A stretch of DNA of 64,000 bases from Rhodobacter sp. 24-YEA-8 (GTDB taxonomy: Bacteria; Pseudomonadota; Alphaproteobacteria; Rhodobacterales; Rhodobacteraceae): the NCBI RefSeq assembly GCF_900105075.1, contig NZ_FNSK01000001.1:248001-312000 (forward strand). The letters are read 5' to 3'. The position numbers and the translations under genes are program-made. The notes under the pieces were generated by a model that saw nothing but the letters and a program-made list of their open reading frames with translations, had not been told where the DNA came from and searched no databases. Below are positions 1 through 64,000 of this stretch, piece by piece (position 1 is the stretch's first letter; each line of letters starts with the position of its first letter).

Positions 1-1
1 A

Positions 2-1225
2 GAGGCCCTGACGGGCCATAAAGGCTGGACGCCCGCCTGGCGCGACCCAGAGCCAAAGAAACACTATGATATCATTATCATAGGTGGCGGTGGCCATGGG
101 CTTGCGACCGCCTATTACCTGGCGAAGATCTTCGGCAAGGCCAATGTCGCCGTGCTGGAAAAGGGCTGGATCGGGGGCGGCAATGTGGGCCGCAACACGA
201 CGATCATCCGCTCGAACTATCTGCTTGATGGCAATGAGCCGTTCTATGAGTTTTCCATGAAGCTCTGGGAAAATCTCGAGCAGGATTTCAACTATAACGC
301 CATGGTCAGCCAGCGCGGCGTGCTGAATCTCTGCCATACCGATGCGCAGCGCGATGCCTTCCGCCGTCGCGGCAATGGCATGCGCCTGAACGGGGTCGAT
401 GCCGAACTGCTTGACCAGGAAGGTGTACGCAAGATCGCGCCCTTCCTGAACTTCGACAATGCGCGCTTCCCGATCAAAGGCGGCCTGTTGCAGCCACGTG
501 GTGGCACCGTGCGCCATGATGCGGTCGCCTGGGGCTATGCGCGCGGCGCCGATCAGCGCGGCGTCGACATTATCCAGAATTGCGAAGTCACCGGGTTTAA
601 GATCGAGAACGGCAAGGTGCTGGGCGTCGAGACCACCCGCGGGTTCATCGGCGCGAACAAGATCGGCTGTGCGGTGGCGGGCTCGTCGGGCAAGGTCATG
701 GCGCAGGCCGGGATCGAGCGTCTGCCGATCGAGAGCCATGTGCTGCAGGCCTTCGTCTCGGAAGGGCTGAAGCCGGTGCTGCCGGGCGTGATCACCTATG
801 GCGCGGGCCATTTCTATGTCAGCCAGTCCGACAAGGGTGGCCTCGTCTTCGGCGGCGATATCGACGGCTATAATACCTATGCGCAGCGCGGCAATCTTCC
901 GGTCGTGGAAGATGTCTGTGAGGGCGGGATGTCGATCATGCCGATGATCGGGCGGGCGCGCCTGCTGCGGATCTGGGGCGGTGTCATGGATATGTCGATG
1001 GACGGCTCGCCCATCATCGACAAGACCGATATCGACGGGCTCTATTTCAACGGCGGCTGGTGCTATGGCGGCTTTAAGGCAACGCCGGCCAGCGGCTGGT
1101 GCTTTGCGCATCTGCTCGCCAATGACCAACCGCATTCCGTGGCGACCGCCTATCGGTTCGACCGGTTCCGCAAGGGGCTGATGATCGACGAAAAGGGCAT
1201 GGGCGCCCAACCGAACCTGCATTGA
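2..1225 (+). CDS. soxB: sarcosine oxidase subunit beta (5' truncated by window edge)
   Basis: This is the catalytic flavin subunit of heterotetrameric sarcosine oxidase, which oxidatively demethylates sarcosine in the cytoplasm and passes the methyl group to tetrahydrofolate. The frame is open from base 2, so the start lies outside the window. About 407 codons are visible and probably only about ten residues are missing. An FAD-binding GGGGHG motif is encoded near 83-100 and is followed by the family GNVGRNTT segment. An RHDAVAWGYARG stretch near 511-545 matches the region that in this family carries the histidine covalently bound to FMN (from memory). It is the first gene of soxB-soxD-soxA-soxG, with soxD starting 11 bp after its stop. 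Monomeric oxidases and dimethylglycine dehydrogenases are related, but the neighbours fix the assignment. Confidence 0.93.
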   Translation, partial: EALTGHKGWTPAWRDPEPKKHYDIIIIGGGGHGLATAYYLAKIFGKANVAVLEKGWIGGGNVGRNTTIIRSNYLLDGNEPFYEFSMKLWENLEQDFNYNAMVSQRGVLNLCHTDAQRDAFRRRGNGMRLNGVDAELLDQEGVRKIAPFLNFDNARFPIKGGLLQPRGGTVRHDAVAWGYARGADQRGVDIIQNCEVTGFKIENGKVLGVETTRGFIGANKIGCAVAGSSGKVMAQAGIERLPIESHVLQAFVSEGLKPVLPGVITYGAGHFYVSQSDKGGLVFGGDIDGYNTYAQRGNLPVVEDVCEGGMSIMPMIGRARLLRIWGGVMDMSMDGSPIIDKTDIDGLYFNGGWCYGGFKATPASGWCFAHLLANDQPHSVATAYRFDRFRKGLMIDEKGMGAQPNLH

Positions 1226-1236
1226 GGACCTGAGCG

Positions 1237-1524
1237 ATGATTATCAATCACCCCCTGCTGGGGCCGCGAGATTCGCAGGAATTCGTCTATCTTGGCGATG
1301 CGAACCTGATCGACCGGCCAGACTGGGCCGCCGAGGGCGCCGTAGATACCTTTCACGATTATCTCTATCAGCGCAAAAACCCGGCGGGGCTTCACCAGGA
1401 GCTGTGGTTCCACGAACAGGGCGACCGGTCCTGGCTTGTGGTGACCCGTAACACGCTGACCCATGAAATCACCAAAGTCGAGCTGGCCCGAGATGTGGCC
1501 CGCGCCCGGGGAAGGTCGAAATGA
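1237..1524 (+). CDS. soxD: sarcosine oxidase subunit delta, zinc-ligand-less variant
   Basis: This is the small (95 aa) delta subunit of heterotetrameric sarcosine oxidase. The family framework GPRDSQEF, then DYLYQRKNPAG, then W-FHEQGDRSW is present. In characterised homologues the N-terminal CPxCGPR cysteines and the cysteine of HxxGCR, with a histidine, hold a structural zinc. Here those cysteines read His, Leu and Asp (HPLLGPR and HEQGDR), so the classical site cannot form; only the histidine is kept. The gene sits between soxB and soxA, and its stop overlaps the soxA ATG by 4 bp, so translation is probably coupled. The subunit is clearly placed, but it belongs to a divergent version whose complex may have a different substrate or stability. 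Confidence 0.9.
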   Translation: MIINHPLLGPRDSQEFVYLGDANLIDRPDWAAEGAVDTFHDYLYQRKNPAGLHQELWFHEQGDRSWLVVTRNTLTHEITKVELARDVARARGRSK

Positions 1525-4472
1525 GCCAGAAGAACCGTCTGTCCGGTGGCCAGCTGAACCGCTCGAAACCGCTGAACTTCACCTTCGATGGGGCCACCTA
1601 TCAGGGTTATGAAGGCGATACGCTCGCCTCGGCTTTGCTCGCGAATGGCGTGCGGCTGATGGGCCGGTCGTTCAAATATCACCGCCCGCGCGGCCCGATC
1701 TCTTCGGGTTCGGAAGAGCCGAACGCGATTGTCGAACTGCGCCAGGGCGCGCGGCAGGAGCCGAACACCCGCGCGACCATTGCGGAACTGTTCGAAGGCC
1801 TCAGCGCGAAAAGCCAGAACCATGTCGGATCGCTGAAATTCGACTTCCTCGCGATCAATGACCGGCTGTCGTCCTTCTTCGCGGCGGGGTTCTACTACAA
1901 GACCTTCATGTGGCCGAAAGCGTTCTGGGAGAAGCTTTACGAGCCGATGATCCGCCGCGCGGCGGGGCTTGGCAGCCTCTCGATGCAGGACGACCCGGAT
2001 GCCTATGACAAGGGCTTCCTGCATTGCGATCTGCTGGTGATCGGGGCAGGGCCTTCGGGTCTGGCGGCGGCGCTGACGGCGGCGCGGTCTGGTGCGCGGG
2101 TGATCCTCGCAGATGAGGATTTCACCCCGGGCGGGCGGCTGAATGCCGAGACCTTTACGCTTGGCGATGCCTCGGGTGCCGACTGGGCGAAATCTGCGAT
2201 TGCAGAGCTTTCGAGCCTGCCGAATGTCCGCATCCTGACGCGAACGGTTGTGATCGGCTCTTTTGATCACGGTATCTATGGTGCGCTGGAGCGGGTGTCG
2301 GACCACATCGCGACCCCGGCCTCAGGCAAGCCGCGTCAGATCCTGTGGCGGATCTATTCACAGCGCGCCGTGCTGGCCGCAGGCGCGACCGAACGCCCGA
2401 TTGCGTTCAAAAACAACGACCGTCCCGGCGTGATGCTGGCCGGTGCCATGCGCGCCTATGCCAATCGCTGGGCTGCGACGCCGGGCCAGACGGTCGCGGT
2501 CTTCACCAATAATGACGATGGCTTGCGCACGGCGTCGGATCTGCTCGCTAAGGGCGTCAAGGTTGCCGCCGTGATCGACAGCCGCGCCGATGGCCCCGCC
2601 TTCCAGGGGGCTGAACATCTGCGTGGCGCGGTGGTGACCGATGCGCATGGCCGCCTTGGCCTGTCCTCGATCAGGGTGAAACTTGCGAATGGCGAGACCC
2701 GCCAGATTTCCACAGAGGCGCTTGGCGTCTCGGGTGGCTGGAACCCGAATGTGCATCTGACCTGTCATCAGCGCGGCCTCCCGGTCTGGAATGCGGACCT
2801 TGCCGCTTTCGTCCCCGGCACCCTGCCGGTGGGCATGGTAGTGGCGGGCGCAGCGAATGGCCGGCTTTCAACCGCCGGCGCGCTGGCCTCGGGTGCTGAG
2901 GCTGCAGCCGGGGCGCTGGAAGGCCTTGGTCTGACGGTGAAATCCGCCGATCTGCCCCAGGCCGAGGATGCGCCGGTGCGCGTCACGCCGCTCTGGTATG
3001 TGCCGCATAAGGGCCGCGCCTGGCTTGATCAGCAGAACGACGTCACCGTCAAAGACGTCAAACTTGCGCATCAGGAAGGCTTCCGCTCGGTCGAGCATCT
3101 GAAGCGCTATACCACGATGGGTATGGCGACGGATCAGGGCAAGACCTCGAACATTTCGGGCCTTGCCGTGATGGCGGAAATGACCGGAAAGTCGATCCCG
3201 GAAACCGGCACCACCATCTATCGCCCGCCCTATACGCCGGTGCCGATTGCGGCCTTCGCGGGCCGGTCTGCCGGTGCGGATTTCCGCCCCAAACGCCTGA
3301 CGCCCTCGCATAAATGGGCGGCGGAACAGGGTGCGGTCTTTGTCGAGGTCGGCATGTGGCTGCGCGCGCAGTGGTTCCCGAAAGCGGGCGAGACCACCTG
3401 GCGGCAATCCGTGGACCGCGAAGTGCTGGCGACCCGTGGTTCGGTCGGCATCTGTGACGTGACCACGCTGGGCAAGATCGACGTTCAGGGGCCGGATGCG
3501 GCAGAGTTCCTCAACCGCATCTATTGCAACCCCTTTGCCAAACTCGGTATCGGCAAGGTCCGTTATGGTCTGATGCTGCGCGAAGACGGTATCGCGATGG
3601 ATGACGGCACCACGGCGCGTCTGGCCGAGGATCACTTCGTCACCACCACCACCACTGCGAATGCGGTCGGCGTCTACCGCCATATGGAATTCGCGCGGCA
3701 GTGCCTCTGGCCTGATCTTGATGTGCAGATCATCTCGACCACCGAGGCCTGGGCGCAGTTTTCGGTCGCCGGACCCAATGCCCGGAAGCTCCTGCAAAAA
3801 ATCGTCGATCCGGAATTCGACATCTCGAACGAGGCCTTCCCCTATATGGGCTGCGGCGAGATCACGGTTTGTGGCGGCCTCAGGGCGCGGCTGTTCCGGA
3901 TCTCCTTCTCGGGAGAACTGGCCTATGAAATCGCGGTGCCAACCCGTTACGGCGACGGGCTTGTCCGCGCCATGATGGAGGCCGGGCGCGAGTTCAATGC
4001 CCTTGTCTATGGCACCGAGGCGCTCGGCGTCATGCGGATCGAGAAAGGCCATGCGGCGGGGAATGAGCTGAACGGCACCACCTCGGCGCTGAACCTCGGC
4101 ATGGCCGGCATGGTCAACAAGAAGAAGGACTCGATCGGCTCGACCTTGTCGGAACGTGAGGGGATGAACCGCGAGGGCGCCTATAATCTTGTGGGCTTCC
4201 AGCCGGTTGATGCGACGAAACCCCTGCTTGGTGGGATGCATTTCATCAACCAGGGCGCGCCGGCCGATGCGAAAAACGACCAGGGCTATATGACCTCGGT
4301 CGCGTTTTCGCCCTCGCTCGGGCATTCCATCGGCCTTGGCTATCTGAAAGACGGTGCGGCCCGCAAAGGCGATACGCTGCGCGCCGTGAACCCGCTGGCG
4401 GGAGAGGAGACGCTGGTCAAAGTCGTTTCCGCCCATTTTGTCGACCCGGAAGGAGAACGTCTCCGTGGCTGA
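1521..4472 (+). CDS. soxA: sarcosine oxidase subunit alpha
   Basis: This is the large subunit (983 aa, near the usual 965-1000) of heterotetrameric sarcosine oxidase. It binds NAD and carries the tetrahydrofolate-dependent half of the reaction that yields 5,10-methylene-THF. Residues about 15-100 form the ferredoxin-like N-terminal domain without Fe-S cysteines. A dinucleotide-binding motif, IGAGPSGLAAA, starts near residue 173. The C-terminal part from about residue 600 is an aminomethyltransferase (GcvT-like) domain. The ATG overlaps the soxD stop as ATGA, and the 3' end runs 8 bp past the likely GTG start of soxG. Its size and domain order match the family, with no sign of frameshift. Confidence 0.95.
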   Translation: MSQKNRLSGGQLNRSKPLNFTFDGATYQGYEGDTLASALLANGVRLMGRSFKYHRPRGPISSGSEEPNAIVELRQGARQEPNTRATIAELFEGLSAKSQNHVGSLKFDFLAINDRLSSFFAAGFYYKTFMWPKAFWEKLYEPMIRRAAGLGSLSMQDDPDAYDKGFLHCDLLVIGAGPSGLAAALTAARSGARVILADEDFTPGGRLNAETFTLGDASGADWAKSAIAELSSLPNVRILTRTVVIGSFDHGIYGALERVSDHIATPASGKPRQILWRIYSQRAVLAAGATERPIAFKNNDRPGVMLAGAMRAYANRWAATPGQTVAVFTNNDDGLRTASDLLAKGVKVAAVIDSRADGPAFQGAEHLRGAVVTDAHGRLGLSSIRVKLANGETRQISTEALGVSGGWNPNVHLTCHQRGLPVWNADLAAFVPGTLPVGMVVAGAANGRLSTAGALASGAEAAAGALEGLGLTVKSADLPQAEDAPVRVTPLWYVPHKGRAWLDQQNDVTVKDVKLAHQEGFRSVEHLKRYTTMGMATDQGKTSNISGLAVMAEMTGKSIPETGTTIYRPPYTPVPIAAFAGRSAGADFRPKRLTPSHKWAAEQGAVFVEVGMWLRAQWFPKAGETTWRQSVDREVLATRGSVGICDVTTLGKIDVQGPDAAEFLNRIYCNPFAKLGIGKVRYGLMLREDGIAMDDGTTARLAEDHFVTTTTTANAVGVYRHMEFARQCLWPDLDVQIISTTEAWAQFSVAGPNARKLLQKIVDPEFDISNEAFPYMGCGEITVCGGLRARLFRISFSGELAYEIAVPTRYGDGLVRAMMEAGREFNALVYGTEALGVMRIEKGHAAGNELNGTTSALNLGMAGMVNKKKDSIGSTLSEREGMNREGAYNLVGFQPVDATKPLLGGMHFINQGAPADAKNDQGYMTSVAFSPSLGHSIGLGYLKDGAARKGDTLRAVNPLAGEETLVKVVSAHFVDPEGERLRG

Positions 4473-5037
4473 TCATCGTCTCAAACCGATCACCCAGCTG
4501 GGGGGTGACGCGCCCCGCAAGGACAGCTTCCCCGGCCTGACCATTACCGAGCGGACCGAAACCGCGCTGGCGTCGCTTTCGGCGCGGCAGGGAAAACTGG
4601 CAGCGTTCCATGCGGCAGCCAGTGCTTTCTTCGGCTTCGATCTGCCCGCACCGGCGCGCAGTGCCACGGGCGGCGTCTTTACCGCGATCTGGACCGGGCC
4701 GGAACAATGGTTCATCGAGGCGCCTTTCGCCACGCATGAAGACATCGCGCCGATCCTGAAAAAGGGCTTCGGAGATACGGCTTCCATCACTGAACAGACC
4801 GATGGCTGGGGTGGGTTCGATCTGGAGGGCGAGGGCGTTCTTGCCGTTTTCGAACTTCTTTCGAACCTCGATCTGGGGAAACTGCCCTCTGGCGGTGCCA
4901 GCCGTACAGTTATCGAACATCTGGGCTGTATCCTGGTCTGTCGTGCCGCGGGGAAAAGCTACACGGTCTATGGCGGGCGTTCCTCGGCGGCCTCGCTGCA
5001 TCATGCGCTGATGACGGCTGCTAAATCGGCGCTCTGA
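4465..5037 (+). CDS. soxG: sarcosine oxidase subunit gamma
   Basis: This is the gamma subunit (190 aa) of heterotetrameric sarcosine oxidase, related to the GcvT/YgfZ fold and needed for assembly of the complex. Segments such as the TGPEQWF stretch and the final YGGRSSAASLHHAL resemble family members. The start chosen is GTG at 4465, preceded by GGAAGGAG nine bases upstream. A longer reading from TTG at 4438 has no such signal. The gene overlaps the end of soxA by 8 bp and closes the operon. Sequence conservation in this subunit is low across the family, so the call rests strongly on position. Confidence 0.9.
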   Translation: MADHRLKPITQLGGDAPRKDSFPGLTITERTETALASLSARQGKLAAFHAAASAFFGFDLPAPARSATGGVFTAIWTGPEQWFIEAPFATHEDIAPILKKGFGDTASITEQTDGWGGFDLEGEGVLAVFELLSNLDLGKLPSGGASRTVIEHLGCILVCRAAGKSYTVYGGRSSAASLHHALMTAAKSAL

Positions 5038-5066
5038 TGCGCGGCGCAGCACAAGGTTGAAACTGT

Positions 5067-5091
5067 GGCGAGGGGGCACTGTCCCCTCGCC
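5067..5091. terminator. possible hairpin terminator after soxG
   Basis: A perfect 9-bp inverted repeat (GGCGAGGGG / CCCCTCGCC) with a 7-base loop begins 30 bp after the soxG stop. There is no T-run after it on either strand, so it is a stem that could stop or protect the sox transcript rather than a standard intrinsic terminator. Confidence 0.4.
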
Positions 5092-5212
5092 GCCCGGAAT
5101 ATCCAGAGACAGAAACCAGCGTGGTTTCTCCGATATTGTTGTCAGTCTCCTGAATATCCCCGCCGGAGGCTTCTGCGGCCTGCCAGAAGCGGGCGGCCCT
5201 CATCGCAACGGA

Positions 5213-6220
5213 TCAGATTGCGGGGAGCGGCGCGTTTTCTTTCACACGGAACTGGTTGGCCTGTTTGCGATCCTCTTGTGGGGTGACGCCGAAGGCCTGA
5301 CTGTAATGGCGCACAAGCGGGGTGGTGCTGGCATAACCCACCGCCAGCGCGATTTCCGTGATCGTGTCGTTGGAATAAAGCGCCATCTGACGCGCTTTTT
5401 TCAGCCGGAGCAGCCGGTAATATTTCAGCGGGCTCTGGCCGGTTGATCGTTTGAACGAGCGGTCAAGCTGGCGTGAGGACAGGTCCACGGCCTCGGCGAC
5501 TTCGGCGATCTGGATCGGGTCTTCGATATGTTCGGCGAAAAGCCGGATCGCGCGGGCGACGGGCGGCGGCAGCATATCCTCGGTGCGGTCCGAGCGGAGC
5601 GTCGGGGTCTTTTGTTCGACTTCCTCGCCGCGCATGAAAGGGTGCTGGAACCAGCAGGCCACTTCCGTCATCGCCTCGGGGCCAAGCTGTTCCTCGATCA
5701 GCCGCAGCATCAGATCAAACACAGCGGTGGCGCCTGCGGCGGTCAGGCGGCCGCGGTCGATGGTGATCACCTTTTCCGACGCGATCACGCCGGGAAATTC
5801 GGTTTTGAACGCGGCCTCATAACACCAGTGGACCGAGGTTTTATGTCCGTCGAGCAGGCCGGAGCGGGCCAGCGGAAAGATTCCGCCCGAGAAGGCGCCG
5901 ATCCCGGTGCCATGGCGCGCGAGCCGGCGCAGCACCGCGTTTGAGCTGCGGGCATTGGTGAACTTTCCCGCCGGGCCCGACAGGATGTAAAGCTGGTCGC
6001 AATCCGTGAGATCGGCCAGCGCCAGATCGGGATCGAAACCGACCTCGGCAGACGAGACCACGCGGCTCGCGGTTTCGCCCACGACACTCCAGCGGAACGC
6101 GCGTTTGCCGATGATCTCATTGGCTGCGCGCAGGGGCTCGATGGCCGAGGTCAGGCAGGCCATCGGAAAGCCCGGAAAGATCAGAAAGCCCAGATGCAGG
6201 CCGCTTTCATCCTGGTTCAT
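5213..6220 (-). CDS. GlxA-type (GATase1-like) AraC family transcriptional regulator
   Basis: This is a DNA-binding regulator of the GATase1-like AraC subfamily that includes GbdR, SouR and CdhR, which sense betaine, sarcosine and carnitine in Pseudomonas. The N-terminal half (about residues 7-170) is a DJ-1/PfpI-like fold with a GLLDGHKTSVHW stretch. The usual nucleophile position reads FSGGIF, with no cysteine, as expected for a sensor rather than an enzyme. The C-terminal 95 residues hold two helix-turn-helix units (ALAVGYASTTPLVRHYSQAFG). The start at 6220 follows GAGA; an ATG eight codons earlier (6244) is possible. The gene converges on the sox operon and diverges from the XRE-cupin gene. 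Control of sox by this protein is inferred from family and position. Confidence 0.88.
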   Translation of the reverse strand: MNQDESGLHLGFLIFPGFPMACLTSAIEPLRAANEIIGKRAFRWSVVGETASRVVSSAEVGFDPDLALADLTDCDQLYILSGPAGKFTNARSSNAVLRRLARHGTGIGAFSGGIFPLARSGLLDGHKTSVHWCYEAAFKTEFPGVIASEKVITIDRGRLTAAGATAVFDLMLRLIEEQLGPEAMTEVACWFQHPFMRGEEVEQKTPTLRSDRTEDMLPPPVARAIRLFAEHIEDPIQIAEVAEAVDLSSRQLDRSFKRSTGQSPLKYYRLLRLKKARQMALYSNDTITEIALAVGYASTTPLVRHYSQAFGVTPQEDRKQANQFRVKENAPLPAI

Positions 6221-6354
6221 GTTTCTTATTCTCTCAGGAAACATTTATCGCTAGCATAGTCATATTTTACGGCCATGATACAAGCTCCGTCAGTGGACCG
6301 GCAGGTCCGGGCCGGCAAGGTCTGACGGCAAACTGTGGGAAACAGAGGGATTTG

Positions 6355-7017
6355 ATGAGCAGCAGACCGAAGAAAGCAGAGCCCGCCAAGCCACTTCGCT
6401 CCCTCTCCCAGGATCCGCACCGGGTCTCTGAACCACGCGAGAAAGTGCTCGAGGTGGCCATCGGACGCGCCGTCCGCAGCTTTCGTCGCCAGAAGGGGAT
6501 GACGGTCGCCGATCTCTCAAAGCAGACCGGTCTCTCGATCGGCATGGTCTCGAAGATCGAAAACGGCATCACCTCGCCCTCGCTCACGACGCTGCAGGTG
6601 CTGGCCCATGCGCTTTCCGTGCCGCTGACCTCGTTCTTCCGTCGCTATGAGGAAAATCGCCAGGTCATGCATGTGAAGTCGGGCGAAGCGGTGATCACCG
6701 AACGCGCCGGCACGCGGGCGGGCCATCAATACAGCCTTCTTGGCCATATCGGCGAGAATGCCAGCGGCGTGATCGTCGAGCCCTATCTGATCACGCTCAA
6801 CGAGCAATCCGATATCTTCCCGACCTTCCAGCATGACGGGATCGAGCTTCTCTATATGCTGGAAGGCGAAGTGGTCTACCGCCATGGCGAGCAGACCTTC
6901 CTGATGCAACCCGGCGACAGCCTGTTCTTTGACGCCGATGCACCGCATGGGCCTGAAAAGCTGAACACGCTCCCGGCGCGCTATCTTTCGGTGATCTCCT
7001 ATCCGCAGGCGAATTGA
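6355..7017 (+). CDS. XRE family helix-turn-helix / cupin transcriptional regulator
   Basis: This is a 220-aa regulator with a Cro/C1-type helix-turn-helix at about residues 36-92 (MTVADLSKQTGLSIGMVSKIENG) and a C-terminal cupin barrel at about 145-215 that would bind a small ligand. Such XRE-cupin proteins commonly control amine, amino-acid or polyamine catabolism, which fits the sox genes nearby. The ATG at 6355 is preceded by CAGAGGGA; an in-frame TTG just upstream is less likely. It is divergent from the AraC-type regulator, with about 134 bp between the two starts, and meaB follows on the same strand. The ligand cannot be read from sequence. Confidence 0.9.
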   Translation: MSSRPKKAEPAKPLRSLSQDPHRVSEPREKVLEVAIGRAVRSFRRQKGMTVADLSKQTGLSIGMVSKIENGITSPSLTTLQVLAHALSVPLTSFFRRYEENRQVMHVKSGEAVITERAGTRAGHQYSLLGHIGENASGVIVEPYLITLNEQSDIFPTFQHDGIELLYMLEGEVVYRHGEQTFLMQPGDSLFFDADAPHGPEKLNTLPARYLSVISYPQAN

Positions 7018-7047
7018 GGCTGGCAGATGCGGGAGGGGGGTGCAGGG

Positions 7048-8037
7048 GTGAAGTCTATGGATATTGGCGCAATGGCCGGGGCGATCCTCGCCTGTGACCG
7101 GCGGGCGCTCGCGCGGGGGATCACGCTGATCGAAAGCGCGCGCCCTGATCACCGTGAACAGGCGGTGGAACTGATTTCCGCGCTGCGCGCTTCCGGGCGT
7201 CAGGCGTTGCGGCTGGGGCTTTCGGGCACGCCAGGGGTGGGGAAATCCACCTTTATCGAGGCTTTCGGCATGAACCTGGCCGAGACCGGCAAGAAGATCG
7301 CGGTCCTTGCCGTGGACCCGTCTTCGGCGCGGTCGGGGGGCTCGATTCTCGGTGACAAGACCCGGATGGAGCAGCTCTCGCGCCATCCCAACGCCTATAT
7401 CCGCCCCTCGCCCAGCCAGGCCCATATGGGCGGTGTGGCGCGGCGCACCCGTGAGGCGGTGGCGCTGTGCGAGGCGGCGGGGTTTGACCTCGTGCTGATC
7501 GAGACGGTGGGGGTCGGCCAGTCCGAGACCATGGTGGCCGAGATCTGCGATGTCTTTCTGCTACTCATGGCGCCGGCGGGCGGCGATGAGCTGCAAGGGG
7601 TCAAGCGCGGCATCATGGAAATGGCCGATATGATTCTGGTCAACAAGGCGGATGGCGACCTGCTGGCGACCGCGACCCGGACGGTGGCCGATTATGCCGG
7701 CGCGCTGCGGCTGTTGCGCAAACGCGCGCAGGACCCGGAAGGTTTCCCCAAAGCGATGCCGGTTTCCGCCTATAGCGGCGCAGGCCTCGACAAGGCCTGG
7801 GACGAGATGACCCTGCTTGCCACCTGGCGCAAGGACCAGGGCCATTGGGCGCGCAGGCGGTCTGAACAGGCGGCGCATTGGTTCGGGGAAGAGGTGCGCC
7901 ACGGGCTTTTGTCGGTGCTGGAGCGGGAACCGGCAAAGGGAATCCTCGCCCGGCTCGGAGCTCAGGTCGCAGCCGGAGAAGTCACGCCCGAGGCTGCCGC
8001 GCGGCAGATGATGGCAGCGCTCGGGCGCCCGATATGA
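7048..8037 (+). CDS. meaB: MeaB/ArgK family P-loop GTPase
   Basis: This is a G3E-type GTPase that protects and loads B12-dependent acyl-CoA mutases such as methylmalonyl-CoA mutase. A Walker A GTPGVGKST lies near residues 60-68, followed by the family signature VDPSSARSGGSILGDKTRM, an ETVGVGQSE segment and an NKAD base-recognition motif. The length of about 329 aa is typical. Three starts are possible: ATG 7027, GTG 7048 and ATG 7057. GTG 7048 is best placed behind the purine-rich GGGAGGGGGG. No mutase gene is in view. It lies 30 bp after the XRE-cupin gene and may be cotranscribed with it. Confidence 0.92.
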   Translation: MKSMDIGAMAGAILACDRRALARGITLIESARPDHREQAVELISALRASGRQALRLGLSGTPGVGKSTFIEAFGMNLAETGKKIAVLAVDPSSARSGGSILGDKTRMEQLSRHPNAYIRPSPSQAHMGGVARRTREAVALCEAAGFDLVLIETVGVGQSETMVAEICDVFLLLMAPAGGDELQGVKRGIMEMADMILVNKADGDLLATATRTVADYAGALRLLRKRAQDPEGFPKAMPVSAYSGAGLDKAWDEMTLLATWRKDQGHWARRRSEQAAHWFGEEVRHGLLSVLEREPAKGILARLGAQVAAGEVTPEAAARQMMAALGRPI

Positions 8038-8085
8038 AAGCAGCCTGACAGCCGCGTTTCCCGGCGGCTTCTCGCGGTGAATCGC

Positions 8086-8114
8086 TTGACGCCGGAGCGG
8101 ATTCCCCGTATTTG
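8086..8114 (+). promoter_or_regulatory. sigma70-like promoter of rpmB
   Basis: A -35 element TTGACG (8086-8091) is separated by 17 bases from a -10-like TATTTG (8109-8114). It lies about 110 bp upstream of rpmB, in the gap after meaB. Confidence 0.5.
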
Positions 8115-8223
8115 CCCCAGGATCGAATTCGGACAGCGGGGGGATTCCCTTGGGTTTGTCCTTTGAACACAGCGCAAGCTGACCCAATACAGCGAAAGCT
8201 GAACAGACCTGAAGGATACCGCA

Positions 8224-8511
8224 ATGTCGCGCGTTTGCGAACTGACGGGCAAAGGCCCGATGACCGGCAACACGGTCAGCCATGCGAATAACAAGAACCG
8301 TCGTCGTTTCCTGCCGAACCTGAATGAGGTTTCGCTGGCATCCGACGTGCTCGGCAAAACCTACACCCTGCGCATCTCGGCAGCCGCTCTGCGGACCGTG
8401 GATCACCGCGGTGGTCTGGACGCGTTTCTCGCGCGTGCCAAGGATGCAGAGCTCTCCTCGGATGCGCTGAAAATCAAGCGCGATATCGAGAAAGCACAAG
8501 CCGCCGCCTGA
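8224..8511 (+). CDS. rpmB: 50S ribosomal protein L28
   Basis: Ribosomal protein bL28, a component of the large subunit. The 95-aa product has the family opening [11 protein letters not shown], then [19 protein letters not shown], and is the size usual for alphaproteobacteria. It stands alone, with its own promoter-like sequence about 110 bp upstream and a strong intrinsic terminator about 45 bp downstream, so it is probably monocistronic. Confidence 0.98.
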
Positions 8512-8554
8512 GGCGTGCCGGGCTTTACGCTGCAGCGTGGCCCTGGTGATATTT

Positions 8555-8587
8555 AAACCCCGTCCGGTATGCCCGGGCGGGGTTTTC
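8555..8587 (+). terminator. intrinsic terminator of rpmB
   Basis: A 10-bp stem (8558-8567 with 8573-8582, one G-T pair) with a 5-base loop is followed by TTTT and preceded by AAA. It lies 44 bp after the rpmB stop. Confidence 0.85.
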
Positions 8588-8682
8588 TTCTGTCGGATCC
8601 GGCCGATGCGCTGGCTGAAACGGGGTGGACGTCAGGGCGGCGTCAGAGAAGATTGCGCGAACAGCCACCGCCTGGAGCCAGC

Positions 8683-9342
8683 ATGTCCGACCATAAGCCG
8701 CCTTCGACCCTGACCCGTGCCCGCCGTCAGCATGGGATGGCCAGCTATGACCCTGAGGTGATCCGCGATTTGCTGGACCGCATTCCGCTGGCCCATATCG
8801 GCCATCTGATTGACGGCCAGCCGGTGGTGACCGCGACGTTGCAATGGCGGATCGGTGACCGGATTTACTGGCACGGATCTTCGGCCAGCCGGATGATCAA
8901 GGCGGCATCGGGCGCGAAGGTCTGTGTCACGGTGACGGCGGTCGATGGGATGGTTCTGGCGCGGTCAGGGCTGGAACATTCAACGCAATATCGCTCGGTG
9001 ATGGTCTTTGGCGAAGCGGTCCTGCTGCGCGACCCGGCCGAAAAAGAGGCTGCGCTGAAGGCGATGATGGAGCGGCTTTTCCCCGGCCGCTGGGACGCTT
9101 TGCGCCCGATGACGGTGCAGGAACTGAAGGCGACGGCGGTCTTGTCGCTGCCGATTTCGGAGGCTTCGGCGAAGATCAGCGCCGGTGATCCGACCGACCC
9201 GCCGGAAGATGCGGGCTGGCCGGTCTGGGCCGGGGTCCTGCCGATGCAGATGGTGACGGGGGCGCCGCGCCCGGCCCCAGACCTGGCGCCCGGGCTTGCC
9301 GCAGAGCCGCCCTCTTATCTGCGCGATTTCACCTTCGGTTGA
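8683..9342 (+). CDS. pyridoxamine 5'-phosphate oxidase family (FMN split-barrel) protein
   Basis: This is a 219-aa protein of the FMN-binding split-barrel family related to PNPOx and the NimA-like group. The N-terminal LTRARRQHGMASYDPEVIRDLLDRIPLAHIG pattern and the YWHGSSASRM segment are typical of this flavin- or F420-binding subgroup. Start ATG 8683 is preceded by TGGAG; the open frame runs further upstream but into the rpmB terminator, so the short form is preferred. Its substrate is unknown. Neighbours (rpmB and acsA on the same strand) give no functional hint. Confidence 0.85.
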   Translation: MSDHKPPSTLTRARRQHGMASYDPEVIRDLLDRIPLAHIGHLIDGQPVVTATLQWRIGDRIYWHGSSASRMIKAASGAKVCVTVTAVDGMVLARSGLEHSTQYRSVMVFGEAVLLRDPAEKEAALKAMMERLFPGRWDALRPMTVQELKATAVLSLPISEASAKISAGDPTDPPEDAGWPVWAGVLPMQMVTGAPRPAPDLAPGLAAEPPSYLRDFTFG

Positions 9343-9510
9343 ACGGTAAGTCGCTCGACGCTTATTGACCTTTCCGCTCCTGAGTCCCCCTATCGCGTTC
9401 AGGGGGGCGGTCATGGATCCGGCCCCGGCCAGCAGATCGGGGCGGGAGCCGGGCCTTGGGGAAATCCCGGCCAGGGGCACAGACCGCCCGAAGCAAGGGA
9501 GGAATGTGTC

Positions 9511-11466
9511 ATGTCAGGTCCGGTTACGAGCCGCGCGCCATCATTGGAATTTTCGGCGGGTGCGCATGTTGATGCTGCGGGTTACGCGCGTCTTTACGGC
9601 GAATCGGTTGCGTCTCCTGATGCTTTCTGGGGGCGCGAGGGGCTTCGTCTGGACTGGATCCAGCCCTATAGCACGGTGAAAGAGACCAGTTTCGCGCCGG
9701 GGAATATCTCGATCCGCTGGTTTGGCGACGGCTCGCTGAATGTGGCGGCGAATTGCATCGACCGCCATCTGATCGACCGGGCGGAGCAGACCGCGATCAT
9801 CTGGGAGCCGGATGATCCGAAGGAGCCGGCGAAACATATCACCTATCGCGCGCTGCTCGAGCAGGTCTCGCGCATGGCCAATGTGCTGAAATCGCATGGT
9901 GTGAAAAAGGGCGACCGCGTCGTGCTTTATCTGCCGATGATCCCCGAGGCGGCCTATGCGATGCTGGCCTGCGCCCGGCTCGGCGCGGTGCATTCCGTTG
10001 TTTTCGGGGGCTTTTCCCCGGATGCCCTGGCGAACCGGATCAATGATTCCGAGGCGAAGCTCGTGATCACCGCCGACTGGGCACCGCGCGCCGGCAAGAA
10101 GACCGGGCTCAAGGACAACACCGATAAGGCGCTTTTGCATTGTTCGGACCGGGTGAAATGCCTGGTGGTGAAACGCACGGGCGAGCAGATCTCCTGGGTC
10201 TCGGGCCGCGATTTCGACCTGCTGGCGGAAATGGCTGAAGCGAAGCCCTATTGCCCCTATGTCGAGGTCGGCGCCGAGGATCCTTTGTTCATCCTCTATA
10301 CGTCCGGCTCGACCGGCAAGCCGAAGGGCGTGGTGCATACATCGGGCGGCTATCTCACCTATGCCGCGATGACGCATCAATATACGTTCGACTATCATGA
10401 CGGCGATATTTACTGGTGCACGGCCGATGTCGGCTGGGTCACCGGCCACAGCTATATCGTCTATGGGCCGCTGGCGAATGGCGGCACCACGCTGATGTTC
10501 GAAGGCGTGCCGACCTGGCCCGATGCCGGCCGTTTCTGGGAGGTCTGCGCCAAACACCGGGTCAATCAGTTCTATACCGCGCCGACCGCGATCCGGTCGC
10601 TGATGGGGATGGGGCCGGAATTTGTCGAGCGTCACGACCTGTCGTCTCTGAAGCTGCTTGGCTCGGTTGGTGAACCTATCAACCCCGAAGCCTGGGCCTG
10701 GTACGACAAATATGTTGGAAAAGGGAAACTGCCGATCGTCGACACTTTCTGGCAGACCGAGACCGGCGGCCATATGCTGACGCCCTTGCCGGGGGCTGTG
10801 GCGACGAAGCCCGGCTCGGCGACGGTGCCGTTTTTCGGGGTGAAGCCGGTGGTGCTTGACCCGCAGACCGGGGCAGAGCTGAGCGAAACCGAATGCGAGG
10901 GCGTGTTGTGCATCAGCGACAGCTGGCCCGGGCAGATGCGGACGCTCTGGGGGGATCACGCGCGATTTGAAGAGGCTTATTTCAGCCAGTATAAAGGGTA
11001 TTATTTTACGGGCGACGGCTGCCGTCGCGATGCGGATGGCTATTACTGGATTACCGGCCGTGTCGATGATGTCATTAACGTCTCCGGCCACCGGATGGGC
11101 ACGGCAGAGGTGGAATCCGCCCTTGTCGCGCATGAGAAGGTCGCCGAAGCGGCAGTTGTCGGCTATCCGCATGACCTCAAGGGGCAGGGCATCTATGCCT
11201 ATGTCACGCTGATGAACGGGGTGACGCCGACCCCCGAGCTGAAGCGCGAGCTGGAGGCCTGGGTCCGCGCCGAGATCGGCCCGATCGCCAAACCCGACCT
11301 GATCCAGTTCGCCCCGGGCCTGCCGAAGACGCGTTCCGGCAAGATCATGCGCCGCATCCTGCGCAAAATCGCCGAAAACGACTTTGCCGCCCTCGGGGAT
11401 ACCTCAACCCTCGCAGACCCGACCGTCGTCGAAGACCTCATCGAGAACAGGATGAACAAGGGATGA
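9511..11466 (+). CDS. acsA: acetyl-CoA synthetase (acetate-CoA ligase)
   Basis: This is AMP-forming acetyl-CoA synthetase, which activates acetate to acetyl-CoA through acetyl-AMP in the cytoplasm. The 651-aa product is exactly the family length. The ATP/AMP-binding motif [15 protein letters not shown] starts near residue 263, and the C-terminal [15 protein letters not shown] contains Lys611, the counterpart of the lysine that is acetylated to switch the enzyme off in Salmonella. A good ribosome binding site (AAGGGAGGA) precedes ATG 9511. It is convergent with the pseudoazurin gene. The [15 protein letters not shown] region is typical of Acs rather than of propionyl-CoA synthetase. Confidence 0.96.
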
Positions 11467-11503
11467 GGCTTTAACGCCAGATCCGGAAGAAATGTTGAAG
11501 AAG

Positions 11504-11537
11504 GGAAAACGCTGCTCGTAATCGGGCGGCGTTTTCC
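11504..11537. terminator. bidirectional terminator between acsA and pseudoazurin
   Basis: An inverted repeat GGAAAACGC / GCGTTTTCC with extra GC pairing inside lies between the two converging stops. It gives a T-rich 3' arm on both strands, so it can end both transcripts. Confidence 0.6.
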
Positions 11538-11551
11538 ATATGGATGTTCGA

Positions 11552-11998
11552 TTATTGAACCTGATCCAGTGCCAGATCCATCCGCTCACGCGCTTTCTTT
11601 GGCAGTTTCACCGCCTTGAGCTTTTCGATCTCGTCCGCCAGATCTGCAGGCGCCGCGCCCACCTGGATCACCATCACCATGCCCATGGCCAGATGCGGCG
11701 TGCATTTGACGCCGTAAATGCCTGGCTCGGTCACCGTCACGTCAAGTTCTTCATTGATTTTGCCTTTGAACACCGCGGCGCCGGGCGGCAACATATCTTT
11801 GATTGCCTCGACATTGTGGCTCTTGTCGGTTGGGATGAACCTGATCACATCGCCCGGTTCGGCGCGCACGTAATCCGGCTCGAAAACCATTGTGCCGGCG
11901 GCGCCTTTGTTCAGCATATGCACCTCGATTTCGGCGGCAAAGCCGGGGGCTGCGAGGCCGCAGGCGATCAGGGCGGCGAAAAGGATGCGGGATGTCAT
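11552..11998 (-). CDS. pseudoazurin (type I blue copper protein)
   Basis: This is a periplasmic electron carrier that donates to nitrite reductase, nitrous-oxide reductase or cytochrome c peroxidase in denitrifying Rhodobacterales. The 148-aa precursor starts with a signal peptide (about residues 1-21, ending GFAA). The four copper ligands are visible: His in SHNVEAI, then Cys, His and Met in [12 protein letters not shown]. The start at 11998 follows AGGAG; the open frame runs 16 codons further without support. An FNR-type box lies 77-90 bp upstream, suggesting induction when oxygen is low. No nitrite reductase gene is in the window, so the partner is inferred. Confidence 0.94.
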
Positions 11999-12074
11999 GG
12001 TGAACTCCTGTGTCACAGAAATGACCGGCAACCGGCCATTCCCCATGCGCTAAGCGGAGTTGTCCTGCCCGACC

Positions 12075-12088
12075 TTGAGCGAGGTCAA
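12075..12088. promoter_or_regulatory. FNR/FnrL-type palindrome between pseudoazurin and dcm
   Basis: TTGAGCGAGGTCAA has both conserved FNR half-sites (TTGA-N6-TCAA). It lies 77 bp upstream of the pseudoazurin start, where a -10-like TAGCGC about 22 bases beyond it would place it near -41. It is 58 bp upstream of the divergent dcm start. Confidence 0.65.
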
Positions 12089-12145
12089 ACCGGACCTGCG
12101 GCGGGGCGTCGCAGTCCCGGTTGCGGCGGGGCGTGTATCGCCATA

Positions 12146-13375
12146 ATGTCAGAAAAATTCCCAGAGATGAAAGCCGCGATGCAAACCGAATTTGACAGGC
12201 TTCTGGCCCAGGCGGGGTGGTCTGTGCCCGATGCCGCGAAACGTCTTGGCTATTCCGAGGGCCATATTTACCGCTGGAAACGTGGCGAAGAAGCCCCGCG
12301 CGAGGCTGTCCTGACGGTATTGCGTGCCGAGGCCGGGCGCCATCCGGACCCTGAAGGCTCTTTCACGTTCATCGACCTCTTCGCCGGAATCGGGGGCCTC
12401 AGGCGTGCCATGGAGGCGGCGGGGGGGCGCTGTATTTTCACCTCGGAATGGGATCAGTTCGCGCAGAAAACCTATCACGCCAATTATCCTGACAACCGCC
12501 CGATTGCCGGCGATATCCGCGAAGTGGCTGAGGCCGATGTGCCCGACCATGATGTGCTGGTTGCGGGCTTTCCCTGCCAGCCGTTCTCTATCGCCGGGGT
12601 CTCGAAGAAAAATGCGCTCGGCCGGGCGCATGGTTTTGCCGATGAAACCCAGGGCACGTTGTTTTTTGACGTGGCGCGGCTGATAAAACACCATCGCCCG
12701 GCCGCGTTCTTGTTGGAAAATGTAAAGAACCTGCAAAGCCATGATAAGGGCAATACCTTTGCTGTCATTCACCGGACACTGACTGAAGAGCTGGGCTACC
12801 AGCTTTTTACCAAAGTGATTGATGCCGGTCATTTCGTGCCGCAACATCGCGAGCGGATCGTGATGGTGGGTTTTCGCGAGACCACCTCTTTCAGCTGGGC
12901 TGACCTTGAGCTGCCCACTTACGGCGGGCGTCGGCTGGGCACGATCCTGCATCCCGAGAACGGCACTGAGGCTCCGGAAGGGCATTTCACCACCGGCCCC
13001 GATGCGGTTGTCAGCGAGAAGTACACGCTGACCGATAAGCTCTGGCGCTATCTTCAGGACTATGCCGCCAAGCATCGCGCAAAGGGCAATGGGTTCGGAT
13101 TTGGCCTTTTCGGGCCGGATGACATCGCCCGCACGCTTTCGGCGCGCTACTACAAGGACGGCTCCGAGATCCTGATCCGCCAGCGGCCCGGTGAAAACCC
13201 GCGCCGCCTGACGCCCAGGGAATGCGCGCGACTGATGGGCTATGGTGAGAATTTCCGCATTCCGGTCTCGGACACCCAGGCCTATCGCCAGTTCGGCAAT
13301 TCGGTGGCGGTCCCGGTCTTTGCCGAGGTCGCGCAGAAAATGCGGCCACATATCCTTTCGCTGATCCATGGCTGA
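12146..13375 (+). CDS. dcm: DNA (cytosine-5-)-methyltransferase, Dcm-like
   Basis: This is a C5-cytosine DNA methyltransferase. Residues about 20-55 look like a small helix-turn-helix ([21 protein letters not shown] split over two helices). Motif I is [10 protein letters not shown] (residue 74 on), the catalytic Cys144 lies in GFPCQPFS, and ENVKNL, QHRERI and the C-terminal [10 protein letters not shown] are all present. The target-recognition part (GNGFGFG, then [15 protein letters not shown] and [14 protein letters not shown]) closely resembles E. coli Dcm as I recall it, so CCWGG is a plausible target. Start ATG 12146 lacks a clear ribosome site, and longer readings run antisense into pseudoazurin. 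vsr overlaps its 3' end by 8 bp. Confidence 0.93.
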
Positions 13376-13880
13376 CGTTCATTCGCCTGATGTGCGGCGG
13401 CGCAATATGCAGGCGATCCGGGGCGCGGATACAAAGCCCGAGAGGGTGTTGCGCAAGGGGCTGCACCGACTCGGGTTCCGCTACCGGTTGCAAAGGGGTG
13501 ACCTGCCCGGGCGGCCCGACCTGGTGCTTGCGAAATACCGGGCGGTGATCTTCGCGCATGGGTGTTTCTGGCACGGCCATGGCTGCGATCTGTTTCGCTG
13601 GCCCAGGACGCGGGAAGAGTTCTGGCGCGGCAAGATCGGCAGCAATATGGCGCGCGACGCCCGCGTCCTGGCCGCGCTTGAGGCACAGGGCTGGCGGGTT
13701 GCCCTGGTCTGGGAATGCGCGCTGAAAGGGCGGGGGCGGCAGCCGGAAGCTGCTGTACTGGCAGAGCTGGCCGCCTGGATAACCGGGGGCGGCCAGCATA
13801 TCGAGATTATGGCTCAGGCGGCGGCCATATCGCCCGCTTTGACCGCATCGGCGAGTCCGTCAAGCAGTTCGACCGTCTGA
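13368..13880 (+). CDS. vsr: very short patch repair endonuclease Vsr
   Basis: This endonuclease nicks 5' of the T in T:G mismatches made when 5-methylcytosine deaminates at Dcm sites. Asp51 in GRPDLVL, His64 and His69 in [11 protein letters not shown], and the later [14 protein letters not shown] match the E. coli enzyme position for position. Thr63, which E. coli uses through its backbone carbonyl, is Ala here. ATG 13368 lies inside the end of dcm, so the two are translationally coupled. The last 20 or so residues form a tail rich in Ala and Ser that is encoded over the convergent 3' end of the DAHP synthase gene (67 bp overlap). No restriction enzyme gene accompanies the pair. Confidence 0.95.
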
Positions 13881-14878
13881 TCCCAGGAGATACAGCCATC
13901 GGTGATCGACTGGCCATAGACAAGCTTTTGGCCAGGAACGACTTTTTGCGCACCGGCGACCAGGTTGCTTTCGACCATCAGCGCACGGATACGGCGCTCG
14001 CCCGCGCGGATACGGGCGGCGACATCGGCAACAACGCCGGGCTGGCGGGCCGGGTCTTTGCCGCTGTTGGCATGGCTCGCATCGATCATGATACCCGGAT
14101 CAATGCCGGCCTTTGCCGCAGCCGCAGCCACCGCATCGACATCGGCGGCACTGAAATTCGGCCCATTCGACCCGCCGCGCAGCACGACATGACAATCGGG
14201 GTTGCCGGTGGTGCGCGCGATCGCCGCCCGGCCGTCTGCCGTGATCGCCGGGAAAGAATGCTGGCCGCGTGCCGACAGAATCGCATCCAGCGCCATCTGG
14301 ACCGAGCCATCGGTGCCGTTCTTGAAGCCGACCGGGCAGGACAGGCCCGAGGCCAGCTGGCGATGGATCTGGCTTTCCGTGGTGCGCGCCCCGATCGCGC
14401 CCCAGGCGATCAGATCTGCGAAATATTGCGGCATGATCGGGTCGAGGAATTCGGTCGAGGCGGGCAGACCCATGCGGTTGATATCGAGCAGCAGCTTGCG
14501 CGCCAGGGGCAGCCCGTCTTCGATCCGGTCCGAGCCGTCGAGATGCGGATCATTGATCAGACCCTTCCAGCCGACCGTGGTGCGCGGCTTTTCGAAATAG
14601 ACCCGCATCACGATTTCCAGCTTGTCCTGGTGGCGCTTGCGCTCGGCCGCGAGGCGGCGGGCGTAATCCATCGCGGCCTCGGGGTCATGGATCGAACAGG
14701 GCCCGATCACGAGGAGGAGCCGCTCATCACGGCCCGCCAGAATCTCGCGGATGGCATTGCGGCTTTGTGCTACGGTCTCGGATATGGCGGCATCGCGCGG
14801 GATCGCCACGGCGAGCTCCAGCGGCGAGGGCAGGGGGCGCAATTCCTCGATACGCAGATTGTTGGTTTCGGTCGGCAT
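13814..14878 (-). CDS. 3-deoxy-7-phosphoheptulonate (DAHP) synthase, class I (AroF/G/H type)
   Basis: This is the first enzyme of the shikimate pathway, condensing phosphoenolpyruvate with erythrose 4-phosphate. The 354-aa protein has the class I signature VIGPCSIHDPEAA (Cys61), then STEFLDPIMPQYFADLIAWGAIGARTTESQ (metal and substrate region, over about 30 residues), GFKNGTDGS and IMIDASHANS. The N-terminal extension of about 45 residues is of the kind that carries feedback inhibition in AroF/G/H; which amino acid inhibits cannot be read. Start 14878 follows AGGAAGAC. Upstream lies a candidate Trp/Phe/Tyr leader peptide with a terminator hairpin, so transcription is probably attenuated by charged aromatic tRNA levels. 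Confidence 0.94.
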   Translation of the reverse strand: MPTETNNLRIEELRPLPSPLELAVAIPRDAAISETVAQSRNAIREILAGRDERLLLVIGPCSIHDPEAAMDYARRLAAERKRHQDKLEIVMRVYFEKPRTTVGWKGLINDPHLDGSDRIEDGLPLARKLLLDINRMGLPASTEFLDPIMPQYFADLIAWGAIGARTTESQIHRQLASGLSCPVGFKNGTDGSVQMALDAILSARGQHSFPAITADGRAAIARTTGNPDCHVVLRGGSNGPNFSAADVDAVAAAAAKAGIDPGIMIDASHANSGKDPARQPGVVADVAARIRAGERRIRALMVESNLVAGAQKVVPGQKLVYGQSITDGCISWDQTVELLDGLADAVKAGDMAAA

Positions 14879-14931
14879 TTCGGTCTTCCTGTTCTTTGCC
14901 TCAGGATCTGACCGGTACCCCCGAAAACGGA

Positions 14932-14956
14932 AAGCCGCCGGTCTAACCAGCGGCTT
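14932..14956 (-). terminator. attenuator hairpin upstream of the DAHP synthase
   Basis: On the minus strand the arms AAGCCGCTGGT (14956-14946) and ACCGGCGGCTT (14942-14932) form an 11-bp stem with one G-T pair and a 3-base loop, followed by T-rich sequence. The 5' arm contains CCGCTGG, the exact complement of CCAGCGG inside the leader peptide frame (15013-15007), so an alternative antiterminator pairing is available. Confidence 0.65.
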
Positions 14957-14988
14957 GGGGGTTTTTGGTGAGTATCGCCTGTCTCGCG

Positions 14989-15060
14989 TTACACAGCCGC
15001 CCGCATCCGCTGGCATGAGCGGAAGTAATAAAACCAGACGGGGGCGCAGGACATCGACAT
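14989..15060 (-). CDS. candidate aromatic leader peptide (attenuator) of the DAHP synthase gene
   Basis: This 23-codon frame reads ATG to TAA on the minus strand, 111 bp upstream of the DAHP synthase start. Residues 9-13 are Trp-Phe-Tyr-Tyr-Phe, five aromatic codons in a row, which is the hallmark of a leader peptide whose stalled translation reports shortage of aromatic amino acids. The frame has no Shine-Dalgarno sequence. The best promoter upstream would start transcription at or next to its ATG, making it leaderless as reported for trpL in Sinorhizobium. The region just after the aromatic codons can pair with the 5' arm of the downstream terminator. Confidence 0.7.
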   Translation of the reverse strand: MSMSCAPVWFYYFRSCQRMRAAV

Positions 15061-15067
15061 GTCGGGA

Positions 15068-15096
15068 AAGCTAAGCGCGAAAAATCACTTTGTCAC
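15068..15096 (-). promoter_or_regulatory. possible promoter of the leader peptide and DAHP synthase
   Basis: On the minus strand GTGACA (15096-15091) is followed after 17 bases by TAGCTT (15073-15068). The predicted start of transcription is about 15061-15060, at the leader-peptide ATG. The -10 match is weak. Confidence 0.4.
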
Positions 15097-15183
15097 CAGA
15101 AAAATAGTGGGGATTTTCAGGGGCCTGGTGGGTCGGGCAAAGATCTTCAGGAATTATTAACCCTGGTCGCAGAGCATCGGATC

Positions 15184-15495
15184 ATGCGAGTGACCCTGAT
15201 CCTGCCCCTTTTTCTTGCCGCCTGTGGTGCCCAGCCTGCGCCGCATATGTTCGGGGCCGAGCGCTTTGACGCCAGCCGTGGCGGGCATGACTATGTGGTC
15301 TTTCTGAAGGGCAGCAGTGTCGAGGTGATCCGTCTCGGCTGGGCCTCACCGGGGGAGCATCAGGCGATTCGGGCCACAATGATCGACCTGATCCCCGAGC
15401 TCACCGGCTGCAAATTGCGCGAAAGCGCTCTTCAGGGCGATTCGGGCGAGATGCGGGGGCTGGTCACTTGCCCCCGTCCGGCCCCTTTGGCCTGA
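15184..15495 (+). CDS. small putative lipoprotein, function unknown
   Basis: A 103-aa protein begins with a short lipoprotein signal peptide (hydrophobic LILPLFLAAC, lipobox LAAC with Cys14), so it should be lipid-anchored and exported. The rest is a small soluble domain with a second and third cysteine (GCKLRES and VTCPRP), which could form a disulphide. I do not recognise a family with a known function. Its 3' end overlaps a convergent small membrane-protein gene by 32 bp. It lies just after the divergent DAHP synthase regulatory region. Confidence 0.7.
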   Translation: MRVTLILPLFLAACGAQPAPHMFGAERFDASRGGHDYVVFLKGSSVEVIRLGWASPGEHQAIRATMIDLIPELTGCKLRESALQGDSGEMRGLVTCPRPAPLA

Positions 15496-15667
15496 CGATA
15501 TAGAGCATATAGCCGGCATAAAGCCCCGCCACGAGGAAGACCGCCCCCCAAAGCGGCGCGTTGAAGACAAAGAACTCCAGACCCGACCACAGGATCGGCA
15601 GGACCGTGGTCAAGAGCCGCGTGACGGGGCGCTCGAACATCGGGTGAAACGGGTCGAGGATCTGCAT
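15464..15667 (-). CDS. small integral membrane protein, function unknown
   Basis: This 67-aa product has a hydrophobic centre (about residues 22-58, LWSGLEFFVFNAPLWGAVFLVAGLYAGY in two runs) compatible with one or two membrane segments, and a charged C-terminus (RPKGPDGGK). The opening MQILDPFHPMFERPVTRL is the only in-frame ATG that gives a compact protein; the open frame extends far upstream without support. It converges on the lipoprotein gene with a 32-bp overlap. Function unknown. Confidence 0.55.
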   Translation of the reverse strand: MQILDPFHPMFERPVTRLLTTVLPILWSGLEFFVFNAPLWGAVFLVAGLYAGYMLYIVRPKGPDGGK

Positions 15668-15922
15668 GGGCACGGGTCCGGTCTTTAATGAGGTGAAGCG
15701 GCGGCGGATGAGGCGTCGAAAGTCGGAGCAAAGCACATTCGGCGGATGCGGCGGCAAGGTCAATCGCCGTGAGCCAGGGTCATTCTGCGAGAGGGAACCA
15801 AATCGCTCCGGCTGCGTTAATCTTCCGGCCATAGTGAGGCTCTGCAACAGAACCGCCGATCTTCGGGCGGGGCGGCATCGCCCGACACCCTGACGGCGCT
15901 TCGTTAAAGTGAGGGAGAGATT

Positions 15923-16180
15923 ATGGGTATCGAAAGCATTCTGATTCTTCTGGTCATCGGCGCAATTGCCGGCTGGCTGGCGGGACAACTGGTCAAAGGC
16001 TACGGCTTTGGCCTGGTCGGCAATATCGTGGTTGGTGTGGTGGGCGCCTTTATCGCCGGGCTGATCCTGCCGCGGATCGGTCTGACCTTTGGCGGCAATG
16101 CAATTCTTGCCTCCATCATCCATGCCACCATCGGTGCGGTGATTCTCCTGCTGCTGATCCGCCTGGTGAGGACAGCCTGA
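15923..16180 (+). CDS. GlsB/YeaQ/YmgE family stress-response membrane protein
   Basis: An 85-aa, almost entirely hydrophobic protein has three predicted membrane segments and the family glycine pattern GAIAGWLAGQLVKGYGFGLVGNIVVGVVGAFIAG (read as consecutive helices). It belongs to the transglycosylase-associated protein family, whose members are induced by general stress but have no settled activity. A clear purine-rich ribosome site (GAGGGAGAG) precedes ATG 15923. A 9-bp inverted repeat lies just after its stop. It appears to be a single-gene unit. Confidence 0.9.
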   Translation: MGIESILILLVIGAIAGWLAGQLVKGYGFGLVGNIVVGVVGAFIAGLILPRIGLTFGGNAILASIIHATIGAVILLLLIRLVRTA

Positions 16181-16483
16181 AATCATTAATGCGACGGGGG
16201 CAGCGGTCGCAGCCGACCCCGTCGCCACCCCGGTCAGGATCGTAAATATCCTGGCCGATGACCCTGACCAGCCCTTCGACAGCAGCAGGGCCGTCGAAAC
16301 TTCGGTCGGCGTAATCTTCGCCAGACTGAATCGTTGTCCGACATCTGGCGCGACGGGCGCGCAGGCGCCTGAACAGGTCTGGACATTGCGCGGATCACAG
16401 CCCCGGACGGAAACCCGGCTGAACCGCCGCAACGCAGCACGCAGGCGTCAATCAGGCTCAACAGCGGGGGACAAGTGGGCTTG
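16181..16483. other. 303-bp gap with an inverted repeat, no gene recognised
   Basis: Between the GlsB-type gene and the end of uvrB there is a perfect 9-bp inverted repeat (GCGACGGGG at 16191-16199, CCCCGTCGC at 16217-16225) with a 17-base loop and no T-run, which may terminate the upstream gene. The remaining 260 bp hold no reading frame with a convincing start or composition, and no RNA gene was recognised. Confidence 0.4.
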
Positions 16484-18673
16484 TTATCGCCGCTTGCTCC
16501 TTTTGGTGCCGCCACGTTGGCCCGCGCGCCCGGCAGTCGAGCGGCCCGAAGCTCTCACGGCCTCATCCACCGCCTCATCGACCGCCGATTGCCGTGCCAG
16601 CGGGTCGTCGGCCACGGCCAGTTCTACCGCTTCGAGCCGTTTGACCTCGTCGCGCAGCCGCGCCGCTTCCTCGAATTCGAGGTTTTCGGCCGCCTTGCGC
16701 ATCGCCACCCGCAGCGCGTCGAGATGCGCCGCCAGATTTTGGCCCACCGCCGGCCGGTCGATTTTCGCCGTCACCCGCGACTGATCGGTATCGCCCGACC
16801 ACAGCCCCGCCAGCACATCCTCGACGTTTTTCTTCACCGTCTGCGGCGTGATGCCATGTTCACGGTTATAGGCTTTTTGCTTTTCGCGCCGCCGTTCGGT
16901 CTCGGCCATGGCTCGGCTCATCGAGCCGGTGATCTTGTCGGCATACATGATCACCCGCCCCTCGGCATTGCGCGCGGCCCGCCCGATGGTCTGGATCAGC
17001 GAGGTTTCCGACCGCAGGAAGCCCTCCTTATCCGCATCGAGAATCGCCACCAGTCCGCATTCGGGAATATCGAGCCCCTCGCGCAGAAGGTTGATACCCA
17101 CCAGCACGTCAAAGGCACCCAGCCGCAGATCGCGCAGGATCTCGATCCGTTCGATCGTGTCGATATCGGAATGCATGTAGCGGATGCGGATCCCCTGTTC
17201 ATGCATATATTCGGTCAGATCCTCCGCCATGCGCTTGGTCAGCGTGGTCACCAGAACGCGCAGGCCCTTTGCCGCGACCCGCCGGACCTCGTCGAGAAGG
17301 TCATCCACCTGCATGTCGACCGGCCGGATCTCGATCATCGGATCGATCAGACCCGTCGGGCGGATCACCTGTTCGGTGAAAACACCACCGGCCTGTTCCA
17401 GCTCCCATGCCGCGGGAGTGGCCGAAACGAAGACCGATTGCGGCCGCATCGCGTCCCATTCCTCGAATTTCAGCGGCCGGTTGTCCATGCAGGAGGGCAG
17501 GCGGAAGCCATGTTCCGCCAGCACCGATTTGCGCCGGAAGTCGCCCCGGTACATGCCGCCGATCTGCGGCACAGAAACGTGGGATTCATCCGCAAAAACA
17601 ATGGCATTGTCAGGGATGAATTCAAAAAGCGTCGGCGGCGGCTCGCCAGGTGCGCGCCCCGTCAGATAACGCGAATAGTTCTCGATCCCGTTGCAGACGC
17701 CGGTGGCTTCCAGCATCTCCAGATCAAACCGCGTGCGCTGTTCAAGACGTTGCGCCTCCAGCAGCTTGCCCTCATCGTTGAAGCGTTTCAGCTGCTGGTG
17801 CAGCTCGGCACGGATGCCCTGGATCGCCTGGGCCATGGTCGGGCGCGGCGTCACATAATGGCTGTTGGCATAGATACGGATCTGGCTGTAGCTGCCGGTT
17901 TTCGCGCCGGTCAGCGGGTCGAATTCGGTGATACTTTCCAGCTCTTCGCCGAAAAATGAGAACCGCCATGCGCGGTCTTCAAGGTGGGCGGGCCAAAGTT
18001 CGATCACATCGCCCCGGACGCGGAACCCGCCGCGCTGAAACCCGACCTCCGAACGCCGGTATTGCTGCGCCACCAGTTCCTGGATGAATTTGCGCTGATC
18101 ATAGAACTGGCCCTGAACCATGTCCTGGGTCATCGCCGAATAGGTCTCGACCGAGCCGATGCCGTAGATACAGGACACCGACGCCACGATGATCACATCG
18201 TCACGCTCCAGCAGTGCCCTTGTCGCGGAATGGCGCATCCGGTCGATGGCTTCGTTGATCTGGCTTTCTTTCTCGATAAAGGTATCGGTGCGCGCGACAT
18301 AGGCCTCGGGCTGGTAGTAATCGTAATAGCTTACGAAATACTCAACGGCATTATCGGGGAAGAAGCCTTTGAATTCCCCGTATAATTGCGCGGCCAGCGT
18401 CTTGTTTGGCGCAAGGATGATCGCCGGGCGCTGCGTCTCTTCGATCACTTTCGCCATGGTGAAGGTCTTACCGGTGCCGGTTGCCCCCAGCAGCACCTGG
18501 TCATGTTCACCTGCGGTCACACCCTGCGACAGTTCGGCAATTGCGGTCGGCTGGTCGCCCGCCGCGGTGAAGGGCGTGTGCATGACAAAGCGCTGCCCGC
18601 CTTCGAGCTTTTCGCGCCGGACTGGCGTGATATGGGAAATGTCGGGCAGCTTGTCGGGCGCGTTGTTATGCAT
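16484..18673 (-). CDS. uvrB: excinuclease ABC subunit B
   Basis: This is the damage-verification helicase of nucleotide excision repair; it receives damaged DNA from UvrA and recruits UvrC. The 729-aa protein has Walker A GATGTGKT (residues 63-70), the beta-hairpin region around [11 protein letters not shown], helicase motifs including [13 protein letters not shown] and QTIGRAARN, and a UvrC-binding UVR helix pair near residues 650-690. A basic, Gly/Arg/Lys-rich tail ends the protein. Start ATG 18673 gives a 25-residue extension over many homologues. A LexA-type box overlaps its probable promoter, so it should be induced by DNA damage. Confidence 0.97.
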
Positions 18674-18740
18674 CTCGGGCCTCGGGAGGGGCAGGGGGGC
18701 AGCGGGCAGTCTGTCGCTAATTTGATCTGTTTTTGTTCCA

Positions 18741-18755
18741 GTTCAACCCCAGTTC
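18741..18755 (-). promoter_or_regulatory. LexA (SOS) box of uvrB
   Basis: GTTCAACCCCAGTTC fits the alphaproteobacterial LexA consensus GTTC-N7-GTTC exactly. It overlaps a minus-strand -35 element TTGAAC that is followed after 17 bases by AAATTA, and it lies 68-82 bp upstream of the uvrB start. An additional GTTC lies six bases to the left. Confidence 0.8.
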
Positions 18756-18874
18756 AGCGCCGCGCTGTCCTTGTGGCGCGAGATGCGCCGGCGCGATGGT
18801 CCGGTCTGTCGGCATCCCTTGCACTTTCGCAGCGTTTCGGCCAGAACGGCGGGGCTATTCCGGAGGTCAGCCCA

Positions 18875-19186
18875 ATGCGAGCCCGTATCTATCAGCCCAG
18901 CCGCAATGCCATGCAATCTGGTATGGGCAAAACCCATGTCTGGCTGCTGGAATTCGCGCAGGATTCGGCACGTGAAGTGGATCCGCTGATGGGCTGGACC
19001 TCATCTTCGGACACCCAGACCCAGGTCAAGCTGCGGTTCGAGACCCGCGAAGAGGCCGAAGCCTACGCCCAACAGCATGGCATCGCCTATACGGTGATCG
19101 AGCCGACCCCGCGCAAGGCAAATATCCGCCTGCGTGGCTATGGCGAGAATTTCGCCACAGACCGGCGCAATCCGTGGACCCATTGA
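18875..19186 (+). CDS. ETC complex I subunit, NDUFS4-like
   Basis: This is the 103-aa alphaproteobacterial homologue of the mitochondrial complex I accessory subunit NDUFS4 (18-kDa/AQDQ subunit), which binds near the NADH-oxidising arm of NADH:quinone oxidoreductase. The opening [15 protein letters not shown], the [29 protein letters not shown] core and the ending [12 protein letters not shown] are family hallmarks. CGGAGGTC precedes ATG 18875. The gene is divergent from uvrB and away from any nuo operon in this window, as is usual for this subunit. Confidence 0.93.
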
Positions 19187-19492
19187 CCGGGGCTAATTGC
19201 AGTAACGTTCGTTCCGGCTGACAGCCGCTTGCCCCAAACTTGCGCTGTCGCAGATATTGCGCGCCGCGCAACTGACGCTTGGCTATGCCATGGAGCATGA
19301 CAGCCCAGGCCTGTCCCTTGCAGGACCCTTGAGTGCGATTTCGTCCTCAGGGCCGTCGAAAATGTCGACCGCTATACTCTTATCAGCTAGTGCGGCGAGA
19401 ATACGATGTATGCCCATCCCCTTGCCCATGGGGAGGAGTGCCGAAAGAGCTGCAGCTTTGGGTCGGTGAGGGTGGAGAAGGAGCGCGTTGCC
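19187..19492. other. 306-bp gap at the left edge of the surface-sugar locus
   Basis: This stretch separates the NDUFS4-like gene from the convergent aminotransferase gene. It holds only a weak stem (TCCCC / GGGGA near 19420-19440). No gene, tRNA or mobile-element remnant was recognised, and no clear terminator was found for either converging gene. Confidence 0.35.
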
Positions 19493-20686
19493 TCAGCGCC
19501 GGGCGCATCTCTGCAGGATCTCTTTCAGCGTTTCGCAAATATAGCTCACGGTTGCTTCATCGAGGCCATAGCCCGAGGGCAGATTGATCCCGGCATGGAC
19601 GATCCGTGCGGTCTCTGTGCGCGGCGTCATCAGGGGGCGGCAGTCTGTGTCCGCATAGGCCTTGAGCGATGAGAGGCTTGAGAAGAATGGTCTTGAATCA
19701 ATGCCTTGTTCGGCCAGCGCGGTTTGCAGGGCGAATTTATCCAGATCATAGCGTTCATCGGGGATGACCGTGACCATCCAGAATGAGTTCTTCACCTCTT
19801 GCGGTTCGGCATTGATCGCGAGGCCGGGCACATCGCGCAACCGGTCGGCATACCAGCCGAACAATTGCCGCTTATAGGCGATCAGCGCGTCCAGCCGCTC
19901 CATCTGTGCGATGCCAAGGGCGGCCTGGACGGCGCTCATCTTGTATTTGAATGCGACCTCGTCATTTAGGAAAAACCGGTCTCCCGGCGGGCGGCCATGG
20001 TCGCGCAGCTTTTGCACCCTTGCATGCAGGGCCGGATCATTGGTGACCAGCGCACCGCCTTCGCCGGTGGTGATGGTTTTCGAGCCATGGAAGGAAAACA
20101 CCGCCACATCGCCGAGGCTGCCGGCCGGGCGCCCGCAATATGTCGAGCCAAGCGCTTCGGCCGCATCCTCGATCAGTGCGATTCCATGGCGGTCGGCAAG
20201 GGCACGCAGCGCCTCCCAGTCACACATCGAACCATAGAGATCGACGCCGATGATCGCCTTTGTCCGGGGTGTGATTGCGGCCTCGACCGCCACCGGGTCA
20301 AGACACCAGGTATCGGGCAGGATATCAACGAAAACCGGCACCGCGCCTACATAAGTGACCGGCGCCATCGAGGCGATCCAGGTCACATCCGGGCCGATCA
20401 CCTCATCACCGGGCCCGACCCCAAGTGCCGCCAGCGCCAGATGCAGCCCGGAGGTCGCATGGGGCAGGCTGACCGCATGGGCAACTCCGCAATGGGCGGC
20501 GAGCATCTCTTCGAACCGGCGGTTATAGCGGTAGTGATCCGCGCCCCAGGCGTTCAGCGCGGCCTCACGCGCCAGCTCGCCCTCGCGTTCAGTAATCGAC
20601 GGCGCTGCCACCGGGATCTGGCGGGCGGGCTTTGCGGCGGAAACGGGCGCGTCTGGATTGGGGCCCAATGGCCGATCAGATGTCAT
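19493..20686 (-). CDS. DegT/DnrJ/EryC1/StrS family sugar aminotransferase
   Basis: This is a PLP-dependent aminotransferase that would convert a nucleotide-linked keto-sugar into an amino sugar. The 397-aa protein has the expected length. The catalytic Lys203 sits in SFHGSKTITTGEGGALVT, and the aspartate that contacts the pyridine nitrogen is in IEDAAEALG. The lysine rules out the RfbH/E1-type dehydrase, in which histidine replaces it. Similarity to perosamine synthetases is suggestive, but the substrate cannot be fixed. Start 20686 is preferred to upstream readings because the N-terminus then matches family length. It is divergent from the CmcI-like gene, and a PglD-like acyltransferase lies nearby, consistent with N-acylation of its product. 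Confidence 0.9.
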   Translation of the reverse strand: MTSDRPLGPNPDAPVSAAKPARQIPVAAPSITEREGELAREAALNAWGADHYRYNRRFEEMLAAHCGVAHAVSLPHATSGLHLALAALGVGPGDEVIGPDVTWIASMAPVTYVGAVPVFVDILPDTWCLDPVAVEAAITPRTKAIIGVDLYGSMCDWEALRALADRHGIALIEDAAEALGSTYCGRPAGSLGDVAVFSFHGSKTITTGEGGALVTNDPALHARVQKLRDHGRPPGDRFFLNDEVAFKYKMSAVQAALGIAQMERLDALIAYKRQLFGWYADRLRDVPGLAINAEPQEVKNSFWMVTVIPDERYDLDKFALQTALAEQGIDSRPFFSSLSSLKAYADTDCRPLMTPRTETARIVHAGINLPSGYGLDEATVSYICETLKEILQRCARR

Positions 20687-20779
20687 TCGACGTTTCTCCC
20701 TGACCGGTTTTCTCTTGACCGGTGGCCGGTCCTGGTCGTCTGATCCCGATACCCAGATCCAAGTCGTATCGAGGCCAAA

Positions 20780-21532
20780 GTGACCGTACAAGACGACCGT
20801 TTAGAGTTCGAAGCCCATAAACGCAAGCAAGCGCTCGCGCTCGGAGAGGACAAGGCGGTTTTCGCGCAATCGCTTGATATGCTCACCGCGCTGGACCGCT
20901 ATGATTACTCCTATCTCTGGAGCTGGATGGGCGTTCCGATCATCCAGATGCCGGCCGATATCATGGCCACGCAAGAGGTGATCTGGGAGACAAAGCCCGA
21001 TGTGATCATCGAAACCGGTGTGGCGCGCGGCGGATCGGTGCTGTTCATGGCCTCGCTTCTGGAGGTGATGGGCAAGGGCAAGGTGATCGGTGTCGATATC
21101 GACATCCGCGCCCATAACCGTGACACGATCGAAAGCCATCCGATGTCGAAACGGGTGGTGCTGATCGAGGGCGGTTCGGCCGATGAGGATACGCTGGCAA
21201 AGGTGCGGGCCGAAATCCCGCCGGGGTCGCGTGTGATGGTGGTTCTCGACAGCGACCATTCGCGCGCGCATGTTCTGGCGGAATGCCGCGCCTATGCCGA
21301 TCTGGTGACCGAAGGCTGCTATCTTGTGGTCGCGGATACGGTGATTGGCTTCATGACGCCGGATCAGACGCCGAAGAAACGGTCGAAAATCTGGTATCCG
21401 GGTGATGAGCCGCTGAGTGCGGTCGGGGATTTCCTTGCCGGAACCGACCGGTTCGAACCGGATCCGCTCATCAATGGCAAATTGCAGCTCTCCTCGTCGC
21501 CGGGGGGGTATCTGCGTTGCGTTAAGGAGTGA
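20780..21532 (+). CDS. cephalosporin hydroxylase/CmcI family methyltransferase
   Basis: A 250-aa protein of the CmcI/rhamnosyl O-methyltransferase family, a SAM-dependent Rossmann fold named after a cephamycin enzyme. The SAM-site motif is IIETGVARGGSVLFMAS (about residues 76-92), followed by VIGVDIDIRAHNR and VVLDSDHSRAHV, which hold metal- and cofactor-binding acids. In polysaccharide loci such proteins are usually thought to O-methylate a sugar; that role is inferred here. It begins with GTG at 20780, with GAGG a few bases upstream. It diverges from the aminotransferase gene, with 93 bp between the starts. Confidence 0.85.
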   Translation: MTVQDDRLEFEAHKRKQALALGEDKAVFAQSLDMLTALDRYDYSYLWSWMGVPIIQMPADIMATQEVIWETKPDVIIETGVARGGSVLFMASLLEVMGKGKVIGVDIDIRAHNRDTIESHPMSKRVVLIEGGSADEDTLAKVRAEIPPGSRVMVVLDSDHSRAHVLAECRAYADLVTEGCYLVVADTVIGFMTPDQTPKKRSKIWYPGDEPLSAVGDFLAGTDRFEPDPLINGKLQLSSSPGGYLRCVKE

Positions 21533-21626
21533 TGGCGGACAGGCGCGCAGCATCGGCATTGAAGATCCCCTGTTGCTGCCGGTCGCGGCAGGGAATACCA
21601 GATCTCCTATGGCAAGGAGGACCGAT

Positions 21627-22313
21627 GTGAAGCTTTGTTTTCTTGGCGCATCCAACCCCGAGACGATCCGTATGCTACGCGCGCTGGAACGCGCGGGTCA
21701 GAGGTGCGAGGTGGCCGGGTTCATCGATAATGATCCGTCCCTGCAGGGAAGCGACTTCTACGGCTATCCGGTGCTGGGTGGCTCCGACCGGGTTGCCGGG
21801 CTCGCCACCGAGGGCGTGCACTTCGTGAACCTGATCACCGGCAGCGCTCTGGTGCGCTACGAGACGAGCCGGGATATCATCCGGCGCGGTGGCCGGCTGG
21901 CGAATTTTCTGCATCCTTCCGTCGATCTGGACATGGTCAGCCTCGGCTGCGGGAATTACATCCAGGAAGCCGTGGTCTTGCAGGCCGGTGTAGTGATCGG
22001 AGACAATTCGAGTCTGCATATGGGCGCGAAAGTGGGGCATGAGACGTTGATCGGCTCATCGACCTTCATTGCGCATGAGGTCAGCGTCTCGGGCTGTTGC
22101 CGCATCGGGGATGGGGTGTTTGTGGGCACCAATGCAACCATTCTGCCGCGGGTCCGGATTGGCAATTTTGCGATGATCGGTGCCGGGGCGGTGGTAACGA
22201 AAGACGTGCCCGATGGGGCGGTCGTGGTCGGCAATCCGGGGCGGATCCTGCGTATCGATGAGGCGAATGCCGCGCGTCAGCATGATCTGGGGCTGAATGG
22301 TCAGGGCCATTGA
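21627..22313 (+). CDS. NeuD/PglD-like sugar acyltransferase (left-handed beta-helix)
   Basis: This 228-aa protein resembles the PglD/PerB/NeuD acetyltransferases that N- or O-acetylate nucleotide sugars with acetyl-CoA. An N-terminal Rossmann-like part (CFLGASNPETIRML, then VAGFIDNDPSLQG) is followed from about residue 95 by hexapeptide repeats (VVIGDNSSLHMGAKVGHE, IGDGVFVGTNATILPRVRIG). GTG 21627 is chosen because AAGGAGG lies 6 bases upstream; an ATG six codons earlier (21609) lacks one. Together with the aminotransferase next door it suggests an N-acylated amino sugar. The acyl group and acceptor are unknown. Confidence 0.87.
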   Translation: MKLCFLGASNPETIRMLRALERAGQRCEVAGFIDNDPSLQGSDFYGYPVLGGSDRVAGLATEGVHFVNLITGSALVRYETSRDIIRRGGRLANFLHPSVDLDMVSLGCGNYIQEAVVLQAGVVIGDNSSLHMGAKVGHETLIGSSTFIAHEVSVSGCCRIGDGVFVGTNATILPRVRIGNFAMIGAGAVVTKDVPDGAVVVGNPGRILRIDEANAARQHDLGLNGQGH

Positions 22314-22362
22314 TGGCGGATCGCCCGAGCGCTGCACGGGGTATGTAGTTCCGGCGCGGCAA

Positions 22363-23244
22363 CTATCTTTCTATGCCGAGCAGCATGCGCAGTCTGGCCT
22401 TCGCGACGCGCCGCCATGGATAGCAGCGCTTATAGGTATATCTGACCAGAACCTGATCAACTGCCCGTCTGGTTGCCGGAGTCATATCCGTCTCGGCAAG
22501 CAGGTCGCGGGCACAGGCGAGGAAGCGGGTGTTGCGGTCTTTCATCACGGACCAGCGCGGCCGCCGCGATGAGCCATAATGGCTGGGGCCAGGCAATATA
22601 CCCTGGATGAACTCAACATCCGGATCTGAGGTGCCTGCCACCCCATCTGCAAGCATGGCATGCAGCAAGATCAGGTGATCGCCAGCCCAGAGATCGTCAT
22701 ACTGTGACAGCACACGGTCAAGGGCCTGAGTGAGTGCCTTTTTCCGCCATAGCCCATAGAACCAGCCCGCCTGGCAGGCAAACATGCGGTATGGAATGCG
22801 TTGCTCAGGCGCTGCGGCTTCGATAGCCGGGTCACTGATCCAGGGTGCCTCGCGCATTCCGATCACCGGGCCAAAATCCTGGCGGATATTACCGGCGGCA
22901 AGATGCAGATGCGAACCGGCCTGCAGTATCCCGGCGAGCTTTCTGAAATAGTCAGGAGAGCTGATGTCGTCATAGGCGCGAAACGCGAAGTATTCGCTGT
23001 CGGCGGCATCGCGCACCCAGCGGAAATTGTCGTTTGCCGATGATGTTTCTGCGTGACGCACATGCCTGAAACGCCGGTCCTTTGTGGCAAATCCGGAGCA
23101 GATCTCGCTTGTTCCATCAGTGGAGGCATTGTCGGAAATGATGACTTCGAAATCATCAAAATCCTGGGCCGCAAGATTTTCGAGACATCTTTGGATAAGA
23201 GAAACCCCGTTATAAACAGGCACTCCGATAGTGACTTTTGGCAT
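22363..23244 (-). CDS. glycosyltransferase family 2
   Basis: A 293-aa GT-A fold glycosyltransferase, probably cytoplasmic and acting on a growing surface glycan. The opening VTIGVPVYNGVSLIQRCLENLAAQDF and VIISDNASTDGT are the family's nucleotide-binding start. The usual DDD/DxD position appears as AYDDIS, still able to bind a metal. Downstream are Trp/Tyr-rich segments (AGWFYGLWRKKA) and a basic C-terminus without membrane helices. GGAG precedes the ATG. It converges on the acyltransferase gene, and another GT2 gene lies just upstream on the same strand (21-bp gap), so the two form a small operon. Confidence 0.9.
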   Translation of the reverse strand: MPKVTIGVPVYNGVSLIQRCLENLAAQDFDDFEVIISDNASTDGTSEICSGFATKDRRFRHVRHAETSSANDNFRWVRDAADSEYFAFRAYDDISSPDYFRKLAGILQAGSHLHLAAGNIRQDFGPVIGMREAPWISDPAIEAAAPEQRIPYRMFACQAGWFYGLWRKKALTQALDRVLSQYDDLWAGDHLILLHAMLADGVAGTSDPDVEFIQGILPGPSHYGSSRRPRWSVMKDRNTRFLACARDLLAETDMTPATRRAVDQVLVRYTYKRCYPWRRVAKARLRMLLGIER

Positions 23245-23265
23245 GTTGATCTCCGGGCAGATGTC

Positions 23266-24189
23266 TTAGGGCCGTGATTTCGACGACAGGAGCTTGACCA
23301 CGCCATAAAGCCGGAATGCGGGGCGCATCATCCAGGGGCGCACCATTGCGGTGAACGCCCTGATCCGCGCGCGCGCGCCCAGTTTCGCCGCCCGGCGCAG
23401 ATACCGTGCCCCAAGGAACCAGCGTGCCTCGGACCAGGCGGGAAAGCTTGCCTCATGCCGGGTCCAGGTCCGCAGGTAGCAGTCCAGCACCAGATCCGGG
23501 TCCGAGCCTTGCGTCAGCTGCGCGCCGGGCGCATCGGCGGTGCTGTGCAGGTGATAGATCCGCATGCCGGGCCGCGTCTCATACCAGGGCAGGCTGCCAC
23601 TGGCGATGAGCGCGCAGCACAGGCTGGTATCCTCGTCGATCTTCTGGTCGGGATCGAGGCCGCCCAGGGCGAGAAACCGCGCGCGGCGGATCCAGAAACC
23701 GGTGCCAAGCCCGGCGATCTTGTGGCGCAGCGCCGCTTTCGCCGGCACCTGACCCGGGGCGAGGCGGCGGGTGACCGTTTCCTCATGCCCCGAAGCATCG
23801 CGCCGGATCACCGCGCTGAAGCCGTAATCCACGGGCTCGCTTGTGGCGATTTCCAGAACCCGGGCGGCGTAGCCGGGCAGGAGTTCGTCATCATCGTCGA
23901 GGAAGAGGATGATATCGCCCAATGCCTCGGCGACGCCGAAATTCCGCGCCCCTGCCGCACCACGCAAACCGCTGTTTCGCAGAACCCGGAGAGACGCATC
24001 CCATCCGGCCAGAACTTCGCTTGCGGGGAGATCGGAGGCATCATCGATCACCAGCAGTTCAGCCGCCGGTGGCAGATCCGCCAGCGCCGAGGCGACTGAA
24101 CGTTTCAGCAGATCCGGGCGGTTATGCGTCGGGATCAACACCGTCAGTGCAAGCCCCTCAGTCTTTACCGCATCCCGCCCCTCTGTCAC
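23266..24189 (-). CDS. glycosyltransferase family 2
   Basis: A second GT2-type transferase. The catalytic start LTVLIPTHNRPDLLKRSVASAL, then LLVIDDASDLPASE and the metal-binding DIILFLDDDDELLPGY are clear. A later DEDTSLCC stretch fits the acceptor-side acid region. The C-terminal 60 residues are basic. The start is uncertain: GTG 24189 gives 307 aa with only about 14 residues before the fold begins, while the frame stays open to 24402 with unlikely composition. It leads the two-gene GT unit and is divergent from the GT8-like gene. Confidence 0.87.
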   Translation of the reverse strand: MTEGRDAVKTEGLALTVLIPTHNRPDLLKRSVASALADLPPAAELLVIDDASDLPASEVLAGWDASLRVLRNSGLRGAAGARNFGVAEALGDIILFLDDDDELLPGYAARVLEIATSEPVDYGFSAVIRRDASGHEETVTRRLAPGQVPAKAALRHKIAGLGTGFWIRRARFLALGGLDPDQKIDEDTSLCCALIASGSLPWYETRPGMRIYHLHSTADAPGAQLTQGSDPDLVLDCYLRTWTRHEASFPAWSEARWFLGARYLRRAAKLGARARIRAFTAMVRPWMMRPAFRLYGVVKLLSSKSRP

Positions 24190-24340
24190 TGCCAGGCCCC
24201 CCGTTTCCTGCCTTATGACTAGCGCATTGCGCGGCGAATGGCGAGGCTGCGACGGGGCTGTGCGGCCCGCACTGGCAGCCCGGGCCGAATGGTGACAGAA
24301 TGGGCCTTTGTGATCCGATGCACGTAAATCCGAGGCAGGT

Positions 24341-25144
24341 ATGGCTCCCCATTCGAAAAGCGGCTCTGGCGAGCGCGTTGTGCTGAGCATGAAATGGGGC
24401 AAGCTTTACCCTGCCAGCTATGTGAACGTGCTTTATAATGCCTGCCGCCGGAACATCACCGGGGATTTCCGCTTTGTCTGCCTGACGGATGACGCGACCG
24501 GGCTTGGCCCGGAAATCGAGGCCTGTCCGATCCCCGATCTGGGGCTGACCCCCGGCATGTGGAAAAGCGGCGCCTGGGCCAAGCTCGGGGTGTTTCAGCA
24601 TGACCTTTACGGGCTGAAGGGCCGCGCGCTTTTCATCGATCTTGATATGGTGATCTGCGGCGCGCTGGATCCGTTTTTCGACCATCCGGCACCGGTCCTG
24701 ACCACGGATATGGGCGAGGGCTGGGGGCGACCGTCGCGGGCCAACGCCCCGCGCGAAGCCGGAACCTGCATCTTCGCCTTCACTCTTGGCGCAGAAGGCC
24801 AGATCGTCGACCGCTTTACCGCTGATCGTGAAAAGGCGGTGCGTGACCACGTGATCGAGCAGAACTGGGTCGGTGCCGAAGCCAGCGCAATGGATTACTG
24901 GCCCGATGGCTGGGTGATCAGCTTCAAGCGGCATCTGCGCCGTCCGATTGGCCTGGATCTGATCCTGCCCCCGAAAGCACCACCGGCCTCTGCCAAGGTG
25001 CTCGCCTTCCACGGCACGCCGCGCCCGATTGACCTTCTGCGCCCGGGCAACCGGTTCTGGGACAGGTTTCCGCATATGGGCCATGGCCAGGTGCGCTGGA
25101 TGGCGGAATACTGGGTGGAAAACGGCGGCGACCTGCCGCGCTGA
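24341..25144 (+). CDS. GT8-like glycosyltransferase
   Basis: A 267-aa putative glycosyltransferase of the GT-A fold. The RVVLSMKWGKLYPASYVNVLYNAC opening (over two strands), FVCLTDDATGL and the metal-binding FIDLDMV (Asp100-x-Asp102) resemble family 8 and related capsule transferases. The C-terminal KVLAFHGTPRP contains the late histidine typical of this fold. Proteins of this size are frequent in rhodobacteral surface-sugar loci, generally without a defined substrate. ATG 24341 follows CGAGGCAGG. It ends 3 bp before the convergent GT25 gene. Confidence 0.75.
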   Translation: MAPHSKSGSGERVVLSMKWGKLYPASYVNVLYNACRRNITGDFRFVCLTDDATGLGPEIEACPIPDLGLTPGMWKSGAWAKLGVFQHDLYGLKGRALFIDLDMVICGALDPFFDHPAPVLTTDMGEGWGRPSRANAPREAGTCIFAFTLGAEGQIVDRFTADREKAVRDHVIEQNWVGAEASAMDYWPDGWVISFKRHLRRPIGLDLILPPKAPPASAKVLAFHGTPRPIDLLRPGNRFWDRFPHMGHGQVRWMAEYWVENGGDLPR

Positions 25145-25147
25145 TCC

Positions 25148-25924
25148 TCAGCCCTTAGGGGCGGGAAAGCGCCCTTTGCGGATCAGATAGACCAGCTTTC
25201 CGATCATATAGCGCAAGCGCAGCCCATAAAGCGGCAGCCGCCGATACCAGGGAAATTTCCGCACATCGCTGTGCGACTGGCCGGTGATGGTGCTGGAATT
25301 GCCGTCATCGACATGGCTGGGGAAGGGCTCCAGCCCGTAATGGCGGAAGTCATGGATATGGACGCGGTCGAGCTCGTGGTCGATGGGGCGGGTGATCGGC
25401 AGCATCCCGGGCAAGAGCCGCGCCGCCAGATCGCGACGGATGAGGTAGGCGCCAAGGCCCGTTGCGGGGCCAAGATAGGCGTTCAGATCCCAGATACCGA
25501 GCTTTTTTTGCCGCAAGGGCTGTTTGGCGCGGATCTTGTTGAGCTTCAGGAAATCCCAGTCTGCCTTCGCGGCCAGCGCCGTTTGCAGCGCAGTCATGAA
25601 TTCGGGATGGAAAACGACATCATCCTCCAGCACCAGCGCCACATCCTTGCCGGAGTCGAGAAACGCCTGCCAGACCGCAATATGCGAATGGTAGCAGCCA
25701 ATCTCGCCCGGAAGCACTTCGCGGCCGACATTTCGGCGAAAGGCGGCGAGGTCGACATTCTGCACCAGCCGGTCCCATTCGGCGCGGCCATCAGTGGCCT
25801 CATGCAGGCTATAGGGCAGGTTCAGCGCAGAAAGCTGTGCCTCCATAGCGGCGCGACGCTGTGCTGATCGCGGCAGGTTGATCAGCCAGGCGCCGAAATC
25901 AGGCAGCATTTGCGAATCTGGCAT
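25148..25924 (-). CDS. glycosyltransferase family 25 (LPS type)
   Basis: A 258-aa transferase of the LPS glycosyltransferase 25 family, which includes beta-1,4-galactosyltransferases such as Lgt/LOB proteins. The family start WLINLPRSAQRRAAM, then LPGEIGCYHSHIAVWQ (residues 72-87) and the metal-binding ALVLEDDVVFHPEF are all present, as is the late PIDHELDR. ATG 25924 follows AGGAG; a GTG two codons earlier is possible. It is the last gene of the rfbF-rfbG-methyltransferase-epimerase unit, 17 bp after the epimerase stop, and may attach the sugar made by that unit or its neighbour. Confidence 0.9.
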   Translation of the reverse strand: MPDSQMLPDFGAWLINLPRSAQRRAAMEAQLSALNLPYSLHEATDGRAEWDRLVQNVDLAAFRRNVGREVLPGEIGCYHSHIAVWQAFLDSGKDVALVLEDDVVFHPEFMTALQTALAAKADWDFLKLNKIRAKQPLRQKKLGIWDLNAYLGPATGLGAYLIRRDLAARLLPGMLPITRPIDHELDRVHIHDFRHYGLEPFPSHVDDGNSSTITGQSHSDVRKFPWYRRLPLYGLRLRYMIGKLVYLIRKGRFPAPKG

Positions 25925-25941
25925 GGTCACTCCTGTGGTGG

Positions 25942-26475
25942 TCAGGTCAGGCTGGCAAAGGGCGGCAGGGCGGCGTCAGCCTCCGAGATCACCGCAGGGC
26001 GCGCAGGCCAGCTGATGGCGAGATCGGGGTCATTCCAGGCGATACCGCGCCCATGACCGGGGATATAGGCGGGCGCCATCATATATTGAACCACCGCGCC
26101 GGGCGTCAGGCTGAGAAACCCATGCGCAAAGCCTTTGGGGATATAGATGCCGTTCATCCGCCCGGCATCCAGCTCCACCGCATGCCATTTGCCGCGCGTC
26201 GGGCCGTGGCGAAGATCGACGGCGACATCCCATACGCGACCCGCAACACAGCGGACCAGCTTTTCCTCGGCAAACTCACCGGCCTGATAGTGCAGGCCCC
26301 GCAAGGTATGGACCGCCGTATTGGTCGAAAGATTGACCTGCACCGGCTGAAAATCCACCCCGGCCGCCAGAAAGCTGTCACGGCAGTAGACCCGCGCGAA
26401 CTGCCCGCGCGTATCCTGATGCGGATCAGCCTCGACCTGGATCAGGCCGGGAAGCGGTGTCGGGACCAGTCTCAT
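25942..26475 (-). CDS. RmlC-like nucleotide-sugar 3,5-epimerase
   Basis: A cupin-fold sugar epimerase of the dTDP-4-dehydrorhamnose 3,5-epimerase (RmlC) family, 177 aa. The catalytic residues can be placed: His62 in LRGLHYQ, Lys72 in EEKLVRC and Tyr131 in VVQYMMAP, with the GFAHGFLSL strand following YIPKG. Because it overlaps a C-methyltransferase (ATGA, 4 bp) and follows CDP-glucose genes, its substrate is more likely a CDP-4-keto-6-deoxy-C-methyl sugar than dTDP-4-keto-6-deoxyglucose. It may epimerise C3, C5 or both. No rmlA, rmlB or rmlD is present in the window. Confidence 0.88.
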   Translation of the reverse strand: MRLVPTPLPGLIQVEADPHQDTRGQFARVYCRDSFLAAGVDFQPVQVNLSTNTAVHTLRGLHYQAGEFAEEKLVRCVAGRVWDVAVDLRHGPTRGKWHAVELDAGRMNGIYIPKGFAHGFLSLTPGAVVQYMMAPAYIPGHGRGIAWNDPDLAISWPARPAVISEADAALPPFASLT

Positions 26476-27704
26476 CCGATGTGAAGCGCCGGGATCGCGG
26501 TGACGAATTCGCCACCCCAGGTGCGGATCTGCGCCTGTTGGTCGCGGACCTCGGCTGCGATGTTCCAGGGCAGGATCACCAGGTAATCCGGGCGGCGTGC
26601 GGCGATTTCCTCGGGCGCGAAGACCGGGATATGGCTGCCCGGCAAAAGGGTCGCCTGTTTCTCGGGGTTTCGGTCGACAACGAAAGCGATGTCATCCGCG
26701 CCGATACCGGCCACGTTGAGGAAGGTGTTCCCCTTGGCGGCGGCGCCGTATCCTGCGACGGTTTTGCCTTCTTCGCGCGCACGCGCCACGAAGGCGCGGA
26801 AGGCGCTCGTGATCGCGGCGACCTGGCCCGCAAGATCGGCATATCCGGCAGCCTGATCCAGTTTCAGGCGCGTCTCTTCCGCCGCGACCTCTGCAAGGCC
26901 CGGCCCCGGCTGATGCGCGCCCTTATGGCCGACAAAGACCCTCAGCGAGCCGCCATGGGTTGGCAGGCGTTCGACATCGAAGACCTCCAGCCCGGCCTCG
27001 TCCATCAGGCGGCGCACAAAGGTCAGCGACAGGTAGGAATAGTGTTCGTGATAGATCGTATCGAACTGTACCTGTTCGATCAGCCGCGCCAGATGCGGAA
27101 ATTCAAAGGTCGCAACGCCTTCGGGGTTCAGCAGCACGCGGAATCCGGCAGCGAAATCGCGGATATCGGGGACATGGGCCAGCACGTTATTCGCGGCCAT
27201 CAGGTCGGCGCCATGGCCTTCGGCGCGCAGGCGCCGGGCAGTGTCTTCGCCGAAAAACGCGACAAGAGTGGGCACGCCTTTGGCTTCGGCAAGGCTTGCG
27301 GCATGGCCTGCGGGCTCGACCCCCAGAACCGGGATGCCAGCCCCCACGAAATGCTGCAGCAGATAGCCGTCATTCGACGCGATCTCGACCACTTTCGATT
27401 GCGGGCCAAGCCCGAACCGCGCCGTCATGGCGGTCGCATAGCGGCGGGCATGTTCGACCCAGCCCTGGGAAAAGGACGAGAGATAGGCATAGCCATGCGA
27501 GAAGATCGCGTCCGCAGGCACGGTCTCGGTGGTCTGGGCAAGCCAGCAGCTGTTGCAGACCATGACATGGAGCGGAAAGCGTCGCTCGGCGGCCAGGGCG
27601 CCCGCATCCCCTGCGGGCAGGTAGCTGTTTGCAAGCGGGGTCTCGCCCAGATCGACGAGCGTCTGGGTCAGGGCTGCGTTGCAAAAGCGGCAGGAACGGG
27701 TCAC
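26472..27704 (-). CDS. sugar C-methyltransferase (NovU/TylC3-like)
   Basis: This is a SAM-dependent C-methyltransferase of the family that adds a methyl branch to nucleotide keto-sugars. Three parts are visible: an N-terminal zinc-finger-like domain (Cys5, Cys8, Cys50, Cys53, with LVDLGETPLANSYL between), a SAM domain with VVEIASNDGYLLQ (about residues 105-117), and the C-terminal C-methyltransferase domain with GYGAAAKGNTFLN. The 410-aa length is standard. It overlaps rfbG upstream and the RmlC-like epimerase downstream by 4 bp each, so it should be made in step with them. The methylated carbon, C3 in characterised relatives, is inferred. Confidence 0.9.
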   Translation of the reverse strand: MTRSCRFCNAALTQTLVDLGETPLANSYLPAGDAGALAAERRFPLHVMVCNSCWLAQTTETVPADAIFSHGYAYLSSFSQGWVEHARRYATAMTARFGLGPQSKVVEIASNDGYLLQHFVGAGIPVLGVEPAGHAASLAEAKGVPTLVAFFGEDTARRLRAEGHGADLMAANNVLAHVPDIRDFAAGFRVLLNPEGVATFEFPHLARLIEQVQFDTIYHEHYSYLSLTFVRRLMDEAGLEVFDVERLPTHGGSLRVFVGHKGAHQPGPGLAEVAAEETRLKLDQAAGYADLAGQVAAITSAFRAFVARAREEGKTVAGYGAAAKGNTFLNVAGIGADDIAFVVDRNPEKQATLLPGSHIPVFAPEEIAARRPDYLVILPWNIAAEVRDQQAQIRTWGGEFVTAIPALHIG

Positions 27705-28771
27705 GGGCGGATATCCTCGTAAAGGGCAATCTGGTGGTCGGTGAGCGCAGTCATATTCTGCCCTTCCGCCCAGGCGGCATACCAGTCAGCGGTGAGGCCG
27801 ATGGTCCGGGCGGCGTCAAGGCGCGGCGTCCAGCCAAGCACCTTCTGCGCCAGCGCGGAGTTGATACCCAGGAGCGCCATTTCATGCGGGCCGGTCTGAC
27901 TGTCCTGCGCGAAAGCGGAGGGGCGGCCCATGGCCGAGAGCAGGCGGTTTGTCAGGACGCCGACCGCGACCGGCTCTGCCCCCTCGGCAGGGCCGAAATT
28001 CAGCGCATCGGGCAGGGGCGCGTCACCTGTCATCGCCTCAAGCAGGGTGAGATAGCCGTCAAGACATTCCAGCACATGCTGCCAGGGCCGGGTCGAGGCG
28101 GGATTGCGCAGCAGCGGCACCTCATCTGCGACCAGCGCACGGATGATATCGGGGATCAGCCGGTCCTCCGACCAGTCGCCGCCGCCGATCACATTGCCGC
28201 CCCGCGCGGTCATCAGCCGGGGGCCAGCCTCGGTGCAGAAAGACTGCCGCCACGAGGCCACTGCGATCTCTGTCGCGGCTTTCGAGGCCGAATAGGGGTC
28301 ATGCCCGCCCAGCCGGTCGCTTTCTTCATAGGCACGGCCGGAGCCGTCATTCTCATAGACCTTGTCCGAGGTGATCACGAGCACCGCGCGCGGGCGTGCC
28401 AGCCGGTGCAGCGCGTCAAGCAGATGCAGCGTGCCCATGACATTGGTGGCAAAGGTCGCGACCGGTTCCGCGTAAGACCGCCGCACCAGCGGCTGTGCGG
28501 CCATATGCAGCACCAGATCGGGCTGTGCCTGTGCCACGGCCGCGTCAACCGCTGCCGCGTCGCGCAGATCGACCAGATGCGAGGCCGCGAGATGACCCTC
28601 GCCCAGAAGCGTCGAGAGGTTGGGCCCGGGCTCCGGCGGCAAAGCGAGACCGGTCACGGCCGCGCCGCGCCGCGCCAGCCAGCGGCCCGCCCAGGCGCCC
28701 TTGAACCCGGTATGTCCGGTCAGGAGAACGCGCTTCCCCGCCCAGAAGTCCTTCGCGGAATCAGAGGTCAC
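27701..28771 (-). CDS. rfbG: CDP-glucose 4,6-dehydratase
   Basis: This is a short-chain dehydrogenase/reductase that converts CDP-glucose to CDP-4-keto-6-deoxyglucose with bound NAD. The family-specific nucleotide motif TGHTGFKGAW lies at residues 18-27, the active-site SDKVYEN at 135-141, and the catalytic Tyr160/Lys164 in DPYSASKAATE. The 356-aa length is normal. The gene overlaps rfbF and the C-methyltransferase by 4 bp each. The specific match to RfbG rather than dTDP-glucose dehydratase is supported by the SDKVYEN motif and the partner cytidylyltransferase. Confidence 0.95.
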   Translation of the reverse strand: MTSDSAKDFWAGKRVLLTGHTGFKGAWAGRWLARRGAAVTGLALPPEPGPNLSTLLGEGHLAASHLVDLRDAAAVDAAVAQAQPDLVLHMAAQPLVRRSYAEPVATFATNVMGTLHLLDALHRLARPRAVLVITSDKVYENDGSGRAYEESDRLGGHDPYSASKAATEIAVASWRQSFCTEAGPRLMTARGGNVIGGGDWSEDRLIPDIIRALVADEVPLLRNPASTRPWQHVLECLDGYLTLLEAMTGDAPLPDALNFGPAEGAEPVAVGVLTNRLLSAMGRPSAFAQDSQTGPHEMALLGINSALAQKVLGWTPRLDAARTIGLTADWYAAWAEGQNMTALTDHQIALYEDIRP

Positions 28772-29538
28772 GACCAGATTTTCCAGGGCGCGGCCCCACC
28801 GGCCCAGAGCTTTTCCAGATGGTTGCGGTCGCGCAGCGTATCCATCGCGTGCCAGAAGCCGGGATGGCGCCAGGCCTGCAGCTCGCCGTCGCGGGCGAGC
28901 CCCTCGAGCGGGTCGCCCTCGAACGGGGTGGGATCGCCCTCGATCCGGTCCAGAACTTCGCGCTCCAGCACGAAAAAGCCGCCATTGATGCGGCCCTCAT
29001 CCCCGGGCGGCTTTTCGATGAACCGCTCCACCTGGCCGCTTGCGGTGATCTCAAGCGCGCCATAGCGGCCCGGAGGCGTCACTGCCGCGATGGTCGCAAG
29101 CTTGCCATGGGCGCGGTGAAAGGCGATTTCCGCCGTGATGTCGATATCCGAGACCCCGTCGCCATAGGTCATGCAAAAGGTCTGGCCAAGCCAGGGCTTT
29201 GCCCGTTTCAGACGCCCCCCCGTCATCGAATTCTCGCCTGTGTCAATCAGCGTGATGCGCCAGGGTTCGGCGACAGAGCCGTGATAGGTGATCTCGCCCG
29301 TCCGCGCATCCACCGTCATATCCGAGCTGTGCATGACGTAATTGGCGAAATATTCCTTGATCATATGGCCGCGATAGCCAAGGCAGATCACGAAATCGGT
29401 GATGCCGTGATGGGCATAGATTTTCATGATATGCCACAATATCGGGCGGCTGCCGATCTCGATCATCGGCTTGGGTTTCAGATGGCTTTCTTCGGAGATC
29501 CGGGTACCAAAGCCCCCTGCCAGGATAACAGCCTGCAT
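28768..29538 (-). CDS. rfbF: glucose-1-phosphate cytidylyltransferase
   Basis: This enzyme makes CDP-glucose from CTP and glucose 1-phosphate, the entry step to CDP-deoxysugars. The nucleotidyltransferase motif LAGGFGTRISEES starts at residue 6 and is followed by KPKPMIEIGSRPILWHIM. The family-typical YGDGVSDIDI and a late GFWHAMDTLRDR are also present. The 256-aa reading from ATG 29538 (preceded by GAGGGTGG) is preferred to an ATG four codons upstream. It is first in a five-gene minus-strand unit with rfbG, the C-methyltransferase, the RmlC-like epimerase and GT25. Confidence 0.95.
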   Translation of the reverse strand: MQAVILAGGFGTRISEESHLKPKPMIEIGSRPILWHIMKIYAHHGITDFVICLGYRGHMIKEYFANYVMHSSDMTVDARTGEITYHGSVAEPWRITLIDTGENSMTGGRLKRAKPWLGQTFCMTYGDGVSDIDITAEIAFHRAHGKLATIAAVTPPGRYGALEITASGQVERFIEKPPGDEGRINGGFFVLEREVLDRIEGDPTPFEGDPLEGLARDGELQAWRHPGFWHAMDTLRDRNHLEKLWAGGAAPWKIWS

Positions 29539-29746
29539 GTCCACCCTCATATCCGTCGCCCGCTATGTACAATATCGCGGCCGCGGATGACAACCTCCGG
29601 CGCAGGCAGGGGCGATGTCGGCGGCGGTCCTCAGCTTTTCCGGGGGGAGGCCCCCGTTCATTCGATTGGTAAGCCGGTCGGCGGATATGCGATAGCGTGA
29701 ACTGGCCTGACCGGATGGGGCGGCCAGGATGGCAGGAGAGGCTCTG

Positions 29747-31132
29747 ATGGGCGCAGTACAAAGACAGGGCATGGCGGCGCTGATCACCCTGATGAGCCTC
29801 GCGCTCGCCGCGGGGCTGGCGCTCTGGCTGCCCTGGGGGATCGCCGGGACCGCCGGGTTAGGTGCGTTTTGCATCCTGATGTGGGCAAGCGGCGCGGTGC
29901 CGGAACATCTCACCGGGCTTATCTTCTTCGCGGTGGCGATCCTGAGCGGACTGGCAGTGCCCGATGTGGTGCTGGGGGGCTTTTCCTCCTCGACCTTCTG
30001 GCTGTTGTTCGGAGGGATGGTGATGGCGGCCTCGATCCGCTTTACCGGGCTCGGGCGGCGGCTGGCGCCGCTTCTGGGGCGGCTGACGGGGCAGAGCCTT
30101 GGCGGCATCGTGGCGACGATCGTTGCGGTGGGGGTGGTGCTGTCTTTCGTGCTGCCCTCATCGATGGGGCGGATTGCGCTCTTGCTGCCTGTGGTGGCGG
30201 CGCTGGCGGATCACCTCGGATATACGCAGGGGCGACCGGGACGGATGGCCATGCTGATGGCGGCCACGTTCGGGGCCTGCCTGCCGGCCTATGCGATCCT
30301 GCCCGCCAATCTGCCGAACATGATCCTTGCGGGCAGTGCCGAAAGCCTCTGGCAATATCACATCGGCTATTTCGACTATCTCTGGCTGCATTTTCCGGTG
30401 CTGGGCGCGCTGAAGGCAGCGTTGCTGGTGGTGGTGATCCTGCGCCTTTATCCCGATCAGCCGCCCGGGCGTCCGGAGCAGCATGAGGCGCCATCGGCCA
30501 TGAGCCGGGCCGAGATCGCGCTTCTGGTGGTCATCCTTGCGATGCTGGGCCTGTGGCTGACCGATGCGCTGCATCACATCTCGCCGGGCTGGATCGCGCT
30601 GGCGGGGGCGGTGATCTGTCTCTGGCCGGGCGCGGGGCTGACCGGGCCGAAATGCCTGAATGAAGAAATCGGCTACGGGACCTTGTTCTTCGTGGCGGCG
30701 ATCATGGGGCTCGGGGCGGTGATTGCGACCAGCGGGCTGGGCGAATGGATCGTCGGTCAGGCATCCCGGCTGATCGGGCTCGCGCCGGGTCAGCCGCTGC
30801 GCAGCACCCTGGCGCTTGGCGCGATCGCGACGCTGGTGGCGCTGGTGACCAATCAGCCCGGCGTGCCGCTGGTGATGACCCCCGGCGCCGGCCATCTGGC
30901 AGAAGTGACCGGCCTGCCGCTGGCCACGGTGCTGATGACCCAGGCACTTGCGTTTTCCAATGTGATGCTGCCGTTTCAGGCGCCGCCTTTGATCATGGCG
31001 GCGCAGACCGGCAATCTGCCGATGCGCGAGATGACCCGGATCTGCCTCATCCTTTTCGGGCTGACGCTTCTGGTGCTGACGCCGCTTGATCTGGTCTGGT
31101 GGTGGTGTCTCGGCATGTTTCCGCTATCGTAA
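29747..31132 (+). CDS. DASS/SLC13-like anion permease
   Basis: A 461-aa integral membrane transporter with about 11-12 hydrophobic segments, most like the divalent anion:sodium symporter family that carries dicarboxylates, sulfate or related anions. The two-fold inverted layout can be seen in the paired loops LPSSMGRIALLLPV/LPANLPNMI and TNQPGVPLVMTP. The usual SNT signature is altered in both halves, so substrate and ion cannot be named. ATG 29747 follows AGGAGAGG; an ATG six codons earlier (29729) is possible. A LysR gene starts 5 bp after its stop, so the two are almost certainly cotranscribed. Confidence 0.78.
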   Translation: MGAVQRQGMAALITLMSLALAAGLALWLPWGIAGTAGLGAFCILMWASGAVPEHLTGLIFFAVAILSGLAVPDVVLGGFSSSTFWLLFGGMVMAASIRFTGLGRRLAPLLGRLTGQSLGGIVATIVAVGVVLSFVLPSSMGRIALLLPVVAALADHLGYTQGRPGRMAMLMAATFGACLPAYAILPANLPNMILAGSAESLWQYHIGYFDYLWLHFPVLGALKAALLVVVILRLYPDQPPGRPEQHEAPSAMSRAEIALLVVILAMLGLWLTDALHHISPGWIALAGAVICLWPGAGLTGPKCLNEEIGYGTLFFVAAIMGLGAVIATSGLGEWIVGQASRLIGLAPGQPLRSTLALGAIATLVALVTNQPGVPLVMTPGAGHLAEVTGLPLATVLMTQALAFSNVMLPFQAPPLIMAAQTGNLPMREMTRICLILFGLTLLVLTPLDLVWWWCLGMFPLS

Positions 31133-31137
31133 CCACG

Positions 31138-32034
31138 ATGGATATCCATGAGCTGCGCAGTTTTATTGCCGTGGCGGCGGCGGGCAGTATCACCCGCGCC
31201 TCGGAACAGCTTTGTCTGAGCCAGCCGGCGGTCAGCGCCCATATCAAAGCACTGGAGGAGGAGCTGGGCCTCGTGCTCTTCCGGCGCAATCCGCGGGGGA
31301 TGGGGCTGACCGATGACGGCGCCCGGCTGCTGGCCCAAGCCGAAGCGATCCTGGCGGCGCATCGCGATTTCCTCGCCGGGGCACAGCGGTTGCGCGGAAG
31401 GCTCTCCGGCCCGCTGCGGATCGCGGGTGGCGGCAATTCTGATCCGGAGCCGCCCGGCCGGCTGGTCAGCACGCTTTCCTCCCGGCATCCGGAGATCGCG
31501 GTGACCCTGGTGCAGGCGAGCAGCGGCGAGGTGATTCGCGGGCTGCGGGAGGGCAGTTTTGACGCAGGGTTTTTCAACGCGCCCGCTCCGGACCGTGCCG
31601 GGGAGGATCTGAGCGATCTGACGCAGCGGGTGGTGGGACGGTTCAGCGTCTGGCTTGCGGCACCGAAAGGCATGGTGGCGGATCCGTCCGATCCCGACTG
31701 GCAGGCGCTGGCACAAAAGACCTGGATCCTGCCCGACGAGAGCCCGAGCTGTTGCGGCCAGGCCGCCGGGGCGCTGTTCCTGCGCCACCAGTTCCGTCCG
31801 CGCCAGGTGATCGGGATCGACCGCGAGGCCGCCACCCGCAGCCTGATCGCAAGCGGGGCCGGTCCGGGCTTTCTTCACGACAAGGCGGCTTTTGCCGCGC
31901 GAGACCAGGGCGAGCTGGAGCTGATCTGCCAGGCCGGACAGGGGGGTGATTTGGTTTTCGCAACCCTCGCCAGCCGGGCGGAAGAGCCGCTGATTGCCGC
32001 CACGGATACAGTCGCGGCTGATCTCTGGCCATGA
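31138..32034 (+). CDS. LysR family transcriptional regulator
   Basis: A 298-aa LysR-type regulator. The winged helix-turn-helix (residues 2-61) contains the typical FIAVAAAGSITRASEQLCLSQPAVSAHIKALEEELG stretch (in two helices), and the rest is a two-lobed effector domain. Two adjacent cysteines (PSCCGQA) near residue 204 in the effector domain could respond to redox or metal but may be incidental. It lies directly downstream of the permease on the same strand, unusual for LysR genes, which mostly diverge from their targets. A bidirectional terminator separates it from infB. Confidence 0.92.
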   Translation: MDIHELRSFIAVAAAGSITRASEQLCLSQPAVSAHIKALEEELGLVLFRRNPRGMGLTDDGARLLAQAEAILAAHRDFLAGAQRLRGRLSGPLRIAGGGNSDPEPPGRLVSTLSSRHPEIAVTLVQASSGEVIRGLREGSFDAGFFNAPAPDRAGEDLSDLTQRVVGRFSVWLAAPKGMVADPSDPDWQALAQKTWILPDESPSCCGQAAGALFLRHQFRPRQVIGIDREAATRSLIASGAGPGFLHDKAAFAARDQGELELICQAGQGGDLVFATLASRAEEPLIAATDTVAADLWP

Positions 32035-32073
32035 TCGCGCGCAGCGGCCAGGGCCCGAAACAGATCAGAAATG

Positions 32074-32104
32074 AAAAAGGCCGGGACATGATCCCGGCCT
32101 TTTT
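32074..32104. terminator. bidirectional intrinsic terminator between lysR and infB
   Basis: The arms AAAAAGGCCGGGA and TCCCGGCCTTTTT form a 13-bp perfect stem around a 5-base loop. Each strand ends in a T-run, so both converging genes can terminate here. Confidence 0.88.
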
Positions 32105-32134
32105 CCATAGTCACGACGCTTTGAGGCCGGGCGC

Positions 32135-34732
32135 TCAGAGGCTGCGCTGGATCTCTTCGCGTTCGAAGATCTCGATCACGTCGCCCTGACGGATATCCTC
32201 GTAGCGCTCAAACGCCATACCGCATTCGGTGCCGGACTGGACCTCTTTGACCTCGTCCTTATGGCGCTTCAGCGTTTTCAGCGTGCCTTCATGGATCACC
32301 ACATTGTCACGCAGCAGGCGCACGCCAGCCGAACGGCGGGCAATGCCTTCGGTGACCAGACAGCCTGCGACATTGCCGGTACCGGTGATGCGGAAGACCT
32401 CGAGGATCTTCGCATAGCCGATGAAATGCTCGCGGATCTCGGCCTTGAGCATCCCCGAAGCCGCCTGCTTCATTTCATCCAGCAGATCGTAGATGATCGA
32501 ATAATAGCGGATCTCGACGCCCTTTTGCTGTGCCGAAGCACGGGCGGTCGCGTTGGGACGCACGTTGAACGCAAGGATCGGCGCGCCCGAGGCATCGGCC
32601 AGGCCCACATCCGAATCGGTGATCGCACCGACGCCGTAATGCAGGATCCGGATCCGGACCTCGTCATTGCCAACCTTTTCCAGCGCCTGGACGATGGCTT
32701 CCGCCGAGCCCTGCACGTCGGCCTTCACGATCACCGGCAGCACGGCCACATCCTTGTCAGCCTTGGCTTTCGCCATCAGCTGTTCCAGCGTGGTCGCGGC
32801 ACCAGCAGCCGCACGTTTGTCCTTGGTCGCTTTCTCGCGGTAATCGGCGATCTCGCGGGCCTGAGCCTCGGAGGCCACAACGTCAAGCGTGTCGCCAGCC
32901 GAAGGCGTGCCATCAAGGCCAAGCACTTCGACAGGAACCGACGGGCCGGCCTCGAGCACGGTCTCGCCCTTGTCATTCACAAGCGCGCGGACCTTACCCC
33001 ATTTCTCGCCGACGACGAAGATATCGCCCTTCTTCAGCGTGCCGTTCTGCACAAGAACCGTCGCCACCGGGCCACGGCCGACATCCAGCTTGGCCTCGAC
33101 CACGGCCGCACGGGCGGCCCGGTTCGGGTTGGCTTTCAGGTCAAGCACTTCGGCCTGGATCGCGATGGCTTCCAGCAGGTCGTCAATGCCCTGGCCGGTA
33201 TGGGCCGAAACCTCGACATCCTGCACATCGCCCGACATCGCCTCGACGACGATCTCGTGCTGCAGAAGATCGGTACGCACCTTGGTCGGATTGGCCGAAG
33301 GTTTGTCGATCTTGTTGATCGCCACGATGATCGGAACGCCCGCCGCTTTCGCGTGGGAAATCGCCTCGATCGTCTGCGGCATGACCGCATCATCCGCCGC
33401 GACCACCAGCACCACGATATCCGTCACCTGGGCACCACGGGCGCGCATCGAGGTGAAGGCCGCGTGGCCGGGCGTGTCGAGGAAGGTGATCAGCTGGCCG
33501 TTCGGGGCTTTCACCTGATAGGCACCGATATGCTGCGTGATGCCGCCGGCCTCCCCGCTTGCCACGGTGGCCTTGCGGATCTTGTCCAGAAGCGAGGTCT
33601 TGCCGTGGTCGACATGGCCCATGATCGTTACAACCGGCGAGCGGGTGATCAGGTCATCGGCTTTGTCGACAACAGTGTCGATCGACTGTTCAACGTCAGC
33701 ATCCGAGACGCGGACAGCACGGTGGCCGAATTCCTCGATCACCAGTTCAGCCGTATCGGCATCAATGGACTGGTTCATCGTGACCATCATGCCCATTTTC
33801 ATCAGCGATTTGACGACATCGGCGGCACGTTCGGCCATCCGGTTCGCCAGTTCGCTGATCACAATGGTCTCAGGCAGCTGCACATCGCGGGCCTGCTTCT
33901 CGGGCTTCGAGAAGCCCATAGCCTTCTGACGTGCCTTTTCCTGCTTGCGCTTCATCGCAGCAAGGCTGCGCTGACGTCCGCCTTCTTCATTGGTCGCAGC
34001 CGAGAGTGTCAGCTTGCCGGCACGGCGGTCGCCTTCGCCGCGACGTGCGGCGCCGCGATCGGTATCGCGATTCTCACGCTCGCGCTCGGTCTTGCGCGGC
34101 GTGGTGGCCGGGCGCGGGCCGGTGGCGTCGGTTGCACCGGGGCGCGGACGGCTCTGGCCCGCGCCGCGATCTGCGGGCACGCCCGGATCGGCTTCGGCTG
34201 CGGTCTTTGCAGGTGCTTCGGGGGCTGCGGGCTGACGGCGCTGCGTGCCAAGCACATCAGCCTTGCGGGCTGCGGCCCTGGCCTTTGCCTCTTCCTCGGC
34301 CTCGCGCTTGGCGCGCTCTTCCTCTTCGGCTTTCGCCCGGAGGGCAGCCTCGCGCTGGCGATCCTCGCGCTCTTTCGCCTCGATTTCCTCGCGGCGGCGC
34401 TGGCGTTCCTCTTCGCGTTCTTTTTCCTCGGCAGCCCGTCTGGCTGCATCTTCCTGCTCGCGTGCTTTGGCACTGCGCAGAGCGTCGAGGCGGCGCTGCA
34501 TTTCGGCATCAGAGATGCCTGCGGGCCGTTTCGACGGGTCGCCCAGATGCGACGCGCCGGCCCCGCCGGCAGCCGTACCGGGCTTTGCCTGGGCAGGCAC
34601 CACAACGCGCTTGCGTTTGGTCTCTACGACCACCGCATGGGTGCGTCCGTGCGAGAAGCTTTGCTTCACCGAACCGGAACGTGGGCCACCACCGCCAAGC
34701 CCGAGGGGTTTTTTGCCGTCAGTATCGCTCAT
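32135..34732 (-). CDS. infB: translation initiation factor IF-2
   Basis: This GTPase brings initiator tRNA to the 30S subunit and promotes subunit joining. The 865-aa protein has a long charged, coiled N-terminal arm rich in Glu/Arg/Ala (residues about 80-160), a conserved IF2_N segment ([20 protein letters not shown] near 310-330), and a G domain with GHVDHGKTS near residue 370, DTPGH and NKID. Domains III and IV end in the usual [18 protein letters not shown]. It is the last gene of the rimP-nusA-ylxR-infB operon, 5 bp after the ylxR stop. Confidence 0.98.
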
Positions 34733-34737
34733 ACGTC

Positions 34738-35385
34738 TTACATATCCTTCCCGGCGGATATCCCGCCGACATGCTCTGCGTCCGGTTCGCCCGATGGCGC
34801 CCTGAAGCCGGAGAGCCTTGCCGCTTCCTCTACTATGCGTGGACTGAGTCCACCAGCGGCAAGCGCCGCGTGTATTGCACGTTCACGACCGAATGCCAAA
34901 CCCAATTCCCCTGCCGAAAGCCAGGAAATCAGGGTGTTTTTGCCTTCCGGGGGCCGCAATTTGCTTTTGCCGCGCTCCGAGCCGTCTTCTGCCTGGATCA
35001 GAACGCGTGCGGTTCCCTTCACCAGCCATTCTTTCACCTTCTCATATCCGGTGATCGCATCGCCGGATTTGCGGGCCAGCGAGATCAGTTCGATCACCCG
35101 TCTCGTCAGCAGATCATGGACCGTATCCGCCAGGTCTTCCGGTGCCTTCACAGGGGCGCGCGCCGCCCGGGCGAAGAGCCCCTTCTTCGCGGCTTTCGTC
35201 ACCAGATCCCGGTCGGCCGAGACCCAGATCCCCCGGCCGGGCAGGCGTTCCAGAATATCCGGAACGATTTGCCCGTCAGGTCCGACGACGAAACGGACGA
35301 GGCCGGTTTTCGACCCCGTCTCGCCGGAAGCGATACATTTGCGCTCCGGCTCGTCCCTTGATTTATCCCGGCCACCGCGCGTCAT
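34738..35385 (-). CDS. RNA-binding protein, YlxR/DUF448 fused to an L7Ae-like domain
   Basis: A 215-aa protein between nusA and infB, the standard place for YlxR. The N-terminal domain shows the family pattern [29 protein letters not shown] and [15 protein letters not shown]. The second half ([25 protein letters not shown], then [11 protein letters not shown]) resembles an L7Ae/L30e RNA-binding fold, a fusion common in alphaproteobacteria. The molecular role is not settled; the location suggests a part in transcription-translation coupling. The gene lies 24 bp after the nusA stop. Confidence 0.9.
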
Positions 35386-35409
35386 CGCGGAAACTCCCGA
35401 GGCCTGAGA

Positions 35410-37035
35410 TCAGGCCCCGGTCTCCTCTTCGCCGGTTTCATCTTCTTCGGTCTCTTCTGCCTCTGCCGGCATCATTTCGGTCGGGTCAACCCAGCCCAGC
35501 ATAACGCGCGCGGTCATGACCAGGTTCTGTGCATCATCAAGCGACACGCCGAATTTCTCGAGCAGGCCATCGTCCTTTTTGCGCTGGCCGTTTTCCGTGG
35601 TCCAGCCGCCGGCCAGTTCCCAGTCGGCGCAGGTTGCGAAATCTTCCAGCGTCTTCACGCCGTCTTTACCCAGCACTTCCAGCATCTGGGGAGTGAGGCC
35701 CTCGAATTCAATGAGGCTTTCCTCGACACCCATCGCGCGGGCAGCTTCCAGAGCCTTTTTCGCCTGCTCTTCCAGGTAGTCACGGGCGCGGGCCTGCAAT
35801 TCGTCTGCGGTGCCTTCGTCAAAGCCGTCGATGGACAGAAGCTCGTCCTGGTCGACATAGGCGACTTCTTCGAGATTGGTGAAGCCTTCGGCTACCAGCA
35901 GCTGCGCCATCATCTCGTCCACATCCAGCGTCTCCATGAAGAGCGCGGTGCGGGCGGCGAATTCGGCCTGGCGGCGGGTCGATTCTTCGGCTTCGGTCAG
36001 GATGTCGATGTCGAGCGCCGTCAGCTGGCTTGCCAGACGCACGTTCTGACCGCGACGGCCGATGGCAAGCGAGAGCTGCTCATCAGGCACCACGACCTCG
36101 ATCTTGCCGCCTTCATCATCGAAGACAACCTTGGAGACCTGGGCCGGTTGCAGCGCGTTCACGAGGAAGGTCGCCTGGTCCTGGTTCCACGGAATGATGT
36201 CGATTTTCTCGCCCTGCAGCTCGTTCACGACGGCCTGGACGCGGCTGCCGCGCATACCGACGCAGGCGCCGACCGGGTCGATGGAATTGTCATAAGAGAT
36301 CACAGCGATCTTCGCGCGCGAGCCGGGGTCACGGGCCACGGCCTTGATCTCGATGATGCCGTCATAGATCTCCGGCACTTCCATCTTGAACAGTTCCGCC
36401 ATGAATTGCGGATCGGTCCTGGACAGGAAGACCTGCGGGCCACGGACTTCGCGGCGCACGTCTTTGATATAGCAGCGGATGCGGTCGCCGATGCGATACG
36501 CTTCGCGGCCAATTTTTTCATTGCGGCGCAGGATGCCTTCGCCACGGCCGATATCAACGATGACATTGCCGTATTCTTCGCGCTTGACGGCGCCGTTGAT
36601 GATGGTGCCCTTGCGATCCTTGAATTCGTCGAACTGACGGTCACGCTCGGCCTCGCGGACGCGCTGCAGGATCACCTGTTTCGCCGATTGCGCCGCGATG
36701 CGGCCCAGATCGACCGGGGGCACTTCGTCAACGATCTCGTCGCCGATGGCCGGGTCTTTCAGGTAGTCTTTCGCCTGTTTGACAGTCAGCTGGGCGTGGT
36801 AATTCTCAACCGCATCATCCTCGACCACGGTGCGCACGCGGGTGAAGGAAGCGCGGCCCGTCTTGCGGTCGATGGCGACACGGATGTCCATATCTGCGCC
36901 GTAACGCGATTTCGCCGCACGGGCGAGGCTGTCTTCCATCGCCTGGATCACCAGATCCGGGTCAATCATCTTCTCGCGCGCAACGGCCTCTGCGGTCTGC
37001 AAAAGCTCAAGCTGGTTGGCCGAGGTAATCGCCAT
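35410..37035 (-). CDS. nusA: transcription termination/antitermination protein NusA
   Basis: NusA binds RNA polymerase and RNA and affects pausing, termination and antitermination. The 541-aa product has the N-terminal polymerase-binding domain, an S1 domain near residues 135-200, tandem KH domains ([18 protein letters not shown] and [14 protein letters not shown]) to about 350, and two C-terminal acidic helix-hairpin repeats. It ends in a Glu-rich tail. It follows rimP by 52 bp and precedes ylxR. NusA represses its own operon in other bacteria, which is relevant to the terminator found in the leader here. Confidence 0.98.
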
Positions 37036-37087
37036 TTGGGTCTCTCCCGCTCTCGTGTCAGGTTCTGGAAGTCAGAATTCGGTCGCG

Positions 37088-37705
37088 TCAGTGTTTCGTT
37101 TCGGGCGTGTCGGAAATGTCTTCCTCTTCGCCTTCGATTTCTTCGATCTCGTCAAAGCCGCCCTCTTCGGGCAGCGCGACTTTGCGCTGGCGCAGCATCT
37201 CTGCGATCAGCTCATCCGTCAGGATCAGTTTCGCGTCCGAAAGCCAGTCGAATTGCAGCCCGATGATCACAAGCTGCCCGTGCTGTTCGATCTCGATCAG
37301 GATCTCGCCATCCTCGACGCCTTTCAGCTCGCCCTTAAAGCGGCGCTGGCCCTCGATCAGCTCGGTCGTCTCGATCCGTGCTTCCCAGCCGGCCCAGGCT
37401 TCGAAATCCTTTTCCCGCGTCAGCGGGCGGTCGATGCCGGGCGAGGAGACCTCAAGCACGTAATTCTCTTCGATCGGGTCTTCGACGTCGAAAACCGCCG
37501 ATACCGCAGTCGAGATCTTCGAGCAGTCTTCGACGCCGATGCCGCCCTCGGGCCTGTCGGCCATGATCTGGAGGGTGCGCTGGATCTTGCCCTGGCCGCC
37601 CATCAGACGGATGCGCACCAGTTCATAGCCGAGCCCCTCGATCACCGGAGTGGCGATTTCGGCGAGGCGGCGGTCAATGGCGGTTTTTGCGATCAGGTCG
37701 GACAT
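37088..37705 (-). CDS. rimP: ribosome maturation factor RimP
   Basis: RimP helps assemble the 30S subunit. The 205-aa protein has the family core ([32 protein letters not shown] over two strands, then [14 protein letters not shown]) and an acidic alphaproteobacterial tail rich in Glu. It opens the nusA operon. A strong sigma70-like promoter lies 142-170 bp upstream, and an intrinsic terminator lies between promoter and start, so expression of the whole operon may be set by premature termination. Confidence 0.96.
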
Positions 37706-37770
37706 GGCGGGCTCGGATATGCCTTTCGGGCTAAGGGTCAGGTGCTGAAACGACAGGGCGGGGCGTGAAA

Positions 37771-37796
37771 CAAAAAAGCGGGCTCAGCGGCCCGCT
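37771..37796 (-). terminator. premature terminator in the rimP-nusA-infB leader
   Basis: On the minus strand AGCGGGC and GCCCGCT form a 7-bp stem with a 6-base loop, followed by TTTTTT. It lies about 45-70 bases after the predicted transcription start and 65 bp before rimP, so it would stop the operon's own transcript unless bypassed. A further GC-rich hairpin (around 37810-37832) precedes it in the RNA. Confidence 0.78.
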
Positions 37797-37846
37797 CATC
37801 TTTTCGGTAGCCCCGGGTTTGGACCCCGGCGCAGCTGTTGGAGCCT

Positions 37847-37875
37847 TATATAGGGCCAGAGGCGGTTTCATGCAA
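37847..37875 (-). promoter_or_regulatory. promoter of the rimP-nusA-ylxR-infB operon
   Basis: On the minus strand TTGCAT (37875-37870) is followed after exactly 17 bases by TATATA (37852-37847). Predicted transcription starts near 37840, giving a leader of about 135 bases before rimP. Confidence 0.7.
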
Positions 37876-38130
37876 GCGCTCTGTGGTCCGGCCACTGGTG
37901 GTGGCGGTGTCCGGGCGGCTCTGCTCAGCAAAACCAGGGCCTTAGCTGCCAGGATCGCGATGCAGCACCGGTGCGGTGGCCGCGAATCGGTGTGACGGTC
38001 GGGCAATCGCGCCGGGCAGGGCAGGGGAACAGTTTGGGATAAGCCTGCCACAACACGCTAAATCTGTGGTTCTCCGGTTGCTCTTGGCCAGGAATTGACG
38101 ATACTTGCCCCGTTGGCGGAGGGTGATGTT

Positions 38131-39951
38131 TTGCGTAGCTTTTTTCCAGGACTCCCAGGGCGCCGGCTGGCGCGCGTCACGCTGATTGCGGGGGGTATTT
38201 CCTGCGTCGCGCTTGAGCCCGGCCAGGCGCTGGACGGGGTCGCGTTTGACGTGGTGGGCGAGAACAAGGATCTCACCAGAACCCTGCGGCAGTCGTCGCT
38301 TCTGGTGGCGCAGGTGTCTGAAAAACAGACCGAGGCCGAAGACCTGTTTACCGCCGCGCGGGCCGATTACGGCCGCATCCTTGCCGCGCTTTATGCCGAG
38401 GGTTATTATTCGGCGGTGATCCGCATCACTATCGACGGACGCGAGGCCGCGAATATCCCGCCGCTTGATGCGCCATCCTCGGTCGGCGCGGTCAGCGTCT
38501 GGATCGATCCCGGCCCGCGTTTCGAGTTTTCCGATACAGTGATCGCCCCGCTGGCCAGTGACACGGTCCTGCCCGAGGAATTCGCTCGCGGCGAGGTTGC
38601 CCGCGCCGGGGTGGTCGAGGAGGCGGTCTCGGCCTCGATCCTGCAATGGCGCGAGCGCAGCCATGCGAAAGCCAGGGTCGAGCGCGAGGATATCACCGCC
38701 GATCACCGCAACAATACGCTCTCGGCGCGGATCGGGATCCAGCCCGGCCCGTCGCTGCGGTTCGGCACGGTGACCGTCAAAGGCGCCGAACGGATGCGGG
38801 TGCAGCGCATCCTCAAAATTGCGGGTCTGCGCGAGGGCGAGAAATTCAGCCAGACCGAGCTGGACCGCGCCGCCAACCGGTTGCGGCGGTCCGGCGTTTT
38901 CTCGGCAGTGACGCTGACCGAGGGCGAGACGCTGCAAAATGGCGGTCTCCTGCCCATCGAGATCTCGGTCACGGAACAGAAGACGCGGCGCTATTCCATC
39001 GGGGCCGAGCTGTCTTCGGTCGACGGGGTCTCGCTGACCGGCAACTGGATGCACCGCAACCTGCTGGGCGGCGGTGAGCGGCTCAAGGTCGAGGGCGCGA
39101 TCAGCAATATCGGCTCGGGCGACAGCGGGGTGGATTACGAACTGGGAGTCACCATCGACCGCCCCGCCACGCTGACCCCGGACACCACGGCCGGGCTTCT
39201 GGCAAGGGTCGGCCATCTTGATGAGGTGGATTATTACGCCGATTACGCCGAATTCGGCCTGACCTTCACACAGTATTTCTCGGAACAGGTGACATTCCGG
39301 GGCGGGCTTTCCTTTGAATATGTGCAGGGTGCGGATCCGACCGGCGATTTCCGCTACCGCAATCTCTCGCTGCCGCTGGGTGTGACCTGGGACCGCCGCG
39401 ACAGCAGCACGGATGCGCGGAAGGGCTTTTATATCGATGCGACCGCCAAGCCGTTTTACGGGCTCGGCACGACCGGCTCGGGCGCGCGCCTGACCGCCGA
39501 TATGCGCGGCTATCGCAGCTTTGCCGATAAGAAATACACCATCGCGGCACGGATCCAGGGGGGCGCGATTGTCGGCAGCGAGCTCTTGGAAACGCCGCGC
39601 GATGATCTGTTCTTCTCGGGCGGCGGCGGTACAGTACGCGGCCAGCCCTATCGCTCGCTCGGGATCAACACGCCGGACGGCTCCGGCGGCACCTATCTGA
39701 TCGGCGGCACCGAATTCGCCGCCGCCTCGATAGAGCTGCGCGCGCGGTTCGGCGAAAGCTGGGGAGGCGTGGCTTTCGTGGATGCCGGATATGTCGGCGC
39801 CGATGGCGACAGCGAATCCCATGCCGGCGCCGGTTTTGGCGTGCGCTACGAGACGGGCTTTGGCCCGATCCGCTTTGACGTGGCGGCTCCGGTCAGCGGC
39901 AAGACCGGCGACGGCGTGCAGATTTACATCGGTCTGGGGCAGGCATTCTGA
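38131..39951 (+). CDS. tamA: autotransporter assembly factor TamA (Omp85 family)
   Basis: An outer-membrane beta-barrel of the Omp85/BamA family which, with TamB, helps insert other outer-membrane proteins. The 606-aa precursor begins with a signal peptide (RRLARVTLIAGGISCVAL, cleaved near ALDG), then three POTRA-like repeats (the second and third visible as SVWIDPGPRFEF and LRFGTVTVKGAERM), and a C-terminal barrel from about residue 290. The lid-loop motif VRGQPYRSLG is present. TTG 38131 is chosen because GGAGGG lies 7 bases upstream; a TTG at 38095 lacks a signal. tamB starts on its stop codon. Confidence 0.92.
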   Translation: MRSFFPGLPGRRLARVTLIAGGISCVALEPGQALDGVAFDVVGENKDLTRTLRQSSLLVAQVSEKQTEAEDLFTAARADYGRILAALYAEGYYSAVIRITIDGREAANIPPLDAPSSVGAVSVWIDPGPRFEFSDTVIAPLASDTVLPEEFARGEVARAGVVEEAVSASILQWRERSHAKARVEREDITADHRNNTLSARIGIQPGPSLRFGTVTVKGAERMRVQRILKIAGLREGEKFSQTELDRAANRLRRSGVFSAVTLTEGETLQNGGLLPIEISVTEQKTRRYSIGAELSSVDGVSLTGNWMHRNLLGGGERLKVEGAISNIGSGDSGVDYELGVTIDRPATLTPDTTAGLLARVGHLDEVDYYADYAEFGLTFTQYFSEQVTFRGGLSFEYVQGADPTGDFRYRNLSLPLGVTWDRRDSSTDARKGFYIDATAKPFYGLGTTGSGARLTADMRGYRSFADKKYTIAARIQGGAIVGSELLETPRDDLFFSGGGGTVRGQPYRSLGINTPDGSGGTYLIGGTEFAAASIELRARFGESWGGVAFVDAGYVGADGDSESHAGAGFGVRYETGFGPIRFDVAAPVSGKTGDGVQIYIGLGQAF

Positions 39952-42900
39952 TGCGCTATATTCCTCTTATTTTCCCGGTTGTTGCGCTTACGGTGCTGCC
40001 GGGCGCCCCGATCCATGCGCAGGACAGCGCTGCTGATGATCGCGGCTGGCTGACCGCCATGCTGGAAGACAGTCTTTCGGGGGCCGGGCGCAAGGTGACG
40101 ATCACCGGGTTCGCCGGGGCTTTGTCCTCGCGCGCGACGATCCAGAGGCTGACCATCGCCGATGATGACGGCATCTGGCTGACCATCGACAATGCAGCAC
40201 TTGACTGGAGCCGCACCGCGCTTTTGTCGGGCGAGGTGATCGTCAACGAGCTTTCCGCCACCTCGATCGTGCTGGACCGTATTCCGGCGGGCGACCCGGA
40301 TGCGGTGTCGCCCGAGGCGGGGACCTTTGATTTCGCGCTGCCGGATCTGCCGGTCTCGATTGATATCGGCAAGGTTCAGGCCAACAGTATCGTGCTTGGG
40401 GAAAGCGTGCTCGGCCAGCAGCTTACCGGTACGCTGGCGGCGGAGCTGCACCTTGCGGGTGGCGCCGGTACCGCCGATGTGCTGATCGAACGTACCGATG
40501 ACGGGCCCGAGGCGAAGATCGCGCTGAAAGGCAGCTATTCGAACCAGACGAAACAGCTGGCGCTCGACCTGGATGCGCGCGAAGGCGCGGGCGGGCTGGT
40601 CGCCACCGCGCTTGATCTTCCGGGCAAACCCGCAGCCGGGCTGAGCGTCAAAGGGCAGGGCACATTCGACGATTTCGCCGCCGATTTCCGGCTGGAAAGC
40701 GATGGCGAGGAACGTCTGGCCGGGCCGGTTACGGTGAAAACCATCGAGACGGGCACGGGGTTCGAGGCGCGTCTGACCGGCAATCCGGCGCCACTGTTCC
40801 TGCCGGAATATGCTGAATTCCTTGGCAGCAGCCTGTCGCTTGACGTTGCAGGCATCAGCCTTAGCAGCGGCGAGCTGGATCTGGGCGAGGTCTCGCTGAA
40901 AGCGCGTTCGCTGAACCTTGACGGCAAGCTGAAGCTTGATGCCGGGGGCATGCCGTCTCTGATCAATCTCACCGGCACTCTGGCCAGCCCCGATGGCAGT
41001 TCGGTTCTTCTGCCGATCTCGGGGCCGGTGCCGACACGGGTGCAGGATGCGGCGCTCGGGCTGCAATTTGACGCGGCGCAGGGCTCCGGCTGGACCATGC
41101 AGCTGAGCATGACCGGGCTCGACCGCGATGACCTTTCGCTGGCCCGGGCCGGGCTGATTGGCGGCGGCACGCTGGACCGGCAGAACGGCAAGCCCGGGAT
41201 CGAAGGCACGCTGATGTTCGACGCCGAAGGCATCGGGCGGCTTGACCCCGCGCTGATCACGGCGATCGGCCCGAAAGTCACCGGTCGCACCAGCTTCAAA
41301 TGGCGCGAGGGCGACCAGTCGTTCAGCCTGCCGGAAATCTCCCTCAACGGCAGTGATTACGGTCTGACCGGCACGGTCGACATCGCGGGGATCGGCGACG
41401 CGCTTTTGACCAGGCTTGATATGGTGGTGAAAGCCGGGGATCTGGGGCGCTTTTCGGGGCTCGCGGGGCGCCCGCTTGCCGGTGTGGCCGAGGTCGGGCT
41501 GAAAGGCACGGTGACGCCGCTGACCGGGGCGTTTGATCTTGATCTGAACGTGCTGGGCCAGGGGTTGAAATCCGGCATTGCTGAGGCCGACCGGCTGCTC
41601 GCGGGGCGTTCGGTCATCACAGCCTCGGCCCTGCGCGATACCACGGGCACCACGCTGCGCAGCTTCTCGGCCCAGGCGGCATCACTGAATGTCAGCGGCT
41701 CTGGCAAGCTGACCAGCCAGGGCGCTGATATCAAAGCCGATATCGACTGGAGTAACCTTGCCGATATCGGGGCGAATTATGGCGGCGGGCTGAAGGTCAG
41801 CGGCACCTTCACCGGTGATGCGGCCAATGGAACCGCAAGTTTCAGCGGCGAAAGCCAGGGGCTGCGCATCGGCCAGGCCGAGGTCGACCGGCTGATCTCG
41901 GGGCGCTCGGATATCAGGGCGACGGTGGCTCTGGTCGGCGGCGCGCCGATCCTGCGGGCGCTGAACCTCACCTCTCCCCATGTCACCGCCGAGGTGACGG
42001 GCGAGGGGGATGCCGGAGCGATGCGGGTCTCGGGGCGGCTGAGCGATCTTGGCCTGCTGGTCGCGGAATTCCCCGGACCGGTGACGCTTTCGGGGCGGCT
42101 GACGCCGGCGGGAGGCGCGGATTTCGACAGCGACCTGCGGGTCCAGGGCCCGGCGGGGATCGATGCGCGGCTGACGGGGCGTATCGGTCCGGTGCCGGAT
42201 CTGACGGTCACCGGCAGTGGCGAGGCAGGGGTGGCCAACCCCTTCACCGACCCGATCACCGTGGCGGGGCGGCTGGGCTATGATATCCGCCTTCAGGGTG
42301 GCTGGGGTGTGACGAATGCCGCCGGTCGGGTCACGCTGTCAAATGGCCAGCTGGCCGTGCCGGCGCGGGGGATCTCTTTCGAGCGGATGGCGGCGACGGG
42401 GGATCTCTCGGGCGGGACCGTGCGGCTTTCGCTGACGACAGATGTGACGCGGGGAGGGCGGATACGGGTCGACGGACCGCTGGCGCTGGCCGCGCCATTC
42501 AACACCGATCTGACCATTCAGGCCGACCGGGTCCATCTGCGCGATGCCGAGCTTTACGACACAACGCTTGATGCGGCGCTGGCACTGAGCGGCCCGCTGA
42601 TGGGCGCAGCGCGGCTTTCGGGCACGGTGCAGATCGGTGAGACCGAGTTGCGCGTGCCTTCGACCGGCTTTGCTTCGGCCGCCGATATGGAAAAGATCCA
42701 CCATGTCGGCGATACGAGCGCGGTGCGGGCCACCCGCGACCGGGCAGGATTGGGGGCAGTGCCGCCTGGCGGTGCTGCGGCAGAGGCCGGCTCTGGTATG
42801 CCGCCCTGGGGGCTGGACCTGTTGATCCAGGCGCCGAACCGGATTTTCGTGCGCGGTCGCGGGCTTGATGCCGAACTTGGCGGGCAGCTGCGCGTTGGCG

Positions 42901-43499
42901 GCACGCTGAACAATATCGTCCCCGCCGGCAGTTTCGACCTGATCCGGGGGCGCCTCGACATCCTTGGTAAGCGTCTTGTGCTGGATGTCGCGTCGCTGAC
43001 GATGGAAGGCAGCCTCGTGCCCTATATCAATTTCCAGGCGAGCAACGTTTCGGATGAGGTGACCAGCACCGTGACTGTCTCGGGTCCGGCCAATGACCCG
43101 GAAGTGACCTTCTCCTCTGACCCGGAGAAGCCACAGGAAGAGGTTCTGGCCTGGCTTTTGTTCGGGCGTGGGCTGGATACGATCTCGGCCTTCCAGGCGG
43201 CACAGCTGGCCAATGCGGTGGCGACGCTGGCGGGGCGCGGTGGCGAGGGGATCGTCAATAAATTGCGGCGCGGCTTTGGCTTTGACGATCTGGATGTCTC
43301 GACCTCGGCGGACGGGAATACATCGGTCAGCGCCGGGAAGTATATCTCGGAAAAGGTCTATACCGAGGTCGGCGTTGACCAGTCCGGCAATACGCGGGTC
43401 AATCTTAACCTGAGCCTGCGGCCCGGCGTTACGGTCAAGGGCAGGGTCGACAGCGATGGCAGCAGCGGCATCGGTATCTTCATGGAGCGCGATTACTGA
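39951..43499 (+). CDS. tamB: translocation and assembly module protein TamB
   Basis: An inner-membrane-anchored, very long beta-taco protein (1182 aa) that spans the periplasm and pairs with TamA. It has been linked to lipid transport to the outer membrane in other proteobacteria. An N-terminal signal anchor (IPLIFPVVALTVLPG) is followed by hundreds of residues of short repeating beta strands, and the conserved C-terminal TamB/DUF490 domain carries GSFDLIRGRLDILGKRL, then ASNVSDEVTSTVTVSGPANDPEV and EVLAWLLFGRGLDTIS. ATG 39951 overlaps the tamA stop by one base. A strong terminator follows 52 bp after its stop. Confidence 0.94.
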   Translation: MRYIPLIFPVVALTVLPGAPIHAQDSAADDRGWLTAMLEDSLSGAGRKVTITGFAGALSSRATIQRLTIADDDGIWLTIDNAALDWSRTALLSGEVIVNELSATSIVLDRIPAGDPDAVSPEAGTFDFALPDLPVSIDIGKVQANSIVLGESVLGQQLTGTLAAELHLAGGAGTADVLIERTDDGPEAKIALKGSYSNQTKQLALDLDAREGAGGLVATALDLPGKPAAGLSVKGQGTFDDFAADFRLESDGEERLAGPVTVKTIETGTGFEARLTGNPAPLFLPEYAEFLGSSLSLDVAGISLSSGELDLGEVSLKARSLNLDGKLKLDAGGMPSLINLTGTLASPDGSSVLLPISGPVPTRVQDAALGLQFDAAQGSGWTMQLSMTGLDRDDLSLARAGLIGGGTLDRQNGKPGIEGTLMFDAEGIGRLDPALITAIGPKVTGRTSFKWREGDQSFSLPEISLNGSDYGLTGTVDIAGIGDALLTRLDMVVKAGDLGRFSGLAGRPLAGVAEVGLKGTVTPLTGAFDLDLNVLGQGLKSGIAEADRLLAGRSVITASALRDTTGTTLRSFSAQAASLNVSGSGKLTSQGADIKADIDWSNLADIGANYGGGLKVSGTFTGDAANGTASFSGESQGLRIGQAEVDRLISGRSDIRATVALVGGAPILRALNLTSPHVTAEVTGEGDAGAMRVSGRLSDLGLLVAEFPGPVTLSGRLTPAGGADFDSDLRVQGPAGIDARLTGRIGPVPDLTVTGSGEAGVANPFTDPITVAGRLGYDIRLQGGWGVTNAAGRVTLSNGQLAVPARGISFERMAATGDLSGGTVRLSLTTDVTRGGRIRVDGPLALAAPFNTDLTIQADRVHLRDAELYDTTLDAALALSGPLMGAARLSGTVQIGETELRVPSTGFASAADMEKIHHVGDTSAVRATRDRAGLGAVPPGGAAAEAGSGMPPWGLDLLIQAPNRIFVRGRGLDAELGGQLRVGGTLNNIVPAGSFDLIRGRLDILGKRLVLDVASLTMEGSLVPYINFQASNVSDEVTSTVTVSGPANDPEVTFSSDPEKPQEEVLAWLLFGRGLDTISAFQAAQLANAVATLAGRGGEGIVNKLRRGFGFDDLDVSTSADGNTSVSAGKYISEKVYTEVGVDQSGNTRVNLNLSLRPGVTVKGRVDSDGSSGIGIFMERDY

Positions 43500-43550
43500 G
43501 GCCGGCCAGGCCAGCACTGGCGGCCGGAAAGGTCGGGCCGGTGAAAACGG

Positions 43551-43582
43551 AAAAGGGCCACCCTGCAGGGTGGCCCTTTTTC
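43551..43582. terminator. terminator after tamB
   Basis: A perfect 11-bp palindrome (GGGCCACCCTGCAGGGTGGC followed by CC) is flanked by AAAA on the left and TTTTTC on the right. It ends tamAB and could act on the opposite strand too. Confidence 0.88.
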
Positions 43583-43628
43583 TGTCCGGCCTCGCTGCGC
43601 TACAGGGCAAAGCTGAAGGAGATGCGGC

Positions 43629-43660
43629 AAAAAAAAAAGAGCCAGCTCGAAGGCTGACCC
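43629..43660 (-). terminator. intrinsic terminator of the small secreted-protein gene
   Basis: On the minus strand a 7-bp stem (GGTCAGC / GCTGGCT, with wobble pairs) is followed by a run of ten T. It lies 35 bp after the stop of the gene at 43695-43892. Confidence 0.8.
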
Positions 43661-43694
43661 TTTTAAATTCCTGCGCGAGTTATGCGCAGTTGGC

Positions 43695-43892
43695 TCAGCT
43701 GTCGCTGCCGCAAGCAACGGCGCAAAGAACCGCAGCACCGATCAGCAGCGGGACGAGAACGCCACCGGTGCTCGAGGTGCGCTCGGTAACAACTACCGGT
43801 TCAACGTCGTCAATGACGACAACCGGGCCACCAGCGAAAGCAGCCGAGCCCACGAGGGACAGTGCGACTGCAGCAGTCATGACTTTCTTCAT
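43695..43892 (-). CDS. small secreted/membrane protein, paralogue of the gene at 56547-56723
   Basis: A 65-aa protein starts with a cleavable signal peptide (KKVMTAAVALSLVGSAAFAGG), then a short acidic stretch with VEPVVVTE, and a C-terminal hydrophobic segment introduced by TSSTGGVLVPLLIGAAVL. Two cysteines lie near the end (VLCAVACG). GGAGG precedes the ATG and a strong terminator follows, so it is an expressed single-gene unit. A second protein with the same plan and the same SSxGGxLVPLL core is encoded at 56547. I recognise the type as common and uncharacterised in Rhodobacteraceae; no function is known to me. Confidence 0.82.
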   Translation of the reverse strand: MKKVMTAAVALSLVGSAAFAGGPVVVIDDVEPVVVTERTSSTGGVLVPLLIGAAVLCAVACGSDS

Positions 43893-44303
43893 CGGAAACC
43901 TCCAGAACGACTCCATCTTCGGGATAGCATTTTTCTGCTCAGGACAAAAGCTAATCTCACGCGGTGAGCGGAAACTGTGGCAGCGGTGCAATGAATTCGC
44001 CCTGCGGATGCAGAGATCCGCCAATCCTGTCGGGTATTACCCTGAAAATGATGCTGTTTGCGGCCGAAAACGTGGAATTTGCGGGGGCGCTGTTAATCAT
44101 TGCAAGGCAAAGCCAGGGGGCAGCGGCGTCTGGTCACCAAAACCGGCAGAATCAGGCCTGTGATTGCGGGTATTCCGGGGGCCGGAGGTCAGAATATATG
44201 CCGCAATCCCCGAAAACCTGTGATGTGTCGGTTAAAAGAAAGGTATTGTGGGCGAGGCAGGGGCAATTCCCCGTCCCCCCTTCGCGCTTTTGCCCGCGAG
44301 CGA
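43893..44303. other. 411-bp gap between yjbF and the small-protein gene
   Basis: This region must carry the promoter of the small secreted-protein gene (minus strand) and any terminator of yjbF. I see no convincing -35/-10 pair, hairpin with T-run, RNA gene or reading frame of protein-like composition. It is somewhat richer in A+T than its surroundings in the first 50 bases. Confidence 0.35.
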
Positions 44304-44942
44304 TCAGTCGACCACGCGTTCGAATTCGATCTGGCCGATGCCCGGGCTGACCCATTCGCGTGATTTGCGGACCTTGCCGCCTTCCAGCCAGTAGTGATTG
44401 GTAAGGCGCCCGCCCTCGCGTTCACAGGTCTCGCTGATCTTGCGGGTACTGTGACCGCGCCCGTAGATCGTCACTGTCTCGGACCCGTCGGTGGTGACGA
44501 TGCAATTGTAATCGCGCCGTCCGGTCTGGTCATCGGCATCCATGTAGAAATACGACCGCCGATAAGCGCCGCCCGAGGCGATCTGGCCGGCCTGGGGCGC
44601 AGCAGAGGACATCAGATCAGCGCCAAGCCCCCGGGTCTCGATCAGGACATCGCCACGGAACGAGAACAGCATCCCATCCGCCGAGAACCACTGTGTCACA
44701 TCACCACGACGGTCGCGGATGGTGAGGAAGGTCTCGATCCCGCGCGAGGGGACGCGCAGTTTCATCACCGGCTCGCGCGATTTCTCGATCGCGGCGCGGC
44801 TGACATTGCCGATCGGTGCCAGCTGGCCACCGGCTTCGCCGCCCGTCAGGTCCTTGACCCCGGGGATGAGCTTTTCCAGCTTGCCGCAGCCCGCGAGCGT
44901 GGCGAGCAGCACCAGCGCGCCGGTGGTGGTTTTCAGCGCCAT
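44304..44942 (-). CDS. yjbF: YjbF/GfcB family lipoprotein
   Basis: A 212-aa outer-membrane-type lipoprotein of the YjbF/GfcB family found in exopolysaccharide and group 4 capsule operons. The signal peptide ends in the lipobox LAGC (Cys19). The mature part is beta-rich with WFSADGMLFSFRGDVLIETRGLGADLMSS (over two strands), YRRSYFYMDADDQTGRRDY and a late HYWLEGGKVRKSREWVSP, all family features. An ATG four codons upstream is a possible start. It overlaps the end of yjbH by 10 bp, so the two are coupled. Its biochemical role is unknown; the context is polysaccharide secretion. Confidence 0.87.
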   Translation of the reverse strand: MALKTTTGALVLLATLAGCGKLEKLIPGVKDLTGGEAGGQLAPIGNVSRAAIEKSREPVMKLRVPSRGIETFLTIRDRRGDVTQWFSADGMLFSFRGDVLIETRGLGADLMSSAAPQAGQIASGGAYRRSYFYMDADDQTGRRDYNCIVTTDGSETVTIYGRGHSTRKISETCEREGGRLTNHYWLEGGKVRKSREWVSPGIGQIEFERVVD

Positions 44943-47080
44943 ACGCGGCTCCATTGGTCATCGACCCGGTCAGAGTGATAATCGCGGATCGTGTCATAGA
45001 GCCTGCCCTCGACATCGACACGCGCGCCGCCGTCGCGTTGCAGCGGGCGGATGGTCTGGCTGATTTCCTGGCGGGACGGGTTGCTGAGCATCCAGTTCAT
45101 CGGGATGGTGATGCGGATCCCCTTGTCGAACCGCCCTTCGCCGACCGCTGCCGCGCTGGCATCGGTCAGAGTGGCAAAAGCGCCCACTTTCCAGCCATTG
45201 GCGAATTCGCGGTCCAGCGTCAGCGTCGCGCCGACATCGCCCGCAAGATAGCGCCCGACATCAAGCTGGCCGAGATAGCCATTGCCGAAATCGTAATAGG
45301 CCGAGAGATAGCCGGTCGTGATGGCATAGTCATAATCGCCAAAGCCCAGCATACCATCGGTGTCGCGCTGTTTGGTGTAATTTACCTCGACCCCAAGGGC
45401 GAGCGGGCTGTCGGCTGGTTTCCAGAGCACCTCACCCGAGACGCCGCCATGCATCCGTTCCAGATAACCGACGGTGACGCGGCTGTAGAAATTCGGGGCG
45501 GGGTGGGCATACCAGGCCAGCGTCGCGCGTTCGAACGCGAAATCGGAATCCTCGTTATATTTGCGCGTGTCCGACCGGACATGGGGCAGGGTGCCGCCTT
45601 TGGGGACCAGATGCGCTTTCTCGGAATTGCCGGCGATCTTCTGATAGATGGTGCCCGAGGCAACCCAGCCGGGGGCCAAATCATAGCTGGCCGATGCGCG
45701 GATACCGACATCGCCATGCGCCGGCGACGTCACGCGAAAGCCCGGCAGGATACGCCAGCGGAGCTTTTGATACATATCCTCTTCGGCGCCCGCGCCACCG
45801 GGGATCATCTCGCCTGCATCGGCCCAGGTGACACGCTCCCGCAGGGTCGCGGCATTGTTGGGCGTATGTTCCAGCCGTTCCAGATCCGAACGGCGGATGG
45901 TGACTTTCGACACGCCCATGCCTTTGACTACCGGCACGATCTCGAACGTCTCGACCGAGGCCGGCATCACGGCGGCAAGTGCGCGGGCGGTGCGGCCGAT
46001 GGCCTGGGCCGGCGCGTCAAGCTTGTCATTGCGGATGCGGATCTGCACGCGGTCGGCTGTATAGGCGAAATCCTCGATGCGGATTCCGTCTTTTTCCAGA
46101 TAGCGGTTCAGGTTCTTGCGCAGGAGACCATTGGCATCGGCCTGAGTAACCCAGCCGCCGTCATATGCATCCGGGTTCGAGGCACGTGACGGGCGGGTGA
46201 TCACCGGGATCGGCCCGGAACCCAGAACGCCGATGGTGCCGGGGCGGTTTTTCGGATCCATCACCAGATGGAAGGAAAACCCGAATTCGGACCCGTAAAG
46301 CGAATAGGCGCCGATGCGGACATTATCGCCCCAGGCATATTCGACGCCGATATTATAGGGGTTCTTGCGCTCGAACACTTTCCGGTCGCCGGATTCCAGA
46401 TTGTAATTGTCGCTGGAATACTCGGCCTTCACCGTCCATTTGTCGTTGATCTTATATTCAAGGCCGCCAAAGAGTGCGGCCGGGCCGCGAAACCAGTTAT
46501 CGGCGTTCAGCTCGGAGCCGAGGCCGGTGCTGGAATCCCAAGTGTCGCGCACGCCGCCGAACGGGTTGCCAAAGGACTGGTAGCTGCCATAACGCCCCCA
46601 GCCGATGCCGGCAGTGACTTTCAGCCTGTCGTTGAAGGTCTTGGTCGCCACCAGATATTCGGCAGAATTAAAGCCTGTCCCGAGAAAATCCTGCAGCCCG
46701 AGGGTAACGGCGGGCATCCATGCGCCCTCTTCCGCGAGGCGAAAGCGCAGATCGAAGCTGCGGTCATTATAGGTCGAATAATCATTCGGGTCAGGCAGAA
46801 CATCGTTCCATTTGCCGGTCGCCTGCAACCGGAAACTTGCGGCCATCCAGGGGGTGATCTGGAAGCTGAGTGTCGCGCGAGACACCGCGCCAAATTTGGA
46901 AACCGAGAGGTTGAAGGTGCCGTCCGGCATCGTATCGCCCGAGGGCATATCAATAAGGCCGGGCACGCCGCTGAAGCTCAGCGTCGGTTTCATCTCTGCC
47001 TTCGACTCTCGCACAAAGGGGAACGTCATCACCGATGCACAAACCGTCGCAAGCAGCAGGCTACGTGTCTTGCTTGCCAA
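44933..47080 (-). CDS. yjbH: YjbH-like outer-membrane exopolysaccharide protein
   Basis: A large (715 aa) beta-barrel protein of the YjbH/GfcD family, predicted to sit in the outer membrane and pair with the YjbF lipoprotein in polysaccharide secretion. An N-terminal signal (SLLLATVCASVMTFPFV, cleavage near SKAE) is followed by FSGVPGLIDMPSGDTMPDG, typical of the family, then many alternating beta strands and, near residues 320-400, the periplasmic insertion. TTG 47080 is chosen because GGAGGG lies just upstream. The order yjbH-yjbF differs from yjbEFGH in E. coli, and no yjbE or yjbG is present. Confidence 0.88.
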   Translation of the reverse strand: MASKTRSLLLATVCASVMTFPFVRESKAEMKPTLSFSGVPGLIDMPSGDTMPDGTFNLSVSKFGAVSRATLSFQITPWMAASFRLQATGKWNDVLPDPNDYSTYNDRSFDLRFRLAEEGAWMPAVTLGLQDFLGTGFNSAEYLVATKTFNDRLKVTAGIGWGRYGSYQSFGNPFGGVRDTWDSSTGLGSELNADNWFRGPAALFGGLEYKINDKWTVKAEYSSDNYNLESGDRKVFERKNPYNIGVEYAWGDNVRIGAYSLYGSEFGFSFHLVMDPKNRPGTIGVLGSGPIPVITRPSRASNPDAYDGGWVTQADANGLLRKNLNRYLEKDGIRIEDFAYTADRVQIRIRNDKLDAPAQAIGRTARALAAVMPASVETFEIVPVVKGMGVSKVTIRRSDLERLEHTPNNAATLRERVTWADAGEMIPGGAGAEEDMYQKLRWRILPGFRVTSPAHGDVGIRASASYDLAPGWVASGTIYQKIAGNSEKAHLVPKGGTLPHVRSDTRKYNEDSDFAFERATLAWYAHPAPNFYSRVTVGYLERMHGGVSGEVLWKPADSPLALGVEVNYTKQRDTDGMLGFGDYDYAITTGYLSAYYDFGNGYLGQLDVGRYLAGDVGATLTLDREFANGWKVGAFATLTDASAAAVGEGRFDKGIRITIPMNWMLSNPSRQEISQTIRPLQRDGGARVDVEGRLYDTIRDYHSDRVDDQWSRVWR

Positions 47081-47173
47081 AACTGACCCTCCGTTCGCCC
47101 CATCTATGCGAAAGCCAGCACCGAACGGCAAGCCCTGCTGTGCGAAGGTGCCCACAGATTGGCAGGAACCGCG

Positions 47174-49096
47174 TCACTGCGACATCATTGCTGCATTGGG
47201 ATCCGGCCTCGCCTCGCCAGTGCTGCAGGCGACGCTGATCGCAAGTTCACGGGCTTCCTCGGCATCGCCTGTGGCGGCAATCCGGCCAAGCCTTTGCAGC
47301 AGAACCGGAATTTCCAGCCGGGTTTCGTCTTCTTCACTCGCGCGCAGGATCTTGGGATGCGGCGTGCGCAACAGGCCGTCGCCGATCAGCAATTCCTCAT
47401 GCAATTTTTCGCCGGGCCGCAGCCCGATGACTTTGATTTCGATATCGCCGGTCGGGTTGTTCTCATCGCGTAAGGTATAGCCCGCCGCTTCGATCAGCTG
47501 GGCCGCAAGATCGCGGATCCGGACCGGCTTGCCCATATCAAGCACGAAGACATTGGCGCGGCCGCGTGTCGAGGCATCCTCGAACGAGCCCGCCAGCAGC
47601 ACGAGGCGCGTCGCCTCGGCAATCGTCATGAAATAGCGGGTGACGTCTTCATGGGTCAGCGTGACCGGCCCGCCATGGGCGATCTGATCCTTGAAGAGCG
47701 GAATGACCGAGCCCGAAGACCCCAGCACATTTCCGAACCGCACGATTGAGAAATGTGTGCCCTGGTGGCGATGCGCCATGTCCTGGATCACCAGTTCGGC
47801 CAGCCGTTTGGAGGCGCCCATCACATTCGTCGGCCTGACCGCCTTATCGGTCGAAACCAGCAGGAAGCGCTTCACCCCCGCTTCGACGCAGGCATCGGCA
47901 AGCGCTCTGGTGCCCAGCACATTGTTCACCAGACCCGAGATCGGATTGGCCTCGACCAGCGGGACATGTTTATAGGCGGCGGCATGCAGCACCACCTCGA
48001 CGCCGTTTTCATGTATGGTGCGGCGCAGGGTGCGGGCATCGGTTACCGATCCCAGCACCGGTTCGATATGGATGTCCTGCGCGCCGGGCATCGCGGCGAG
48101 TTCGCGCTCGATGGTGTAAAGCGCCAGTTCGGACATCTCGAACAGAACCAGCCGCACCGGTCCGCAGGACAGCAGCTGGCGGCAGAGCTCGGACCCGACA
48201 GACCCCCCGGCGCCCGAGACCATGACCGAGCGGCCGTAATAGGCGTCTGTCCCGTCCGGCAGGCCGACATCAAGCCGGTCGCGGTTCAGGAAACGCCCCG
48301 GCGAAACCGATTTCAGCGTATCGACGCGCATCTCGGCCCCGGCGAGCTGCTCGAACGAGGGCAGCACCTGCACCTCCAGCCCAAGCGCCTGCATCTGCCG
48401 CACGATCCGCATCTGTTTCGGTGCCGACAGCGACGGGATCGCCAGGATCACCCGGTTGATCTCATGATTGCGGGCAATATCGGAAATCCACTCGGGCGAG
48501 AGGATGCGCAGCCCGGCAATGCGCTGGCTGGACAGGTTCGGGTCATCATCCAGGAAGGCGACAACGCGGATCGTCTCATGCGCTTTAAGGGCCGAGGCGA
48601 GGCGCAGCCCGGTGGTGCCGGCGCCATAGATCAGCACCCGTACCGGCACTTTGTTATAGCGCAGCGCCGAGAGGTAAAGCTGCAGCAAGATCACCCGCGA
48701 CCCGATGGCGGACAGAAACAGGATAAGCGCGAAGGCAAGCGTGCCGACCACCGGGAAATAGAGCCCCGGCAGGCTGGTGACGAAAAAGGCGCCGGTCGTA
48801 ACCATTGCCGCATAGGGGAAGATCCCGATGGTGCCGAAGGTCTCATAGCTTTTCAGCTTGACCCGCAGCAGCCCGAGGGCGATCGAGGCAAAGCCGCCAA
48901 ACACCGCCAGCAGCGGAAATACCAGTGCCAGCCGCGCAAGCTGCTCGGAGGGCCAGATTGTATTATACGTGAAAATGCAGGCCAGCAAAAAGCTGAATGG
49001 TGCGAGGGAGACATCGAGCAGCCAGATGGCCAGTTGCTTGTGCTGCCTGGTCAGAGATTGGGAGATCCAGAACAGCGTCTTGCGAAAAGATGTCAT
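47174..49096 (-). CDS. FlaA1/CapD-type nucleoside-diphosphate-sugar 4,6-dehydratase, membrane-bound
   Basis: A membrane-anchored dehydratase of the PglF/WbpM/CapD type, expected to turn UDP-GlcNAc into a 4-keto-6-deoxy sugar for a surface glycan. Four membrane helices (about residues 20-145) precede a first Rossmann domain (VLIYGAGTTGLRLA) and a catalytic one (VSGAGGSVGSELC). The active site shows STDKAVRPTNVMGASKR, where Met replaces the usual catalytic Tyr, as is normal for long members of this family. The start is uncertain: ATG 49096 gives 640 aa, the usual size, while ATG 49168 adds a hydrophobic 24 residues. It follows the sugar transferase gene. Confidence 0.9.
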   Translation of the reverse strand: MTSFRKTLFWISQSLTRQHKQLAIWLLDVSLAPFSFLLACIFTYNTIWPSEQLARLALVFPLLAVFGGFASIALGLLRVKLKSYETFGTIGIFPYAAMVTTGAFFVTSLPGLYFPVVGTLAFALILFLSAIGSRVILLQLYLSALRYNKVPVRVLIYGAGTTGLRLASALKAHETIRVVAFLDDDPNLSSQRIAGLRILSPEWISDIARNHEINRVILAIPSLSAPKQMRIVRQMQALGLEVQVLPSFEQLAGAEMRVDTLKSVSPGRFLNRDRLDVGLPDGTDAYYGRSVMVSGAGGSVGSELCRQLLSCGPVRLVLFEMSELALYTIERELAAMPGAQDIHIEPVLGSVTDARTLRRTIHENGVEVVLHAAAYKHVPLVEANPISGLVNNVLGTRALADACVEAGVKRFLLVSTDKAVRPTNVMGASKRLAELVIQDMAHRHQGTHFSIVRFGNVLGSSGSVIPLFKDQIAHGGPVTLTHEDVTRYFMTIAEATRLVLLAGSFEDASTRGRANVFVLDMGKPVRIRDLAAQLIEAAGYTLRDENNPTGDIEIKVIGLRPGEKLHEELLIGDGLLRTPHPKILRASEEDETRLEIPVLLQRLGRIAATGDAEEARELAISVACSTGEARPDPNAAMMSQ

Positions 49097-49195
49097 TGTC
49101 AGAAAGATCACCAGGTAATTGAACACAGAATGATCATATGCCACCAACCCGGCAAGCATAACATACAAGGCAGAGTATCAGTGGCGCTTACCTGC

Positions 49196-49807
49196 CTATT
49201 TCCGCCGTAAGACCTGCCCGAATGTGCGGCCAAGTATGACAATATCGTAACAAAGACTGCGCTTCGCGCGGTAGATCAGGTCGAGATGCGCCTTTCTGGG
49301 TACGCAGCGCCGACGGTAAACCTCGTCGGTCTCAGATGCGTCACGGCATTGCGCAAGCAGCCATGCCTCGTGACGGTGGAAGTGCAGCGTAGCGAGGCCG
49401 GTGAGACCAGGACGGCATTGCAGCACCTCGCGGTAAAGATCGGGGAAGGCCTCGGTATATTGCGGCAAGGGCGGGCGCGGGCCGACAATGCTCATATCAC
49501 CTTTGAGGATGTTCCAGATCTGCGGGATCTCATCAAGCCGGTAGCGCCGCAGGATACGACCTTCGCGGGTGATGCGCGCGCTTTTGTCGCCGCCCGAAAC
49601 GCCGGTATCGGTGCGGTCCACCGTCATGGTGCGAAATTTCCACAGCCGGAATGGCTGGTCAGGGGTCTTCATCCGCTCGGCAAGGTAGAAGACCGGCCGG
49701 CCGGAACGGATCAGGATCCAGATCGCGATGATCAGCGCCGGCAAAGCCAGCAGACAGGCTGCCACCAGTGCGAGCACAAGGTCAAAGAGGCGTTTGCCGG
49801 GGGTCAT
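49196..49807 (-). CDS. phosphosugar transferase, PglC/WcaJ-type (bacterial sugar transferase)
   Basis: A 203-aa monotopic phosphoglycosyl transferase that would start glycan synthesis by moving a sugar 1-phosphate onto undecaprenyl phosphate at the inner membrane. One N-terminal hydrophobic segment (LFDLVLALVAACLLALPAL) forms the re-entrant anchor. The family motifs FRLWKFRTM, LRRYRLDEIPQIWNILKGDMSIVGPRPPLP (over two stretches) and CRPGLTGLA follow, including the catalytic Asp-Glu. Its small size matches the PglC form without extra membrane helices. It lies 3 bp after the epimerase gene and before the CapD-type gene. Confidence 0.93.
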   Translation of the reverse strand: MTPGKRLFDLVLALVAACLLALPALIIAIWILIRSGRPVFYLAERMKTPDQPFRLWKFRTMTVDRTDTGVSGGDKSARITREGRILRRYRLDEIPQIWNILKGDMSIVGPRPPLPQYTEAFPDLYREVLQCRPGLTGLATLHFHRHEAWLLAQCRDASETDEVYRRRCVPRKAHLDLIYRAKRSLCYDIVILGRTFGQVLRRK

Positions 49808-49810
49808 GGT

Positions 49811-50707
49811 TTATGGCTCCGGCAGGGCGCGCAGCGCCTGGATTTCCGCGATGATCTGTGCGGGTGAGGCAGAAGGCAGCGGCAGCAGCGCGGCAAGCGC
49901 TGCATTGTCCTGGGTCGCGATATGCACCACCTTTGGATTGGGCGCGGCCCAGCCCCAGGCGAGGTCCGAGGCGCGCAGGAGATCGGCCATGCCCAAAGGC
50001 GGTGCCTGCACGATGTTCAGGACTGGCGGCAGGGTTTCGCCCGCCGCAATCCGCCCCAGCAGCGCGGCCAGTGCCTGGGCGAAGGTGAGGGGGCCGATCC
50101 AGGACCGTAATGGCCCGCCCGGCATATCTGCAACCGGGTCCAGTCGGATGTCCTGCCCGGGCGGGCGCGGGGTCAGCAGGGCATCGGCCCCGGCCAGATT
50201 GCCAAGCCGCAGGATGGTCAGCGGCAGGCCCGATGCCACAAGCAGACGCTCGGCCTCCAGCTTGGCCGCACCATAGGGGCCCGGCGGCGCAGGCGGGTCG
50301 CTTTCGCGGGCCGGCACCGGCCCCGGCGCATAGACGGCCGCAGTCGAGAGACAGACCAGATGGCGGACATGATTTTGGCGACAGGCTTTCAGCACCGGCG
50401 GGATCACGCCCGGATTGGCACCCGGATCCCTCGCGCCGGTCGTGCCGGCCAGATGCAACAGGATCGCATCCCGCGGCCAGGCCGGGGCAGGGCCCGCGCC
50501 GATCTCCCAGCGGATCCCGGGTGCCGCCTGCCGCGAAGACCACAGAAACTGCAGCGCCGGCGGTGGCGCTGCCGTCCAGACCCGCTTCAGGATCGAGCCA
50601 ACCCGGCCTGCCGCGCCGGTTACAATAACAGTGGTATCTGACAGAGTTTCCCCCAGGGTTTTTGCGCCGCATTCCCGCCAAATCGTCCGGGCCAATGTCA
50701 CAGGCAA
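49811..50707 (-). CDS. NAD-dependent epimerase/dehydratase (extended SDR)
   Basis: A short-chain dehydrogenase/reductase with the cofactor motif VIVTGAAGRVGS, an active-site serine in LVCLSTAAVYAPG, and the Tyr-x3-Lys pair in GPYGAAKLEAE. It is shorter and more Pro/Ala-rich than standard UDP-glucose 4-epimerases, so the substrate is open; a role in making or reducing the initiating sugar is inferred from the adjacent transferase. The start is unresolved: the frame offers TTG 50707 or GTG 50701 far from the fold, while a CTG at 50638 sits behind a purine-rich GGGGGAAA and would place the motif near the N-terminus. It is divergent from the Wza-like gene. Confidence 0.8.
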   Translation of the reverse strand: MPVTLARTIWRECGAKTLGETLSDTTVIVTGAAGRVGSILKRVWTAAPPPALQFLWSSRQAAPGIRWEIGAGPAPAWPRDAILLHLAGTTGARDPGANPGVIPPVLKACRQNHVRHLVCLSTAAVYAPGPVPARESDPPAPPGPYGAAKLEAERLLVASGLPLTILRLGNLAGADALLTPRPPGQDIRLDPVADMPGGPLRSWIGPLTFAQALAALLGRIAAGETLPPVLNIVQAPPLGMADLLRASDLAWGWAAPNPKVVHIATQDNAALAALLPLPSASPAQIIAEIQALRALPEP

Positions 50708-50816
50708 TTGACCGTAGCCGACCAGAGCTTATGGTCCCGGGGGTCGGACTGTCCATATATGGGGATATGCGGACAGGCACGATGCCGGAATTCCAGGGCT
50801 GCCGCCGGAGATTTGT

Positions 50817-51959
50817 ATGCGTTCCTCGTCTGTCGTCAGGCTGCTTGTTGCAGCCACTGTCTCTGTGTCACTAGCCGGCTGTACCGCGCCGAGAGGGGCG
50901 GGGAAGGCGAGCGAGATCCTGCGCGGCGCAGATGCCGAAGACGCAGATTTCCAGGTGGTGACTGTGTCGCGCGATACTGTGGGGCGGGTCTCGGGCTGGC
51001 CCGGCATGGGCGGGGGCGCCGCCACCTCGGGCTGGCTGACCAAAAAGCGCGGGCCTTCGGGCAATACGATCCAGGCTGGCGACAAGATCGATCTGACGAT
51101 CTGGGAGACCGGGGATGTCACGCTCCTGTCGCAGCCGGGACAGAAACTCGTGGCACTGCCGGGGCTTACCGTCTCGCCCGATGGGTCGATCTACCTGCCC
51201 TTCGCCGACAAGGTCTATATCGGCAATATGACCCCCGACCAGGCGCGCGAGGCGGTACAGAAAAAAATCGAAACGATCATGCCCTCGTCGCAGGTGCTGG
51301 TCGCACATCAGCCGGGACATAAATCGACCGTCGATCTGGTCTCAGGCGTCAATTCTCCTGGCAGTTACCCGATGCCCTCGCGGGACTTTACCGTCCTGGG
51401 TCTGCTTGCCATGGGCGGCGGTATCCCGGCCGCGACGAAGAACCCCTATGTGCGGCTGATGCGCGATGGCAAGCTCTACGGCATTTCTGCCGACCGGCTG
51501 CTGAAAGACCCGGCGCAGGACACCACGCTGCGTGGCGGCGACAAGGTCTATGTCGAATCGGATGAGCGCTATTTCATCGCGCTGGGCGCCTCGGGTGCCG
51601 AATCGCAGGTGCCCTTCCCGCAAGAGCGGGTGACTGCGCTGGAGGCTTTGTCCCTGACCGGCGGACTGAACGATACGCGCGCCGATGCCAAATCGGTGCT
51701 GGTCCTGCGCAATTATCCGGCGACTGCGCTGCGCGCGGCGAACAGTGCGGCTGGCGTGGGCCCGGACAAACAACGCGTGATCTTTGCCATCGATCTGACC
51801 TCGGCAGATGGGCTGTTCTCGGCCGGACAGTTCTACATCCAGAACAAGGATGTGGTTGTGGTGGCGGAAAGCCCGATCGGCTCGGCGGCCTCCATCATCG
51901 GCCTCGCGGCGGGTGTGATGGGGATCGGGCGCGCGGCCCAGGCGATATCAAACAACTGA
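50817..51959 (+). CDS. polysaccharide export lipoprotein, Wza/OPX family
   Basis: A 380-aa outer-membrane export protein that would form the channel through which capsule or exopolysaccharide leaves the cell. The lipoprotein signal ends in LAGC (Cys22). The polysaccharide export domain spans roughly residues 80-170 (LTIWETGDVTL, LTVSPDGSIYLPFADKVYIGNMTPDQAREAV) and is followed by two SLBB-type repeats (VDLVSGVNSPGSYPM, YFIALGASGAESQVPF). The last 25 residues are hydrophobic, as for the membrane-crossing helix. It diverges from the epimerase gene. No Wzc-type chain-length kinase or flippase is in the window. Confidence 0.92.
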   Translation: MRSSSVVRLLVAATVSVSLAGCTAPRGAGKASEILRGADAEDADFQVVTVSRDTVGRVSGWPGMGGGAATSGWLTKKRGPSGNTIQAGDKIDLTIWETGDVTLLSQPGQKLVALPGLTVSPDGSIYLPFADKVYIGNMTPDQAREAVQKKIETIMPSSQVLVAHQPGHKSTVDLVSGVNSPGSYPMPSRDFTVLGLLAMGGGIPAATKNPYVRLMRDGKLYGISADRLLKDPAQDTTLRGGDKVYVESDERYFIALGASGAESQVPFPQERVTALEALSLTGGLNDTRADAKSVLVLRNYPATALRAANSAAGVGPDKQRVIFAIDLTSADGLFSAGQFYIQNKDVVVVAESPIGSAASIIGLAAGVMGIGRAAQAISNN

Positions 51960-51987
51960 TTGCGGGACTGAGGCGGCGGGAGGGCGT

Positions 51988-52434
51988 TCAGCCCTCCTGT
52001 TCCAGCCTTGCCCGCATCTCGCGCAGGACCGGCAGGACGGCGCGCACCCGGTCCTGGCCAAGTGCCTCGACCACTTCGGCAATCATCGGCGTCACCGCCT
52101 GGACGGCGGCATCGCGGGCGGCGCGTCCGGCGGGGCTGATCGCCACGAATTTCCGGCGCGCGTCATCCCAGTCGGGGCGGATATGGATATGCCCGGCCCA
52201 TTCCAGCCGCGACAGCGTGTTGGTCATCGCGCCACGCGTTACATGGAAGGCGCGCGCGAGCTGCGCCGGGCTGCGTTCATCCTGCACCCGCGCGAGGTGG
52301 TTCAGCACCGAGAACTGCGAGAGTTCCATGCCCTTGGGCAGTGCTTTCGAGATGCGGTTGCGCGCCAGTTGATCGGTCATGAACAATTCGCCAAACAGCG
52401 CGACGGCAATGTCTTCGGTGCGATCCTGGCTCAT
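51988..52434 (-). CDS. MarR family transcriptional regulator
   Basis: A 148-aa winged-helix regulator. The core LARAFHVTRGAMTNTLSRLEWAGHIHIRPDWDDARRKFVAISPAGR (recognition helix and wing, read in parts) is typical of MarR proteins, with long N- and C-terminal dimerisation helices. The ligand is unknown. It is the last gene of a comF-grxC-nitrilase-marR run, with its ATG overlapping the stop of the nitrilase gene by 4 bp. Confidence 0.92.
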   Translation of the reverse strand: MSQDRTEDIAVALFGELFMTDQLARNRISKALPKGMELSQFSVLNHLARVQDERSPAQLARAFHVTRGAMTNTLSRLEWAGHIHIRPDWDDARRKFVAISPAGRAARDAAVQAVTPMIAEVVEALGQDRVRAVLPVLREMRARLEQEG

Positions 52435-53273
52435 AGGGGTGTATCCGGCCCGCTGAAATCGCGATCATGGGTCAGCGCCGGAACCCGGCCCCTTGCGCGC
52501 GCGATCTCGGAAAGGTCGAGATCGGCCAGGGTGACGCCGGGCTCGGTGCCGCCATCGGCAATCACCTCGCCCCAGGGCGCGATGGCAAGCGAATGGCCCC
52601 AGGTGCGCCTCCCCCGGCCATGCGCCTCGCGGTGAAATCCGGTCTGGGCAGGGGCGAGAACGAAACAGCCATTTTCAATGGCGCGGGCGCGCAGCAGGGT
52701 CTCCCAATGGGCGCGCCCGGTGGTGTCGTTGAAGGCCGCCGGCACGGTCAGGATCTCTGCGCCACCTTTTGCGAGGCGACGGAAGAGATGCGGGAACCGG
52801 AGGTCATAACAGACCGCCATGCCGACCTTGCCGAAGGGCGTTTCCGCCACCACCGCGCGGTCGCCGGGCCGATAGCCCGCGCTTTCACGGTAAATCTCGG
52901 TTTCCGAGACATTGACGTCGAACATATGAATTTTGTCGTAACGCGCGAGGATGTCGCCATCCGGCCCGATCAGGAAAGAGCGGTTCGCGAACCGCCCATC
53001 AGCATCCCCGGTCAACAGCCCCAGCGAGCCGATCAGCAGATGTTTCCCCGCCGCCGCTGCGGCTTCGCGCAGAGCACTGAGTGTCGGGTCGTCGGCCTCA
53101 TGGTGGTAGACGCGGCTCTGGTGATCGCGCGATGAGGACAGGCAATTGGTCATCTCGGGCGTCAGGATGAAATCCGCGCCCGAGGCCACCGCTGTGCGAA
53201 TCATGCCCTGGACCGAGGTGAGATTCTCAGCCGGGTCATCCGTCACATTCAGCTGGATCAGAGCCGCGCGCAT
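52431..53273 (-). CDS. carbon-nitrogen hydrolase (Nit1/nitrilase superfamily)
   Basis: A cytoplasmic amidase of the nitrilase superfamily, closest in pattern to Nit1-type proteins that hydrolyse deaminated glutathione. The catalytic triad is Glu40 (LTPEMTN), Lys114 (RYDKIHMFDV) and Cys155 (VCYDLRFP). The 280-aa length and the later AFNDTTGRAHWETLLRARAIEN (over the substrate-side loop) fit that branch. The gene lies directly after a glutaredoxin gene, sharing one base with its stop, so a glutathione link is plausible. Exact substrate is inferred. Confidence 0.9.
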   Translation of the reverse strand: MRAALIQLNVTDDPAENLTSVQGMIRTAVASGADFILTPEMTNCLSSSRDHQSRVYHHEADDPTLSALREAAAAAGKHLLIGSLGLLTGDADGRFANRSFLIGPDGDILARYDKIHMFDVNVSETEIYRESAGYRPGDRAVVAETPFGKVGMAVCYDLRFPHLFRRLAKGGAEILTVPAAFNDTTGRAHWETLLRARAIENGCFVLAPAQTGFHREAHGRGRRTWGHSLAIAPWGEVIADGGTEPGVTLADLDLSEIARARGRVPALTHDRDFSGPDTPL

Positions 53274-53530
53274 CAGCCGGCCAGCAGGGGATCAAGCCTG
53301 CCCTCATGCTCCAGCGCATGCAGATCGTCCGAGCCGCCGACATGGGTGTCGCCGATGAAAATCTGCGGAACCGAGCGCCGCCCGCCGGCGCGATTGGTCA
53401 TCGCGATCCGCAGATCGGGGTCACGGCTGACGTCAATCTCGGTAAAGGCCACGCCCTTTTTCGTCAGAAGCCGCTTTGCCGCGAGGCAATAGGGGCAGGT
53501 AGGGGTGGTGTAGATCTCGACTTTACGCAT
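53273..53530 (-). CDS. grxC: glutaredoxin 3
   Basis: An 85-aa glutathione-dependent disulphide reductase. The dithiol active site is CPYC (Cys12, Cys15), and the glutathione-binding SVPQIFIGDTHVGGSDDL is present. Its length is standard for GrxC. It lies 35 bp after comF and overlaps the nitrilase start by one base, forming one probable operon. Confidence 0.95.
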   Translation of the reverse strand: MRKVEIYTTPTCPYCLAAKRLLTKKGVAFTEIDVSRDPDLRIAMTNRAGGRRSVPQIFIGDTHVGGSDDLHALEHEGRLDPLLAG

Positions 53531-53565
53531 GGCTGGTCCCTTATTCCGGATGGAACTATAGGGAT

Positions 53566-54348
53566 TTAACCATTGCGTGCAACGCGTGCGAGGGCGAGAA
53601 CAGATACCGGCCCTGCGCCTGCTGCATGACAGGCGGCAGTGGCTGCGGAAAATGTCGCACCCGAGGTCATCACATCATCGACCAGCAGCACCGGACGCCC
53701 CCGGATCCGCGCGGCCTTGCGCGGTGAAATGCGGATCGCGCCGTCCAGCGCGGCAAAGCGCGCCTCGCGTGAGCGGCCCTCCTGGCTGCCGGTGGCGCGC
53801 GGGCGGGTCAAGAGGTCGGGCAGATGGGCGAGCCCGGTCAGCCGGGCCAGCTCCTGCGACAAAAGCGCGGCCTGGTTATATTGCCGCCGAAAGAGCCGCC
53901 AGCGGTGCAGCGGCACCGGGGCGATAACCATGCCCTCGGCCAGCAGGGGCCGGGCGGCGCGCGCAAGCCACTCGCCCATGGGGCGCGCCAGATCCAGCCG
54001 GTCGCCATGTTTCAGCGCCAGCACGAGGCAGCGCCCGACCGCCTTGTACAGCATCGCCGCGCGCCCGGCCGCCCAGGGGCGGGGGGCGGCATGGCACTCC
54101 TCGCAAAGGTGGCCCCCGCCGCCAGCTGCCCCGGAAGCATCCGGATCTGCGGGCACTTCCAGGCCGCAGGTGCTGCAGCAGGCGCCGGTGATAAACGGCG
54201 TGTCACGCCAGCAGCAGCCACAAAGCCCGAAATCCGACGAGACCAGCCCGCCGCAGGCAATGCATTGCGGCGGAAACACCGCGCGGATCAGCCCGAGCCC
54301 CAGTGTTTTCGCAAGCAAAGCAGGCCGGCCGGACGGCGCCCCGATCAC
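53566..54348 (-). CDS. comF: ComF family protein (phosphoribosyltransferase-like)
   Basis: A 260-aa ComF-type protein, homologous to factors needed for DNA uptake in competent bacteria but also widespread in species not known to be competent. An N-terminal double zinc-binding region carries CIACGG, CGCC, CCSTCG and CEECH. The C-terminal phosphoribosyltransferase fold shows the PRPP loop VLLVDDVMTSGATF. It starts with GTG 54348 behind AAGATAAG. It leads the comF-grxC-nitrilase-marR run and diverges from the NDUFAF5-like gene with only about 47 bp between the starts. Confidence 0.92.
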   Translation of the reverse strand: MIGAPSGRPALLAKTLGLGLIRAVFPPQCIACGGLVSSDFGLCGCCWRDTPFITGACCSTCGLEVPADPDASGAAGGGGHLCEECHAAPRPWAAGRAAMLYKAVGRCLVLALKHGDRLDLARPMGEWLARAARPLLAEGMVIAPVPLHRWRLFRRQYNQAALLSQELARLTGLAHLPDLLTRPRATGSQEGRSREARFAALDGAIRISPRKAARIRGRPVLLVDDVMTSGATFSAATAACHAAGAGPVSVLALARVARNG

Positions 54349-54395
54349 CTTATCTTCGCTTGCATCTTTGCCTGCGCCCCCTATTTTCCGCCATC

Positions 54396-55217
54396 ATGTC
54401 CGCACCTGTCCTGACCGATCGCCACGCCCTTTCGCTGCACCGCCGCCGCGCGGTCGCCTCGCCTGATCCGGCCTTCTTTCTGCTTGAAGAAGCTGCCGAT
54501 GAGATCAAGGAAAGACTGCTTTCGGTTAACAGGAGGTTTACGGCGCCGGTTCTGATCAGCGGTTTCCCGGATTTCTGGGCCGATGCGCTGCCGGATCTGC
54601 CGCAATCCCCGGATCTGCCGCTGCTGGACCTGGCCCCCGGCAGCCAGGATGCCGTAATCCATGCAATGAGCCTGCATTGGGCGGATGATCCGGTCGGGCA
54701 GATGGTGCAGGGGTTTCGCGCCCTGAAACCCGACGGGCTGTTCCTCGCCCTTTTGTTCGGCGGCCAGACCCTGCATGAGCTGCGCGCCTGTCTCGCCGAG
54801 GCCGAGGCCGAAATAAGCGGCGGTCTCTCGCCCCGGATCCTGCCGATGGCCGAGATCCGCGATCTGGGTGCGCTGTTGCAACGCGCCGGATTCGCGCTGC
54901 CGGTGGCGGACAGTTTCACCCGCAAAGTAGCCTATCGTGACATTTTCCACCTGATGTCGGATCTGCGCGCCATGGGCGAGACCAATGCGCTGGCAGCCCG
55001 GTTGCGCCGCCCGACCTCGCGCGCGCTCTTCCTCAGGGCGGGCGAGATCTACCGGCAGAATTTCCCGGCGGCCGGCGACCGCATCGAGGCCACATTCGAG
55101 GTGATCTGCCTGACCGGCTGGACCCCGCATGAAAGCCAACAAAAGCCTTTGCGCCCCGGATCGGCACGCGCGCGGCTGGCGGATGCGCTTCATGCGACGG
55201 AACACCGCTTGCCCTGA
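54396..55217 (+). CDS. NDUFAF5-like methyltransferase-fold protein
   Basis: A 273-aa protein resembling mitochondrial NDUFAF5, a complex I assembly factor reported to hydroxylate an arginine on the NDUFS7 subunit. The similarity is clearest in MSLHWADDPVGQMVQGFRALKPDGLF, LFGGQTLHELRACLAEAEAE, SPRILPMAEIRDLGALLQRAGF and GWTPHESQQKP (each a separate block). The glycine-rich SAM motif I that should follow the first strand is not recognisable (VLISGFPDFW instead), so cofactor binding is doubtful or unusual. ATG 54396 is chosen; the upstream open frame overlaps comF. hemH follows on the same strand. Confidence 0.85.
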   Translation: MSAPVLTDRHALSLHRRRAVASPDPAFFLLEEAADEIKERLLSVNRRFTAPVLISGFPDFWADALPDLPQSPDLPLLDLAPGSQDAVIHAMSLHWADDPVGQMVQGFRALKPDGLFLALLFGGQTLHELRACLAEAEAEISGGLSPRILPMAEIRDLGALLQRAGFALPVADSFTRKVAYRDIFHLMSDLRAMGETNALAARLRRPTSRALFLRAGEIYRQNFPAAGDRIEATFEVICLTGWTPHESQQKPLRPGSARARLADALHATEHRLP

Positions 55218-55289
55218 GGCGGCCTGGCGCTTGACCCCACACGTCAAGCCTGTATCCCGGATCCGCAACCAGAAGAGGGAGCGGCAGGC

Positions 55290-56342
55290 ATGACTGACGC
55301 GAGAATCAGCGCGGCGAACGGGCTTCCCGAAGGGCATCCGGTGACGGGCAGCAAGAAGATCGGCGTGCTGATCGCCAATCTCGGCACGCCTGACGGCTAT
55401 GATTACTGGTCGATGCGCCGCTATCTGAACGAGTTCCTGTCAGACAAGCGGGTGATCGATATCCCGGACTGGAAATGGCAGCCGCTGTTGCAGGCGGTGA
55501 TCCTGTCGAAACGTCCTTTCACCTCGGGGGCGAATTACAAGCTGATCTGGAACGAAGACCTGAACGAATCGCCCCTTATGACGATCACCAAGGCGCAGAC
55601 CGCGGCGCTGGCGGCGTCGCTGAAGGCGCAGTTCGGCGACCGGGTCGAGGTCGATTTCTGCATGCGTTACGGCAAGCCCTCGACAGAAGAAAAGCTGAAA
55701 GCGCTGATCGCGAAGGGCTGCACGAAGATCGCCTTCCTGCCGCTTTATCCGCAATATGCGGGTGCGACGGTGGCAACGGCGAATGACCAGCTTTTCCGCG
55801 CATTGATGCAGGAAAAGCGCCAGCCCTCGGTCCGGATCGTACCGGAATATTACGACAACCCGGCCTATATCACGGCGCTGGCGGGGTCCGTCACCCGGGC
55901 CTATGCGGGGCTTGATCACCGCCCCGACCTGCTGGTCGCAAGCTATCACGGGATGCCGAAGCGCTATGTCGAAGAGGGTGACCCCTATTTCTGCCAGTGC
56001 CGCAAGACCTCGCGTCTGCTGCGTGAAAAGCTCGGCTGGGAGGCTGCAGAGCTGCATACCTCGTTCCAGTCGGTTTTCGGCACCGAGGAATGGCTGCGCC
56101 CCTATACGGTCGAATATGTGGCCGAGCTGGCGAAACAGGGGAAAAAGCGGATCGCGGTGATCGCACCGGCTTTTTCGGCCGATTGCATCGAGACGCTGGA
56201 AGAGATCCAGGGCGAGATTCAGGAGGCCTTCCTGCATGCCGGCGGTGAGCGCTTCACCTATATTCCCTGCCTCAATGACGATCCGGCCCATATCGAGGCC
56301 CTGACCGGCATCATCGCGGCGAATCTGGCCGGCTGGGTCTGA
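55290..56342 (+). CDS. hemH: ferrochelatase
   Basis: This enzyme inserts ferrous iron into protoporphyrin IX, the last step of haem synthesis. The 350-aa protein has the catalytic His220 in ASYHGMPKRY and Glu301 in CIETLEEI. Family stretches LIANLGTPDGYDYWSMRRYLNEFLSD (over the first strand and helix) and FLPLYPQYAGATVAT are intact. ATG 55290 is preceded by GGCAGGC, and a further AGAGGGAG lies upstream. A shared terminator lies about 155 bp after the stop. Confidence 0.97.
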   Translation: MTDARISAANGLPEGHPVTGSKKIGVLIANLGTPDGYDYWSMRRYLNEFLSDKRVIDIPDWKWQPLLQAVILSKRPFTSGANYKLIWNEDLNESPLMTITKAQTAALAASLKAQFGDRVEVDFCMRYGKPSTEEKLKALIAKGCTKIAFLPLYPQYAGATVATANDQLFRALMQEKRQPSVRIVPEYYDNPAYITALAGSVTRAYAGLDHRPDLLVASYHGMPKRYVEEGDPYFCQCRKTSRLLREKLGWEAAELHTSFQSVFGTEEWLRPYTVEYVAELAKQGKKRIAVIAPAFSADCIETLEEIQGEIQEAFLHAGGERFTYIPCLNDDPAHIEALTGIIAANLAGWV

Positions 56343-56495
56343 GCCGGCGCGGCAACTTCCGGGCCGTTCTGCGGGGTGATTCTGACGGCTACTTCCGGCA
56401 GGGCGGTCTGGGTTCACCCTGCCTTTCATTGGCGCATCTGTCGCCGGGAGCCGACACAGGCAGAAGGCAGGGGCATTCACGCATCGGCACAAATG

Positions 56496-56527
56496 AAAAG
56501 GGACGGCAGAAACTCTGCCGTCCCTTT
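56496..56527. terminator. bidirectional terminator after hemH and the small-protein gene
   Basis: The arms GGGACGGCAGA and TCTGCCGTCCC form an 11-bp perfect stem with a 3-base loop. It is flanked by AAAA on the left and TTTCC on the right, so the minus-strand copy carries the better T-run. Confidence 0.82.
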
Positions 56528-56546
56528 CCATGAATTGCTTCAGTGA

Positions 56547-56723
56547 TCAGCTTGCGGCAGCTGCTGCGATCACAACGAGCACCAGCAGCGGAACAAGGAT
56601 GCCGCCCGAGGACGACGTCGTTTGCTTCACGACTTCCGGCTCCATATGGGGTTCAACAACACCACCTGCGAAAGCCGACGAAGCGGCAACCGAGAGAGCA
56701 GCGGCAAGCGCGATTTTTTTCAT
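56547..56723 (-). CDS. small secreted/membrane protein, paralogue of the gene at 43695-43892
   Basis: A 58-aa protein has a signal peptide (KKIALAAALSVAASSAFAGG), a short segment with VVEPHMEPEVV, and a C-terminal hydrophobic run after TTSSSGGILVPLLVLVVIA. It shares its layout and the SSxGGxLVPLL core with the 65-aa protein near 43.8 kb, but lacks that protein's terminal cysteines. The gene is isolated, facing hemH across a terminator. Both copies look maintained, since each has a terminator, and the signal peptides are conserved in property rather than sequence. Function unknown. Confidence 0.8.
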   Translation of the reverse strand: MKKIALAAALSVAASSAFAGGVVEPHMEPEVVKQTTSSSGGILVPLLVLVVIAAAAAS

Positions 56724-56867
56724 CTTAGAATCTCCAGTTACAGCATGCCGTGGTATTGCAGAGGTCACGACATGCACCCAAGTGTCCTCGTATCCGTTTG
56801 TTAATCAGGAGCCCCTGGAAAATGCAATTCGCTGTAAGCGGGTGCTGTATGTAGGGCTAAAGTGTCG

Positions 56868-57470
56868 TCAAATTAGCAACACTTGTGTGCCAATTTGCGC
56901 CATATCGTAAAGTTCCTGCACGTGTTCATTATACATGCCGATGCAGCCATTGGACGATTTCCGCCCGATCTTGCGCGTGTCATGCGTGCCGTGGATCCGG
57001 TAATAGGTCCAGCTCAGATACATTGCGCGGGTTCCAAGCGGATTGTCCGCAGCGCCGCCTTCAACCACATCCGGCCATTCCGGATTGCGCTCTTTCATCG
57101 AGGGCGTCGGGCGCCAGGACGGATTGACGACTTTTTGCACCACTTCGGTCCGGCCCAGACGGGTCAGATCATCCGAGAGCGGCACCGAGGTCGGGTACAG
57201 CCGGTAGACCGACTGGTCTTCCGACCAGAAATGCAGCGCCCGCGAGGTGATATCGACGAGAATCGCCCCTTTGCGGGTGTTGTCGAAATAGCCCCGCCAG
57301 TCCAGCATCCGGAAGCTGGAGGCATTGTTGCGCGGAGTATCCTGGGCCATTGCCGGCGTCAGCCCGGTGCCGAAAGTGGCGGCTCCGAAGGCAGAGGCGC
57401 CAAGTGCGGCGGCCCCCAACGCGGCGGCATTGCCAAGCACCCTGCGGCGATTCAGGTGGTCAGCGGACAT
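56868..57470 (-). CDS. L,D-transpeptidase (YkuD/ErfK family), Tat-type signal
   Basis: A periplasmic L,D-transpeptidase that would form 3-3 cross-links in peptidoglycan or attach proteins to it. The 200-aa precursor starts with NRRRVLGNAAALGAAALG, a twin-arginine-like signal ending around PAMA. The catalytic domain covers residues about 65-200, with His160 in YRIHGTHDTRKIG and Cys176 in KSSNGCIGMYNE. It is the first of two YkuD proteins in this stretch, with a CAP-domain lipoprotein between them. Its promoter must lie in the 262-bp gap shared with the divergent CAP gene. Confidence 0.92.
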   Translation of the reverse strand: MSADHLNRRRVLGNAAALGAAALGASAFGAATFGTGLTPAMAQDTPRNNASSFRMLDWRGYFDNTRKGAILVDITSRALHFWSEDQSVYRLYPTSVPLSDDLTRLGRTEVVQKVVNPSWRPTPSMKERNPEWPDVVEGGAADNPLGTRAMYLSWTYYRIHGTHDTRKIGRKSSNGCIGMYNEHVQELYDMAQIGTQVLLI

Positions 57471-57732
57471 TTCGTTACTCCTGGAATGGGTATTTTTGTG
57501 CGGAACCTAGTGTTTTCCGGCGTCATGCGCAAATCAAACGGTTGTAACTTTCGTGCATGGTGGCGACCTGCGCTGTGCAAAGGCGCGAAAGCGGGCCGGG
57601 GCGATGTCTGCAGGCCCCCGTGCATCTTGACCCGGGGCCGCCCGGCGCCTGCGTCACGCGTAGCATTTGCGCCTGCGCCGCAGAACGGATAAAAGGGGTA
57701 AAACACCGAAACGGGCAGTAGTTGGTGAGAAC

Positions 57733-58251
57733 ATGAACAGACGAGCATTCCTGGCCCTGGGGCCGGCACTTTTGCTGGCGGCATGTGTGGGGGCGGGAAC
57801 CGAACCGGTGCAGCTTGGTGCGGATGGCAAGCCGTTGCCGCGCATCTATCGCATCACCCCGGCCATTGCCGAACAGATCCCTTATCGCTTCCTCGACAGC
57901 GTCAATACGATGCGGCGGGCAAAGGGTGCGCAGCCTCTGGCCTTCAGCGCGGCGCTGAATGCGGCGGCAGAGACCCATTCGCGCGATATGTCGGTGCAGA
58001 ACCGCCCCTGGCATTTCGGCTCTGACGGCTCTTCGCCGCTGACGCGGGTGCAGCGCGCGGGCTATAACGGGCGGCTTCTGGGCGAGAATATCTCGGAGAC
58101 CTATCAGACAGAGCTGGAGACGCTCTCGGTCTGGATGGCGGCCAAGGATCAGCGCGATGTGATCCTCGATCCGAATGCGCGCGAGGCGGGCTTCGCCTGG
58201 TATCAGGAAGAGGGCGGAAAGATCTGGTGGACGCTGGTAACAGGCGGCTGA
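57733..58251 (+). CDS. CAP/SCP-domain lipoprotein
   Basis: A 172-aa exported lipoprotein (signal with lipobox LAAC, Cys18) carrying a CAP (cysteine-rich secretory, SCP/PR-1) domain. The bacterial CAP features are present: RFLDSVNTMRRAKGAQPLAFSAALNAAAETHSRDM (first helix pair, with His in the cavity), LGENISETY, and the final AGFAWYQEEGGKIWWTLV. Such proteins occur near cell-wall genes, but their activity is unsettled. ATG 57733 follows GGTGAGAA. It sits between two L,D-transpeptidase genes and converges on the second across a strong terminator. Confidence 0.88.
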   Translation: MNRRAFLALGPALLLAACVGAGTEPVQLGADGKPLPRIYRITPAIAEQIPYRFLDSVNTMRRAKGAQPLAFSAALNAAAETHSRDMSVQNRPWHFGSDGSSPLTRVQRAGYNGRLLGENISETYQTELETLSVWMAAKDQRDVILDPNAREAGFAWYQEEGGKIWWTLVTGG

Positions 58252-58284
58252 TCCGGCCGCGGAACCCCGGCGAAAGCAAATGAC

Positions 58285-58329
58285 CAAAGCAAAACGGGCG
58301 GCCTGTGCAGGGCCGCCCGTTTTGCTTTG
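58285..58329. terminator. long bidirectional terminator hairpin
   Basis: Two perfect complementary 19-base arms (58285-58303 and 58311-58329) surround a 7-base loop. The GC-rich core is flanked by AAAA and TTTT, so it can terminate both converging genes. Confidence 0.88.
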
Positions 58330-58351
58330 TCTGTTGGCTATGGGGGGAAAT

Positions 58352-58852
58352 TCAGGGCAGGATGTGGATCGGTGTGCCCAGATTGACCATGGAATAGACC
58401 TCTTCGATCTGATCATCGGTCACGGCGATACAGCCCTCTGTCCAGTCCCGCACCGAGACTTTGTTGCGCGGCCCGCCATGGATGAAGATCTCGCCGCCGG
58501 GTTTCTTATTCTGCAAAAGCGCGAATTCCTTGTCGATGACATTGGGATAATTCACGTAAAGCGACAGATGGTAGCGCGAGTTCGGGTTCTTGAAGGTCAT
58601 GTAATAGGTGCCTTCGGGCGTCTTGCCGTCCCCTTCGAACTGCTTGTGGCCGACCGGAGCAAAGCCGAGGCCCACATCATATTTCTTCAGCACTTTTTCA
58701 TTGTGCAGAAGATACATGATTCGGTCGGTCTTTTTGATGACGACCGAAGTGACCTCCGGGCCCTTATAGGTCCGGAATTTGGTATCCTTCTTGCCGCAGG
58801 CTGCCAGCGTCACCGCAAGCGCCAGGATAATAAGAAGTCTGAATGCCCGCAT
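58352..58852 (-). CDS. L,D-transpeptidase lipoprotein (YkuD family)
   Basis: A second YkuD-type protein, 166 aa, with a lipoprotein signal (RLLIILALAVTLAACG, Cys19). The catalytic domain keeps His125 in EIFIHGGPRNKV and Cys141 in DWTEGCIAVTDD, and GDGKTPEGTYYM is the usual substrate-loop entry. It resembles the YafK-like/ErfK branch that trims or links peptidoglycan peptides. The upstream open frame to 59017 overlaps the RNA methyltransferase and is not supported. The start at 58852 has only a weak ribosome site (GAAACACTCC). Confidence 0.9.
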   Translation of the reverse strand: MRAFRLLIILALAVTLAACGKKDTKFRTYKGPEVTSVVIKKTDRIMYLLHNEKVLKKYDVGLGFAPVGHKQFEGDGKTPEGTYYMTFKNPNSRYHLSLYVNYPNVIDKEFALLQNKKPGGEIFIHGGPRNKVSVRDWTEGCIAVTDDQIEEVYSMVNLGTPIHILP

Positions 58853-58949
58853 GGAGTGTTTCCGCTCGCCTGTTTTTTTACCGGATAGCGGAATCACCTT
58901 GCTGAGGCCAGCATTCCCGTCGCCATCCGGTCTCACGGATGCGTTATTT

Positions 58950-60185
58950 TCAACGCGAAAAACGGGCTGCCAGTTCGATATGGACCGACCAGCGGAACTG
59001 GTCGACGACCTGAACATGGTCGAGCCGGTAGCCGGCCTGGATCAGGATCTTTGCGTCGCGCGCAAAGGTGACGGGGTTGCAGGACACCATCGCGATCACC
59101 GGCACCTCTGACGCCGCAAGCCTCTGACATTGCGCCTCGGCTCCGGCACGGGGCGGGTCGATCATGACCGCGTCAAAGCCCTTCAGCTCATCGGTCTCAA
59201 GCGGGCGGCGGAACAGATCGCGGGTCTCGGTGGTGATCTTTTTCAGCCCCGGCGTGTTGCGCGCGGCTTTTTCAAGCGCGCCTGTAAGGGCAGGGTGGCC
59301 CTCCACCGCATGGACCGACGCCTCTGCCGCCAGCGGCAGGGCGAAAGTACCAAGCCCGCAGAACAGATCCGCAATACGCTTCGCGCCCCCGACGGCGGTT
59401 TTCACCGCGCTGACCAGTGCCGCCTCGCCCTGGAATGTCGCCTGCAAAAAGGCGCCGGGGGGGAATTCGACCCGCGCCGTGCCCAGCCGGATCACCGGCG
59501 CCTCGCGTTGCGAGATGATCTCTTTATCCCAGGTCAGCCGCGCGATGGAGAACCGCTCGGCAAGCCGAGCAAGCTCCATCTGCGCCGGGCCGTCCAGCTT
59601 TTTGCCGCCGGTCACAACCACATCCGGCCCCGCGAGGCTTTGCGTTACCTGAAGCTGGATCTCGGATGTGCGCGAGCCCCCGAACTGCACCAGCGCCTCC
59701 AGCGCGGGCAGGGTGGCCATCAGGTCGGGATGCAGCAGCTTGCAGCCCGGCATCGCGATGATCAGTTCCTGGCCTTTGGCGTGAAACCCCAGCTGCACAC
59801 CGCCTTTGGTGCGCCGCCCCGACAGGGTCGCGCGTCGCCTTGTGGCCGGTGGCGAGGTCACAACCCCGGGCAAAAGCGGCGCCTCGATCCCCTGGAGACG
59901 CAGCGACTGGGCGACCACATCGCGTTTCCAGCCGGCCACGAATTCGTCCGAGGCATGTTGCAGCTGACAGCCACCGCAGCTTTTCGCATGCTGGCAGGGC
60001 GGTTTTACCCGCGCAGGCGACGGCGTCACGATCCGCGCGCCGGTCATACGGTCGCCCTGCAATATGCCTTCGACCTCTTCGCCGGGCAGCATCCCGGCAA
60101 CAAACACCGCACCATCCGGGCCGGACGCAATCGCGTCGCCCAGATGCCCCAGCCGGTCAATGACCAGCCGAACCGTTTCACCCAT
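58950..60185 (-). CDS. RNA m5U methyltransferase, RlmC/RlmD/TrmA family
   Basis: A SAM-dependent RNA methyltransferase that makes 5-methyluridine in rRNA or tRNA. The 411-aa product has an N-terminal TRAM-like barrel, then a [4Fe-4S] cysteine set (Cys64, Cys70, Cys73 in CQHAKSCGGCQ and Cys148 in MPGCKLLHP), the SAM motif LFCGLGTFALPLA, and the catalytic cysteine in MVSCNPVTFARD. The iron-sulfur cysteines favour RlmC/RlmD over TrmA, but the target base cannot be named. ATG 60185 overlaps the end of the ABC gene by 8 bp, so the two are coupled. Confidence 0.92.
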   Translation of the reverse strand: MGETVRLVIDRLGHLGDAIASGPDGAVFVAGMLPGEEVEGILQGDRMTGARIVTPSPARVKPPCQHAKSCGGCQLQHASDEFVAGWKRDVVAQSLRLQGIEAPLLPGVVTSPPATRRRATLSGRRTKGGVQLGFHAKGQELIIAMPGCKLLHPDLMATLPALEALVQFGGSRTSEIQLQVTQSLAGPDVVVTGGKKLDGPAQMELARLAERFSIARLTWDKEIISQREAPVIRLGTARVEFPPGAFLQATFQGEAALVSAVKTAVGGAKRIADLFCGLGTFALPLAAEASVHAVEGHPALTGALEKAARNTPGLKKITTETRDLFRRPLETDELKGFDAVMIDPPRAGAEAQCQRLAASEVPVIAMVSCNPVTFARDAKILIQAGYRLDHVQVVDQFRWSVHIELAARFSR

Positions 60186-62040
60186 TCGCTTCTTCCTGTT
60201 CGGTGACGATGAAGCCGCCCGACTGGCGTTTCCAGTACCGCGCATAGCGCCCGTCCTGTGCCAGCAGCGCCTCATGGCTGCCTTCTTCGACAATCTCGCC
60301 CTTTTCCATCACGATGATGCGATCCATCGCCGCGATGGTCGAAAGCCGATGCGCGATGGCAAGCACGGTCTTGCCCTGCATCACGCGTTCCAGCGCCTCC
60401 TGGATCGAGGCCTCGACCTCGCTGTCAAGCGCCGATGTCGCCTCATCCAGCACCAGAATGGGCGCGTTTTTCAAAAATGCCCGCGCCAGTGCGATGCGCT
60501 GCCGCTGGCCGCCGGAAAGCTTGACACCGCGCTCGCCAAGGAAGGCGTCATAGCCCCGGCGCCCCTGGTGATCGACCATGGAGGAGACGAAGTCATGAGC
60601 CTCGGCGGCCCGCGCAGCCGCCTCGATCTCGGCCTGCGAGGCTTCGGGATTGCCATAAGCGATATTGTCGCGCGCGGATCGGTTGAAGGTCGCGGTCTCT
60701 TGCGTGACCATACCGATCTGACGGCGCAGGCTTTCCTGCGTCACACCGCGCAGATCATGGCCGTCAATGGTGACCGAGCCCTTTTCCGGGTCGTAAAGCC
60801 TGAGCAACAGCGAAACCAAAGTCGATTTCCCGGCGCCCGAAGCACCGACAATGCCGATCTTCTCGCCCGCCATGATGGTCAGGCGGATGTCGCGCACCCC
60901 GCCCCGGCCTTTCTCATCGGTGCGACCATAGGCAAAGGTCACGTCATTATAGCCGATCTCGCCGCGAATCTGCGGCAGCTGCGCCGCATCTTCAGCATCG
61001 GCCAGCGTATGGGGGACAGAGAGGGTCTTCATCCCGTCCTCGACCTCGCCGACCGAAGTATAGATCCCCATCAGCGTGAACGAGACCCAGCCCGACATCT
61101 GCGCGATGCGGATCGCGACCGCGCCGGCGGCAGCGATATCGCCGGCAGTGGCCAGCCCTGCCTGCCATTGCAAGAGCGTGCCCCCGATCAGCAGGACCGG
61201 CAAAAGCCCTGACAGCGCCATCAGCGAAAAGCGAAACCAGGTCGAGATCTCGCCGAATTCAAGCGAGGCTTCGCGGAAGCTTTCCATCGCTTTCAGCGCG
61301 ACCTCATCTTCGAACCTGTGATGGGCGAACAGCTTGACCGTTTTGATATTGGTAATGGTGTCGACCACCTGGCCCGAGACCATGGCGCGGGTCGCGGCGC
61401 GGGCGGCAGAATTTTTGCGCACCCTTGGCATGAAGAAGCGGATCATCAGCACGTAGAAGATCAGCCAGCCCAGAAGCGCCAGCGCGACCAGCGGGTCAAT
61501 CGCCAGCAGGAAAATCGCCGACCCGATCACCGAGGCGAGCGCGAAACAGACGGTGTTGATGATCTCGGTCGCGGTATCGGTGACGGCGCGGGCGGCCTGC
61601 ATCTGCTTGGTGGCGATGCGCCCCGCGAAATCATTGTCAAAGAAGGTGACCGGCTGGCCAAGCGTCCAGCGATGCAGTCGCGACAAGACCAGCGGCATCA
61701 CATTCGGCCCGATCACCACCGAGTTCGAGGCCGATGACAGGCCGAACGCCATCGGTCGCAGCACGAGGTAGAAGATCAGGAAGATCAGCAAAAGCCCCAT
61801 ATGGGCCTGGAAAAACGCCTCCGGCCCGGCATTGACCGCCGCATCCACCACCCAGCCGAGGATCACGGCACTGACCACCTCGGTCGCGCCGGCAATCGAA
61901 GAAATCACGCCTGCGACGATCATCCATGGCCAAGCGCCGCGCAGGCACCAGCGCATGAAGGCGCCCAGGTTTTGCGGCGGCGGCCCATCCGCCGGGCGAA
62001 ATGCGTCGATCCGTGCTCCGAGCCAGGCGAAAATGCTCAT
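60178..62040 (-). CDS. ABC exporter half-transporter (second of a pair)
   Basis: A 620-aa half-size ABC exporter with about six membrane helices in the first 330 residues and a C-terminal ATPase. Walker A is GASGAGKST (399-407), the signature LSGGQRQR is at 508-515, and Walker B ILVLDEATSALD is followed by the switch histidine in AIAHRLST. All catalytic residues are intact. It overlaps the gene upstream by 4 bp, and the two are similar in length and layout, so they probably form a heterodimer. The MsbA/multidrug-like class cannot reveal the substrate. Confidence 0.92.
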   Translation of the reverse strand: MSIFAWLGARIDAFRPADGPPPQNLGAFMRWCLRGAWPWMIVAGVISSIAGATEVVSAVILGWVVDAAVNAGPEAFFQAHMGLLLIFLIFYLVLRPMAFGLSSASNSVVIGPNVMPLVLSRLHRWTLGQPVTFFDNDFAGRIATKQMQAARAVTDTATEIINTVCFALASVIGSAIFLLAIDPLVALALLGWLIFYVLMIRFFMPRVRKNSAARAATRAMVSGQVVDTITNIKTVKLFAHHRFEDEVALKAMESFREASLEFGEISTWFRFSLMALSGLLPVLLIGGTLLQWQAGLATAGDIAAAGAVAIRIAQMSGWVSFTLMGIYTSVGEVEDGMKTLSVPHTLADAEDAAQLPQIRGEIGYNDVTFAYGRTDEKGRGGVRDIRLTIMAGEKIGIVGASGAGKSTLVSLLLRLYDPEKGSVTIDGHDLRGVTQESLRRQIGMVTQETATFNRSARDNIAYGNPEASQAEIEAAARAAEAHDFVSSMVDHQGRRGYDAFLGERGVKLSGGQRQRIALARAFLKNAPILVLDEATSALDSEVEASIQEALERVMQGKTVLAIAHRLSTIAAMDRIIVMEKGEIVEEGSHEALLAQDGRYARYWKRQSGGFIVTEQEEANG

Positions 62041-63893
62041 TGCGGCTGATCCTCAGACTGGTCTTCAAGGCCGATGAAGCCACCAGACTGCCGCGCCCAG
62101 AACCGGGCATAAAGCCCGTTCTGGGCCAGCAATTCGGCATGGCTGCCCTGTTCGGCCACGCGGCCATCATCCAGGACGACAATGCGGTCCATCTCGGCGA
62201 TGGTGGAAAGCCGGTGCGCAATCGCGATCACGGTTTTCCCCTGCATCACGCCGTAAAGCGCGGCCTGGATCGCGGCTTCCGCCTCGCTGTCCAGTGCCGA
62301 AGTGGCCTCGTCGAGGATCAGGATCGGGGCGTCTTTCAGGATCACCCGCGCCAGAGCCACCCGCTGCCGCTGACCGCCAGAAAGCTTTACGCCACGCTCG
62401 CCGACATGGGCGTCATAGCCGCGGCGCCCGGAGGGATCTTCCAGGGTCAGGATGAACTCATGCGCATCGGCGCGTCTGGCGGCCGCGATCATCTCGTCTT
62501 CTGTCGCATCCGGCCGACCATAAAGGATATTGTCGCGGACCGAGCGGTGCATCAGCGAACTGTCCTGCTGCACCATGCCGATCAACCGGCGCAAGGAATC
62601 CTGGGTGACTTTGGTCACATCCTGGCCGTCGATCAGCACCTCGCCGCCTTCGGGGTCGTAGAACCGCAGGATCAGCTTCACCAGCGAGGATTTCCCCGCA
62701 CCTGACCGCCCGACCACACCGATTTTCTCGCCCGGACGGATCACCAGATCGATGCCCTGGATGCCGCCCGCCTCGCGCCCATAATGGTGGCGCAGGCCTT
62801 TCAGCTCGATCAGCCCCTCGCGATAGTCCAGCGGTTTCGCGCCGGTCGCATCGGTCAGCTGAATGGGCTGGGTGATGGTCTGCATCCCCTCCTGCACCAC
62901 GCCCAGAGCCTGGACGAGGCCGGAAAACGCCCACATGATCCAGAAGGTCATGTTGTTCAGCCGCAGAACCAGCGCCGAAGCTGCGGCCACGGTTCCGGTC
63001 GAGGCCTGGCCCTGAACCCAGAGCCAGACCGCCCAGCCGATGATCGCGATGATCAGGAACCCGTTCAGAAGCGTCAGCGCGAGATCCATCCTGGTGATGA
63101 TCCGCATTTCCTTCTGGAAGGTTGTACGGGCGTTTTCGATCGCCTCTTTCGCATAGAGGATTTCGCGGTCGTGATGTGCGAAGAGCTTGACGGAATGGAT
63201 GTTGGAATAGGCATCGACCACCCGCGCGGTCACGGCGGAACGCGCATCCGAGCTTGCCATCGCGGCCGGTCCGGCGCGGCGGATCGTCCAGCGCACCAGC
63301 GCCATGTAAAGCGCGAACCACAGGACCAGCGGCACCAGAAGGCGCGGATCGGCCTCGGCCAGCATAAGCCCCGCACCAACCACCGTGACGGCGGCAAAGG
63401 CCACCGCGTCAAAGGTCTGGAACACCGCGTCACCGGCGGCGGGCGGGGTTTGCATGATGCGGTTGGCGATGCGGCCGGCGAAGTCGCTCTCGAACCAGCC
63501 GACGGGCTGGCGCAGGACATGGCGATGGGCGCGCCAGCGGATCATGGTGCCGAAATTCGGCAGGATCGTATTGTGCAGCAGCGCCACGCTGCCGACCTGG
63601 ATCATCGGGCGTACCACCAGGACCGCCAGCGCGATCAGCGCGACTTCCAGGCCGTGCTCGGCGAAAAAGGCGGCAGGGCCCGACGTCACCATCAGGTCAA
63701 TCAGCCGCCCGAGATACCAGATCAGCGCCACTTCGATGAAGGCCGAGGCCACCGACAGGGTGCCGGTGACCGCAAAGACCTTGCGGAAGGGGCGGATATA
63801 GTCCCTCAGCCAGGGCCAGAGCTTGCGCGGCGGGGTATCCGTTTCGGAATAGGCGGTATACGGGTCGACGAGACCCTCGAAAAAGCGAAACAT
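62037..63893 (-). CDS. ABC exporter half-transporter (first of a pair)
   Basis: A 618-aa half-size ABC exporter, partner of the gene that follows it. The membrane domain covers about residues 35-335. The ATPase has Walker A GRSGAGKSS (395-403), signature LSGGQRQR (504-511), Walker B ILILDEATSALD, and AIAHRLST. Both proteins keep the catalytic Glu, so a heterodimer would have two consensus ATP sites rather than one degenerate site. The RNA methyltransferase is third in this probable operon. Substrate unknown. Confidence 0.92.
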   Translation of the reverse strand: MFRFFEGLVDPYTAYSETDTPPRKLWPWLRDYIRPFRKVFAVTGTLSVASAFIEVALIWYLGRLIDLMVTSGPAAFFAEHGLEVALIALAVLVVRPMIQVGSVALLHNTILPNFGTMIRWRAHRHVLRQPVGWFESDFAGRIANRIMQTPPAAGDAVFQTFDAVAFAAVTVVGAGLMLAEADPRLLVPLVLWFALYMALVRWTIRRAGPAAMASSDARSAVTARVVDAYSNIHSVKLFAHHDREILYAKEAIENARTTFQKEMRIITRMDLALTLLNGFLIIAIIGWAVWLWVQGQASTGTVAAASALVLRLNNMTFWIMWAFSGLVQALGVVQEGMQTITQPIQLTDATGAKPLDYREGLIELKGLRHHYGREAGGIQGIDLVIRPGEKIGVVGRSGAGKSSLVKLILRFYDPEGGEVLIDGQDVTKVTQDSLRRLIGMVQQDSSLMHRSVRDNILYGRPDATEDEMIAAARRADAHEFILTLEDPSGRRGYDAHVGERGVKLSGGQRQRVALARVILKDAPILILDEATSALDSEAEAAIQAALYGVMQGKTVIAIAHRLSTIAEMDRIVVLDDGRVAEQGSHAELLAQNGLYARFWARQSGGFIGLEDQSEDQPQ

Positions 63894-63953
63894 TTCAGCA
63901 CCCGGAATTGTCCGGGGTGTCTATACGGTTTTGCGGTAAAAGGAAACTGCGGC

Positions 63954-64000
63954 TCAGGGCAGAGCCAGCAGTGCGTCTCTGCCGAGGGTCAGATCCGAGG
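63954..64000 (-). CDS. possible 3' end of a gene cut by the window edge
   Basis: On the minus strand the last 47 bases read as an open frame ending in TGA (63954-63956), encoding a short C-terminus rich in Leu and Ala. It lies 61 bp upstream of the ABC pair. Too little is visible to identify it, and it may be chance. Confidence 0.25.
   Translation of the reverse strand, partial: SDLTLGRDALLALP

Follow-up and report, generated by a model that had tools for sequence, protein, structure and literature searches.

In the window, that is, the whole stretch of 64,000 nucleotides from Rhodobacter sp. 24-YEA-8 analysed here, a short open reading frame with the run Trp-Phe-Tyr-Tyr-Phe at residues 9-13 lies directly in front of a gene for DAHP synthase (3-deoxy-7-phosphoheptulonate synthase). 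This raises the question of whether the gene is regulated through the translation of the aromatic codons that precede it, as proposed in an earlier note on this DNA, which described an aromatic leader-peptide attenuator. According to the present analysis, the region is very probably a ribosome-mediated transcription attenuator of the DAHP synthase gene, because the anatomy of the sequence, its conservation, the covariation of both helices and the conserved promoter position all point to this reading.

The product of the gene belongs to the type I-alpha DAHP synthases, based on its matches to the NCBIfam profiles NF009395 (PRK12755; 4e-155, above the cut-off) and TIGR00034 aroFGH (2.9e-147; 489.9 bits against a cut-off of 173.2). 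The frame of the gene remains open through the leader up to an ATG at 15016 (15016-13814, minus strand; 400 codons) and automatic annotation could take this longer form. It was rejected as the start, since the closest homologues align from 14878. The region immediately downstream (11540-13880, plus strand) presumably encodes a DNA cytosine methyltransferase followed by a Vsr-type mismatch endonuclease, as read by eye.

The elements of the leader region are collected in table 1. The 23-codon frame with its aromatic run, the 11-pair GC-rich hairpin (14956-14932) with a T-rich follow-on before the gene, and the exact complementarity between CCAGCGG of the leader and the 5′ arm of the hairpin can all be read directly as the earlier note had them, with the T tract being interrupted. 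The hairpin, together with a tail of at least five T in eight bases, was also recovered by a mechanical search. Among 3000 dinucleotide shuffles of the gene's upstream region in the window, only one contains an aromatic frame of this quality (five aromatics in seven residues) at the position of the leader.

Table 1. Features of the putative attenuator and of the DAHP synthase gene in the window
Feature	Position	Strand	Basis or remark
-35 element GTGACA	15091..15096	-	read from sequence
-10 element TAGCTT	15068..15073	-	17-base spacer from -35; predicted start 15061/15060
Leader peptide frame, 23 codons, MSMSCAPVWFYYFRSCQRMRAAV	14989..15060	-	read and translated; seven bases after TAGCTT
Control codons TGG TTT TAT TAC TTC (W9-F13)	15022..15036	-	read from sequence
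Putative antiterminator strand (segment 2) CCAGCGG	15007..15013	-	exact complement of CCGCTGG 14953-14947
Second possible antiterminator strand GCGGGCGGCTG	14994..15004	-	duplex energy, nascent-RNA folding
Terminator 5′ arm (segment 3) AAGCCGCTGG	14947..14956	-	pairs with segment 2 or segment 4
Terminator 3′ arm (segment 4) CCGGCGGCTT	14932..14941	-	covarying terminator helix
Interrupted T tract TCCGTTTT	14924..14931	-	read from sequence
Likely Shine-Dalgarno of the DAHP synthase gene, AGGAAG	14890-14885	-	outside terminator hairpin
Type I-alpha DAHP synthase (3-deoxy-7-phosphoheptulonate synthase), 354 aa	13814..14878	-	NCBIfam profile matches

The relatives were gathered from a scan of named genomes, of which the best 80 of 594 confirmed loci were used, and from a genus and a family search, in which the DAHP synthase gene was found in 7 of 13 and 17 of 394 genomes, respectively (the window's genome is counted in both). 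Under a loose criterion, requiring an 8-60-codon frame that holds three or more aromatics in seven residues and starts 140-260 bases before the gene, a leader frame is present in 102 of the 104 upstream regions (103 loci and the window), including all 23 loci from genomes of the window's family. After the removal of L081, which equals the window, and of L045, which is too short, and the merging of identical regions, 99 unique regions remained. Two of them, L073 and L076, contain no aromatic frame within 400 bases upstream, leaving 97 leader-bearing unique loci. Taxonomic groups were assigned from the record titles or, for part of the genomes, from their membership of the window's family, with L072 (titled only Pseudomonadota) placed in the Betaproteobacteria and L021 (titled Mycobacterium) in the Alphaproteobacteria; L027 and L057 are kept in the total of 97 and excluded from the group counts, and the four groups sum to 95. 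In the record of L021, titled Mycobacterium sp. KBS0706, the DAHP synthase leader is very like that of Inquilinus limosus (L043), and the label or the assembly is doubtful.

The aromatic frame clearly exceeds its controls. At the loose limit, at least three aromatics in seven residues are found in 97/99 unique upstream regions, against 12/99 reverse strands and 164/990 shuffles. When at least five are demanded, the respective values are 86/99, 0/99 and 6/990. Of 15 plasmid matches, four were inspected. The leader is present on three Paracoccus replicons, one of them plasmid 1 of the laboratory strain P. denitrificans PD1222 (locus on NC_008688.1). For a plasmid copy of the gene in Variovorax (L111), located two genes past an annotated kdsA, the 350 bases upstream of the annotated start contain no aromatic leader.

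A CCGCY...GGCGG hairpin with at least six T in the next 12 bases is found in all 102 leader-bearing loci and, among the unique ones, in 97/97 compared with 1 of 4850 shuffles. An energy-based terminator search also recovers a hairpin in 102/102, but picks a different hairpin in at least three cases (L061, L063 and L100). Covariation was examined in an alignment (A1) of 42 sequences, 41 of them distinct, from hand-chosen loci of Alphaproteobacteria and Xanthomonadales. The terminator helix is paired in 93.2% of the cells, with exchanges between G-C and A-U and among A-U, G-C and C-G. None of 500 shuffles and no slide reaches its covariation score. Of these two controls, the slides tell more, because related sequences can beat shuffles without any structure. 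For both the terminator and the antiterminator helix, the numbers of pairs changed on both sides and of pair types lie within the range of the shuffles.

Similarly, the strand that would compete with the terminator is conserved. A leader strand downstream of the final aromatic codon is fully complementary to the CCGCY core in 90/97 loci (shuffles 24%), and 75 of these 90 strands share one codon phase; segment 2 of the window is in a minor phase, at a distance of 10 bases from the last aromatic codon. The antiterminator helix of A1 is paired in 88.6% of the cells and shows changes on both sides at two of its six pairs. The one is formed by G-C, G-U or A-U, with the window's clade among the A-U rows. 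The other varies between U-A and C-G, yet is open in 22 of the 41 sequences. Again, the covariation score is reached by 0/500 shuffles and by no slide. Within Rhodobacteraceae, one position of segments 2/3 is A-U in the window (CCAGCGG/CCGCTGG), G-U in L086 (CCGGCGG/CCGCTGG) and G-C in L090 (CCGGCGG/CCGCCGG). Flanking pairs beyond the five-pair core are weakly above expectation over the 90 loci (113/270 against 103.4 permuted, sd 5.3). Thus, frame and stems are both conserved in the relatives, and the choice between antiterminator and terminator put forward earlier is supported by comparison.

In the window alone, the best duplex between the leader and the terminator arm is not beyond chance (z -1.7, p 0.06), and the significance of such duplexes at single loci is generally weak (38/102 at p ≤ 0.05, single-base shuffles). 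Furthermore, the best isolated duplex is not formed by the strand first named: the energy of the strand 15004-14994 is -16.7 and that of CCAGCGG -13.3.

The putative promoter follows the same pattern. An identical or similar -35 element with the 17-base spacing occurs in nearly all alphaproteobacterial relatives. In a search covering the 45 bases before the ATG, the best promoter match puts the start within -3 to 0 of a leader ATG in 62/62 unique Alphaproteobacteria tested (63 in all), with a null of 12%; the remaining locus, L004, was left out because three codons were required ahead of the cluster, and a separate scan gives it an offset of 0. By the same geometry, the start falls at the leader ATG in 11/11 Xanthomonadales and in 4/21 Betaproteobacteria (null 12%), and in 15 of these 21 Betaproteobacteria the predicted start is 19-30 bases upstream. 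The promoter score of the window on its own is reached by 86 of 2000 shuffles, and a stricter consensus scan of the window passes no promoter. As both the antiterminator and the promoter of the window are weak alone, the support for both comes from conservation. No Shine-Dalgarno sequence is seen before the leader ATG; the best anti-SD duplex (+0.2) is positioned upstream of the second in-frame ATG. The -35/-10 pair and the leaderless start suggested by the earlier note agree with this comparison of promoter geometry, and with the conserved predicted promoter, transcription would begin at the leader ATG and not downstream of 14989. The leader is therefore probably translated as a leaderless mRNA beginning at or one base before the ATG, a reading well supported by the comparison.

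The proposed mechanism starts from this transcript. Upon a shortage of tRNA charged with Trp, Phe or Tyr, the ribosome would stall on codons 9-13 with its footprint ending just upstream of, or barely into, CCAGCGG. This strand would then capture the terminator's 5′ arm ahead of the synthesis of the 3′ arm, and the polymerase would read through. When all three amino acids are plentiful, the ribosome would reach the stop codon and cover the antiterminator strand, and the terminator hairpin would form. The start site, the stalling, the read-through and the amino acids sensed are all predictions from the sequence.

A ribosome covers the message up to 12 bases past the first position of its A-site codon. 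By this geometry, stalling at any codon from W9 to Y12 would keep CCAGCGG accessible, and stalling at F13 would mask two of its bases. In the folding of the nascent RNA, that is, the RNA before the 3′ arm of the terminator is made, segment 3 of the window pairs with the leader at 0.97 (W9), 1.00 (F10, Y11 and Y12) and 0.76 (F13), and at 0.02 with the ribosome at the stop codon and 0.20 without a ribosome. In this folding, segment 3 pairs mainly with CCAGCGG (0.79, 1.00, 1.00, 1.00 and 0.44 from W9 to F13), and to a minor extent with the strand 15004-14994 (0.18, 0, 0, 0 and 0.31). For the 97 loci, stalling at the last aromatic codon gives a mean pairing of 0.78 compared with 0.39 in shuffles, with at least 0.5 in 93/97; the window's pairing at F13 is not beyond that of its own shuffles (p 0.23). 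With the ribosome at the stop codon, the mean falls to 0.008, a near-zero value that is largely due to the masking of the leader. Equilibrium folding with the complete hairpin favours the terminator in most stalled states of most loci and does not separate the stalled from the released states. The terminator is lost (<0.5) upon stalling at the first aromatic codon in only 20/97 loci and is kept in the window (0.93 and 1.00). Since the terminator wins at equilibrium once its 3′ arm is present, antitermination must be kinetic.

Which amino acids would be sensed is indicated by the codons. The cluster contains W, F and Y in all 25 unique leaders of Rhodobacteraceae, in 35/38 of the other Alphaproteobacteria and in 11/11 Xanthomonadales, and this suggests the sensing of all three. 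In Betaproteobacteria, clusters consist mostly of F and Y: all three aromatics occur in 2/21 and W in 3, with 18/21 devoid of Trp. Codon choice is also distinct. Phe codons of the leader clusters are TTT and TTC at 177:46, compared with 51:507 in about the first 340 codons of the downstream genes (the same 95 loci, summed over the four groups). The rare, wobble-read TTT would be expected to make the Phe input more sensitive.

These data bear on a narrower reading, according to which the attenuator is real and senses only a part of the triad (e.g., Phe), with the other aromatic codons slowing the ribosome or remaining by descent. This reading is tenable, though on the doubtful side. It is favoured by the marked shift of the leader Phe codons to TTT, by the lack of Trp in most betaproteobacterial clusters, and by Corynebacterium glutamicum, where AroR holds Phe-Tyr-Phe and transcription, in the passages available, responds to Phe limitation and reportedly not to Tyr availability (PMC11802643). 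On the contrary, the retention of W, F and Y throughout Rhodobacteraceae and Xanthomonadales and in most other Alphaproteobacteria argues for all three inputs, and so does the folding test, in which a stall at any of the window's five codons leaves the antiterminator possible.

An additional function is improbable, namely that the attenuator also releases a stable RNA of ~135 bases, or a peptide, acting on other genes like rnTrpL/peTrpL of Sinorhizobium. The anatomy of a leaderless frame ending in a terminator does resemble that of rnTrpL as far as described (PMC7298713); peptide and RNA are however poorly conserved outside the attenuator elements, and Rfam 15 gives no family at gathering score at the leader, either in the window or in 20 relatives.

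Even less probable is control at the level of translation, where the hairpin or a longer fold would hide the ribosome-binding site of the DAHP synthase gene. The case for it comes from the window's clade, in which the T tract is broken, and from the stretches CCCCC (14961-14957) and GGGGG (14922-14918), which flank the broken tract, can pair around the terminator and give a longer hairpin in some predicted folds. Similar flanks are seen in L084 and L085, and the T tracts of L086 and of the Paracoccus loci are less broken. Termination is favoured instead by the T tracts of the relatives, unbroken in most of them and with a median of 8 T in the 12 bases after GGCGG, and by the Shine-Dalgarno region of the gene (table 1), which lies outside the hairpin. 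Finally, an ordinary small protein or a chance frame with an ordinary terminator is hardly credible, for even if the promoter and the duplex of the window are unremarkable alone, the peptides, compared by eye, vary strongly everywhere except in the aromatic block and in the part encoding the antiterminator strand, the block recurs in most relatives, and the neighbouring frame on the other side of the leader (15184-15495) is divergent, so that an ordinary terminator at this place would serve no transcript, by which a chance terminator of an upstream gene was also rejected.

The attenuator reading thus stands, yet the earlier idea of a single sensor on the entry enzyme is not established, for the leader is not the only point of control at the entry of the pathway. 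The window's genome also encodes a type II DAHP synthase, found in 97/100 genomes of the family, and the upstream regions of this second entry enzyme, of trpE and of the KdsA-like gene of the same genome have no aromatic leader. The leader-bearing type I-alpha isoenzyme, uncommon in the family (17/394 genomes), is therefore an extra DAHP synthase.

The distribution of the leader was followed with a covariance model trained on loci that include seven of the searched family genomes and a near-copy of the window. Strong matches (E ≤ 3.2e-14) were obtained in 9/149 family genomes, a search that is not independent of the training, and in 6/190 class genomes, which may overlap the training loci; few candidates were scored per genome, the window's genome is in both sets, and there is one strong match per genome. 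A gap follows, with the next E values being 5.8e-5 (family) and 1.3e-5 (class). In detail, there are 14 distinct strong places, 13 of which are followed by this type I-alpha DAHP synthase gene, and the fourteenth runs off its contig. All nine family genomes with a strong match are among the 17 carriers of the gene. At loose limits, the model matches in 62/149 family and 24/190 class genomes, all but the strong ones with E >1e-5. The eight weak matches inspected resemble plain terminators with at most three aromatics in seven residues; the window's genome has a second, weak match. In the genomes sampled, gene and attenuator go together, with the exception of the leader-less L073, L076 and L111. 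Near the DAHP synthase locus of Stenotrophomonas rhizophila, a tandem glycine riboswitch is located (L044:4855-5049, minus strand). In Ralstonia solanacearum, two DAHP synthase genes are described, each of which rises 10-20-fold on deletion of the other (PMC6379268, as far as the source was available); this reciprocal rise would fit feedback through such a leader.

Tentatively, and with nearly even prospects of being right, a wider picture may be proposed. The leader would represent a family of attenuators that is widespread in Proteobacteria, is leaderless in its alphaproteobacterial and xanthomonadal versions, and acts as a multi-input OR gate: a shortage of any of Trp, Phe and Tyr would lift the termination of an accessory DAHP synthase. 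Each lineage would have its own set of inputs (W+F+Y in Alphaproteobacteria and Xanthomonadales, F+Y in Betaproteobacteria), the Phe input would be sharpened by the rare TTT, and the device would travel with its gene as a cassette. Classical attenuators read one end product in a terminal branch, and the leader here would read three at the entry of the shikimate pathway, in a family that has no Rfam match and is conserved across Alpha-, Beta- and some Gammaproteobacteria. Its natural division into predicted leaderless versions (Alphaproteobacteria, Xanthomonadales) and apparently led ones (most Betaproteobacteria) makes leaderless translation in attenuation testable. Likewise, the W+F+Y and F+Y versions make multi-amino-acid sensing testable, for instance in P. 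denitrificans PD1222, which is a carrier. The leader could also serve as a control element in strains for aromatic production.

With respect to earlier descriptions, the leader was not recognised for Proteobacteria in the titles, abstracts and passages of the literature covered, and earlier comparative work may include it. The main text of a Bradyrhizobium start-site paper does not mention aroG, DAHP or attenuation, and a Caulobacter paper, in the part available, mentions trpS and ilv leaders. The leader has in common with the trp and pheA attenuators of Escherichia coli the classical stalling and the choice between antiterminator and terminator, but these respond to one amino acid each, are led by a Shine-Dalgarno sequence and control terminal branches. 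The aroR-aroF attenuator of C. glutamicum is reportedly the subject of Neshat et al. 2014. An attenuator of a DAHP synthase gene is hence already known from that species, and what is new here is a widespread and unusually built predicted member.

The trp and pheA attenuators are mentioned, in the passages available, together with aroR-aroF (PMC11802643), for which experimental support is described (PMC11802643, PMC4046766). As in the window, an aromatic leader peptide precedes the DAHP synthase gene of C. glutamicum, where Phe-limited stalling raises transcription. It differs in being actinobacterial and in its Phe-Tyr-Phe run, with no Trp named in the parts available, and Tyr is reported to be without effect. 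The uORFC-13-1 motif upstream of aroF in Acholeplasma and environmental sequences is a candidate attenuator (PMC8632094) that shares the upstream frame and the terminator before a DAHP synthase gene. It differs in having a ribosome-binding site and, as far as described, Phe codons only, and it belongs to unrelated bacteria. In the same source (PMC8632094), uORFC-8-2, the cysS leader of Rhodobacterales, is a candidate ribosome-mediated attenuator from the same order as the window, with cysteine codons and a tRNA synthetase gene instead. A likeness in build to the predicted leaderless start is offered by trpL-trpE of Sinorhizobium meliloti, a leaderless trp attenuator whose transcript begins at the ATG and in which attenuation releases a short RNA, according to the parts available (PMC7298713, PMC10117765). 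Both are alphaproteobacterial and comprise a leaderless leader-peptide frame, here a predicted one, that ends in a terminator; trpL, on the contrary, senses Trp only, controls trpE and is reported to yield a trans-acting RNA and peptide.
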